A DNA stretch of 45,657 bases from Balneolaceae bacterium (lineage in GTDB: Bacteria; Bacteroidota; Rhodothermia; Balneolales; Balneolaceae), in contig PWLN01000129.1 of NCBI GenBank assembly GCA_003559375.1, positions 1 through 45,657 of the forward strand, written 5' to 3'. How positions within the stretch are numbered: position 1 is the first letter of the stretch; each line of letters begins with the position of its first letter. Below, piece by piece: positions 1 to 45,657 of the stretch. The notes below the pieces were generated by a model that did not search any database, had not been told where the DNA came from, and worked only from the letters and a program-made list of their open reading frames with translations. Both the position numbers and the translations under genes were made by a program.

Positions 1-102
1 AATCGGTCGATTAGGCTATCTACCTGTACCAAATTCTGTACCAATAACTACTAATTTGATATTTAAAGTACTGATTATAATAGCTATATATAACAGTATA
101 TG
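1..102. other. window edge, no gene seen
   Basis: This AT-rich stretch before the tRNA-Arg gene shows no coding frame, hairpin or repeat that I can support. It lies 3' of the minus-strand tRNA. Confidence 0.5.
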
Positions 103-175
103 TGACCCCGCCGGGACTCGAACCCAGATCTAAATCTTAGGAGGCTATCGTTCTATCCGCTTGAACTACAGGGTC
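103..175 (-). tRNA. tRNA-Arg (anticodon CCU)
   Basis: On the minus strand the sequence folds as a 73-nt cloverleaf. The acceptor stem is GACCCTG with CGGGGTC (one G-U), the D stem is GTTC/GAAC, and the T arm is CTGGG-TTCGAGT-CCCGG. The anticodon loop CTCCTAA gives anticodon CCU, which reads AGG (Arg), and the discriminator is A. No 3' CCA is encoded. The anticodon stem is poor: ATAGC against GATTT gives a U-U at 28-42 and a G-A at 30-40. Identity is clear from the loop and T arm; full function is less certain because of that stem. Confidence 0.85.
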
Positions 176-312
176 AATAAAATCAATAATTTTTCAAAAA
201 GTTTTGGGCATGTTATTCATATCAACATCACCACAATATTTGAACTTAAAACAGGCCTCAATACATAATATACCCAACCTTTGCGTCACTCAGCGCCCTT
301 TGCGGTTTCCAG

Positions 313-385
313 AGCCAATGAACGGATTCGAACCGATGAACTACGCTTTACGAGAGCGTTGCTCTACCGGCTGAGCTACATTGGC
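313..385 (-). tRNA. tRNA-Thr (anticodon CGU)
   Basis: The minus strand folds as a standard 73-nt tRNA. The acceptor is GCCAATG/CATTGGC, the D stem GCTC/GAGC, and the anticodon stem ACGCT/AGCGT is perfect around loop CTCGTAA, giving anticodon CGU (reads ACG, Thr). The T arm is ATCGG-TTCGAAT-CCGTT with one U-U mismatch at 50-64. No CCA is encoded. It lies 137 nt upstream of the tRNA-Arg gene on the same strand, so the two may share a transcript. Confidence 0.93.
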
Positions 386-775
386 TTTACATTAAGTATG
401 ATGTAAACTCCGGGCAAGTGTGCAAATTATGGACTTTTTTTGAAAGGTTGTAAGATTTTTTTGGTTTTGAGTATTCAAAGAAACATGTGGGGAGTAGTTT
501 ATGATGAAGTGTGCTCTGGCAGAAAGCGGAGGTTGGGGGCTAAAGCCCCGGTGCAGGTGTGATGCCTCGTCCCGTCAGCTAAAGCAGACGGTAAGTGTGC
601 GGTTCGAAGTGAACAAACGAATCAACAAAATCAGATTCTATTTAGGAAAGTGCGCGGGTGAAATTATTTTCTGGCACCTCGAAAAAGTCATCCCCATAGA
701 AACAGGCAGTCGAGTTTATCGAAAAATGAACCATTAAAAAAATGAGAACCTTTCGGAGCGACTCGTCAGATGACT
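386..775. other. 390-nt gap with REP-like palindromes
   Basis: Apart from the two palindromes listed separately at 536-591, I see no convincing gene here. A 78-codon plus-strand frame (501-737) runs straight through the palindromes, has odd composition and shows no domain, so it is treated as chance. Confidence 0.6.
536..591. repeat. paired REP-like palindromes
   Basis: Two short hairpins lie 22 nt apart and share a TAAA loop. The first is GGGGC-TAAA-GCCCC (536-549). The second is CCGTC-A-GC-TAAA-GC-A-GACGG (572-591), in which an A opposes an A inside the stem. Paired hairpins with a shared loop are typical of REP/BIME-type intergenic repeats. A related half-element with AAAGCAGACGG lies at about 3051-3069. 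No transposase is nearby. Confidence 0.6.
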
Positions 776-2701
776 TTATTCTGTTATATAAGTTTTCAGT
801 GCTTTTTTTACTTGTTTCACGATACCATCCGGGCCGATTCCTACTTCATCATGTAATTCACGCTGGGTGCCGTGTTCAACGATGATGTCGGGTACTCCCA
901 TGATGGTGACCGGTACTGCAGCTCCTTTTGCAGCAACATATTCTGTGACAGCCGATCCAAATCCGCCCAATTTTGTACCGTCTTCGAGTGTTATGATACT
1001 GTCATATCCTGCCAGAACGTAATCAATCAAACCGGTATCAAGCGGTTTGGCGTATCTCATATCAAAATGGCCGATATGAATGCCTTCTTTTATTAGTTCT
1101 GCCATCGCTTCTGTTACATAATTACCAATTGGGCCGAAACTTAACACAGCAACTCTATCACCCTCAGCGATAATACGGCCTTTACCGATTTCCGTTTTTA
1201 TAAACTCTTCTCGAACTGCCATTCCGGTTGATTTTCCTCTGGGGTACCGGATCGCCCATGCGGCGTCTTGATGCTCCGAAGATGTATAGAGCATATCCCG
1301 CATCTCTTGTTCGTTCATTGGTGAGGAAATGATCATATTCGGCACTGCCCTGAGATAAGCCACATCATATAGTCCATGATGGGTAGGGCCGTCGGCGCCT
1401 ACCAGTCCGGCACGGTCAATACAAAATACAACCGGAAGTTTTTGTATGGCTACATCATGAATTACCTGGTCGTAGGCGCGCTGTAAAAAGGTAGAATATA
1501 GGGCCGCAAAAGCTTTTTTGCCCTGAGTGGCCAGTCCGGCCGCAAAAGTTACGGCATGTTGTTCGGCAATACCAACATCAAATGACCGTTCAGGGAAAGT
1601 TTTCATCATTGGCCAGAGGCTTGATCCGCTTGGCATAGCCGGAGTTATAGCAACGATATCTTCATTTTTGGCCGCAAGTTCAACAAGAGCATCACCAAAA
1701 ACATCCTGATATTTGGGTGCTTTTTTTTCACTATTTAACGGCATCGTTAGTGGCTGTCCGGTAATTTTGTCGAACGGACTGCTTTGTGCATGCCATTTTG
1801 TTTGTTCACGTTCGGCCGGGGCGAATCCTTTACCTTTTACGGTTACAATATGAAGCAGTTTAGGCCCCGAAACCGTCCTCAGATCCTCAAGATGGCGGCG
1901 GAGTGTATCAACATTGTGCCCATCAACCGGCCCATAATATTTAAATCCTAATGCCTGAAAAAGCGCGCCCGGAGTAATGGCTGCGGTCATGGCACGCTCG
2001 AGCCGGGATGCTGCTTTTCGCATTGTTTTGCCAGCAGATTTGAAATGGCCAAGCAGATCATAGATTTCATCACGCATCTTGTTGAATGTTTTGCTGGTTG
2101 TGATCTCAGCAAGATACTCCTTCAAGGCCCCTACGTTTGGGTCAATCGACATGTTGTTATCATTCAAAACTACCAACATATCAGTTTTCAGAGCGCCAGC
2201 ATTGTTCAATGCTTCAAATGCCATTCCTCCGGTCATGGCACCGTCGCCAATTACCGACACAACTTTCATATCAGATTTATTCAGGTCACGTGCAACAGCC
2301 ATCCCTAACCCTGCTGATATGGATGTGCTGGAGTGGCCCACACCAAACGAATCGTATTCACTCTCTGAGCGTTTTGGGAATCCTGACAAACCATGATATC
2401 TGCGGTTCGTATGAAATTCTTCCCTGCGTCCGGTAATAATTTTATGGCCGTATGCCTGATGTCCCACATCCCAGATCACCTGGTCTTTCGGGGTATTATA
2501 AACATAGTGCAGCGCCACTGTTAACTCGACAACTCCGAGGCTGGCACCAAAATGCCCTCCATAAACTGAAACCGTATCGATGATGTAAGCCCTCAACTCA
2601 TCACAAACATCCTGAAGCTGTTCCGCCTTCAATTTTCTCAATTCTTCCGGAATATGAATTGACTCGAGAAGAGGTCCCGGCTTCGGTTTATAAATTTCCA
2701 T
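776..2701 (-). CDS. dxs: 1-deoxy-D-xylulose-5-phosphate synthase
   Basis: Condenses pyruvate and glyceraldehyde 3-phosphate with thiamine diphosphate, the first step of the MEP isoprenoid pathway, in the cytoplasm. At 641 residues it is full length for the family. Visible motifs are GHQAYGHK near residue 80, the ThDP/Mg site GDGAMTGG near 150, and the DRAGLVGADGPTHHG signature near 430, followed by a transketolase C-terminal domain. The ATG at 2701 starts nine nucleotides after xseB ends, so the two are probably co-transcribed; no clear Shine-Dalgarno is present. The xseB-dxs pairing is common in bacteria. No sign of damage. Confidence 0.97.
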   Translation of the reverse strand: MEIYKPKPGPLLESIHIPEELRKLKAEQLQDVCDELRAYIIDTVSVYGGHFGASLGVVELTVALHYVYNTPKDQVIWDVGHQAYGHKIITGRREEFHTNRRYHGLSGFPKRSESEYDSFGVGHSSTSISAGLGMAVARDLNKSDMKVVSVIGDGAMTGGMAFEALNNAGALKTDMLVVLNDNNMSIDPNVGALKEYLAEITTSKTFNKMRDEIYDLLGHFKSAGKTMRKAASRLERAMTAAITPGALFQALGFKYYGPVDGHNVDTLRRHLEDLRTVSGPKLLHIVTVKGKGFAPAEREQTKWHAQSSPFDKITGQPLTMPLNSEKKAPKYQDVFGDALVELAAKNEDIVAITPAMPSGSSLWPMMKTFPERSFDVGIAEQHAVTFAAGLATQGKKAFAALYSTFLQRAYDQVIHDVAIQKLPVVFCIDRAGLVGADGPTHHGLYDVAYLRAVPNMIISSPMNEQEMRDMLYTSSEHQDAAWAIRYPRGKSTGMAVREEFIKTEIGKGRIIAEGDRVAVLSFGPIGNYVTEAMAELIKEGIHIGHFDMRYAKPLDTGLIDYVLAGYDSIITLEDGTKLGGFGSAVTEYVAAKGAAVPVTIMGVPDIIVEHGTQRELHDEVGIGPDGIVKQVKKALKTYITE

Positions 2702-2710
2702 ATAAATTTT

Positions 2711-2926
2711 TTAATCGTTGTTTGAGCTGCCTGAGACCCGGTCAATCTGCTCAATTTTTAGTGTAGCCTGTTCCAGCGTTTCAGTACATATCTTCGACAA
2801 CCTCAGGCCTTCCTCGTATAATTCAACAGATTTTTCGAGAGTAATGTCTTTTTCACCCAGCTGCTCAACTATTGTTTCCAGTTTCTCTAAAGCTTCTTCG
2901 AAGGTGGGTCGTTCCTTTTTAGGCAT
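2711..2926 (-). CDS. xseB: exodeoxyribonuclease VII small subunit
   Basis: Small subunit of exonuclease VII, which degrades single-stranded DNA with XseA. The 71-residue helical protein has the family pattern FEEALEKLETIVEQL followed by LEKSVELYEEGLRLSK. It lies directly upstream of dxs. The large subunit xseA is not next to it: the upstream neighbour is comEC, after about 300 nt of repeat-bearing DNA. Confidence 0.95.
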   Translation of the reverse strand: MPKKERPTFEEALEKLETIVEQLGEKDITLEKSVELYEEGLRLSKICTETLEQATLKIEQIDRVSGSSNND

Positions 2927-3032
2927 ACTTTTTTTTGATTTTAAAAACTGATCTTTTATCCATGCAAATTACGCTGATATAACTACAGCTTCAAACGCTT
3001 TTCACAAGATACGGGGCCTTCGCTGCAGATGA

Positions 3033-3216
3033 ATGGCCTATATCGTCATGCCTCCGCGAAAGCAGACGGCAATATTTTTAGAGAATCGCCCTATTAATTA
3101 TCAACATTACCCGAAGGAATCTCTCACGGTCAAGCCAATTCAGGGATTGACAACCCTTCGATATTTCCCGAAGGGATCCCTCACGGGGCAACATTCAATA
3201 TTCGATATTCGATATT
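3033..3216. repeat. cluster of degenerate REP-like repeats
   Basis: The gap between xseB and comEC holds several repeat fragments. At about 3040-3061 there is a GCCTCCGC-GAAA-GC half palindrome that runs into AAAGCAGACGG, also seen at 581-591. CCCGAAGG[A/G]ATC[T/C]CTCACGG occurs twice, at 3110-3129 and 3167-3186, 18 of 20 bases identical. The same CCCGAAGGGATCCCT sequence recurs inside the 3' end of hemB (28285-28299). The tract ends with tandem ATATTCG at about 3197-3215. No gene is supported here. Confidence 0.6.
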
Positions 3217-3222
3217 GGCTCC

Positions 3223-5637
3223 CTACCATTCCACTCTCTTTATCCGGTTTCCGTCAGATTTAAACCGAATTGCCCCCTCCAGGCTGGTATACTTTTGCCT
3301 TTCACTGAATTGATGCAGCCTGGCTACAGCATCTCGTCCCGGATGGCCAAACACATTTCGGAATGCCAATGATGCCACCGTGATTTCCGGCTCTACAAAT
3401 TGCATAAATATTTCGGTAGAACTTGTATTACTGGCATGGTGCCCGGCTTTATACAGGTCAGATTTCAAAAAATCACCATAACGGTTTGCTATCCGGGCTT
3501 CCTGTGCTGTTTCTGCATCACCGCTGAATAGAAAACTGGTTTGGCCATAGACCAGTTTCAATGCAACAGAGTGGTTGTTTGGATTCCGGTCTCGGGGCGC
3601 ATTTCTCTCGGGCCCAACAACAAACAGACGCAGCGCCGGATCTATTTCTATGATATCACCGGCAACCGGGTATCTTACAGGAATATTTTGTATCTCAAAA
3701 ATTTCCATCATAGATTGGTAAAGTGCAGAATCATAGTCGTAATCACTTTGATATACTTTGGCAATCTCCAAATTGTTGAGCAGTGCAGGCATGCCCCCAA
3801 TATGATCCGCATGAGGATGCGACAGGATTACGGCATCGAGCCTGGTTAAACCTATATGATCAAAGTATGGAAGAAGAACACGTTCGCCGCTGTTACTCAT
3901 TGGAGACCATCGGCCTGCATCGATCAGTAAATGTTTACCTTCCGGCGTCCTTATATGAATTGCATCGGCCTGGCCAACATCCAGAAAGGTAACTTCAAGG
4001 GTTTTCCATACCGGTTTTTTTGCCGCCAATTCGAGAAATAGAAGATTCATGGAAAACATCAGAAGGATCAGGGTTTTCCATCGTATTTGTGGTAAATGAA
4101 TGGCAGCGATAAAAAATATCGCACATATCCATATAAGAAACAGTGAAACAGGTGCTTGTTCGAACGTCAGATAACTGAATGATTGTGAACCCAGAAAATT
4201 TGCCACGTTGTGTATCCATTTTAATGAGAATTGCACTGGTTTCGCAATCAGGTAAAAAAATGTAGGCCCGAATGGCGTAATAAGTGCAAGAAGAAGTCCG
4301 GTTGGAACCGTTAGGGAAAGCAGTGGCACCACAAGGGCATTGGCGACAGGGCCGATAATCGAAAATTCACCGAAATAATAGATCAGGATCGGAAAAAGCC
4401 CCACCTGTACAACAACGGATACCATTATAATCGATATCAATCCTCCCCTGATACCGAAACGGTATTTGTAGGGTATCAGCTTTTGTGTTTGCGGCATGAG
4501 AAGTAAAATGATAAATACGGCGGAAAATGAGAGTTGAAAACCGATCTCAAAAAGTTGCCCGGGATTGATCAACAGGATGATGATTGCAGCAACTGCTGTA
4601 AGGTTGATGGAGTTTCGCACTTTATGAAACAGCTTTCCGTAGGTAATGAGCCATGCCATCAGTGAAGCCCTGGATACGGACGGGCTGAAGCCTGTTAATC
4701 CGGCATATCCCATTAGCAAAACGGTAAGCAATATCAACCCAAACCATTTCCCTTTGTTTGAGCCCCAAAGGAATGGGATAATCAGCCAAAAAGGTGCTAC
4801 GATAAAGCCAACATGAAGCCCTGAAACGGCCATGATATGCGACAGCCCGGAGCGTGAAAACTCCTGCCGTGTTTCCGGGGTCAGTTCATCTTTGTAGCCG
4901 AGAAGAAGAGCTTTCGCCAGTGCGGCATATTCTCTGTCAAAAAGCAGGTCTGCATTTGTCTGTACATAAGCCCGGAATGGCCCCCAATTCAGCATCCGGC
5001 TGGTTTCAACGTGCTTTAATTCCACAAGTTCTCCATGAGCGGCAATTTCACGGCTATGCAACCAGCTGCCATAATCGAACTCATGAGGATTACGGCGTTC
5101 CGGAAATGAATAAAAACGAATACGTGTATGGATAAAGTCGCCAGCCTGTATCGGATAGTCCTGGTTAACACCGCCGTACAATCGAATGCGATAATGCATA
5201 TTCCATTGCACATCTGCTGAAAATAATGTACTCTTTACATCCACCTCGAAAATCGGGCGACCAGAACCACTTCTGCCTGTAGACCGTATTCTTCCCGAAA
5301 TTTCTGCTTCTTCCCATTCAAACAGATAAACCGGAGCAGCATTATCCAGCGATTTCCATTTCCGGTGTTCCACTATTTGAAACATTAACAAAGCGGCTGT
5401 AAAGATCAACAGCAAATAAAAGAGAGAAGAGAAATGCCCGCCCGCAAGCAGATTCCGCTTTCTGATGATAAACTCAAACAATGCCCATAAAAAAATAGAG
5501 AATAGAAAGAAGATAAAACCGATCAATAAAGGCATATTTACCAAAAGTGCCGTTGTAATACCGGCCATCATGAGCAGCATAATACGTATAGCAGGATATG
5601 CCGCAAAAGGAAACCGGTATGATGTAATCTGGCTCAT
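3223..5637 (-). CDS. comEC: ComEC/Rec2 family DNA uptake channel
   Basis: Inner-membrane channel carrying single-stranded DNA into the cytoplasm during natural transformation. At 804 residues it has the full three-part layout: N-terminal hydrophobic segments and a DUF4131-like soluble part (about 1-200), the multi-helix competence domain (about 225-510, containing the LLLGYKDELTPETR and MAVSGLHVGF signatures), and a C-terminal metallo-beta-lactamase domain (about 535-800) with HPHADHIGG near residue 606 and GHHASNTSS near 735. The metal-binding residues look intact. The start is the ATG at 5637. It reads alone on the minus strand; no other competence gene is in the window. Confidence 0.95.
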   Translation of the reverse strand: MSQITSYRFPFAAYPAIRIMLLMMAGITTALLVNMPLLIGFIFFLFSIFLWALFEFIIRKRNLLAGGHFSSLFYLLLIFTAALLMFQIVEHRKWKSLDNAAPVYLFEWEEAEISGRIRSTGRSGSGRPIFEVDVKSTLFSADVQWNMHYRIRLYGGVNQDYPIQAGDFIHTRIRFYSFPERRNPHEFDYGSWLHSREIAAHGELVELKHVETSRMLNWGPFRAYVQTNADLLFDREYAALAKALLLGYKDELTPETRQEFSRSGLSHIMAVSGLHVGFIVAPFWLIIPFLWGSNKGKWFGLILLTVLLMGYAGLTGFSPSVSRASLMAWLITYGKLFHKVRNSINLTAVAAIIILLINPGQLFEIGFQLSFSAVFIILLLMPQTQKLIPYKYRFGIRGGLISIIMVSVVVQVGLFPILIYYFGEFSIIGPVANALVVPLLSLTVPTGLLLALITPFGPTFFYLIAKPVQFSLKWIHNVANFLGSQSFSYLTFEQAPVSLFLIWICAIFFIAAIHLPQIRWKTLILLMFSMNLLFLELAAKKPVWKTLEVTFLDVGQADAIHIRTPEGKHLLIDAGRWSPMSNSGERVLLPYFDHIGLTRLDAVILSHPHADHIGGMPALLNNLEIAKVYQSDYDYDSALYQSMMEIFEIQNIPVRYPVAGDIIEIDPALRLFVVGPERNAPRDRNPNNHSVALKLVYGQTSFLFSGDAETAQEARIANRYGDFLKSDLYKAGHHASNTSSTEIFMQFVEPEITVASLAFRNVFGHPGRDAVARLHQFSERQKYTSLEGAIRFKSDGNRIKRVEW

Positions 5638-6082
5638 ACCTGTATGAACCGCAAAAGTGGATTATCTTACAGAAAATCTATAACTGTTTTCAATGATATA
5701 CTTTGCCAAAACCCATTCGCAAATCGGTTATTCGGATTTTTCACTATTGGCTCGTATGGATAATTTGATACAGTAGAAAATAATATTACTGTGATCCATA
5801 TTGCTGTATACAATGCAAACTTCAGTCCACTTGTGGACAGCAAATATGGTAACTGCGGGTTTTAACCCGGGGAGCAGTGACACCTATAACTTGAAAGTGC
5901 GGGAGGCACGGTCGATACTCTTTTCTTCAATACTTGTGAAAAATCTAGTTAGGGTTAACTTGTATAGTCTCTATTCGGTCATTCCCTCAGATACTCTTTC
6001 ACAACTATGCTCTCGTATCTCATCATTCTTCTGCCTATTTTTATCAATTAAAAAATTCGGCAGGAATTCTGACAGATTAAGT
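5638..6082. other. divergent intergenic region, comEC/folB
   Basis: This 445-nt gap lies between divergent comEC and folB, so both promoters should be here, but I cannot place either with confidence. Two small palindromes sit close together: GTCCAC-TT-GTGGAC (5825-5838) and CGGGTT-TT-AACCCG (5856-5869), the latter nested in ACTG...CAGT. They look like a repeat remnant. A reading frame runs through the region into folB, but its sequence is not protein-like. Confidence 0.5.
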
Positions 6083-6442
6083 TTGGATAAAATCACCATC
6101 AAATCACTAAAATTTCAGGGCAAGCATGGTTATTATGATCATGAGAGAGAAAATGGAAATGATTTTGAGGTCGATATTACCGCAAGAGGCAACTTTAAAC
6201 CGTCAATCAACAATGATGACCTGGAACTAACATTCGACTATGAACGTGCACAGGAAATCGCTGCCGATATCATTCATGGCCCATCAGAAAAATTGATAGA
6301 AACCTTATGCCTTAACATTGGTAATCAACTATTTGAACAGTTCAGCCAGATTCAAAAACTGAGTGTATCGCTTAGAAAAATGAATCCACCTGTTAAATCA
6401 CCAGCGAAATTCGCTGAAATAACGATGAAATGGAAACGGTAA
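6083..6442 (+). CDS. folB: dihydroneopterin aldolase
   Basis: Converts 7,8-dihydroneopterin to 6-hydroxymethyl-7,8-dihydropterin plus glycolaldehyde in folate synthesis. The family part begins LDKITIKSLKFQGKHGYYDHE. The Glu of HGYYDHE and the Lys of SVSLRKMNPP fit the catalytic pair. An ATG-initiated frame from 5801 would add about 94 residues of non-family, low-quality sequence. I therefore start at TTG 6083, which gives 119 residues, the usual FolB length. No strong Shine-Dalgarno decides it, so the start is moderately certain. The gene overlaps folK by 13 nt, so the two consecutive pathway enzymes are translationally linked. Confidence 0.88.
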   Translation: MDKITIKSLKFQGKHGYYDHERENGNDFEVDITARGNFKPSINNDDLELTFDYERAQEIAADIIHGPSEKLIETLCLNIGNQLFEQFSQIQKLSVSLRKMNPPVKSPAKFAEITMKWKR

Positions 6443-6918
6443 TCATCGCTATTGGAAGTAACCTTGGTGACCGGCTCACAACCATCCGAAAAGCCGGCAA
6501 GTATTTGGCTCAGCTTTCACATGATCCGGTAATAAAGTCATCGGTCTGGGAGTCAGAACCCGTTGGAGGAGCTTTGTATTCATTCTACAATACTGCGGCA
6601 GCAATCACCACAACGGCCAATCCTGTAGATTTACTTGTGTCACTGAAACAATTTGAGCAGCAGTGCGGACGCGAAAAAAATCCCCAACGATGGGGGCCGC
6701 GCATCCTTGATCTTGATATAATCAGTTATGGAAACTTGGTGATTGAAGAGGATACCCTTATCATACCTCATCCGGAGTATCAAAACAGACTTTTCGTATT
6801 GATGCCTTTGGCTGAAATTGCTCAAGACTGGGCAGATCCCAGAACAGGTAAGCCAATTTCGGAAATGATAAACAGTGCCTTTGTTTCCGGCCTTCATAAA
6901 ACGGATCTTGAATGGTAA
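6430..6918 (+). CDS. folK: HPPK, 6-hydroxymethyl-7,8-dihydropterin pyrophosphokinase
   Basis: Transfers pyrophosphate from ATP to the pterin made by FolB, giving the substrate for dihydropteroate synthase. The 162-residue product has AIGSNLGDR at residues 7-15, the SSVWESEPVGG segment, the substrate and metal motif GREKNPQRWGPRILDLDI near residues 80-97, and IPHPEYQNRLFVLMPL. It is complete. Its ATG lies inside the end of folB. folP is not in the window. The kinase gene follows after 39 nt, an arrangement I know from many Bacteroidota genomes. Confidence 0.97.
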   Translation: METVIIAIGSNLGDRLTTIRKAGKYLAQLSHDPVIKSSVWESEPVGGALYSFYNTAAAITTTANPVDLLVSLKQFEQQCGREKNPQRWGPRILDLDIISYGNLVIEEDTLIIPHPEYQNRLFVLMPLAEIAQDWADPRTGKPISEMINSAFVSGLHKTDLEW

Positions 6919-6957
6919 CTTTCAAATATCCAGATCGTACCCAACTCTCTAATAATT

Positions 6958-7605
6958 ATGCGCAATCAATTTGATTTTATTGCGATTGAAGGTGTTATCG
7001 GCGCAGGCAAAACAACCCTTGCCCAGCTCATCGCAGAACGCATGGGGGCCCGCCCGGTTTTGGAACAGTTTGAAGAAAATCCTTTTTTACCCAAATTTTA
7101 TCAGAACCGTAAACGTTATGCATTCCAGACACAGCTTGCATTTCTTGCGAGCCGTTTTAAACAACAAGAAAAAATGACCAATCGTGACCTGTTCGACAGG
7201 TTTGTGATTTCCGATTATATTTTTGAAAAAGATCGTATTTTTGCCCGCCTGAACCTCGATGATGACGAAATGTCTCTCTATGATACGATTTATAATATCA
7301 TGACGGGTATATCAGCAAAACCCGACCTGGTGATCTATCTTCAGAGTACAGTTGAGAGTCTGATGGAAAATATTGTAAATCGCGGCAGAGATTATGAAAG
7401 ACACATTACACCTGATTATCTGAAGGAACTGAGTGACGCTTATAATCATTTTTTTTATCACTATAATAAAGCTCCGTTGATCATTATAAACGCTACAAAT
7501 ATTGATTTTGTAAACAACGCTGATCATCTTGCGTATATTGAAGAACAGATCTTCGAACAACCCATAAGGAGCAATACACATATTCACATTATTCCAGGCT
7601 CATGA
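6958..7605 (+). CDS. deoxynucleoside kinase
   Basis: Phosphorylates deoxynucleosides for dNTP salvage, in the dGK/dCK/dAK fold. The 215-residue protein has a P-loop (EGVIGAGKTT, residues 11-20), the DRFVISDYIFEKDRIFA segment with the family's conserved acidic/arginine region, and a short LID-like RGRDYERHI near residue 140. Exact substrate preference (dG, dA or dC) cannot be read from the sequence. Its stop codon overlaps the next start as ATGA, so it is part of the folB-folK operon. Confidence 0.9.
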   Translation: MRNQFDFIAIEGVIGAGKTTLAQLIAERMGARPVLEQFEENPFLPKFYQNRKRYAFQTQLAFLASRFKQQEKMTNRDLFDRFVISDYIFEKDRIFARLNLDDDEMSLYDTIYNIMTGISAKPDLVIYLQSTVESLMENIVNRGRDYERHITPDYLKELSDAYNHFFYHYNKAPLIIINATNIDFVNNADHLAYIEEQIFEQPIRSNTHIHIIPGS

Positions 7606-7817
7606 TTCGCTGGCTATTAATTGCTTTATTTATTTTTATCATCATCAGGATTCTCCGAGGTCCAAAAAACAGGAAAAGGCCATCCATACGTTTTCATTTT
7701 GGCAATCTGAATAACCAAAACGGCCGATATGGGCAGCAGCGCAAAAGGCTGGATGACATCGAAGAAGCTGAATTTGAAGACATTACCGAAAAAGTTAAAA
7801 AAGAGAAAGATTCATGA
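7602..7817 (+). CDS. small single-pass membrane protein, DUF4834-like
   Basis: A 71-residue protein with one N-terminal membrane helix (WLLIALFIFIIIRIL, residues 4-18), then a basic stretch rich in Arg and Lys, and a strongly acidic tail with EEAEFEDITEKV. This layout resembles the short DUF4834-type proteins of Bacteroidota, but that is from memory. It overlaps both neighbours by four nucleotides (ATGA at each end), which supports it being translated. Confidence 0.75.
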   Translation: MIRWLLIALFIFIIIRILRGPKNRKRPSIRFHFGNLNNQNGRYGQQRKRLDDIEEAEFEDITEKVKKEKDS

Positions 7818-8356
7818 GTTTTGAGAAACAACACGAATTAGGATACCAGCTTTTACACGATAAAGATCTCGATAGCAGCCTTGATACTGCACGGCAGCTT
7901 CAAAAAATGAAGCCGGATGCACCGGAAGGCTACACTCTGGAAGCAGAGGTGATGCAGAAACTGAACCAGTGGGATGCAAGCATTTCATCTCTCAATGATG
8001 CAATTGATCGCGACCTTGACTCAGGCAGGTTGTATAATCTGCGCGGCTACGCCTATCTTAATAAAGATGACCTTGAAAAAGCACGACAGGACTTTGAGAG
8101 AGCCGTTTCGCTTGATAATCTTCCCTCTGCCCACCGAAATATGGTACTCTATAAACTGATGACCGGCAAGGGAAATGAAGCCATATCATATCTGCTCGAC
8201 CGTATCCGTACCGATCCCCGGGATGTGGAAAACTGGATTCTGATGGGTGATCTGATGAAAAAGGGCGGCCATGAAGAAAAAGCACGCAGCTACTATGAAC
8301 AAGCCCTGAAAATGGATCCGGATAACGAATATGTGATGAATCTGCTCGAAAATTAA
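7814..8356 (+). CDS. tetratricopeptide repeat protein
   Basis: The 180-residue protein is built of about four to five TPR units, for example the stretch with GRLYNLRGYAYLNKDDLEKA (residues about 75-94) and the last repeat ending YYEQALKMDPDNEYV. There is no signal peptide, so it should be cytoplasmic or bound to a partner such as the small membrane protein encoded just upstream. TPRs mediate protein-protein contacts; no specific partner can be named. It is last in the folB-folK-kinase operon and converges on the S9 peptidase gene. Confidence 0.88.
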   Translation: MSFEKQHELGYQLLHDKDLDSSLDTARQLQKMKPDAPEGYTLEAEVMQKLNQWDASISSLNDAIDRDLDSGRLYNLRGYAYLNKDDLEKARQDFERAVSLDNLPSAHRNMVLYKLMTGKGNEAISYLLDRIRTDPRDVENWILMGDLMKKGGHEEKARSYYEQALKMDPDNEYVMNLLEN

Positions 8357-8423
8357 TTTGGAATGAAGCGATAGGATACCGAAATCATTCGCCGTTTCTC
8401 ATCAGGATCCGTATTCCCGAAAC

Positions 8424-10859
8424 TTATTCTGCCGCTACCTGCTCGTTATCCAGAACATATCTTTTCAGCCATTCAGACTGCTCCCAAAGCATGTGCAACA
8501 CCGATTCCCTTGCTCTGTAGCCATGGCTCTCTTCAGGGAGCATAACAAGCCGGGTGGTTCCCCCAAGGCCGCTAACTGCAGCAAACATCCGTTCACTCTG
8601 CATTGGAAAAGTCCCGGAATTATTGTCTTCTGCTCCATGAATGAAGAGAATGGGAGTTTCAATTTTCTCAGCATGCATAAATGGTGACATCCCAAAATAA
8701 ATATCGGATGCTTCCCAGAAATTGCGGGGCTCTGCCTGAAAACCGAACGGAGTTAGTGTCCGGTTAAATGCACCGCTTCTGGCAATACCTGCACTAAAAA
8801 GATCGGAGTGAGCCAGCAGATTTGCGGTCATAAATGCCCCATAGCTATGTCCGCCAATAGCCACCCTGCCGGAATCACCTACACCTCGCCTTTCCAATTC
8901 ATTAATCACGGCCCGGGCGCTCATTGCCAGTTGTTCCACAAAGGTATCATTTGGCTCTTCATCTCCTTCCCCTATAACTGGCATCGTGGCATTTTCAACA
9001 ACGGCAAACCCAAGGGTAAGGGCAAAATGCGGCCCCCAAAAACTCATGCCTGCAAAACGGTACGGCGAATCAGCTATCTGTCCGGCAGCATCCGCACTGC
9101 GGAACTCACGCGGATATGCCCAGATGAGGACTGGCAGAGAACCATCCACATCTGATTCATAACCCGGAGGGAGATAAAGAGTGGCAGAAAGCTGTACACC
9201 ATCTTCCCTTTCATACTGTATAAACTCTTTATGCACATCTTTCAGATGCGGGGTTGGATGCTCAAAATGGGTAATTTGTTCAAGCTCACCGGATTCTGTA
9301 TCCCGGATGAAAAAATTGGGCTGAATATCAGTTGACTCCCGGCGTGTGATGAACCTTGTACCTTCATGATCAAGCAAAGCAAAAATTTGCTCATAATAAG
9401 GCGATTCAGATCTCCAGATTTCTTTTGTTTCTCCTGTTTCAATATCAAATACCGAAAGAAACGGGCGATTCCCTTCTGGTGTTGACCCAATTCCGGTCAT
9501 AAGCAGAGAATTCCCATCATCAATAGTGTTCAGAACCCAGGTTCCATATTCTGAACGGCGCATGTTTGGAGATCCCGGATCATTATAGCGGTCTTCCGTT
9601 GACAGATCAAATATAAGCCTGGGCTCATCAGACGGGTTATCCGGTATTATTTTCCAGGTTCTCTGGTGCCTGTCGGCACGCCAGAATTCGCTAACCAGTG
9701 CAAAACCTTCCTCGGCCCACTGAAGGCCGGAATAACGGTACTCAAGATCAATCAGTTTGATGGCATCAGAATCAAATGGCGCGGGTAAAGTATATAGACG
9801 GTCTCTCTTCGGAACATCGACCGATGGATCTCCACCGTCAAGCGCTTCAACCCAACTCAGAGCTGCAGGAACATCATTTCGCCAGCTCACATTGCGCGGC
9901 CCCTCTGTTGTGGCAGAAAATGCAATCGGAACACGATCGGCCAGTGGAAGTTCTGCAAACTGATTGACAAGCTCTCCGTTTCTGTCCAAAACCTGGATAT
10001 TCTGTGGAAACCTGAATGCGGGCACCCTGTATGAATAAGGCCTTTCTGTTTTGTTTACAAGTAGATAATTCTGATCCGGTGAAAGTTCCACCGATCGGTA
10101 AACAGCCGGTTCACCAAGTATCTTCAACGATCCGCCAATTCCCACTTCTGCCAGTTGGGAAGTAAAATAATAATCAAACAATTCTTCATCATAACTGTTT
10201 TGCAGCAGATCCTGGTAGGTTCGTGCAGGACGGGCTTCACCGATATTTTCCTGAATTACCGGGCCTGTCGGCACCATATTTTGAACAGGCACATCACCCC
10301 GGTTTTGAGGAACAAGCTTTACAATTAAAGAGTTGCTATCCCCAGCCCAGCTAAAGGGAGATCCATAATATGTATTATTTATACCTTGGTTTAACAACTG
10401 TGTGGCAGTTGCATTTTCAGTATCAGCAATCCATAAATCGATGCTGTTATCGGTAGTAAGCAAGAAAGCAATCCACTTGCTATCGGCCGACCAGCTCACA
10501 TTTGAAATTCGCGCATTTTCGGGCAATCCGGATATATCACGGTCGGTGCCTGTCTCGATATCACGCAGAGTTAACCCTGTAAAATAGGATGGGCGGCTGG
10601 GGCCGTTTGTATTCGGGTTGATACGAATTCCCGCCAGGCGAAGTTCAGGCTGGGCCAGTTCTTCAATTGAAGGAAGTGAAGGTACATGCTGCAGTAGAAT
10701 GGTTGATCGGTCGGGCGACAGGCTTAATGACGGGTTGCGTGCGCCGTCAACGAGGGCAACCAATTCCTGTGTTGGAATCATATACCTGTCCTGAGATTCG
10801 GATCTTACAGGATTTAAAAAGAAAAAAAGAAGTAAGAAAAGAGAATATTTGTTCATCAT
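8424..10859 (-). CDS. secreted S9 family serine peptidase, glutamyl endopeptidase-like
   Basis: An 811-residue exported prolyl-oligopeptidase-type protease. It begins with a signal peptide (KYSLFLLLFFFLNPVRS), followed by a long beta-propeller region (about 40-560) and a C-terminal alpha/beta-hydrolase domain. The catalytic triad is visible: Ser in GGHSYGAF (about 671), Asp in FIHGAEDNNSG (about 742) and His in PEESHGYR (about 779). The N-terminal SLSLSPDRS and PSLPSIEELAQPELRLAG stretch resembles the S9D glutamyl endopeptidases of Bacteroidota and plastids, where the enzyme cuts after Glu; the cleavage preference here is inferred. It stands alone on the minus strand, 20 nt after yajQ ends. 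Confidence 0.92.
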   Translation of the reverse strand: MMNKYSLFLLLFFFLNPVRSESQDRYMIPTQELVALVDGARNPSLSLSPDRSTILLQHVPSLPSIEELAQPELRLAGIRINPNTNGPSRPSYFTGLTLRDIETGTDRDISGLPENARISNVSWSADSKWIAFLLTTDNSIDLWIADTENATATQLLNQGINNTYYGSPFSWAGDSNSLIVKLVPQNRGDVPVQNMVPTGPVIQENIGEARPARTYQDLLQNSYDEELFDYYFTSQLAEVGIGGSLKILGEPAVYRSVELSPDQNYLLVNKTERPYSYRVPAFRFPQNIQVLDRNGELVNQFAELPLADRVPIAFSATTEGPRNVSWRNDVPAALSWVEALDGGDPSVDVPKRDRLYTLPAPFDSDAIKLIDLEYRYSGLQWAEEGFALVSEFWRADRHQRTWKIIPDNPSDEPRLIFDLSTEDRYNDPGSPNMRRSEYGTWVLNTIDDGNSLLMTGIGSTPEGNRPFLSVFDIETGETKEIWRSESPYYEQIFALLDHEGTRFITRRESTDIQPNFFIRDTESGELEQITHFEHPTPHLKDVHKEFIQYEREDGVQLSATLYLPPGYESDVDGSLPVLIWAYPREFRSADAAGQIADSPYRFAGMSFWGPHFALTLGFAVVENATMPVIGEGDEEPNDTFVEQLAMSARAVINELERRGVGDSGRVAIGGHSYGAFMTANLLAHSDLFSAGIARSGAFNRTLTPFGFQAEPRNFWEASDIYFGMSPFMHAEKIETPILFIHGAEDNNSGTFPMQSERMFAAVSGLGGTTRLVMLPEESHGYRARESVLHMLWEQSEWLKRYVLDNEQVAAE

Positions 10860-10879
10860 GACGAAAGTGATTTTTGGAT

Positions 10880-11368
10880 TTACTTCATATTCACGTATTG
10901 CATAGGTATTCCGAAATCCTGGCTTTTCAGATGCTGGATCACTTCCTGAAGCTCGTCAATTTTTTTGCCGCTAACACGAACGCGGTCGTCCATAATCGTG
11001 GGTTGCACCTTTAGTTTCAGGCTTTTGATCTCCTTCACAATTTTTTTTGAGGTTTCCCGGTCAATACCCTCACGGATGGTCGCATCCATTTTTACATGTC
11101 CTTGGCTTGTGCCCTCCTCATTCCCGTATTCAAGAGCTTTGGGTTCGAGATTTCGCTTGATGAGGTGCTTGATAAGAGTATCTTTCATTGCGCGCAGTTT
11201 CATACTTTCTGCAGCAACAAAATGAATTCGGTTTTCTTTTTTATGATATTCCATTTCGGCATGAAGGCCTTTGAAATCGTACCGTGTCGATACCTCTTTT
11301 AATGTATTATTTACGGCGTTATCCACTTCTTGGTGGTTAATTTCATTTACAATATCGAATGAGGCCAT
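10880..11368 (-). CDS. yajQ: YajQ/DUF520 family nucleotide-binding protein
   Basis: A 162-residue cytoplasmic protein of the YajQ family, starting MASFDIVNEINHQEVDNAVN, with TRYDFKG near residue 29 and VRVSGKKIDELQEVI near the C-terminus, all family hallmarks. Members bind nucleotides or RNA, and some bind cyclic di-GMP and act with transcription factors; which applies here is unknown. It is divergent from the small membrane protein gene that begins 60 nt away. Confidence 0.95.
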   Translation of the reverse strand: MASFDIVNEINHQEVDNAVNNTLKEVSTRYDFKGLHAEMEYHKKENRIHFVAAESMKLRAMKDTLIKHLIKRNLEPKALEYGNEEGTSQGHVKMDATIREGIDRETSKKIVKEIKSLKLKVQPTIMDDRVRVSGKKIDELQEVIQHLKSQDFGIPMQYVNMK

Positions 11369-11428
11369 GATCTGTGCATATTTTTGTTATGTTTCTATTC
11401 AATGAAAAGATAATGAACTTAGTATCTT

Positions 11429-11749
11429 TTGCGACAGAAAATTTCTCTTTTTACAGAACCTGAAGCAGTACTTGTATTGCTTGAAATTTTTTTTCCGTTT
11501 ATAGGCATCATCGCTATCGTGATATTGGCAATGAAAACTGAGGGAATGCACAGGTGGTTTGTACTCATATTGGGTCCGGCAATTCTGCTGATATTTCATG
11601 TTTTTTTGTTGGAGATGGACTGGATTTCCGGAAACCTGCTCACGGTCGCCATTTTCGGTATCATGATTATGGGCACCTGGTACTATTACATAGTATTGCT
11701 GATTATTGGCGTTATCAAAGGATGGAAATATTGGTGGCAGCGAAGATAA
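11429..11749 (+). CDS. small hydrophobic membrane protein, unknown
   Basis: A 106-residue frame starting at TTG 11429 (no upstream ATG), with about three membrane helices around residues 14-33, 45-62 and 72-97, and a basic end KGWKYWWQRR. The hydrophobic, regularly spaced layout looks like a real integral membrane protein, and a strong terminator follows about 80 nt later. I do not recognise the family. An internal ATG at 11531 would remove the first helix. Confidence 0.6.
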   Translation: MRQKISLFTEPEAVLVLLEIFFPFIGIIAIVILAMKTEGMHRWFVLILGPAILLIFHVFLLEMDWISGNLLTVAIFGIMIMGTWYYYIVLLIIGVIKGWKYWWQRR

Positions 11750-11829
11750 GAGGCCTGTAATTCAGAATCATTTAAGGTAATTACATGTCAAATTATTTAC
11801 ACAGCCTGAGTAAATAATTTCGCTGCAAA

Positions 11830-11865
11830 AAAGTAGCCTTTATTTCGAAAAATAAAGGCTACTTT
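11830..11865. terminator. bidirectional Rho-independent terminator
   Basis: A perfect 16-bp inverted repeat, AAAGTAGCCTTTATTT against its complement with a CGAA tetraloop (11846-11849), flanked by A-runs on one side and T-rich sequence on the other. It lies between the 3' ends of two convergent genes and should stop transcripts from both. Confidence 0.9.
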
Positions 11866-11904
11866 ATTTATTAATTGAATTTAAGTAAGAAAAAAAGATG
11901 AGTT

Positions 11905-12735
11905 TTATCTGCTGTCCTGACCGGTATTAACAAAACGTATACATTGCCCCTGATTGCGGAATCCGAATGCTTCCCAGCCGCCTTGCATACAGTCACTTCT
12001 TGTTTCGGGATCTAAAATACCAACATGCCAATAAGCAAAATAGTCTCTTGCACCATCATTGTAATGATTCAGAAAAACTTGTCCTATGTTGTTGCCTGTT
12101 GCAGTAATACCGCCAGCATCCTCACTGTTAATACTATAGTTCGCAAATTGATTATCTGTATCAAGAGAAATAGCTAATGTATTCCAGTCATCATAATTCA
12201 CTTGAATACCAGATTCAATATAGCCGGCAATGCCATCCCATGTGTAAAATCCAGCGTTAATAGCAGCACTATTTCGATAAACAATAATCGGGTAACTTGA
12301 TATTGGATCATCACTCGACCAAAATCCAACGTTTACCACATCAGCATCCTGCCACTCACTTGGTACAAACAAGTCAACTTGCACATGAAAACCAAAATCA
12401 TCAACTTTTTTTATGCCTTCAAATTGACGAAATGGTTCTTGGTCTTGTTCAGCACCAATTACGCCAATTTTTGCAACATTTTCACGACCACCAAAACTAA
12501 CGGATAATACTCCACCGGTAGGAAACCTTCTGTCTTCAACCCAATTGTTGTCCAGCTCATCTTGGGTGAATGGGTCCAGAAGAACTGATCCATTTACTGA
12601 ATGTAGAAAATCAGATGGCTTTTCTTCCAGAATCATCGTATTTGAACTATTATGATCAACTATATTGTCGCAACCTATCACTATCAAACCTGCAATTGCA
12701 AGCAGTCCTGTTATTTTAAAGAATTTGAGTTTCAT
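11905..12735 (-). CDS. exported lipoprotein, unknown
   Basis: A 276-residue protein with a lipoprotein signal (LAIAGLIVIGC-D, Cys near residue 22). The mature part is acidic and rich in aromatic, Asn and Gly residues, for example VQVDLFVPSEWQ, NVGFWSSDDP and DYFAYWHVGI. That looks like a beta-sandwich of the concanavalin/LamG kind, but I see no signature that proves it. It lies alone, with about 280 nt of AT-rich DNA upstream. Confidence 0.75.
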   Translation of the reverse strand: MKLKFFKITGLLAIAGLIVIGCDNIVDHNSSNTMILEEKPSDFLHSVNGSVLLDPFTQDELDNNWVEDRRFPTGGVLSVSFGGRENVAKIGVIGAEQDQEPFRQFEGIKKVDDFGFHVQVDLFVPSEWQDADVVNVGFWSSDDPISSYPIIVYRNSAAINAGFYTWDGIAGYIESGIQVNYDDWNTLAISLDTDNQFANYSINSEDAGGITATGNNIGQVFLNHYNDGARDYFAYWHVGILDPETRSDCMQGGWEAFGFRNQGQCIRFVNTGQDSR

Positions 12736-12802
12736 AAGCTTACCTAATTTTAAAAGTTTGAAAGCCCTGATTCAGGCTCCGGTTTTTGTTTAGAAATGCT
12801 TC

Positions 12803-12820
12803 ATCTTGCCGAAGCAAGAT
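12803..12820. other. short CGAA-loop hairpin
   Basis: ATCTTGC-CGAA-GCAAGAT forms a 7-bp stem in the gap between two minus-strand genes, 68 nt upstream of the lipoprotein start. It might be a leader structure or a weak terminator for the upstream gene, but no T-run follows on the minus strand. The rest of the gap (12736-13016) is AT-rich with no recognised site. Confidence 0.4.
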
Positions 12821-13016
12821 TTATAATTAACATCGAGTCGTATATAAATACATAATTATAATTAAAAACAATTTCCATTATAATTATTTAATCTTAACAG
12901 GAAGCGACGAACCGCTGGGGTGATGTTTTTACCGGCAGGATTGGCGCTTAGCGCACTGCAAAATTATGAGCTATTCAGGTTCACAAAGACATAACAATCC
13001 TGAAACTTTACACGGA

Positions 13017-13784
13017 TTAAAAGCTAATACTGTAGTTGAGGCTGATATTCCACAGTGGATCAGGATTACCGGTGATATCACTGTCAATGATTTTGTTGAT
13101 AACAGAAGAAATGGTTATCGGAAAATCGTCGAGGGCAAGAGTAAGAGTTGACGCTGCATAAAAGCCATCTGTGTCTTCAAGTTTTAGATAATAAATCTGT
13201 GGCAAGATTGTGAAACGCAGCCCGCGGGCCAGATTCAGTCCGGGAAGCGCAGAATTAAGGCTCAGAAAATGAGATTCTTGTGGGAAAGCCCCGTCCATTG
13301 CCCCTCCGCGTAGATAGTAAAGGCCCACATCCATTCTGTCAGTTAATTTATAGCGAGCGGAGAGTTCACCTGCGAGAATTTTTACAACCTCCGTTACAGT
13401 TTCATTTCCATTGCCTTCGCTCTTCAGAAACGTATAGCCGGGATGCATCCCGATCTGAAGTGAAAACCGCTCATGACGAAGCAGGTCATACCTCAACCAA
13501 AGCAGAAATGCCCAGGGATCTCCCTTTGTGGAGAAATAAAATTCAGGTTCAAAGCGCAAACGATTCCCGGCCGAGAAACTTGTCAAAACAGCCGGTTCTC
13601 CCAGGCCAAACGCCGGAATGATGGATATACCCTCATTCGTAAGACTGAAAACTGCACTGACCGGTATACCGTCTGCCGGCTCTGTGGAATCCTGAGAATG
13701 AACCGGCCCTGCAGATACCAGCCACATTGAGAACAAAAAGAATAGAAAAATCGGTGTTGAGCAGGAATTTAGCATAGTGAACAA
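13017..13784 (-). CDS. probable outer-membrane beta-barrel protein
   Basis: A 255-residue protein with a signal peptide (PIFLFFLFSMWLVSAGPVHS). It shows alternating polar and hydrophobic strands such as RLRFEPEFYFS, SLQIGMHPGYTFL, LAGELSARYKL and ITISSVINKII, and it ends in SLNYSISF with a terminal aromatic residue, as outer-membrane barrels usually do. The pattern of about eight or more strands supports a small barrel, but no named family is recognised. Confidence 0.7.
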   Translation of the reverse strand: MFTMLNSCSTPIFLFFLFSMWLVSAGPVHSQDSTEPADGIPVSAVFSLTNEGISIIPAFGLGEPAVLTSFSAGNRLRFEPEFYFSTKGDPWAFLLWLRYDLLRHERFSLQIGMHPGYTFLKSEGNGNETVTEVVKILAGELSARYKLTDRMDVGLYYLRGGAMDGAFPQESHFLSLNSALPGLNLARGLRFTILPQIYYLKLEDTDGFYAASTLTLALDDFPITISSVINKIIDSDITGNPDPLWNISLNYSISF

Positions 13785-13913
13785 TATAAAATTAGTTGCT
13801 CGGAATGAAAATCATACATTCATTTATAGTTAAGGATGGCTATGCCAAAAGATCTCTATCCACGATATCATAAAGTACAATTAGTGATGCACCGATATCT
13901 CATGGCCTAATAC

Positions 13914-14858
13914 TCAAGACTCACGACTAACAAACTCCTCACACAAATCCCAAACCCTATCCTGCACTTCCCTGTTGTAGGCATAAACCGGGCAGCGTGA
14001 TGCTGTGGCAACCTGTATGAGTTGCTCTTTACCCCCGGGTTTATCTTCAGCTTTTTGTATGATTTCCTGTTTATGATTGATCAATTCGCCGGTTATTCCT
14101 CGAAATTTTTCGCTGACACAGATATCATAATAATGATTGGCCATAAACTCAGGCGGACGAAAGAACAGATTCTGTATTCGTGCTGCAAAACGATATCCCG
14201 GTGTAAGTTTTGCTATCGTTTCATTCGACATAGTGGCACCGTTGATTTGCAGCATATTTACCGCAATTCCATCGTTACTGAATTTTTCTGCCATCCTTTT
14301 TGTAACCATCAAAAGTGCCATTTTAGAATCGCGGTAATAATCGTATACCCTGTATTTCGGATCATCCGGATTTTCACCCTGCAGGTTGCTGAAATTAATT
14401 TTCAGTTTAGGATTAAAAAAATGCTTGATAATGTTGCTGCCGGCCATCAGCACTCGTGCATCATCCGATTGTTTCATCAGGTCGAGCAATTCCATCGTCA
14501 AGAGATACGGCCCTGCCACGTTTGTTGCAAATGTCAATTCAATTCCGTTTTCACTGAGCTTGTAGGGTGAGCCGTGCTCAAAATAGCCTGCATTGTGGAT
14601 CAGTACGTCCAGCCTTTTGTACTTATTACGGAAACTTTGACAAAACGTACGGATTGACTCAAAAGATGACATATCGAGCTTCATCAGTTCAACCCGGTCG
14701 TTCATGGAACCGGTGATCACTTCTTCCAGAACCGGACGGCTTCGCTCAGGGCTGCGGCAGGCCATAACAAGGGTATGGCCTTCTTTCGCGAAGCGGTGGG
14801 CTGCGGCTTTCCCGATACCGGAATTTGCACCAGTGATAATTACAATACGTCTGGCCAT
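13914..14858 (-). CDS. short-chain dehydrogenase/reductase, retinol dehydrogenase-like
   Basis: A 314-residue NAD(P)-dependent oxidoreductase. The Rossmann motif TGANSGIGKA is at residues 9-18, HNAGYFEHGS near 87, a Ser in MAGSNIIK near 140, and the Tyr-x3-Lys pair in YYRDSK near 175. The longer C-terminal part resembles retinol-dehydrogenase/WWOX-type SDRs; the substrate is unknown. It lies 54 nt downstream of the RND permease gene on the same strand and may be co-transcribed. Its last codons and stop come from a heptad repeat (AGTCGTGAGTCTTGAG) also seen in intergenic DNA. Confidence 0.9.
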   Translation of the reverse strand: MARRIVIITGANSGIGKAAAHRFAKEGHTLVMACRSPERSRPVLEEVITGSMNDRVELMKLDMSSFESIRTFCQSFRNKYKRLDVLIHNAGYFEHGSPYKLSENGIELTFATNVAGPYLLTMELLDLMKQSDDARVLMAGSNIIKHFFNPKLKINFSNLQGENPDDPKYRVYDYYRDSKMALLMVTKRMAEKFSNDGIAVNMLQINGATMSNETIAKLTPGYRFAARIQNLFFRPPEFMANHYYDICVSEKFRGITGELINHKQEIIQKAEDKPGGKEQLIQVATASRCPVYAYNREVQDRVWDLCEEFVSRES

Positions 14859-14912
14859 TGATTATCTGAACCTGTGTGGATCTGAGTTGGTACCAATTTA
14901 CAAGTTTAATCT

Positions 14913-17900
14913 CTAACTTGTTCTTATAGAAGCAAAAAGGCTGTTAAGCAGGATGTACATTCCCGGCAGAATCATTAGGGTGAGAAAAGTTCCGATAATC
15001 AGCCCACCTATCACAGTAACTGCAAGCGGCTGCAGAATTTCATAACCATCGCCAATACCGATTGCCAATGGAAGCATGCCACAAATGGTTGTCAGAGTGG
15101 TCATGATAATTGGCCTGAAACGCACCTTGCCTGCCTCTGCAATTGCTTCTTCAACGGTATGTTCACCGCTCAGCTGGTAGTTCTCGGCAAATTCAACGAG
15201 AAGAATTGCATTGTTAACTACAATACCGGTCAGAAAAATAATGCCTAACAATACGGATGCGCTTAGCGAAAGCCCCGTTATCCATAGTGCAGCAGCAACT
15301 CCGATGAGGGCAAATGGCAGAGAGGATATGATGACAAGAGGGCTGAATATTTTTTCGTATTGCACGGCCATCACTACGAACACGAAAAAGATTGCCAGTG
15401 CAATTGCCAGGCGAAGGGAACGCCCGGATTCTTCAATTGCCTCCTGCTCACCGGCAAACACAATACTGTAGCCATCGGGCATATCCACATCCTGAAGGGC
15501 CATTCTGATTCGGTTCCCTACCTCACCCACGCCAGCTTCGTTCAGGTTTACGGTTGTATTTACCCAAACCACCCGAATTTGATTATAGCGTTCAATATGG
15601 GCCGGACCTGTTACCTCTTCAAATGTTACAATACTGCCAAGCGGCGCAAACTGTCCGGCCTGGTTGCCAATCGTAACCTGCCGCAGAGCCTCCACGGTAC
15701 CAGTAATATCACGCGAATACCGGACACGAACATCATATTCAAATCCTCCCTCAACATATTGGGTGGGTACAAACCCTTCAACAGCACTATTCAGATACGC
15801 GGCTACACCGGCGGAGGTTAGTCCGAGTTGGGATGCACGGTCTTCATCGACTTTCACAAGCATTTGGGGTACCCGTTCATCACGCCCGATCTGAATGCTA
15901 CCGATTCCCTGTATGTCCTGTATTCTTCCAAGCACCATTCGGGCAAGTTCATCCAGCCTTTCAAGATCCTCACCTACGATGCCGACCGCGATGTCGGCAT
16001 CCACAAGGCTTGTCTGCAGTCCTTCAATTCTTGGCCCCCTTACCCGCTGCTGTACAAGCGGCAGGCCGTGATCCCTCATTTTGCGGCTGAATTCAGTGAC
16101 CCACTCTTCGGCACCGTATCCCCTTCGCTCCATGTGAGGCACAAGCTGAATCACCCCGTCGATCATTCCACCGCGAACCGAGATCTGTCCTCCTCTGAAG
16201 TATCCTCCTGCTGTCATATAGTGCGTGTCAACATGCGGCATGGAATCAATGGTTTCCATGATAATTTCTGCAACTTCATTGGTTGGCTCTATGGAGGTGC
16301 CCAATGGAAGTGTATACCGGAAAGTTATTCTACCGTCATCAACCGAAGGCAGGAACTCCGTATCCATCTCACGAATGATCCAGATGCTACCTGCCAAAAG
16401 AATGAGGGGGAAGAAAATCAGAAGCCATTTACGTCTGAGTGTTCGAATGAGGATTGAATGGTAGCCGCCCCTGATCCGGTTAAATCCGTTGTTAAATTTC
16501 CTGAAAAGCCATGTATCGGCAAGGCTTCGCCTTTCAGTGAGTCTGAACATTGCCATCAGGGCAGGTACCAGTGTAACTGCTGCAAGAAGTGAGGCGATGA
16601 TTGCAAACGCAATCGTAAAAATCAGTTCCCGGAAAAGCAGGGCGGCGAGACCGGTAATCAGCAGAAAAGGCAAAACAGCGGCGAGATTTGTCATGGTACC
16701 GGCAACCACCGCGGAAAGAACCTCCCCTGAACCGTCTTTCGATGCATTCCGGGGGTCTTTGCCAAGTTCTTTTTGATGGCGGTAGATATTTTCAATCATC
16801 ACAATGGCATTATCGATCAGCAGCCCAATGCCAAGAGCGAGTCCGCCCAAACTCATAATATTGAGGGTAAGGCCGGCTGTTGTCATCAGTATAAAAGTGG
16901 CAATGATGGCAACTGGAATCATCAATGCCACAATCAGAGAGCGGCGGATGCTGCCCAGAAACAACAGGATGATAATCATAGCCAGAATACCTCCCAGAAT
17001 TGCAGCTGTCATCACTGACTCCAGGGAAGATGTGATGAAAAATGAATCGTCCCGAATAATTTCAATATCAAAATCCGGGGTTATATAACCCGAATCCTGA
17101 AGTTCAGTCAGTCGGTTTTGGATATTGCTGATTACTTCAACGGTATTCGCCTGCGGCTGTTTCATAACAGATACCTGAACAGATTCCCGGCCATTCAAAA
17201 ACGCAAACAGCCGCTGTTCACGGTGGCTGTCTGTAACTTCAGCAATATCGGAAAGCCTCACCATCTGACCTGATTCCCGAACCGGGATCAAAGTGTTAGC
17301 CACGTCCTGATATGACCTGAACCGGGTTTCTGTGCGCGCCATGATATCGTACTCATACGAGGTGATATTACCCACCGTCTGGTCGATATTCCGGCCGGCC
17401 AGAATACTGCTAACCTGGTCGATATTCAGCCGGTACGAAGTGAGTCTTTCGGGGTCTAACACCACATCAATCTCCCTGACCTTACCACCCCCAAGGTCAA
17501 TCGTACCAACCCCGGGTATGGATGAAAGCTGGGGCATCAGGCGCTGATCAACCCATTCACGCACCTCAATTGGGGAGCGGACTTGTGATGATATCGCCAT
17601 TTCAAAAATGGGACTTTGTGAGGGGTCCATCTTCATGATGCGGGGAGGATCGATACCAGGTGGAAGTTCGGTACGAGCACGTTCAAGCTGTCGGCTGGCA
17701 TCCTGAAGTGCGATGTCTATATCGGTCCCGAAGTCAAAATACATTTCGATATAGCTGCGGCCTTCAGAAGCCCTGCCATGAATTTCCCTCAGGTTTTCAG
17801 TCGCTGATAGGTTACGCTCCAGAGGGCGTGTAACCTGCTCTTCAACCACTTCCGGGGTAACGCCCGGATAATTCACCACAACCCGAATGTGGGGATAGTC

Positions 17901-18065
17901 GATAAGTGGCAGCAGGTCAACAGGCAAACGGCCTGCAAAAAGTATCCCTATTACAATTACAACGGATGTGATGGCTATTGTGCTTACGGGCCTGCGAATT
18001 GCCCAGGCTGAGATGCCTCTGCTACCTGCGCCTGTAGTATCCGGTAATCCATTGTCGTGACTCAT
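14913..18065 (-). CDS. RND-family efflux transporter, inner-membrane permease
   Basis: A 1050-residue proton-driven pump subunit. Helix 1 follows ISAWAIRRPVSTIA, the first periplasmic porter domain carries YPGVTPEVVEEQV, and the second half repeats the fold with IIFLTGIVVNNAILLVEF. The helix-4 motif reads GLLIDNAIVMIEN: the first acidic residue of the AcrB-type Asp pair is kept and the second is Asn. The best fit is the HAE-1/multidrug or related lipophilic-substrate group; the substrate is unknown. The adaptor gene ends 11 nt upstream. No TolC-like outer-membrane gene is present, so the third component must be elsewhere. Confidence 0.95.
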   Translation of the reverse strand: MSHDNGLPDTTGAGSRGISAWAIRRPVSTIAITSVVIVIGILFAGRLPVDLLPLIDYPHIRVVVNYPGVTPEVVEEQVTRPLERNLSATENLREIHGRASEGRSYIEMYFDFGTDIDIALQDASRQLERARTELPPGIDPPRIMKMDPSQSPIFEMAISSQVRSPIEVREWVDQRLMPQLSSIPGVGTIDLGGGKVREIDVVLDPERLTSYRLNIDQVSSILAGRNIDQTVGNITSYEYDIMARTETRFRSYQDVANTLIPVRESGQMVRLSDIAEVTDSHREQRLFAFLNGRESVQVSVMKQPQANTVEVISNIQNRLTELQDSGYITPDFDIEIIRDDSFFITSSLESVMTAAILGGILAMIIILLFLGSIRRSLIVALMIPVAIIATFILMTTAGLTLNIMSLGGLALGIGLLIDNAIVMIENIYRHQKELGKDPRNASKDGSGEVLSAVVAGTMTNLAAVLPFLLITGLAALLFRELIFTIAFAIIASLLAAVTLVPALMAMFRLTERRSLADTWLFRKFNNGFNRIRGGYHSILIRTLRRKWLLIFFPLILLAGSIWIIREMDTEFLPSVDDGRITFRYTLPLGTSIEPTNEVAEIIMETIDSMPHVDTHYMTAGGYFRGGQISVRGGMIDGVIQLVPHMERRGYGAEEWVTEFSRKMRDHGLPLVQQRVRGPRIEGLQTSLVDADIAVGIVGEDLERLDELARMVLGRIQDIQGIGSIQIGRDERVPQMLVKVDEDRASQLGLTSAGVAAYLNSAVEGFVPTQYVEGGFEYDVRVRYSRDITGTVEALRQVTIGNQAGQFAPLGSIVTFEEVTGPAHIERYNQIRVVWVNTTVNLNEAGVGEVGNRIRMALQDVDMPDGYSIVFAGEQEAIEESGRSLRLAIALAIFFVFVVMAVQYEKIFSPLVIISSLPFALIGVAAALWITGLSLSASVLLGIIFLTGIVVNNAILLVEFAENYQLSGEHTVEEAIAEAGKVRFRPIIMTTLTTICGMLPLAIGIGDGYEILQPLAVTVIGGLIIGTFLTLMILPGMYILLNSLFASIRTS

Positions 18066-18076
18066 TTTTATGCTGC

Positions 18077-19153
18077 TCAGTTTCTGAATCCGTGCCTTCT
18101 GAAAGTACCGACTACCCGGACGGCCGATCCGTCTGATATGGCATCCAGATTTGTAGCCGCAACCGTAACCCCCGGTTCTAAACCTTCAATGATTTCGGCA
18201 TATCCATCGCGCTGAATACCTACTTTTACCGGGATTCGGGACACCTGATCAATTTCATCGTTCAGGACATAGAGGAAGGTTTCACCATTTCGCTCATATA
18301 CAGCCTCAGAAGGAACACTGACAGACTCCCGCCGATCGTCGGCTGCAAAACGGACTCTTGCAAGAAATCCGGGGCGCACTACTGGCTGACCCTGCTCCCT
18401 CACTAATTCCACTTCCACCGTGAACAATCTTGAAATCGGATCCATACCCGGAAATATCCGGCGAATCACTCCCCGGAATGGCTGGTCGGGATAAACGTCA
18501 AGATTCACACCCACTTCCTGTCCTTCCCGGAGGCCTGTAAGATTGAGTTCTGAAACACCGGGCCGTACTACCAGCAGACTCATATCGGTTACTGTAAACA
18601 TTCTTTCATTCACTCCCACATTATTGCCGATTTCAACAAGACGTGAAGTTACTACCCCGTTGATGGGTGCTTTTACAGAACCAAAGCTGATCGTAAGTTC
18701 AAGGCGCTCAACATCGCTTTCGGCTTGTTCTAAATTCCGACGGGCTGTGAGCAGTTCTGCCCTGCTGATGGCATCCGATTCAAACAGCACAGCAGTCCGT
18801 TTGTAAATATCTGTGGCTTCGATGAGAGCAGCCCTGGCTCGCCTTAGCTCTGTTTGCTGCTGACGGGTATCAATCACCGCCATCACATCACCAGTACGCA
18901 CCGATTGCCCCTCTTCAAAATTAACCTCTTCAATGAGCCCTGATATCCTCGAGGCTACATAGGAACGTTTATAGGCAATTACCTCAGAAGAAACTGTAAA
19001 CGCGTCTGATAAGTCGCGAATTTCAGATGTTGAAACGGTTACCGGGGGGGCAGGCCGCTGATCTGCCGGCGGGCTATCAGAACTATTGCAGCTAATAAGG
19101 AAAGTGAGGAGAAATAAATGAAAAAGGGTAAGAATGCTAATAAGTCGATACAT
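18077..19153 (-). CDS. RND efflux periplasmic adaptor (membrane fusion lipoprotein)
   Basis: A 358-residue adaptor with a lipoprotein signal ending FLISC (Cys near residue 22). A lipoyl/barrel-sandwich half (SGLIEEVNFEEGQSVRTGDV) is followed by an alpha-helical hairpin (about 100-155), the second lipoyl half (VKAPINGVVTSRLVEIG), a beta-barrel, and a C-terminal membrane-proximal domain ending GLEPGVTVAATNLDAI. It links the downstream RND permease to an outer-membrane channel, and the two genes form an operon. Confidence 0.94.
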   Translation of the reverse strand: MYRLISILTLFHLFLLTFLISCNSSDSPPADQRPAPPVTVSTSEIRDLSDAFTVSSEVIAYKRSYVASRISGLIEEVNFEEGQSVRTGDVMAVIDTRQQQTELRRARAALIEATDIYKRTAVLFESDAISRAELLTARRNLEQAESDVERLELTISFGSVKAPINGVVTSRLVEIGNNVGVNERMFTVTDMSLLVVRPGVSELNLTGLREGQEVGVNLDVYPDQPFRGVIRRIFPGMDPISRLFTVEVELVREQGQPVVRPGFLARVRFAADDRRESVSVPSEAVYERNGETFLYVLNDEIDQVSRIPVKVGIQRDGYAEIIEGLEPGVTVAATNLDAISDGSAVRVVGTFRRHGFRN

Positions 19154-19383
19154 ACTTTAAATTACAACGCGAATCATTCAGATGCGATTTTTTGATGGTT
19201 TTTTCCGGTCTTAAAATAAATATTAGTAAATGTTGATTTCACAATTCAATTGATTACAGAAACAACCTATCATGAAAGTTAGACGAGCTAATTATTTAAT
19301 GGTTTGAATGTAGATATTGAATCACACAAATGATTCAGAAACCTGAAAATTTTCCGCCGTGCCATCAGTTGATGAATTGATAA

Positions 19384-19513
19384 GAAAAACTCCCCCTATC
19401 AAGGGGGGGAGCAGGGGGGTGTTTCGGGATGTGGAGTGCGGAAAGAGGTTGTTTATCGGTGTAGAATTGTGTGAAATCCCCCCGACCCCCTTTAGAAAAG
19501 GGGGAGTTTTTTC
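19384..19513. repeat. 130-bp MITE-like element with G/C-rich inverted ends
   Basis: The ends are inverted copies: GAAAAACTCCCCC at the left and GGGGGAGTTTTTTC at the right. The similarity continues inward for about 40 bp on each side, through runs of G and C. The centre is about 50 bp of ordinary sequence. No frame is encoded. The rest of the 392-nt gap (19154-19545) shows nothing else. Confidence 0.65.
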
Positions 19514-19545
19514 AAAAACAAAACTCCTGCGAATTTAACCAGATC

Positions 19546-20913
19546 TCACGAAAACAATCTTTTAAACCAGGCTATTTTTTTATCATCGTATGGCATATAG
19601 CGGATATCGGTATCGGGCCAGAATGGTTTTTTCAGGATCGATTGTTTGCGGCTGAATGCATCAAAACTGTATTTCCCATGATAAGAACCCATGCCGCTGT
19701 TTCCGGCACCGCCAAACGGCAGGGCTGGATTAAACGTATGAAATGGGGCTTCATTAATGCATCCGCCACCAAATGGAACTTCGTCCATCACCCGTTGTTG
19801 CAGTTCTTCATCATTGGTAAAGATATAGAGGGCAAGTGGTGAAGGCCTTTTTTGCAGTTCCCGGATTACTTCGTTCACATCATTGTAGGTAATCATTGGC
19901 AGAAGAGGCCCGAATATTTCATCCTGCATGATCTCATCATCCCAACCGGCTTTTATTAATGCGGGTTCAATAAACCGGTTCTCACGATTCGTGGAACCGC
20001 CAAAGATTACTTCACTGCCCTCAAGAAGGTTAACAAGGCGATCGAAGTGATGAATACTAATGATTCTCGTATAGTTCTCCCCCGGAATATAATCACCGGA
20101 AAAAAACTGCTTCAGGGCTTCGCGACTCTCTTGTACAAATTTTTCTTCCAGCTTCTCATGTACTAATATAAAATCGGGTGCTATGCATGTTTGTCCGGCA
20201 TTGGCACATTTTCCAAGCCATACACGTTTGGCAGTAGTTTCAGGAGGGGCATCCTCATGAATGATAACCGGACATTTACCACCAAGTTCCAAAGTAACCG
20301 GTATCAGTTTTTCTGCTGCGGCTTTCATTACAATTTTGCCCACCTTGGGGCTTCCGGTAAAAAAGAATTTATCGAAAGGCTGTCCCAGTAATTCGGCTGT
20401 CTTTTGGGGCCCGCCTTCTATTACGGTAATCACATCGGTATCGAAATATTTTTCAACCAGCTTATTTAACAAATTTGAAACCGCCTGTGTAAGCTCTGAA
20501 GGTTTTAGTACCACCGTATTTCCAGCCGCAAGGGCACCTGCAAGAGGAAGGAGGGTTAGGTGAACAGGATAATTCCATGCCCCGATGATCAGCACTGTAC
20601 CATATGGCTGTTTGTTAATGAAATTTTTTGATGGAAAAGTCGTCACAGTAGGTTTTATTGCAATCGGTTTCATCCAGGTACGCAGGTTCCTGATCTGGAC
20701 ATCGATTTCCTGAAGCACCAGAAATATTTCAGTGATATAAGCTTCACTGTAAGGCTTCCCGAAATCACTGTTTAAAGCATCAATCAGCAGATGCTCATTT
20801 TCAAGTACAAGTTTTTTCAGTGTTTTCAGATGTTTCCTTCTTACATCATAAGAACGGTTTACACCATTAAGAAAAGCTGCCTTTTGCCGCTCTACAAGTT
20901 CAGATATCGTCAT
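19546..20913 (-). CDS. NAD(P)-dependent aldehyde dehydrogenase, class 3-like
   Basis: A 455-residue enzyme oxidising an aldehyde to the acid. The short length and absence of an extra N-terminal domain match the ALDH3/fatty-aldehyde group. GAWNYPVHLTLLPLAGALAAG forms part of the cofactor site, general-base Glu lies in TLELGGKCP (about 209), and catalytic Cys in NAGQTCIAPD (about 242). The C-terminal NSGMGSYHGKYSFDAFSRK is typical of this class. Its ATG overlaps the stop of the upstream SDR as ATGA, so the two work together, plausibly turning an alcohol into an acid through the aldehyde. No membrane anchor is present. Confidence 0.94.
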   Translation of the reverse strand: MTISELVERQKAAFLNGVNRSYDVRRKHLKTLKKLVLENEHLLIDALNSDFGKPYSEAYITEIFLVLQEIDVQIRNLRTWMKPIAIKPTVTTFPSKNFINKQPYGTVLIIGAWNYPVHLTLLPLAGALAAGNTVVLKPSELTQAVSNLLNKLVEKYFDTDVITVIEGGPQKTAELLGQPFDKFFFTGSPKVGKIVMKAAAEKLIPVTLELGGKCPVIIHEDAPPETTAKRVWLGKCANAGQTCIAPDFILVHEKLEEKFVQESREALKQFFSGDYIPGENYTRIISIHHFDRLVNLLEGSEVIFGGSTNRENRFIEPALIKAGWDDEIMQDEIFGPLLPMITYNDVNEVIRELQKRPSPLALYIFTNDEELQQRVMDEVPFGGGCINEAPFHTFNPALPFGGAGNSGMGSYHGKYSFDAFSRKQSILKKPFWPDTDIRYMPYDDKKIAWFKRLFS

Positions 20914-21737
20914 GATGATTTTGGTTCTCGTCCTGTAAATGAATCCATGGAATGATACGCACCGGTTATGCTTCCAGACAGCCAGTCGAATACTTTTGAT
21001 GGAAGTGTTGCTTTTAGAAGCGGTACAAAATGTATCATCATTGGAGCTTTGATTTCTTTTTTTTGGCTGGCTATTCCTTTCAGCATCCGGTCAACGATCT
21101 CTTCTGTTTTCAGGATAGGCACCATAAGCGGCGCTTTCACGCCGGCAAACATTCCAGTGTCGATATAGCTTGGAATTACAGAAGTTATGACAATACCGGT
21201 TTTTAACAATTCCATTTCTATCCGCAGTGATTCACTCCATCCCAGAACCGCCCATTTACTGGAGGCATACACGCTTAACCTGGGGATGCCGGTATAGCCT
21301 GATGCTGAGGCAAGATTCACGATATGACCGGAACCACGATCTAACATTTTCTTTAAAAAAGCATGCGCAACCAGCATACTGCCTATAGTGTTGATTTGAA
21401 TGGTTCGTTCAATCTCAGCTACAGAATGTTCATGAAACAATTTCCCTGTAACCACTCCGGCACAATTGATGATGATATCCGGTAGAAGATTCTGGTTGAC
21501 AAGCTTCTCGGCCTCCACCATGATACGCTCGGAATCAGAAATATCAATTCCTGCGGTAATCATTCTTGTACCGGTAGCATTCGTCGTTTTCATCTCATCA
21601 AGAATGTCCGGATTTCTGTCCCACAGAATCAGGGTTGTATCCGCAATCTCCGATACTTTTTCGGCAAAGCGTTTGCCAATACCACTGGCAGCGCCGGTAA
21701 TGAGAATAGTTTTATGTTGGTAATAATCTTGCATCAT
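20910..21737 (-). CDS. short-chain dehydrogenase/reductase
   Basis: An oxidoreductase of about 275 residues with ILITGAASGIGKRFAEK at the N-terminus, NCAGVV, LASASGYTG and the catalytic YASSK. The start is chosen at the ATG pair 21737/21734. A TTG further upstream (21767) would add ten residues and would begin inside the MITE-like element that abuts the gene. It is translationally coupled to the aldehyde dehydrogenase gene. The substrate is unknown; membrane-associated lipid or long-chain alcohols are possible given the partner. Confidence 0.92.
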   Translation of the reverse strand: MMQDYYQHKTILITGAASGIGKRFAEKVSEIADTTLILWDRNPDILDEMKTTNATGTRMITAGIDISDSERIMVEAEKLVNQNLLPDIIINCAGVVTGKLFHEHSVAEIERTIQINTIGSMLVAHAFLKKMLDRGSGHIVNLASASGYTGIPRLSVYASSKWAVLGWSESLRIEMELLKTGIVITSVIPSYIDTGMFAGVKAPLMVPILKTEEIVDRMLKGIASQKKEIKAPMMIHFVPLLKATLPSKVFDWLSGSITGAYHSMDSFTGREPKSS

Positions 21738-21741
21738 TCTT

Positions 21742-21880
21742 TTAACCCAAATTACGCATAAGACCAAAAAGACATCCGAAGTCTTTCAAATTTTTTTTAA
21801 ATCTTCAATATGTTAACCGATGAAGGTTCCTTTCGATGCTCCGTAAGTCTTCGGAAGTCTAATGCGTAATCCGGGTTTAA
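21742..21880. repeat. 139-bp MITE-like element with inverted ends
   Basis: Imperfect terminal inverted repeats of about 23 bp flank the element. The left end contains ATTACGCATAAGAC (21751-21764) and the reverse complement of the right end contains ATTACGCATTAGAC (21857-21870). The outer flanks are also mirrored: TTAACCC on the left and GGGTTTAA on the right. Inside, CCGAAGTCTT and AAGTCTTCGG are near mirror copies. It starts 4 nt upstream of the SDR start codon, so it forms the gene's promoter region. Confidence 0.65.
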
Positions 21881-22118
21881 TCTACTGAAAAAAGACGGGT
21901 GGATTCTAATTGATTTACAGAACCTGCAGTTTTTATTAAATCATGCCAGAAATCACCAATTTTTACTAATTTGTTCTGTAATAAGAATTATGCAGCACGA
22001 AGGATTAGCTGAATTAATTATTGACATCTACACGAATCAGAAAGTTCAAAGAGAATAATCTCTACTCAGAGAATATGAACCCTACATTATTGGTAAGGCT
22101 AATAATTCATTAATTGAT
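21881..22118. other. upstream region of the APC permease
   Basis: AT-rich spacer between the MITE-like element and the permease start. I see no convincing promoter, operator or small gene. A TTGACA occurs at about 22020 but has no properly spaced partner box. Confidence 0.4.
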
Positions 22119-24380
22119 ATGAGCAGCGAAGAGCGCGAACTATCCAAAGACCTTGGCCTGATGGCAGCCCTGACCATAGGAGTGGGTACCATGATTGGCG
22201 CCGGTATATTTGTTCTACCGGCAACCGTTGCAGCGGATGCAGGCCCTGCTGCCGGCATTGCTTTTATTGTTGCAGGTTTTATTGCTCTGTTTACTGCATT
22301 ATCCATCAGCGAATTAGGAACTGCAATGCCCAGAGCCGGTGGTGCATATTATTACATTAATGACTCTCTGGGGCCGATATTAGGTTCTATTGCGGGATGG
22401 GGTAACTGGCTTGGACTTGTATTTGCAACCGCATTCTATATGATTGGATTCGGAAGCTACCTCACCATTCTCTTTCCAGTGCCGGATCTCTTTTTTCTCT
22501 CTTCATCACAGGTTGGTGCTTTGATTGCAGCAATCATATTTATCTTCATTAACTATTACGGAACAAAAGAAACCGGTCAGCTTCAAATTGTGATTGTGGT
22601 GATTCTTGTTGGTGTACTCTCCATATTTTCGCTAGTCGGACTCTTTCACGTCGAAATAGAAAACCTGAAGCCCATTGCACCGCCTGAACTGGGTGGATGG
22701 GCGGTTGTGCTTCCTGCAGCAGGGTTGATTTTTGTTACCTATCTCGGTTTTGCAGAAATCAATACAGTTGCTGAGGAACTGAAAGATCCGCACCGAAATT
22801 TGCCCCGAGCAGTGATTGGCAGCCTGCTGTTTGTGATACTGCTCTACGCAATTGTGATGTTTGTGTTAATGGGTGTTACTCCCCACGCAACGGTTGTAGA
22901 GTACGGAGAGCAGGCTGTAGCCCTTGTTGCACAATCATTGATGGGCTGGCCTGGTCTCATTCTATTGACGATTGGTGGCCTTCTTGCAACAGCATCATCC
23001 GCCAATGCCTCTATCCTGGCATCATCGCGTATCTGTTTTGCTATGGGCCGCGACAAGATCATCACCGACTGGCTTAACCAGATTCACCGAAAGTTTCTGA
23101 CCCCTTACCGGTCTATTGCTGTAACCGGCTTTCTGATTCTTCTATTTATCTTTATTGGTGATATAGCACTTCTCGCCAAAGCCGGAAGCGTACTTCATCT
23201 TATTGTATATGGGTTACTCAATATCGGACTTATTGTTTTTCGTGAATCGAGATCAACCGATTATCAGCCGTCTTTCAGGGTGCCTTTCTACCCAGTAGTC
23301 CCGATTCTTGGAGCTTTACTTTCTTTTGGCCTGATCGGGTTTATGGCGCCAATTGAGATTCTCTTAAGCCTTGCGTTTGTGATCTTTGGTATTTTATGGT
23401 ATCTGTTCTATGCAAGGCGGCATGTTGAACCGCTGAGCCTTGTAGGAGAAGCAATAGTGCATGCTGCAAGGGAACCAGTAGAGACCGTTCATGCTTACAA
23501 GGTGGTTGTACCTGTTGCAAATCCTGAGACTCAGGGGGATCTCTTGCGCCTGGCTGCAGCAAGTGCCCGTACACACTATGAAGTGGATACACCCGAAATT
23601 ATTGCTGTCAACGTCCTTGAGGTACCGCGGCAGACGTCACTCGAACAAAAAATTATATTTGAGGAAAACAGAGTCGAACGGCAGCGCACACTGCTTCAAA
23701 ATGCCAGAAAAGCTGCCGAGGATTTGAAAGTAAACATACAGACGAGGGCTATCGTAGGCCGCAATGCTGGCAAAGCGATACTGAATGTGTTAAAAGAGGA
23801 GCATGCAGACCAGGTAATGTTAGGCTGGAGGGGAACACGCAGCAGAAGGGAACACATATTTGGTTCTACTCTTGATCCGATTTTAAAATTTGCTCCTTGT
23901 GAAGTTTCATTGGTTCATCTTAAACAAAGCAATCCTGGCAAGATTGTGGCACTTGCTGGGCCCGGGCCTCATGCCCCTGTAGCTGCGAGACGCGCCTTTG
24001 AACTGTCAAAATTATCCAATACAATACCCATACTCCTCAACGTTCAGCGCATATCCGATGATCGCGAATCTGATCCCGAAGAAGCCGGCCGTCAGGCTAT
24101 TTTACGTGTTGCCCGTGCTGCTGGATTGGATACCCTTTCCTATAAACCGGTAGTATTGGTAACCAAAAATATCCGTAAAACAATTATGGAATCATTAAAC
24201 AACTATGATACCATTTGTGTGGGTATGTCTGCCACCAGCGCGGTTGAACGGATCCTTTTTGGCTCTCTTGCCGAGCAAATTGGAAAAGAAGCAAAAGGTA
24301 ATGTCATATTAGTTCGCGGCCCGTTTCGCCTCCACCGGTCTATCCGTCAGGCCATTGCCGAAAGGCTGATGAACAGGTAG
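22119..24380 (+). CDS. APC-superfamily permease fused to two UspA domains
   Basis: A 753-residue protein. Residues 1 to about 440 form an amino-acid/cation permease of about 12 helices, with the family start GLMAALTIGVGTMIGAGIF and SISELGTAMPRAGGAYYY. Two universal-stress (UspA) domains follow at about 450-605 and 605-745. The first has a classic nucleotide-binding motif (GWRGTRSRREHIFGS, G-x2-G-x9-GS). In the second, GMSATSAVERILFGS replaces the second Gly by Ala, so nucleotide binding may be lost. Such fusions are thought to gate transport by nucleotide. Substrate is unknown. The gene stands alone. Confidence 0.92.
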   Translation: MSSEERELSKDLGLMAALTIGVGTMIGAGIFVLPATVAADAGPAAGIAFIVAGFIALFTALSISELGTAMPRAGGAYYYINDSLGPILGSIAGWGNWLGLVFATAFYMIGFGSYLTILFPVPDLFFLSSSQVGALIAAIIFIFINYYGTKETGQLQIVIVVILVGVLSIFSLVGLFHVEIENLKPIAPPELGGWAVVLPAAGLIFVTYLGFAEINTVAEELKDPHRNLPRAVIGSLLFVILLYAIVMFVLMGVTPHATVVEYGEQAVALVAQSLMGWPGLILLTIGGLLATASSANASILASSRICFAMGRDKIITDWLNQIHRKFLTPYRSIAVTGFLILLFIFIGDIALLAKAGSVLHLIVYGLLNIGLIVFRESRSTDYQPSFRVPFYPVVPILGALLSFGLIGFMAPIEILLSLAFVIFGILWYLFYARRHVEPLSLVGEAIVHAAREPVETVHAYKVVVPVANPETQGDLLRLAAASARTHYEVDTPEIIAVNVLEVPRQTSLEQKIIFEENRVERQRTLLQNARKAAEDLKVNIQTRAIVGRNAGKAILNVLKEEHADQVMLGWRGTRSRREHIFGSTLDPILKFAPCEVSLVHLKQSNPGKIVALAGPGPHAPVAARRAFELSKLSNTIPILLNVQRISDDRESDPEEAGRQAILRVARAAGLDTLSYKPVVLVTKNIRKTIMESLNNYDTICVGMSATSAVERILFGSLAEQIGKEAKGNVILVRGPFRLHRSIRQAIAERLMNR

Positions 24381-24491
24381 GTATTAAATCGGATACAATC
24401 CGGCAAAATTCTGCCAATTACTCAGCGATATTTGTTACTGATTTAGTGAAAGGCTTATTTTATACATCAATTTTTGAATCTTTATAGACCC

Positions 24492-26159
24492 ATGAAAAAT
24501 CGCATTAAAATACTTTTCATCTCCATCTTCGCAGCCACACTAACAGGTTGTACTCAATCAAACAGCATCGAAGACGCAGCTCAGCTTATTACCCAGCAAT
24601 CGCTTCTTAGCCATATCGAAGTGCTTTCCTCTGACGAGTTTGAAGGAAGGGCACCAGCATCCCGGGGCGAAGAATTGACTGTTAATTATCTTGTTTCCGA
24701 GCTGGAACAGATGGGTATTGCGCCCGGCATGCCAGATGGCTCGTATATACAGGAATTTCCGCTTCTAGGTCAGCAGGTAGACGGATCTGCCTCACATTTC
24801 ACCATCTACAGAAATGGCAATCAGGTACAAAATCTCAGTTTTGGCTCCGATTTCATGGCATGGCCTTCTAATGAGGCGGAAGAAGTTTCGATCCGTAATG
24901 CCGAATTAATCTATGTAGGATACGGAATCCAGGCACCGGAATTCGATTGGGATGATTACAAAGGCGTAGACGTTTCAGGCAAGGTACTGGTGTATAAAAA
25001 CAGTGACCCATCGCATGATCCGGATATTTTTGAAGGCGATGCACGTCTTTACTATGGACGCTGGAGCTACAAATTTGAAAAAGCCGAGGAGATGGGAGCA
25101 CTTGGGGCAATCATCATCCATACCACTCCTACAGCAGGTTACGGCTGGTCGGTTGTTGAAAGCAGCTGGGGGCGTGAACGTTTTGCACTAAAAAGCGGTG
25201 ATGAAGGAAATGGTACCAAACCTGAATTTAATGCATGGTTTACCGAAGAGAGCAGTTCAGCTCTTTTTGAAGCAGCCGGTCTCGATTTACATGAGATGCT
25301 GGAAGCCGCGGCCGACCGTGATTTTTATCCTGTGGAACTCAATGGAATTTTTCTCAATGTGGATATGACGGCAACCTACAGCGACATGTCATCCCGAAAT
25401 GTTATTGGCAAGCTTGAAGGAAGAGACCGCAATCTTCGTGACCAATACCTGATCTTTTCAGCCCATCACGACCACCTTGGAATTGCTCCAGAACCGGTAA
25501 ACGGCGACTCGATATTCAATGGCGCCTGGGATAATGCCTCCGGAACATCATCCGTACTGGAAGTGGCCAGGGCATTGAAGGAGGTTGAAGATCAGCTCCG
25601 GCGCACCCTACTCTTCATGTTTGTAGGTGCAGAAGAAATGGGTCTGCTCGGTTCGCTTTATTGGGCTCAAAACCCAACCGTTCACCCAGGGAAAGTTACG
25701 GCAAACATCAATCTCGACAGCATGCAGATCTTTGGTGAATCCAACGACATCGTCCTGGTTGGATATGGCCGCAATACATTGACCGATGTTTTTCGTACTC
25801 ATGCTGAAGCAGCCGGCCGTGTTGTGGCCCGGGACCCACAGCCCGAACAAGGCTTTTTCTACCGTTCCGATCATTTTTCATATGCAAGAATCGGGATTCC
25901 GGCAATTTATCCGAATTATGGAAACGATTATATAGATAAACCTGAAAACTGGGTTGCCATTACCGACAGCGTGCGCACAGCCAATTACCATGCCGTTTCG
26001 GATGAGATCAATGAATACTGGGATATGGCTGGAATGGAAGCGGACGTGCGTCTTATTCTGAAAGCGGCATTTGATATAATCAACCGGGATGAAATGATGG
26101 AGTGGGTTCCCGGTGATGAATTCGAGGCGGTAAGACAGCAATATCTCAATGAACTGTAA
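24492..26159 (+). CDS. M28 family metallopeptidase lipoprotein with PA domain
   Basis: An exported zinc peptidase of about 555 residues. The lipobox LTGC-T fixes the start at ATG 24492; a TTG six codons earlier is unnecessary. A PA (protease-associated) insert lies around residues 120-290, and the M28 domain follows. Metal ligands and catalytic residues are visible in SAHHDHLG, GAWDNASGTSS, GAEEMGLLGS, NLDSMQIFG and RSDHFSYARIGIPAIY. It probably acts as an aminopeptidase on extracellular peptides; specificity is unknown. The following gene is 65 nt downstream on the same strand. Confidence 0.93.
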   Translation: MKNRIKILFISIFAATLTGCTQSNSIEDAAQLITQQSLLSHIEVLSSDEFEGRAPASRGEELTVNYLVSELEQMGIAPGMPDGSYIQEFPLLGQQVDGSASHFTIYRNGNQVQNLSFGSDFMAWPSNEAEEVSIRNAELIYVGYGIQAPEFDWDDYKGVDVSGKVLVYKNSDPSHDPDIFEGDARLYYGRWSYKFEKAEEMGALGAIIIHTTPTAGYGWSVVESSWGRERFALKSGDEGNGTKPEFNAWFTEESSSALFEAAGLDLHEMLEAAADRDFYPVELNGIFLNVDMTATYSDMSSRNVIGKLEGRDRNLRDQYLIFSAHHDHLGIAPEPVNGDSIFNGAWDNASGTSSVLEVARALKEVEDQLRRTLLFMFVGAEEMGLLGSLYWAQNPTVHPGKVTANINLDSMQIFGESNDIVLVGYGRNTLTDVFRTHAEAAGRVVARDPQPEQGFFYRSDHFSYARIGIPAIYPNYGNDYIDKPENWVAITDSVRTANYHAVSDEINEYWDMAGMEADVRLILKAAFDIINRDEMMEWVPGDEFEAVRQQYLNEL

Positions 26160-26224
26160 CTTATTTTGCCATAAAAGAAACTACGACTCAAAGATGTAAT
26201 ATAGATTTCTGAAAAGTTTAGTCA

Positions 26225-27091
26225 ATGAAAACATTTTTACTAATCATCATCCCTGCTTTATTCTTATTGGGTTTCACAAAAGCTGAAACGGATAAACCGG
26301 CATATCTGCTCTACAACCCATCGGGTGATATTATTTCATATAATGATCTGCTTGAACAAGCCCTTGAGAGTGATCTCATTTTTTTCGGAGAACTTCACAA
26401 CAGTGCAATTGCCCATTGGCTCCAGCATGAACTTACAAGAGATCTTGCAGAAGATCCTTCCAGGGATTTGATTATTGGTATGGAGATGTTCGAGGCCTAT
26501 CAGCAGGTGCTGATTGACGAATATTTTTCGGGTCTCATTAGTCAGCGTAGTTTCGAAAGTGAAGCGAGGCTTTGGAACAACTATCAAACAGACTACAAAC
26601 CTGTTGTTGAGTTTGCACGTGAAAATGGGTTAAAACTGGTAGCTACCAATATCCCGCGCAGATATGCATCTTCAGTATATATGCAGGGCATGAGTGCACT
26701 TGAATCTCTTGATAACCGGGCAAAAAGCTGGATGGCACCTCTGCCTATTGAAGTTGATACCGAACTTCCATCCTATAAAAACATTTTGGAAGCAGCTCAG
26801 GGCCATGGCGGCGACAATCTGATCTATGCCCAGGCGGTAAAAGATGCAACGATGGCTCATTTCATTCTGCTGAATATGGGAATCGATACACGGATGTTTC
26901 ATCTGAACGGTTCGTATCATTCAAACAACCGGGAAGGAATTGTTTGGTATATTGAGGATACGGTAAGTGGTTATCAGATCCTCACGATCAATACCATCAC
27001 ACGGGATGATATACAACAGGTGGATCCGGAAGATCTGAAATCAGCGGATGTTACTCTTGTGGTACCCTCACGGATGACAACTACGTATTAA
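26225..27091 (+). CDS. ChaN-like haem-binding/Tiki-superfamily protein
   Basis: A 288-residue exported protein with signal peptide (KTFLLIIIPALFLLGFTKA) and the ChaN/DUF399 core: FFGELHNSAIAHWLQHEL, IIGMEMFEAYQQ, and HLNGSYHSNNREGI near the C-terminus. ChaN-type proteins bind haem or act in iron acquisition, and the wider Tiki superfamily includes metalloproteases. The nearby hemB and hemL suggest a link to haem handling, but that is inference. Confidence 0.87.
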   Translation: MKTFLLIIIPALFLLGFTKAETDKPAYLLYNPSGDIISYNDLLEQALESDLIFFGELHNSAIAHWLQHELTRDLAEDPSRDLIIGMEMFEAYQQVLIDEYFSGLISQRSFESEARLWNNYQTDYKPVVEFARENGLKLVATNIPRRYASSVYMQGMSALESLDNRAKSWMAPLPIEVDTELPSYKNILEAAQGHGGDNLIYAQAVKDATMAHFILLNMGIDTRMFHLNGSYHSNNREGIVWYIEDTVSGYQILTINTITRDDIQQVDPEDLKSADVTLVVPSRMTTTY

Positions 27092-27135
27092 CCCGGTTTT
27101 TAGTGAAAAGTGAAAAGCTGGAGCGGTAGCGTAAG

Positions 27136-27224
27136 TCCCGATAAACATGTCGGGATGAAAAGTTGCAGCTACAGTGACAGAATAGATTGAAGATCTTATA
27201 GAATACGGTCTCGATTTTCGAGAC
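27136..27224. other. hairpins upstream of hemB
   Basis: Two small stem-loops lie in the 196-nt gap: TCCCGA-TAAACATG-TCGGGA (27136-27155), a common repeat remnant, and a tight GTCTCGA-TTT-TCGAGAC (27208-27224) 63 nt upstream of the hemB start. The second could be a terminator for the preceding gene or a leader structure. No T-run follows. Confidence 0.4.
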
Positions 27225-27284
27225 TAAATGATGCAAAATCCTTATTCACTTATTGAAAAGCAGAATCAGCAATAAAAATCATAA

Positions 27285-28320
<1,036 letters not shown>

Positions 28321-28347
28321 GCGCGTACAGTGCGAACTTGGTGGATC

Positions 28348-28453
28348 TTCACTTTTTAGTGAAAAAGCCCCATACCCATTGTAGGGGTTACACCCCCCCG
28401 CCCCCCCTTTTTAGGGGGGACACTCCACCTATCCCCTTTTTTTGGGGGAGGTT
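28348..28453. repeat. hairpin and C/G-run repeat, hemB-htpX gap
   Basis: TTCACT-TTTT-AGTGAA (28348-28363) is followed by alternating C and G runs, including CCCCCC-TTTTTA-GGGGGG and CCCCTTTTTTTGGGGG. It resembles the G/C-rich arms of the element at 19384-19513 in degenerate form. It may also end hemB transcription. Confidence 0.5.
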
Positions 28454-28493
28454 TTAAAGAATATCAAACAACAAAATAAATAAGCATAAATAA

Positions 28494-29384
28494 ATGAAAC
28501 GAGTTCTATTATTTCTCGGGACCAACCTTGCGATTATCGTTGTTGCAAGCATTACGATGTCGCTTTTAGGTGTTGGTTCTTTCCTGGATGAAACCGGGAC
28601 CAACCTGAATCTGCAGGCATTGCTGATTTTCTGTTTTATCTTCGGTATGGCAGGTTCCTTCATATCCCTGTTGTTGTCGAAAAAAATTGCCAAATGGACC
28701 ATGCGGGTTCATATCATCGATCGCCCACGAAACTCCACCGAAGAGTGGCTGGTGAGAACGGTTGAGAAGCAGGCAAAACAGGCCGGTATCGGCATGCCGG
28801 AAGTTGGGATTTTTGATGCACAGCAAGCCAATGCTTTCGCAACCGGCGCCAACCGTAACAAAGCACTTGTGGCTGTAAGCACCGGAATGCTGCAGCGGTT
28901 TAACCGTGATGAAGTTGAAGCGGTAATGGGCCACGAAGTGGGCCACGTTGCAAATGGCGACATGGTAACCCTGGCACTGATCCAGGGTGTGGTGAACACC
29001 TTTGTGATGTTCCTGGCGCGAATTATAGGCTTTGTGGTTGACCGTGTAGTGCTGAGAAACGAGCAGGGGCTTGGTATCGGGTATTTCATCACAACGATTG
29101 TTGCTGAGATCGTGCTTGCGATCCTGGCATCCACCATCGTATTCTGGTATTCCAGAAGAAGGGAATTTGTGGCCGACCGCGACGGCGCCCGCCTTGGCAG
29201 CCGACAAGGCATGATCAATGCCCTGCGAAGGCTGAAAGCAGAGATGGGTGTACCGAATCAACTGCCGGAATCGATGCAGGCATTTGGTATTACCGGCGGG
29301 AAGCGAAGCGGACTCAAAGCCCTCTTCATGACCCATCCGCCACTCGATGACCGAATAGCTGCACTGCAAAATTTAAGCGATTGA
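28494..29384 (+). CDS. htpX: membrane protease HtpX
   Basis: Inner-membrane zinc protease involved in quality control of membrane proteins. The 296-residue protein has two N-terminal helices (about 2-22, 40-60), the active site [13 protein letters not shown] (HEVGH), two more helices, and the third zinc ligand region [13 protein letters not shown]. It ends with the usual [15 protein letters not shown]. It lies between hemB and hemL on the same strand, with 177 and 171 nt gaps full of repeats, so separate promoters are possible. Confidence 0.96.
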
Positions 29385-29394
29385 AATAGATGTG

Positions 29395-29548
29395 AGTCTT
29401 GAGTCCTGAGTCATGAGAAACGGATAATTGACCAAATAATTAAGTAGATAGCACAAACGTCTCGTTTGTGCTTATATTTAATATCGCAGATAGCGCAAAC
29501 GTCCCGTTTGTGCTACAATCTTGTTCTCAAGACTCAAGACTCAAGACT
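29395..29548. repeat. composite element: heptad ends around two REP hairpins
   Basis: The outer ends are 23-bp inverted repeats, 21 of 23 identical, each built of tandem GAGTCTT-type heptads (29395-29417 and 29526-29548). Inside are two hairpins with 3-nt loops: AGCACAAACG-TCT-CGTTTGTGCT (29450-29472) and AGCGCAAACG-TCC-CGTTTGTGCT (29492-29514), each preceded by AGAT. The element ends 7 nt before the hemL start codon and begins 10 nt after the htpX stop. Confidence 0.7.
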
Positions 29549-29555
29549 AATAACC

Positions 29556-30860
29556 ATGCTCTTAAACAAAAGCGAATACCTCTTTAAACAGGCACAACAA
29601 TTTATACCCGGCGGCGTCAATTCACCGGCACGGGCGTTCAAATCGGTAGGCGGCATTCCCGTTTTTTTCAAAAAAGCGAAAGGCTCCATCATAACCGATG
29701 AGGATGGAAATCAGTTTATCGATTATGTAGGATCGTGGGGGCCCATGATTCTCGGCCATGCTTTTCCGGCCGTAGTAAAAGCGGTTCAGGATGCCTCCTT
29801 CAACTCAACTTCATTTGGAGCGCCAACAGAACTGGAAATAAAGATGGCGGAACTGGTGCAGCAAATGGTGCCTAATGTGGAAAGGGTTCGAATGGTGAAT
29901 TCCGGTACGGAAGCCTGTATGAGTGCTATTCGTGTTGCGCGGGGGTACACCGGAAAAGAGAAAATCATCAAATTCGAAGGAAATTATCATGGCCATGCCG
30001 ATTCGTTTTTGATTCAGGCAGGAAGCGGTGCGCTTACCCTTGGCAAACCGAGCAGTCCCGGTGTGACCAAAGGTACAGCCAAAGATACCCTCAACGCCGA
30101 TTACAACGATCTAGATAGCGTTGAAAAGCTGCTTAAAAAAAATAAAGGGAAGGTTGCCGCAATCATACTTGAGCCTGTAGTTGGCAATATGGGCTGTATA
30201 CCACCTCTACCGGGATTTTTGGAAGGACTTCGAAAATTGTGTGATGAACATGAAGCTGTACTCATTTTTGATGAGGTGATGACCGGCTTCCGCCTTGCAC
30301 GCGGTGGTGCCCAGGAACGCTTTGATGTATGGGCCGATCTGGTCACATTCGGAAAAATCATCGGCGGCGGGTTGCCCGTGGGAGCGTTTGGAGGTAAAAA
30401 AGAGATCATGGATGTAATTGCGCCGGTTGGCCCGGTCTATCAGGCAGGTACACTATCGGGTAATCCTCTGGCAATGAGTGCCGGACTGGCTCAGCTGTCA
30501 ACATTGGAAAACCACCCTGAGTACTATGTTGAGCTTGAAGAAAAATCAGACTACCTGGCAAAAGGATTGCAACATGTGCTGAACCAACACGGTATTGATT
30601 ATCACATGAACCGGGAAGGCTCCATGATCAGTATTTTCTTTACCAAAGATAAAGTTACAGGCTTCAAAACAGCCAATACCACCGATCAGCAATTTTTCCG
30701 GCTCTTTTTCCACGAAATGCTTAAACGTGGCATCTATCTGCCACCTTCGCCCTTTGAAAGCTGGTTTTTAGCCACAACGCTTACAACAGCAATGCTCGAT
30801 AAAACACTGGAAGCTGCGGAAGATGCGCTGCCGATTGCTAAATCGTTGTACAAAAAATAA
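29556..30860 (+). CDS. hemL: glutamate-1-semialdehyde 2,1-aminomutase
   Basis: PLP enzyme making 5-aminolevulinate from glutamate-1-semialdehyde, in the C5 route to haem. The start at ATG 29556 ([20 protein letters not shown]) gives 434 residues, the usual length. An upstream frame would add 30 residues coded by the repeat element. Motifs seen are [20 protein letters not shown], the PLP aspartate in [11 protein letters not shown], and the Schiff-base lysine in [17 protein letters not shown]. The stop codon TAA lies inside the first base pairs of palindromic unit 1. Confidence 0.96.
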
Positions 30861-31077
30861 ACATGGTATGTTTATACGTACTCAGCACATGGCTCGACAT
30901 CGAAGATCAGATAAGGGGTGAACCGCTTCATATCATCAAATAAACATACCATGTTTGGGGTGTGGGGTCGTGAGAAGAGAAACATGGTATGTTTATACGT
31001 ATTCAGCACATGGCTCGACATTGAAGATCAGATAAGGGGTGAACCGCTTCATATCATCAAATAAACATACCATGTTT
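30859..31077. repeat. palindromic array A, two 98-bp units
   Basis: Unit 1 is 30859-30956 and unit 2 is 30980-31077, separated by a 23-nt G-rich spacer (repeat period 121 nt). Each unit has perfect 17-bp arms, AAACATGGTATGTTTAT and its reverse complement, around a 64-nt core. The two units differ at two positions only. Each arm is itself almost a palindrome (AAACAT-GGT-ATGTTT). The array starts in the hemL stop codon and fills the space between two converging 3' ends. The same family forms array B near 40.5 kb. Confidence 0.9.
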
Positions 31078-31092
31078 ACTCAATGAGCTTTC

Positions 31093-31221
31093 TCAGGAAT
31101 CTTCCGGAAACTCTTGCCGGCCACCATCCGGCGGATCGAGAATCTGAGCCGTTTCACCTACTGGCAGTGTTTCAATTTCAGGCGATATCCAGATTTTTTT
31201 GGGTTCATTTTGTTCGTTCAT
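31093..31221 (-). CDS. 42-residue peptide resembling a lasso-peptide precursor leader
   Basis: A short gene below usual ORF cut-offs. The product starts MNEQNEPKK, continues IWISPEIETLPVGET and ends AQILDPPDGG-RQEFPEDS. The pattern KKxWxxPx[LI]ExLxVxxT has the same spacing I recall for leaders of paeninodin-type lasso peptides (a YxxPxL box, with Thr two residues before the core). The part after the Thr is short and acid-rich, as a core and tail would be, but it does not start with Gly. No lasso cyclase, protease or recognition protein is in the window. It lies 94 nt downstream of the giant cargo gene on the same strand, after a hairpin. A chance frame is possible. Confidence 0.5.
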   Translation of the reverse strand: MNEQNEPKKIWISPEIETLPVGETAQILDPPDGGRQEFPEDS

Positions 31222-31277
31222 TTTCTTGTTGATTACATTGTTAATCTTGTTTCTTCAAAGGCCTGTTACAGCCAGGA

Positions 31278-31303
31278 AGTCGTGAGCCCGGTGGCTCACG
31301 ACT
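31278..31303. terminator. hairpin after the giant cargo gene
   Basis: AGTCGTGAGCC-CGGT-GGCTCACGACT forms an 11-bp stem 12 nt past the stop of the 2354-residue gene. The strength suits a transcription end, but no T-run follows on the minus strand. Part of it is the heptad repeat also found after htpX and at the end of the SDR gene. Confidence 0.5.
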
Positions 31304-31315
31304 CATGACTCACAT

Positions 31316-34300
31316 CTACTTTATTAACGTTAATTGACGCGTGAGAAGCCGTCCGCCCGCCTGTAATCTGTACATATAGACCCCACTGGACAGATTCATG
31401 GCATTGAATGTTACCTGGTGGTGGCCGGCGGCCATTTGTGAATCCACCAGGGTGGCCACATGGCGGCCGGTCATATCATATATGGCCAGGCGTACATGCC
31501 CGGTTTCGGGCAGTTCATAACTGATAATCGTACTGGGATTAAACGGATTCGGATAGTTCTGAGCAAGGCTAATGCTTGTGGGTATGTTATGGCCCTGGTC
31601 AAGTGCATGGTTTGACAGGATCAGCTCAAAGCGGGCTTCCCCCTCGCCTGTCCACTGCCCGTGAACTGACGAGTGCACCAGGCCGCTGCCGGGTGAAGAG
31701 TCGTCAGACCACTTGAAGTGGTCAGACGACTTATCCGATTCCAATTCAAACCGGTAGGTTTGTCCATCACGAAGCTCGGTAAGGGTTCCGGTTTGGGTAT
31801 CGCGCAGGTAGAAGCTGCCGCTAAAGGTGCTTTGTGAAGGCAGCTGCCACGACATGGTGTAGATGCCAGCTTCAGTGGTTTCGATACCAATGGGTATGGT
31901 GAGTTGGTCCTGGCCCGGCATGCCGGCCTGTGCCAGGGCATCCGAAGGCAGGGGCAGGCTGCGGATAGCATACGCCTCACCCTGCCCATCCAGGGCGTAC
32001 AGGGAGAGCCATTGGTTTGACAGGTCTGATGAGGCAAGTTTTGGCGCATCGCTCAGATCTAGCCCGTGGGTGGCCTCATCACTGAACAGAATGCGCACGC
32101 GATCGCTATATCCCAGCGGACCGCCTGCAACATCCAGGCTTACAATGAACGGATCGTGATCCGGCTCTGCCTGCTTAAAGTAACCGGTGACCGGTTCGCC
32201 AAGCAGGGCACTGGTACTGTGCCGCAAGTCGGGGTTATCATCCTGTACTCTCACCCAAAATGCCTGGAACGGTGAAATGGTAACCGGCCCTTCCTGGCAG
32301 CTCAGGGTGACATAAGCGCCGGAGTTTGTGTTAGGATCCCAGATGGTGATGTTATCGGCAACATTTGTACGGGTGAATTCACAGAAATCCAGACCAAACG
32401 GTGTGGTATTACCCAGCAGGAAGTAGGTTACATCCTCATCATTCTGGGAGGCATCATAGAATAAACCGGTCCAAAAAACACCTTCATCGTAAGGGAAAAA
32501 GTTCTCATTGCTGATGGAGATGGTTTTTGGGAATGAGCTGCTGTTGTTGTCATTCTCATACACATAGATGATGGTACCCAGGCCGGGATTTACCGGTGTT
32601 GAGCCGCTTGTTGCCGGAGCCCAGTCATAGATGCTGTAATCTGCCTGGTACACATTATTGAAAGCGGCGCCCGGGTTGTTGGAGCCGGGAAAACCCTGCG
32701 TCCACACCGACGAGAACAGTGATCCCACTGTTTCTCCCTCGGTGGGAGGGGAGATAAACCGCCAGCCTTCCTGCCCGTCGAGCGTAACAAATGTGGCCGC
32801 CAGGTCGATGGTCATGGTGTAGGTGTCTTCACTTTCCGTGCCCTGGCTGTCGAGAATGGAGAATTCGAATGAATCATATCCATATCCATAATCTGCTGAC
32901 TCGGAGTCGTAGGTAAGGTCGCCGTTATTCAGTTGTGCGACGGTAAGCACATCATTCACATTGCGGTTGAGATCCCGGTTTGCGGGCAGGCTGATAATCT
33001 TCATCGACAGGCCGGTGCTCAGGCCAAAATCGGACCCGCTGAAGATGTGGGCGGCGTTGTTCAGTGCAAGAACCCGCCGGTCTTCGCCTTCGGGGGCCTT
33101 TACGCAGGAATCTGAGCGGCCTGCATCGATAATCGTCCAGTTATTGAGTTCCCCGGTCAGAATTTCGCGAGCCTCTTCACCTTCACAATACTGAAGGCCT
33201 TCGGCGCCAAGGGTCACACCGCTTTGAACTTCGAGTTTGGCCCACTCAATCAGCGTGTCATCATAGTTTTCAATACTGAGCGCCGTGTTGTTCAAAAGGT
33301 TCGTCATATTACCTGATAAATGAGAAATATCCCACCCCCCCAGGCTTTGGTTAAATGACGTTGCCCCGCTGAACATTCTGGACAGCGATGTCACCTTGCT
33401 GATATCCCATTGGCTCACATCCTGATTAAAGGCAATGGCTTCGAAGAACATATCACCCATATTGGTGGCACTGCCTGTATCCCAGCCACCTATAGGCTGG
33501 TTGAACTTTTTGGAGTGCCTGAACATCTGATTAAAGTTCTCGACCTGCCCTGTTTCCCATTCGGTAATATCCCCGTTGAATTCATCGGCATCACGAAACA
33601 TCTGGTTCATATCGGTCACTTTTTCGGTATTCCAGTGATTCAGATTCTGGTTAAATTCCCTGGCTTCGTAAAACATGCCTGCCATAGTGGTCACCTGATT
33701 GGTTGTCCATCCGTCAAGTGGCTGATTGAAAGAAGTAGCACCCCGGAAAACACGATCCATTCGGGTGATATTGGAGGTGTCCCAATGGCCAATCGGTGAG
33801 TTCAGGTTGGTGGCTGAACGAAACATCCAGCCCATATTTTCCACGCCGCTCAGGTCGGGTGCATCTTCTGCAGATATATTCAGATTGGAAGCCCCATAAA
33901 AAGCACGATTCATTGACGCCCACTCAATATCTCCCCACTGCACTACGTCGATGATTTTATCTCTGTCGTCCGACTGGTTGATATAAATTCTTGGGAAATG
34001 ACCCGAAATGGAGACATCATACTTACCTGGTTCAGAGTACGTATGAGACAGTGAGTGCTCCACATCCTCAGCAGGATTATTGCTGTACGTATCTTCGGAA
34101 CTATCCCCCCAATCTATTGTAAAATCATAACCGCCTCCGATCATGGGGATGGAAATTTGCAGATCTCCTTCTTCCACCTGCCAGGTGGTGATAAAAGGCA
34201 GGAACTGTTCACATGTCCCGGAAATGTCATCGTCGATAAACGTCCAATCGTAGGTATTAATCAGGAATTGCCTGGCATCAGCTCCGGTGCAGTAGAAGAG

Positions 34301-37300
34301 GCCTTCTGCACCAAGTACGATGTTTTCTGGCCCGTTATTTTCATCAACAAATGTGGCCCAACCCATCAAAGTGGCATCATAATTTTCGGTGGAGAGCCCG
34401 GAATTGTTGAGCATATTGTTCATATTACTTACTGCAGCAATGTTCCACCCTCCTAAACTATGATCAAATGAGGAGGCATCACGAAACATATTATTCATGG
34501 TGGTTACTTTTGCAGTATTCCAACCTGATATATCGCCATTAAACGCTTTTGCATCCCTGAACATGCCGGCCATATTTGTGACTTCCCCAACATCCCAGCC
34601 CCCAATATTTCCGTTAAAGTTTTCAGCTTCAATGAACATATCTGTCATATCGGTAACATTTCCGGTTTGCCAGCCGGAAATTTTTCCATTAAAATCAGTT
34701 GCTCTTCTGAAGGCCATACTCATATCGGTAATTGTAGCTGTATTCCAGTTATTCAAATCCGCGTTCAGGCTTGAAGCCAGGTTAAAGATCTGTCTCATAC
34801 TTCCCACGGCAGAAAGGTCGGGGGCATCTTCCGCAGTAATGTTAAGATTAGTTGCCCCATTGAATGCCCGTTCCATTGAACTCCAGGCAATGTCTCCCCA
34901 CTGTTCTACTGTGAGTATTTTCTCCCGGTCATCTGCATTAAAAAAGTATATTCTCGGAAAATACCCTGAAATGGAAACGGTGTATATACCCGGATCGGCA
35001 TAGGTATATTCCAGGTAGTGAACTACACCATCAGATTCATTAGGTGAATAATCTTGTAGGCCATTATCATCTCCCCAGTCAACAGTAAATTCATAACCGT
35101 TTCCTATCAATGGAATACGTATTTGATTGTCGTTCGAATCACCGGGGTTGTTGGTTTTCCAGGTTGTAATGAAGGGGACAAATTCAGGGACTTCCGGGTC
35201 TTCTGGCCCATCACTTTCACCCTGGAATTCGAAAGATCCAATATCGATGATACCACCCCCGGTGAGATTAAATACCCTTGGATTTCCCGCAAGGTCTTCC
35301 GGGTCAGTTGGGCCTCCGGGAAACAGTGACAGATCTGTATCCGGATCTCCTGCATCAATTGCAGGGCTTGATTTACTTAATCGCAGAAAATCATCATTCT
35401 CCGGATCCGTACTTTCAAAAGCGGGATTTGATGTAATGGAATTTTCAGCAGTGAATCCTGCATCTACTACTATATCGTTGGCTTCATTGCCATACAGGCT
35501 GTAATAAAGAGTTGCCGTACTGTTATCACCATTCCAAATTTGATTCCCATTATTGTTTCCGGTGTTGCCCCAAACAATCGTATTTGTGAGTGTTGAACTG
35601 CTATTATCAAAGTTTACAATGCCACCGCCGCCTGCTGCAGCGGTATTACCTGTGATCGTAACGTTGGTAAGCTCAACGCTGCTGTTAGTGCTGTTATTAA
35701 TTGCAGCACCGGAATTTGCAGTATTACCGCTCATGATAGCATTAATCAGGGTAGCTGAACTTCCAATGAGGTTAAAGATGCCACCTCCGCTACCGTCAGC
35801 AGAATTATCTTTGAAACTAACATTAACCAGTGTTGGAGAACTCTGCACATTCCACATTCCACCGCCGATACCGCCAACATTTTCATCGTCTAATTCAGCA
35901 ACATTACCCGTAAAGGTAACGCCTGTTAGTTGTGGTGCAGAAGATGCTCCGTTTGACATTCCGCCGCCGGATGTTGCCCGGTTATTCAAAAATTCCACAT
36001 CTGAGAGAACTGGTGAGGAATTGGAATTGCTCATCCCTCCACCCTGGCCACCATCAACATCGGCCGTGTTATTGCTGAATATTGAATTGGTGATGGTTGG
36101 ATTGCTGCTGCCATCATTGCTCATCCCACCCCCGCTGGTTCCGGCATGGTTTTCAATAAACCTTGAATCCGTAATCGTTGGCGAAGATCCATTAGAATTA
36201 AACATACCACCGCCACTGGCATCTGTAGTATTATTCTGAAATGTAACGTTGCTTAAAGCAGGAGAGGAGTTATTATGATTAGCCATGCCCCCGCCGCTGT
36301 TAGGAAAGGTACCATCGCCATCAAATGCAAAGTTGCTTTCAAAAATACTATTTCTAACGGTTGGGCTGCCGGCCTGGTTATACATGCCTCCTCCCCTGGC
36401 TCGTCTTAATTCCGTGTTTGAAAAAACAGAGGCATTAGAATTACCACCCGTTATCGTAAAGCCATCGATTATGGCGGTTTGATTGGTGCCTGATCCGGTA
36501 ACCACTGTGTAACTGTTTGCATCAGGCGATTCATTACCATCTATGTTGCCACTGAGTATCGTTACATTGGTTTCCCAATTTCTGTTAGAAAGAGAACCCT
36601 CCGAGCCATCAAAACCACCATAAATTGCCACACCATTCAAGAGCTGGAAGGTAGCATCCCGGTCGGTCGAATTGTCTGTGGGAAGATATGTTCCTGCACT
36701 TACCCATATTTGATTTACATCTTCAGGGGTGCAGGTTTCATCCGTATATAATGCAAGTGCATCGCGCAGTTCACCAAGAGCATCAGCCCAATTTGCACCG
36801 GTTCCGTTAAAACCTTTTCTCACAAACAGGATATTTGATGTGGCCGGGCAGCCATTTACTGCAGCACCCTGTTGTAGTTCAAACGCCCCAATATCGATAA
36901 TCCCTCCGCTGCCATAATCAAATACACGGGCATTTCCATTAGCGTCGGTATCACTGGACAAATTTCCACCAGCATTAGAATATATCGTGTTACTGCCGTT
37001 GTTAATTGCCGGGCTCAATGGGTCGGTGGATAAAGCATGAGTAAAAACAGGTCCGCCATTATCCTGTAAAGCCTCTAAGAACGGATCGAGATTTTGAAGG
37101 TCACCGGTTTCAGTAAATCCGCAGCTTGTCCCTGATTCAAGATTATGCCCTAATGATGTAAATACAACAGGTTCACCATCTGGATTCTCGATACTGCAAT
37201 CATTCCCGGTATCCTGATTTGCAATAATCGTATTTCCAATATTTAGCGTTCCACCCCACCATAGCAAGCCGCCAATTTGCCAGGCACTGTTATCGGTTAT

Positions 37301-38380
37301 AGTTGAATTGATAATATTCATGGTAGCGGTAGAGTACATTCCCGAATAAATCGCTCCGCCGTTTCCGGAATTCAAGCCATTTCCAACTTCATTTCCACTT
37401 AAAGTAGTATTGATCAAAGATATTTCACCACCACTTATATGGATACCCGCGCCTAATCCATTAAATCCTTCATTGTTTCTTGATGTGTTATTGATAATCG
37501 ATGAATTTAAAATATCTACTGTACCTCCTGTTACATTTATAGCACCTCCCCACTGTATTGCATGATTTTCACTTAGGGTGGAGCCGAAAATTGTAAGTGC
37601 GTTTCCATCTTCAATAATGATTCCCCCACCGATCGTGGCAGTATTATTTTCAATTCTGCTGTTATTAAATGTCACATCGCTGTATATCGGGGCGCCCGGA
37701 CTACCGCCATCTAATAAAATGATACGTTCAATTACTACTCCGGCTCCAACTGAAAAACCTGAACCATCACCGTTATTATCAATGACACTATCATTTATCG
37801 TTGCTTTTGCACCAAGAAATTCAATTCCCTTATTTTTTGCCCCTGTTATCCGGCTGTTTGTGATTGTTAACTCATCATTATTTACAACGATCACTGCTGA
37901 ATTACTGCCTGGACCGCTTACCGTTACTTCTATTCCATCTAATTCCGCTGATGTGTTTTCCGAAATCAGTAAGGCAAAATCCAAATCCACTGCATTTATT
38001 ATGGCACGTTCTGTGCCGGTAGATTCAATTCTGATCGTTCTTTCCTGATTCAATATTTTTAATGCACCTTCTCCATCATTTGTACTGAAAACGGGGAAAA
38101 ACCCTCCATCAATTTCAACAACATCGTCAACAATAATTCCAGATATTGAAATTGTGTACGTTTCCCCGCCTTGCAATATAATGGTGTGATCCTGGCTGCC
38201 ATCGGCATTTGCTGCCATAAGAGCCTCACGTAACGAGCAATCTACACCGGAGTTACAACCATCGGGTACAGGATCGTCCGTCCTTGTCACCTCGAATACC
38301 TGTGCCTGAGTAACAGAAGCCAATACCAAAAAGAAGAAAAGAAGAAATTGTATTCGAAAAGCCTTAGTGTATTTTGACAT
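31316..38380 (-). CDS. giant T9SS-exported surface protein, beta-helix plus BspA/DUF285 modules
   Basis: A 2354-residue protein. It has a signal peptide (1-26) and a CSLREA motif (about residue 47). A right-handed beta-helix region (about 60-1060) carries Chlamydia-Pmp-like GGGM...FxxN turns roughly every 21-25 residues. Two homologous modules (about 1067-1390 and 1392-1760) each begin PFITTW with a VDWGD PKD-like part and then carry tandem BspA/DUF285 repeats such as GGWDVGEVTNMAGMF. An Ig/cadherin-like region follows, and a type-A T9SS sorting domain (about 2270-2354) starts near NYPNPFNPSTIISYELPETG. It is probably an adhesin or surface-binding protein; the ligand is unknown. It contains no enzyme motif. 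Confidence 0.93.
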   Translation of the reverse strand: MSKYTKAFRIQFLLFFFLVLASVTQAQVFEVTRTDDPVPDGCNSGVDCSLREALMAANADGSQDHTIILQGGETYTISISGIIVDDVVEIDGGFFPVFSTNDGEGALKILNQERTIRIESTGTERAIINAVDLDFALLISENTSAELDGIEVTVSGPGSNSAVIVVNNDELTITNSRITGAKNKGIEFLGAKATINDSVIDNNGDGSGFSVGAGVVIERIILLDGGSPGAPIYSDVTFNNSRIENNTATIGGGIIIEDGNALTIFGSTLSENHAIQWGGAINVTGGTVDILNSSIINNTSRNNEGFNGLGAGIHISGGEISLINTTLSGNEVGNGLNSGNGGAIYSGMYSTATMNIINSTITDNSAWQIGGLLWWGGTLNIGNTIIANQDTGNDCSIENPDGEPVVFTSLGHNLESGTSCGFTETGDLQNLDPFLEALQDNGGPVFTHALSTDPLSPAINNGSNTIYSNAGGNLSSDTDANGNARVFDYGSGGIIDIGAFELQQGAAVNGCPATSNILFVRKGFNGTGANWADALGELRDALALYTDETCTPEDVNQIWVSAGTYLPTDNSTDRDATFQLLNGVAIYGGFDGSEGSLSNRNWETNVTILSGNIDGNESPDANSYTVVTGSGTNQTAIIDGFTITGGNSNASVFSNTELRRARGGGMYNQAGSPTVRNSIFESNFAFDGDGTFPNSGGGMANHNNSSPALSNVTFQNNTTDASGGGMFNSNGSSPTITDSRFIENHAGTSGGGMSNDGSSNPTITNSIFSNNTADVDGGQGGGMSNSNSSPVLSDVEFLNNRATSGGGMSNGASSAPQLTGVTFTGNVAELDDENVGGIGGGMWNVQSSPTLVNVSFKDNSADGSGGGIFNLIGSSATLINAIMSGNTANSGAAINNSTNSSVELTNVTITGNTAAAGGGGIVNFDNSSSTLTNTIVWGNTGNNNGNQIWNGDNSTATLYYSLYGNEANDIVVDAGFTAENSITSNPAFESTDPENDDFLRLSKSSPAIDAGDPDTDLSLFPGGPTDPEDLAGNPRVFNLTGGGIIDIGSFEFQGESDGPEDPEVPEFVPFITTWKTNNPGDSNDNQIRIPLIGNGYEFTVDWGDDNGLQDYSPNESDGVVHYLEYTYADPGIYTVSISGYFPRIYFFNADDREKILTVEQWGDIAWSSMERAFNGATNLNITAEDAPDLSAVGSMRQIFNLASSLNADLNNWNTATITDMSMAFRRATDFNGKISGWQTGNVTDMTDMFIEAENFNGNIGGWDVGEVTNMAGMFRDAKAFNGDISGWNTAKVTTMNNMFRDASSFDHSLGGWNIAAVSNMNNMLNNSGLSTENYDATLMGWATFVDENNGPENIVLGAEGLFYCTGADARQFLINTYDWTFIDDDISGTCEQFLPFITTWQVEEGDLQISIPMIGGGYDFTIDWGDSSEDTYSNNPAEDVEHSLSHTYSEPGKYDVSISGHFPRIYINQSDDRDKIIDVVQWGDIEWASMNRAFYGASNLNISAEDAPDLSGVENMGWMFRSATNLNSPIGHWDTSNITRMDRVFRGATSFNQPLDGWTTNQVTTMAGMFYEAREFNQNLNHWNTEKVTDMNQMFRDADEFNGDITEWETGQVENFNQMFRHSKKFNQPIGGWDTGSATNMGDMFFEAIAFNQDVSQWDISKVTSLSRMFSGATSFNQSLGGWDISHLSGNMTNLLNNTALSIENYDDTLIEWAKLEVQSGVTLGAEGLQYCEGEEAREILTGELNNWTIIDAGRSDSCVKAPEGEDRRVLALNNAAHIFSGSDFGLSTGLSMKIISLPANRDLNRNVNDVLTVAQLNNGDLTYDSESADYGYGYDSFEFSILDSQGTESEDTYTMTIDLAATFVTLDGQEGWRFISPPTEGETVGSLFSSVWTQGFPGSNNPGAAFNNVYQADYSIYDWAPATSGSTPVNPGLGTIIYVYENDNNSSSFPKTISISNENFFPYDEGVFWTGLFYDASQNDEDVTYFLLGNTTPFGLDFCEFTRTNVADNITIWDPNTNSGAYVTLSCQEGPVTISPFQAFWVRVQDDNPDLRHSTSALLGEPVTGYFKQAEPDHDPFIVSLDVAGGPLGYSDRVRILFSDEATHGLDLSDAPKLASSDLSNQWLSLYALDGQGEAYAIRSLPLPSDALAQAGMPGQDQLTIPIGIETTEAGIYTMSWQLPSQSTFSGSFYLRDTQTGTLTELRDGQTYRFELESDKSSDHFKWSDDSSPGSGLVHSSVHGQWTGEGEARFELILSNHALDQGHNIPTSISLAQNYPNPFNPSTIISYELPETGHVRLAIYDMTGRHVATLVDSQMAAGHHQVTFNAMNLSSGVYMYRLQAGGRLLTRQLTLIK

Positions 38381-38703
38381 AGTAGCAGTAGTTGGTTTGT
38401 CGGTTATTGAAACTGATTTTTTTTCAGTATTGTATCATGCAACATTTGGTAAAAGAAAGGATCAATGATTTTGAATAATTTGAACAATCACTTCTATTTA
38501 ATTGCCATTTGGCTTAAAACACACTGCAAACAGTATCAAAATCTTAACCAAAATGATCCCATCAGCCTCCGGGATCGCCGCTTTCTGTCCTTTCCCAATA
38601 GTTTGTTTGGTTCAGCTACATCTCATGCAAAAAACTATAATCATTGCCAGTAATTCTGATAAAGAATCCACAAGCCAGGCATTCGATTCGATAAGTACTC
38701 CTT
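38381..38703. other. 323-nt gap, no gene supported
   Basis: This region lies upstream of the giant cargo gene (minus strand) and downstream of a lipoprotein gene. It should hold the cargo gene promoter, which I cannot place. ACTGA and TCAGT flank a T-run near 38412-38428. Short plus-strand frames here have no protein-like features. Confidence 0.4.
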
Positions 38704-39159
38704 TCAGAGAGGCGTCACAGAGAGCGATCTATAGAGATGCCTGTTCTTATTCAGTTCCTGCTGAATTTCTGCTACGATCTCATTTTTCCTCTCTTCGTTT
38801 AATCCACTGTAACTGAAAGATCCTCCGATCACAACAAAATACACCAGATCAGAACCGGGCGGCCTGAGCCCCCTCAACTGTGAAACCGTGTAAACAAAAG
38901 GTTCGCTCTTAGTGTTATCTTCACGCACTACCTGTAACTGATACCGGGTTACATCATTCCTCTCTTTAAACGTTGCTATAAACCTTCCGTTTGTTACATC
39001 CCATGTGCCATTCGATTGTTGGGTAGCCGGAATAAACATTTCGAACGGCACTTCAAACGGCCCGCTATCCTTATCACCATCGGCATTGCTGTCGGTTCCG
39101 CAAGCTGTCATGGCGACAAACAACGTGAAGGCAAGCAGGGTTTTCAATATTTTTTTCAT
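38704..39159 (-). CDS. small exported lipoprotein, unknown
   Basis: A 151-residue protein with a clear lipobox (LFVAMTAC-G, Cys near 20) and an acidic linker. The mature part is about 110 residues, with beta-strand-like segments such as RFIATFKERNDVTRYQLQVV and a C-terminal helix (LNEERKNEIVAEIQQELNK). No family is recognised. It belongs to the row of minus-strand surface proteins. Confidence 0.78.
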   Translation of the reverse strand: MKKILKTLLAFTLFVAMTACGTDSNADGDKDSGPFEVPFEMFIPATQQSNGTWDVTNGRFIATFKERNDVTRYQLQVVREDNTKSEPFVYTVSQLRGLRPPGSDLVYFVVIGGSFSYSGLNEERKNEIVAEIQQELNKNRHLYRSLSVTPL

Positions 39160-39258
39160 CGTGAATGGCCTGATTTAAGTTACATTTTTGATGCATTTGC
39201 AGAGAATTTTTCATCCCATCCCCATGGAGATAACTTTCTACCTACATCCCTGCTGTTT

Positions 39259-40398
39259 TCAATCACTCAAAATAATTTTCCTGATACGGTTATTTAGAAG
39301 ATCGGAGACCAGTAGATTTCCATTTTCATTTATGATGATACCGTAAGGAGCATCAAACATGGCTTCATCTGCGGGGCCATCGTTGAATCCTTGCTCACCG
39401 GTACCGGCTACTGTAGTAACCACACCGGTATTCGAAATTTTCCGGATTCGATTGCCTTGCGACTCAGCCACATAGATCGTTCCATCATCAGCTATCGCCA
39501 GGCATGCGGGGTCGTTAAATTGGGCACTTAGTGCAGCACCGTCAGCATATCCACGCTCTCCGTTTCCTGCAATAACCGTAACGTCTCCGTTTAGGGTAAG
39601 TTTACGAATCATATGATTTCGGGTATCCGAGATAAAAATATTTTCACTGCTATCCATTGCCATACAAGTAGGCCATCGAAAAGATACTTCCGTGCCATTG
39701 CCCTCGGCAAAACCAAATTCGCCACTGCCGGCAAATGTTGTTACTTGCAGATCAGGAGAAATTTTTCGAATCCGGTTGCCATCCATATCGGCGACGTACA
39801 CATTTCCGTCAGAATCAATAACCAACCCATCAGGCAGTTCAAAACTTGCTGCAGCCGCGGTCCCATCAATGCTAAACCGCGCACCTGTACCTGCATAAGT
39901 TGTCACTTCTCCATCCGTTGATATTCTTCTGATCCGACTGTTAAAACGATCGGCCACAAACATATCACCATTGGGATGAAAAGCTATGCCATTTGGATGA
40001 AAGAACACGGCCTCTGCAGTCGGTCCGTCCCGGTGCCCTCTTTCTCCGGTGCCTGCAAATGTGGTTACCTCACCATCAGTATTGATTTTCCTGATCAAAT
40101 CATTGCTGCTGTCAGATATATAAAGATTCCACTGATCATCGAATAAGAGGTTCTTTGGCCAGTTAAATGTGGCCTGAGCCGCTGGGCCATCATTAGTCCC
40201 TCTCTCACCAGTACCGGCAAAGGTGATTACAGTAGCGGAACTTCCACCCGGAGGATTGGGATCATCATTCGGCTGATCAACCGGTGGCTGAGGGTCCGGA
40301 TCGTTAAGATCACCCTGCGTGCTATTATCGCTACAGCCTGTAAGCAGGAAAAAAAGCAATGCAACAAGAAGATAAATTGGTTTGACCCTGTTAAACAT
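39259..40398 (-). CDS. NHL-repeat beta-propeller lipoprotein
   Basis: A 379-residue lipoprotein. The start is set at ATG 40398, which puts LFFLLTGC-S at a normal lipobox distance; an earlier ATG (40440) adds 14 residues before the signal. A Pro/Asp-rich linker (about 27-55) is followed by six NHL repeats, each with FAGTGERG-like and NRIRKIS-like segments, giving a six-bladed propeller. NHL propellers bind proteins, nucleic acids or glycans, or act as scaffolds; no catalytic site is seen. Array B lies directly upstream. Confidence 0.88.
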   Translation of the reverse strand: MFNRVKPIYLLVALLFFLLTGCSDNSTQGDLNDPDPQPPVDQPNDDPNPPGGSSATVITFAGTGERGTNDGPAAQATFNWPKNLLFDDQWNLYISDSSNDLIRKINTDGEVTTFAGTGERGHRDGPTAEAVFFHPNGIAFHPNGDMFVADRFNSRIRRISTDGEVTTYAGTGARFSIDGTAAAASFELPDGLVIDSDGNVYVADMDGNRIRKISPDLQVTTFAGSGEFGFAEGNGTEVSFRWPTCMAMDSSENIFISDTRNHMIRKLTLNGDVTVIAGNGERGYADGAALSAQFNDPACLAIADDGTIYVAESQGNRIRKISNTGVVTTVAGTGEQGFNDGPADEAMFDAPYGIIINENGNLLVSDLLNNRIRKIILSD

Positions 40399-40495
40399 GA
40401 TTACTGAAGATTTAATATTTAGAATTACCGTACCATGCAACTTTTGTTGCGGTATCGGCTCATTGATAATGCTGTTATGTTTTGAAATCAGGAAA

Positions 40496-40838
40496 AAACA
40501 TGGTATTTCTATACGGGTCTGTTCACAGCGTCACTTCGTAAACGGGTTCGATGTTGAGCCAGGTGATGGGGAATGATAGAAATACCATGTTTGGGGCGAT
40601 GGGGGTATGTATCAGGGGAAACATGGTATGTTTATACGTATCCAGAACATAGCTCAACATCGAAGAACAGGTAAGGGGTGAACCGTTGCATGTCATCGAA
40701 TAAACATACCATGTTTGGGGGCGTGGGGGCGTGTCAAGAAAAACATGGTATGTTTATACGCACCCAGAACATAGCTCTACATCGAAGAACAGATAAGGAG
40801 TGAACCGTTGCATGACATGGGGTAAACATACCATGTTT
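40496..40838. repeat. palindromic array B, three 97-98-bp units
   Basis: Unit 3 is 40496-40592 (97 bp), unit 4 is 40619-40716 and unit 5 is 40741-40838 (98 bp each). Spacers of 26 and 24 nt are G-rich (GGGG...TGGGGG). Units 4 and 5 have the same arms as array A; unit 5 has one base changed at the inner end of its right arm. Unit 3 has different but perfectly matching 17-bp arms (AAACATGGTATTTCTAT), and its core is inverted relative to the others. The array lies upstream of the NHL lipoprotein and downstream of the FISUMP gene, both on the minus strand. Confidence 0.9.
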
Positions 40839-40862
40839 GGGATGTTGCTATTCCAGACAGGT

Positions 40863-41636
40863 TTATCCTTTGATACATCGTACTGAAAAACCCTGTTTTT
40901 TATTCACATAAAACCTCAGTATATCTGCATCCTGGAAGTACAGGCTCCGGTAGATCGCTTCAGCCTGATTTTGTTCGGATGCAGTCCACCAATAACCGAA
41001 CCGGTTAATGTCAGAAAATGAACCGTCGGTGGGCACACGCCGGCCACCGGGGTTTCCGTTAAATCCGCTTTCATTGTTTGCCCCTGTATTTGGGCTTTCC
41101 CAGAAAGAACCCGATTTTAATTTACCCCCCGCATTCGCATCTGCACCTCTTTTCATGGAAGAATTGGCTTCCTGGGCGCTCATACCAAGATGCCTTTCAA
41201 GTGTTTTCCAGTCATCATCAGAAGGTACTTTCCACCCTTCAGGGCATATCCCTCGTGGATCTGAAACAGCGAACCAATTATAGAGTTTGCCAAAATTGAG
41301 ATCATTGGCTACAAGATGATTATATCTGCTCCATGCACCGGTATTCAAAGCTATCCAATCCGTTTCGCCTTGTACTTCAGGAATGGCATCACCGTTCCTG
41401 TACCGTGTAACGGCCAGATTTTCTGCCATCCATAACTGATTACCAATGCGAACAACAGGATAAGTATGCTGATCGATGTCCTGAATAGTCACCGGGTCAT
41501 CATCACCATTTACAGAAGTTGAGTTATCACTGCAGGATAACAACAAGAACAATACCAATATAAGTGCCAACATCACTGTTTTCCGAAAAGCGACTTTTTC
41601 ACTGTGGCTGATGTTTTCTGATATTTGTGAAATCAT
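40863..41636 (-). CDS. FISUMP-domain lipoprotein
   Basis: A 257-residue protein with a lipoprotein signal (LVLFLLLSC-S, Cys near 35). The mature domain matches the Fibrobacter succinogenes major paralogous (FISUMP) domain, with YPVVRIGNQLWMAENL, CPEGWKVPSDDDW near the centre, YWWTASE and the end GFSVRCIKG. The fold is thought to resemble the C-type-lectin/formylglycine-generating group, and the proteins are surface-exposed. The function is unknown. Its 3' end is 24 nt from palindromic unit 5. Confidence 0.9.
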   Translation of the reverse strand: MISQISENISHSEKVAFRKTVMLALILVLFLLLSCSDNSTSVNGDDDPVTIQDIDQHTYPVVRIGNQLWMAENLAVTRYRNGDAIPEVQGETDWIALNTGAWSRYNHLVANDLNFGKLYNWFAVSDPRGICPEGWKVPSDDDWKTLERHLGMSAQEANSSMKRGADANAGGKLKSGSFWESPNTGANNESGFNGNPGGRRVPTDGSFSDINRFGYWWTASEQNQAEAIYRSLYFQDADILRFYVNKKQGFSVRCIKG

Positions 41637-41794
41637 ATAATTTGTTTTGTTTGGTTTTTGTTATTGAATCTTTTCTCTTGATATGTAATGCATCATATTT
41701 CTATAAGGTGGATAATTGATCCAAAAAGTCATGATTACCTCATGTTTTGCCCGATATCATGGTATTTTCAGCAGCCACCAATATCCACCGGCTA

Positions 41795-42802
41795 TTAGTA
41801 AATAAAGGTCATATCATCTATAATAAAACTCGCGCTAAGCTGCGGCTGATTGAATGTAATGGTGGTGAGGCAGTGTACATACATGATGTTTACGTCAGGT
41901 TCAATGAATGCTTTTTCCCCTCGTGAAACAACGAAAGTCTCCTCTCCTATAATGTTCCCACCCTTGTCACGATATTGGAGTGTAACAGGTAGATCGTCAT
42001 ATCCTAATGACGACATGTAAAAACTTTGAAGTACAAACGGTTCACTCCTCATAATTACTGAAACAGAACGAGGCTGGGCGCCAAAACTGGGATAGATCGC
42101 ATTAGGTTTCGAGACAATTCCATCGAACCACCCTCTTTCGGGCTCATTCCCTTCATCCTGTGAACGAAAAATATCATCTCTCACCCACCAATCACCCCAA
42201 ATAAATCCGTAATAACCATCTTGTAACCGAGATGATCCAGGAATTGTTATATCATCGAAATTGATGAAGACCACATTTCCGTCAGGACCTACACAGGATG
42301 GTATTCCGTCCCTGATATATCCGGTGGCCACTGATAAATCCGGATCGATGGACCCATCTGTGGCATTCAGCAGGGTGAGTATGACACTCTCTTCCTCCTC
42401 AGTTTCGTCATCAACTATGGTCTCCAGTATAATTTCCGCAGTGGTTTGCCCCGGTGTAAAGGAAATGGACCTGGCATTTGGGTCAATATAGTCCTCACCG
42501 TATGTAGCCTCTCCCGAAAACCTGTATGAAACAGTAGATTCGTTTGATGTGTCTACACTCCGTGTAACCGTAAAGACAAGGTTGAATCCTTCCAAAACAC
42601 GTATGGGTTCATTAATCTCTACAGAATAAATGGCATTGCCCTTGTTACTGTCGCCTGGATTATCATCACACGATACAGCAAATAAAACCGCCATAAAAAA
42701 GACAAGCAACTGCCTTATACATATAGCTGGCCCATTAGTTCGATTCATTCCGTTATTTGCAGCGCCTGTTAATTGAGTGTTTTTGAACAAGCATGAGTTC
42801 AT
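41795..42802 (-). CDS. Calx-beta-domain lipoprotein
   Basis: A 335-residue protein. A lipobox (VLFAVSC-D) suggests the start may be the second ATG (42748), 18 codons in, which would leave a normal signal peptide. A Calx-beta-like domain (about 60-155) has YSVEINEPIRVLEG, GEDYIDP and TIVDDETEEEESVILTL. A C-terminal sandwich-like half carries VFINFDDITIPG and ends SASFIIDDMTFIY. Calx-beta domains bind calcium and occur in adhesion proteins. Function here is unknown. Confidence 0.85.
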   Translation of the reverse strand: MNSCLFKNTQLTGAANNGMNRTNGPAICIRQLLVFFMAVLFAVSCDDNPGDSNKGNAIYSVEINEPIRVLEGFNLVFTVTRSVDTSNESTVSYRFSGEATYGEDYIDPNARSISFTPGQTTAEIILETIVDDETEEEESVILTLLNATDGSIDPDLSVATGYIRDGIPSCVGPDGNVVFINFDDITIPGSSRLQDGYYGFIWGDWWVRDDIFRSQDEGNEPERGWFDGIVSKPNAIYPSFGAQPRSVSVIMRSEPFVLQSFYMSSLGYDDLPVTLQYRDKGGNIIGEETFVVSRGEKAFIEPDVNIMYVHCLTTITFNQPQLSASFIIDDMTFIY

Positions 42803-43209
42803 AAATTTTTGCCTGATGTGAAAAGTTATTAAGTAAAGAATCGTTATAAGTAAGTATTGATCTGATTATGTGATGCAACTTTATTTGGTAATTGAGATCA
42901 CTTGTATTCATTTTTTTATGAAAATTGATCCGGAGTATGCAGCAAACCGAAAAATGTGTAATGATGAAAACAATTGGCCATTACGATTCTTCATAAAGGT
43001 TTGACCGTGGTTTAAGAAAGGGTTCATTTAATACCAGATATCATCCCATTCAGAAATAATTATTGATATTTGTACTTTTAACTCTCTGTAGTTCTTGTTA
43101 TCCTACGGGTTAAACGCCGTTTTTTGTCGATATAAAACAGGAATAGATAACCTCACCGGGAGCAGGCTAAGTGCTGTATTCTACCTGATTCCGGTATGCA
43201 TTTTAAGCT
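42803..43209. other. 407-nt divergent gap, nothing recognised
   Basis: AT-rich region between the divergent lipoprotein and VTC-domain genes. It should hold both promoters, but I cannot place one with confidence. A 28-codon frame beginning MKIDPEYAANRK near 42918 has no support. No repeat of the palindrome families is present. Confidence 0.4.
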
Positions 43210-43956
43210 ATGATTGCAGACAAGCTGCAAAGACAACGCTTTGAGCATAAATACCGCATTAGCGAAGCCAAGGCACTACAGATTCGTTCTTTTGTGCAGA
43301 ATTATCTGGATTGTGATACGTACGGCAGAACTCAACCTGATTTGTCATATCCCGTTCACAGCCTGTACCTGGATTCCATGTTTCTGAAAACCTATCAGGA
43401 TACCATAAACGGGAACCGAAACCGCTTTAAGCTGCGCATACGCTATTATGACTATGAAGAAACCCCTGTTTTTTTCGAAATAAAGCGCCGATTTAACAAT
43501 GTGATCCGGAAAAACAGAGCCCAGGTACACAGGCGTTTTGTTAAGGATTTGATGAACGGACACCTTCCAACCTACGATCACCTTGTCCAAAAAACCCCGG
43601 ATCAGCTACAGGCACTCGAACAATTCTGTTACCTGCAAAATCAATTACAGGCAACGCCAGTGCTGCATGTAAGCTACCTGCGGGAAGCTTATGAACTGGA
43701 ACATTCCAATGCTGTCCGGGTAACTTTCGACCGCAATGTGCAGAGCAGTATTCAGCATGAGCTTAAACTCACATCAGAACTGCCCAAACCCTTATCTACA
43801 TTTGGGGATTCGGTAATCCTAGAATTGAAATTCACCGACCGTTTCCCCCTGTGGCTACAGGAATTAACGCAGCTATTTCATCTTCGTCAGCAATCGGCTG
43901 CCAAGTACGTTGATAGCATTGAAAAACTGGAGTTCAAAAAATATGAACTTGCCTGA
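43210..43956 (+). CDS. VTC-domain polyphosphate polymerase-like protein
   Basis: A 248-residue protein of the VTC/CYTH tunnel fold. It starts with QRFEHKYRISEAKALQI and has SLYLDS near residue 57, KLRIRYYDYEETPVFFEIKRR (about 75-95, typed here in pieces FKLRIRYYD and FFEIKRRF) and the end AAKYVDSIEKLEF. The VTC domain makes polyphosphate from ATP in yeast; bacterial relatives are usually next to a DUF4956 protein, as here (24 nt downstream). Activity is not proven by sequence alone. It is not preceded by a signal peptide and should face the cytoplasm. Confidence 0.9.
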   Translation: MIADKLQRQRFEHKYRISEAKALQIRSFVQNYLDCDTYGRTQPDLSYPVHSLYLDSMFLKTYQDTINGNRNRFKLRIRYYDYEETPVFFEIKRRFNNVIRKNRAQVHRRFVKDLMNGHLPTYDHLVQKTPDQLQALEQFCYLQNQLQATPVLHVSYLREAYELEHSNAVRVTFDRNVQSSIQHELKLTSELPKPLSTFGDSVILELKFTDRFPLWLQELTQLFHLRQQSAAKYVDSIEKLEFKKYELA

Positions 43957-43980
43957 CGCAACACTGAACCACATATAAAA

Positions 43981-44667
43981 ATGAACGACTGGTTACAATT
44001 CGGAGATACTGCACCGCTGCCAACAGACCTGCCTACCCTTGGCCTGGCGCTGCTTCTGGCCTATATGAGCGGGCAGCTCATTGCATGGGTCTATATGTAT
44101 ACCCATTCGGGCCTTTCCTATTCCAGAAACTTTGTGAGTTCGTTAATCATCATCCCCATCACGGTTGCCCTGGTTATGATGGTTCTGGACAATAACCTGG
44201 TTACAGCGTTCAGCCTGCTGGCCGTCTTTGCCATTGTACGCTTCAGGAATATTCTGCGCGACACCCTCGATACGGTCTACATTCTTACCCTTATCGTGGT
44301 TGGCATGGCCGCAGGCACTCAAAAGTTTACCACTGCCGTTCTTGGAACCCTGTTCGCGGCATTTATCCTGGTATTCATCTGGTTTACCAATTTCGGGGCG
44401 CGTCAGCGCTACGACCTCATCCTGAACCTGCGCTGGGCCCTTCCGCTTTCGCAGCTTGCTGATCTTCAGCAGTTTCTCAAGCGGCACTCCCTGAAAACCA
44501 TCCTTGCCTCACAACGCTCCGGTGGCGATATGGACGCTACGCACCTTTCATACCGGCTCCGCCTTCGGGATCCCGAGCGCGTGGATTTACTGCTGGATGA
44601 AATCCGGCAGGTTGACGGGGTATCTGATGTTAGCAGCCTTCGGGCAGAAGATGAGTCGGAGGTGTAA
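43981..44667 (+). CDS. DUF4956 integral membrane protein
   Basis: A 228-residue protein with about four to five membrane helices in residues 18-140 and a soluble C-terminal domain with ferredoxin-like features (LRLRDPERVDLLLDEIRQVDGV). The family signature SLLAVFAIVRFRNILRDTLDT is present. DUF4956 proteins often accompany VTC-domain proteins, probably as their membrane partner. Its stop overlaps the next start as TAATG. Confidence 0.9.
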   Translation: MNDWLQFGDTAPLPTDLPTLGLALLLAYMSGQLIAWVYMYTHSGLSYSRNFVSSLIIIPITVALVMMVLDNNLVTAFSLLAVFAIVRFRNILRDTLDTVYILTLIVVGMAAGTQKFTTAVLGTLFAAFILVFIWFTNFGARQRYDLILNLRWALPLSQLADLQQFLKRHSLKTILASQRSGGDMDATHLSYRLRLRDPERVDLLLDEIRQVDGVSDVSSLRAEDESEV

Positions 44668-45657
44668 TGGCAAGATCCTATCAGCCTATACCGGTACCCT
44701 TGAAACAGCGCCTGAAAGAACTTCGTGTGAAGGGGCTGCCACTGCTTGTCTTTTTAATGGCAGGGGTGTCGGTTTTTTATCTGTGGACCGATAAGGTCAG
44801 CTCTCCGGGAATGATTGGTGAAGTGGTTGCCGGGCAGGCGGCCGTGTCGAGCCCGAAGAGCGGCTTTCTGATCAATTTTTATTACGACCGTTTTGATGTG
44901 GTAGAGCAAGGCCAGCTTATCGGGCAGATCATGCCAAAAGACAGCCTGGTGCTGAACGCCCAGTTAGACCTGGTACGCGCTGAGATTGACTATCTGCGTG
45001 AAAGCCTTGACCCGATTATCGGTGAACAACGAAATCTCATCAACTTTGAAGAGTTAAAGCTCGAGCAGATCCAAAGCCGGATATCGCTGGCCAGAGTGGA
45101 ATTGGAGCGCCAGCAGGCCCTGGCCAATTACAACCGTATTGCGGATTTGTTTGAAAGGCAGCTGGTTTCAGAGCAGGAGTATGAATCCATCCAGACCCGG
45201 CTTGACCTGCTCACGGTTCAGTCTGATGAGTTGCGAAGCCTGATTGACTACCTGGGAACCCGCATTGCGGAAATTGAAGAAATGAGCGGATTCGATTCAC
45301 GTGCGGACCGCGATCCTGTTCTGGCGGCCATCAAAGTACAGCAGCAGCGAATGGAGACCATACTTGCCGAATCTGCCCCGATTCCGCTTTATGCTACCAT
45401 CTCCGGAATCATCAGCCAGGTTTGGCACCGCCAGGGAGAATATGTTGCCGAGGGGAGTTCGATCCTTCACATCCAGTCCGAAGAACCCGCATTTATTGTG
45501 GGGTATGTGCGCCAGCCCATATCCATTCAGCCCTACAGCGGCATGCAGGTGGAGGTGCGAACACGCCGGCCGGGCCGCACTTTTTTCTTTTCTTCGATTG
45601 AACAGGTTGGTGGCCATATACAGATCCTTGAGGAAAATATGCAGCGCCCCGGATCGT
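44667..45657 (+). CDS. HlyD-type membrane fusion/adaptor protein, cut by window end
   Basis: The ATG at 44667 overlaps the DUF4956 stop, and the frame stays open to the last base (330 codons, 3' end missing). The protein has an N-terminal anchor helix (LPLLVFLMAGVSVFYLW, about 24-41), the first lipoyl half (VSSPKSGFLINFYYDRFDVV), a long coiled coil (about 100-215), the second lipoyl half (ATISGIISQVWHRQGEYV, about 240-258) and the start of a beta-barrel. This is the layout of HlyD/EmrA-type adaptors. With VTC and DUF4956 it suggests an export or envelope polymer system; the rest lies beyond the window. Confidence 0.9.
   Translation, partial: MARSYQPIPVPLKQRLKELRVKGLPLLVFLMAGVSVFYLWTDKVSSPGMIGEVVAGQAAVSSPKSGFLINFYYDRFDVVEQGQLIGQIMPKDSLVLNAQLDLVRAEIDYLRESLDPIIGEQRNLINFEELKLEQIQSRISLARVELERQQALANYNRIADLFERQLVSEQEYESIQTRLDLLTVQSDELRSLIDYLGTRIAEIEEMSGFDSRADRDPVLAAIKVQQQRMETILAESAPIPLYATISGIISQVWHRQGEYVAEGSSILHIQSEEPAFIVGYVRQPISIQPYSGMQVEVRTRRPGRTFFFSSIEQVGGHIQILEENMQRPGS

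Follow-up and report, generated by a model that had tools for sequence, protein, structure and literature searches.

Palindromic units in the window (the whole 45,657-nucleotide stretch of DNA analysed here) belong to a dispersed family that, in our assessment, very probably consists of REPIN-like non-autonomous mobile elements, with the RAYT (REP-associated tyrosine transposase) encoded at a unit-flanked locus as their likely driver. This assessment builds on what could be observed directly, i.e., the anatomy of the units, the identity of their arms, the length of their spacers, their extragenic position at the 3′ ends of genes, the lack of target duplications, the linkage to RAYT genes and the predicted fold of the RAYT. 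A sequence-only reading of the stretch at 40496–40838 had named a non-autonomous mobile element as one option, and this is now well supported, not least by the linkage to a specific RAYT clade. The kind of system is known; the ends of this family are unusual in being untagged.

Units and their matched arms

Five units were detected in the window, two in an array at 30859–31077 and three at 40496–40838. These and the neighboring features are as follows.

29466–30860, plus strand: class-III aminotransferase gene (Pfam), probably hemL, whose 3′ end bears the 30859–31077 array
30859–30956, plus strand: first unit of this array, arm type AAACATGGTATGTTT, starting within the stop codon (TAA) of the gene before it
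30980–31077, plus strand: second unit of this array, a near-identical tandem copy of the first
40496–40592, minus strand: unit 3, 97 bp, arm type AAACATGGTATTTCT, arms at 40496–40510 and 40578–40592, orientation opposite to units 4 and 5
40593–40618, no strand: G-rich linker of 26 bp between units 3 and 4
40619–40716, plus strand: unit 4, 98 bp, arm type AAACATGGTATGTTT, arms at 40619–40633 and 40702–40716
40717–40740, no strand: G-rich linker of 24 bp between units 4 and 5
40741–40838, plus strand: unit 5, 98 bp, arm type AAACATGGTATGTTT, arms at 40741–40755 and 40824–40838
40863–41636, minus strand: Fib_succ_major domain gene, with its stop codon 25 bp away from unit 5, on the outer side of the latter

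Arms of the ACATGGTAT type occur 10 times in the window, compared with 0.04 expected from shuffles. The matched arms that the sequence-only reading had described were confirmed, each unit at 40496–40838 carrying its arm type at both ends. The same reading considered the core of unit 3 to be inverted. A shared 13-mer is indeed inverted (TTCGATGTTGAGC at 40547–40559 in unit 3, GCTCAACATCGAA at 40652–40664 in unit 4, and a copy with one mismatch in unit 5), but this merely reflects unit orientation, because the arms are inverted repeats and an inverted core thus amounts to a reversed unit. The A-then-B arrangement of units was seen again on four other host contigs (C54, C124, C289 and C430), so the orientation of unit 3 is not a local flip.

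The host is a Rhodohalobacter species, and its genome (466 contigs, 4.19 Mb) contains about 34 complete units plus others cut by contig ends. They occur as single copies and as tandem clusters with linkers of about 23–27 bp, and arrays contain 1–5 units. One unit begins both C54 (L009, 1–127) and C289 (L016, 1–108), in opposite directions; the two contigs probably adjoin, which indicates that the assembly breaks at these repeats. On host contig C299, a unit (L017, 1054–2017) is interrupted by ~0.9 kb of DNA bounded by inverted CTGAGTTCGA-type ends, which looks like an insertion sequence that landed in the unit. Units were found in 20 of the 99 genomes searched. When about 85,000 species genomes were scanned, units turned up only in Rhodohalobacter (R. 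halophilus and R. sulfatireducens) and in MAGs, nearly all labelled Balneolaceae and a few labelled Chitinophagaceae or Bacteroidetes. A viral origin was rejected, as the scanned viral contigs gave no match, and nothing relevant was found in the literature on Rhodohalobacter palindromes.

The sequence-only reading had proposed inspecting copies in the host and related genomes, and we compared 184 distinct units from the genus Rhodohalobacter and one neighboring genus, collected by demanding ACATGGTAT in both arms. The ends are 15-bp inverted arms, ARACATGGTATKTYT, with 12 of the 15 positions nearly invariant. From position 16 inward, agreement between arms is at about chance level; the conserved arm is thus 15 bp rather than 17 bp, and the loss of an inner base in unit 5, to which attention had been drawn, is not meaningful. 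Positions 2, 12 and 14 are polymorphic, and each agrees between the two arms of a unit in 98–99%. All three agreed in 177 of the 184 units, versus 33 on average (maximum 51) when arms were re-dealt over all units and 98 expected (maximum 113) when they were re-dealt within genomes. At most loci the collection admitted only two letters at each of positions 12 and 14, and the units share descent, so the agreeing cases are not independent events. A mismatch-tolerant search, in which one-sided arm mismatches were a minority, showed that six units of genome G005 carry yet another end, AGACATTGTATTTTT, on both arms. It differs at position 7, which is otherwise fixed; paired change therefore extends to a position that does not vary elsewhere.

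Within single arms, positions 2 and 14 were combined as A-C (82), G-C (33), A-T (27) and G-T (23), and pairing at 2/14 and 4/12 was not kept, i.e., the mini-hairpin inside the arm is not maintained. Judging from the aligned units, the pairing that has been maintained is arm-to-arm and not that of the local mini-hairpin, in agreement with the earlier suggestion that the long hairpin is the maintained structure. The arm consensus contains no GTAG-type tag.

The spacer between the arms is about 67 bp and nearly free in sequence, and the total length is 96–98 bp in 158 of the 184 units. Positional information in the core amounted to 12–19 bits, compared with 7–8 in shuffles. Folding of the cores gave no conserved inner structure and nothing beyond a faint full-length palindrome register, and a conserved core RNA structure was rejected. 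Rfam returned no match for the units in the window, where only two tRNAs matched. The structured RNA that the sequence-only reading had also considered thus found no backing.

RAYT genes among the units

The RAYT family was found only through clustering of the ORFs near units. A RAYT ORF lies between units at loci L057, L041 and L058 and on host contig C289. The L057 gene, from R. sulfatireducens, is intact and occupies 7169–7768 on the minus strand. In the 99 genomes searched, close relatives were detected in G016, G024, G021, G046 and the host, along with a contig-end fragment in G002. The co-occurring RAYT gene that had been put forward as a check therefore exists: all five members of this group, plus the truncated G002 copy, are flanked by units, versus none of 43 other RAYT-like loci with an arm within 300 bp. 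The five unit-linked RAYTs form one clade (support 100/99). Their flanks hold complete two-armed units, with eleven around the gene in G046. The host gene (130–727 of C289, a different contig from the window) is split by a frameshift, so the host units may now be immobile, unless this is an assembly error.

The unit-linked RAYTs matched the NCBIfam profile REP_Tyr_transpos with E values of 2e-12 to 1.5e-15, at bit scores of 47–57 that lie below the curated cut-off of 80; they also scored below the Pfam cut-off. The REP_Tyr_transpos match was present in 36 of 36 aligned RAYT members, in which H65, H67 and Y128 are invariant columns and the HxH and YIHxNP motifs are invariant. Judging from its motif, Y128 is probably the catalytic Tyr. 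A sequence search against the PDB gave nothing significant, and the likeness emerged from fold comparison alone. The predicted structure (pLDDT 91.7) was most similar to 4er8, the E. coli TnpA-REP bound to a REP hairpin (Z 16.6, next match 9.5; 157 aligned residues, rmsd 2.8; Foldseek E 4e-7), and as modelled the RAYT has the TnpA-REP fold. The unit-linked clade has an HUH-Tyr distance of 63 residues and a YIHRNP motif, compared with distances of about 75–90 residues in other RAYTs of the genus.

Ordinary IS200-type Y1 transposases were rejected as the driver. The host PF01797 matches lack arms in their flanks, and copy numbers did not track unit numbers across 28 genomes (e.g., 11 units and no PF01797 match in G011, seven matches and no units in G019). 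No intact arms were found at 40 further Y1 or RAYT-like loci.

The unit-rich genomes G005 (97% complete, 20 contigs), G015, G020 and G011 gave no close RAYT, yet intact units persist in all four, and the arms are largely intact in G005, G015 and G020. Such persistence may reflect recent loss of the gene, a different RAYT that mobilizes the units, incompleteness of the assemblies, or a function for the host.

Two other RAYT loci carry repeats of their own. Around a sister-clade RAYT in G029 lie near-perfect hairpins of 33 nt whose loop is a single nucleotide, ACACATGCCAAGTTTT-C-AAAACCTGGCATGTGT (L246, 1420–1458, 1814–1852 and 2072–2110), as if two unit ends had been joined without the spacer. 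A different repeat, beginning AGCCACCTTCAAGCG, borders another RAYT of the genus in G005 (L253, 1065–1105 and 1864–1904), which suggests that several parallel RAYT-repeat systems exist in these genomes.

The units could also be MITEs of a DDE transposase that would cut their 15-bp terminal inverted repeats in double-stranded form, without any hairpin. The inverted ends are exact, the homology of some dispersed host arrays stops near the outer arms, and transposon terminal repeats likewise co-evolve with their enzyme. Against this, none of 128 arrays had a target duplication of at least 4 bp, and the unit-linked enzyme is a RAYT of the Y1/HUH type. No solitary arm pair surrounds a DDE gene, and the sole long pair in the host is the split unit on C299, which looks to have been divided by an insertion sequence. 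We therefore consider a DDE origin improbable. The search for an autonomous element bounded by distant arms found none.

Placement behind genes

No array lay inside an ORF among the 101 scored, i.e., the units are extragenic. Their median distance to a stop codon was 26 bp, and a quarter were at 11 bp or less. Gaps holding arrays were mostly tandem (n = 53) or convergent (n = 42) and seldom divergent (n = 6), compared with 111 tandem, 26 convergent and 53 divergent among the other gaps of the same loci. Behind sigma-factor-like genes, a unit occupies a common position in the host and in the relatives G011 and G020 (L019, L024, L110 and L133); the two host copies, on C362 and C462, look like duplicated loci.

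The hemL-like gene at 29466–30860 served as the site for a survey of orthologous loci. Units or remnants lie close behind its stop codon in the host and in G016, G005, G024, G009, G002, G008 and G012, with differing end types. A unit is located just downstream in G003, units or remnants lie further downstream in G018 and G023, and about nine genomes have neither at this site. REPIN-like units are thus found at one gene end in several species. The pattern fits old, matched but dispensable elements, and repeated insertion at a favored hemL 3′ site may be an alternative. Neither an excision product nor a clean empty site was seen, and orthologous loci of the 40496–40838 array were too few to reveal one of the latter.

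This placement bears on the possibility that the units serve the host as 3′-end elements (a terminator, an mRNA stabilizer or an RNA-processing hairpin), with selection on an RNA hairpin keeping the arms matched. The strong preference for sites behind stop codons is as expected, as are the arms behind the hemL-like orthologs, which stay matched in several species despite their different types, and the intact arms in genomes without a close RAYT. However, RNA pairing alone would not require the near invariance of 12 of the 15 arm positions, the core has no conserved structure, and the T-run of intrinsic terminators is missing. The units are also absent or decayed at most orthologous sites and reach only tens of copies per genome. 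A 3′-end signal, the third option of the sequence-only reading, accounts for location only, because orthologous genes are often without a unit, and we regard such a role as quite unlikely.

Still less credible are paired sites for a host DNA-binding protein (a nucleoid or segregation factor) spaced about 82 bp apart, for which the fixed spacing and the invariant double-strand motif would speak: independent sites would not need to match, yet arms match within units far more than in within-genome shuffles despite several arm types per genome, and the clade-specific RAYT linkage would be left unexplained.

Proposed mechanism and known systems

We favor mobile REPIN-like units, for which the following mechanism is proposed. 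Two identical 15-bp inverted ends and a spacer of ~67 bp would make up a unit, whose ends would pair in single-stranded DNA to form one long hairpin. The cognate RAYT, a Y1/HUH single-strand transposase with its gene embedded among units, would recognize the hairpin end, then cut and rejoin it; single-stranded DNA is thus its presumed substrate, and the RAYT probably cuts and moves the units. Its action would spread units and maintain them at extragenic sites where they do no harm, for the most part directly after stop codons. The need for the hairpin to form and be recognized would explain why the ends change together and why the spacer keeps its length but drifts in sequence.

More tentatively, this RAYT clade may recognize the long hairpin that the two arms of a unit form together and not a small tagged hairpin at each end, a proposal that we put forward with less than even confidence. 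If true, this would be a distinct recognition mode: covariation between two 15-nt ends that lie far apart, together with a loop of constant length (~67 nt), would take the place of the GTAG guide and the local stem. The untagged Bacteroidota-type RAYT clade gains a well-defined cognate repeat family. Its natural arm variants are nearly always matched, which makes RAYT recognition testable with a handful of oligonucleotides.

The units share with ERIC and MITE-type palindromes an intergenic palindromic element of about 100 bp without coding capacity, and differ in having a probable cognate Y1 transposase and in the conservation of only the 15-bp ends. In TIRtrons (TIRYT; Di Nocera 2013), RAYT genes are flanked by untagged repeat families (PMC3733652). 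There too, a RAYT-like gene lies between inverted repeats without GTAG, and these repeats also occur as a dispersed family whose members are often dimers or clusters, but TIRtrons have one arm per side, whereas whole two-armed units flank the RAYT here.

For the Bacteroidetes RAYT subclass 2.6 (RAYT group 5), surroundings with a missing GTAG tag and a weak local hairpin were reported (PMC6006769). The common features include Bacteroidetes-type hosts, the NHxH and YIHxNP motifs with an SS motif downstream, and atypical untagged structures that border the genes and recur at other places in the genome. Compared by description, the HUH-Tyr distance of 63 residues in the unit-linked clade differs from the reported median of 82 (PMC6006769), and the variable position of YIHxNP is Arg, unlike the YIH[QN]NP of subclass 2.6.

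REPINs are REP doublets forming hairpins, for which spacer length is critical and end changes are compensatory (Bertels & Rainey 2011; PMC3116915). The units resemble them in their two near-invariant inverted ends (~16 nt in REPINs), a variable spacer of conserved length and compensatory changes, and likewise are multicopy, extragenic, clustered and RAYT-linked. Unlike REPINs, which number in the hundreds, they occur in tens of copies, and their ends have neither a GTAG tag nor a maintained hairpin of their own, for which reason we class them as a REPIN-like variant rather than as canonical REPINs.
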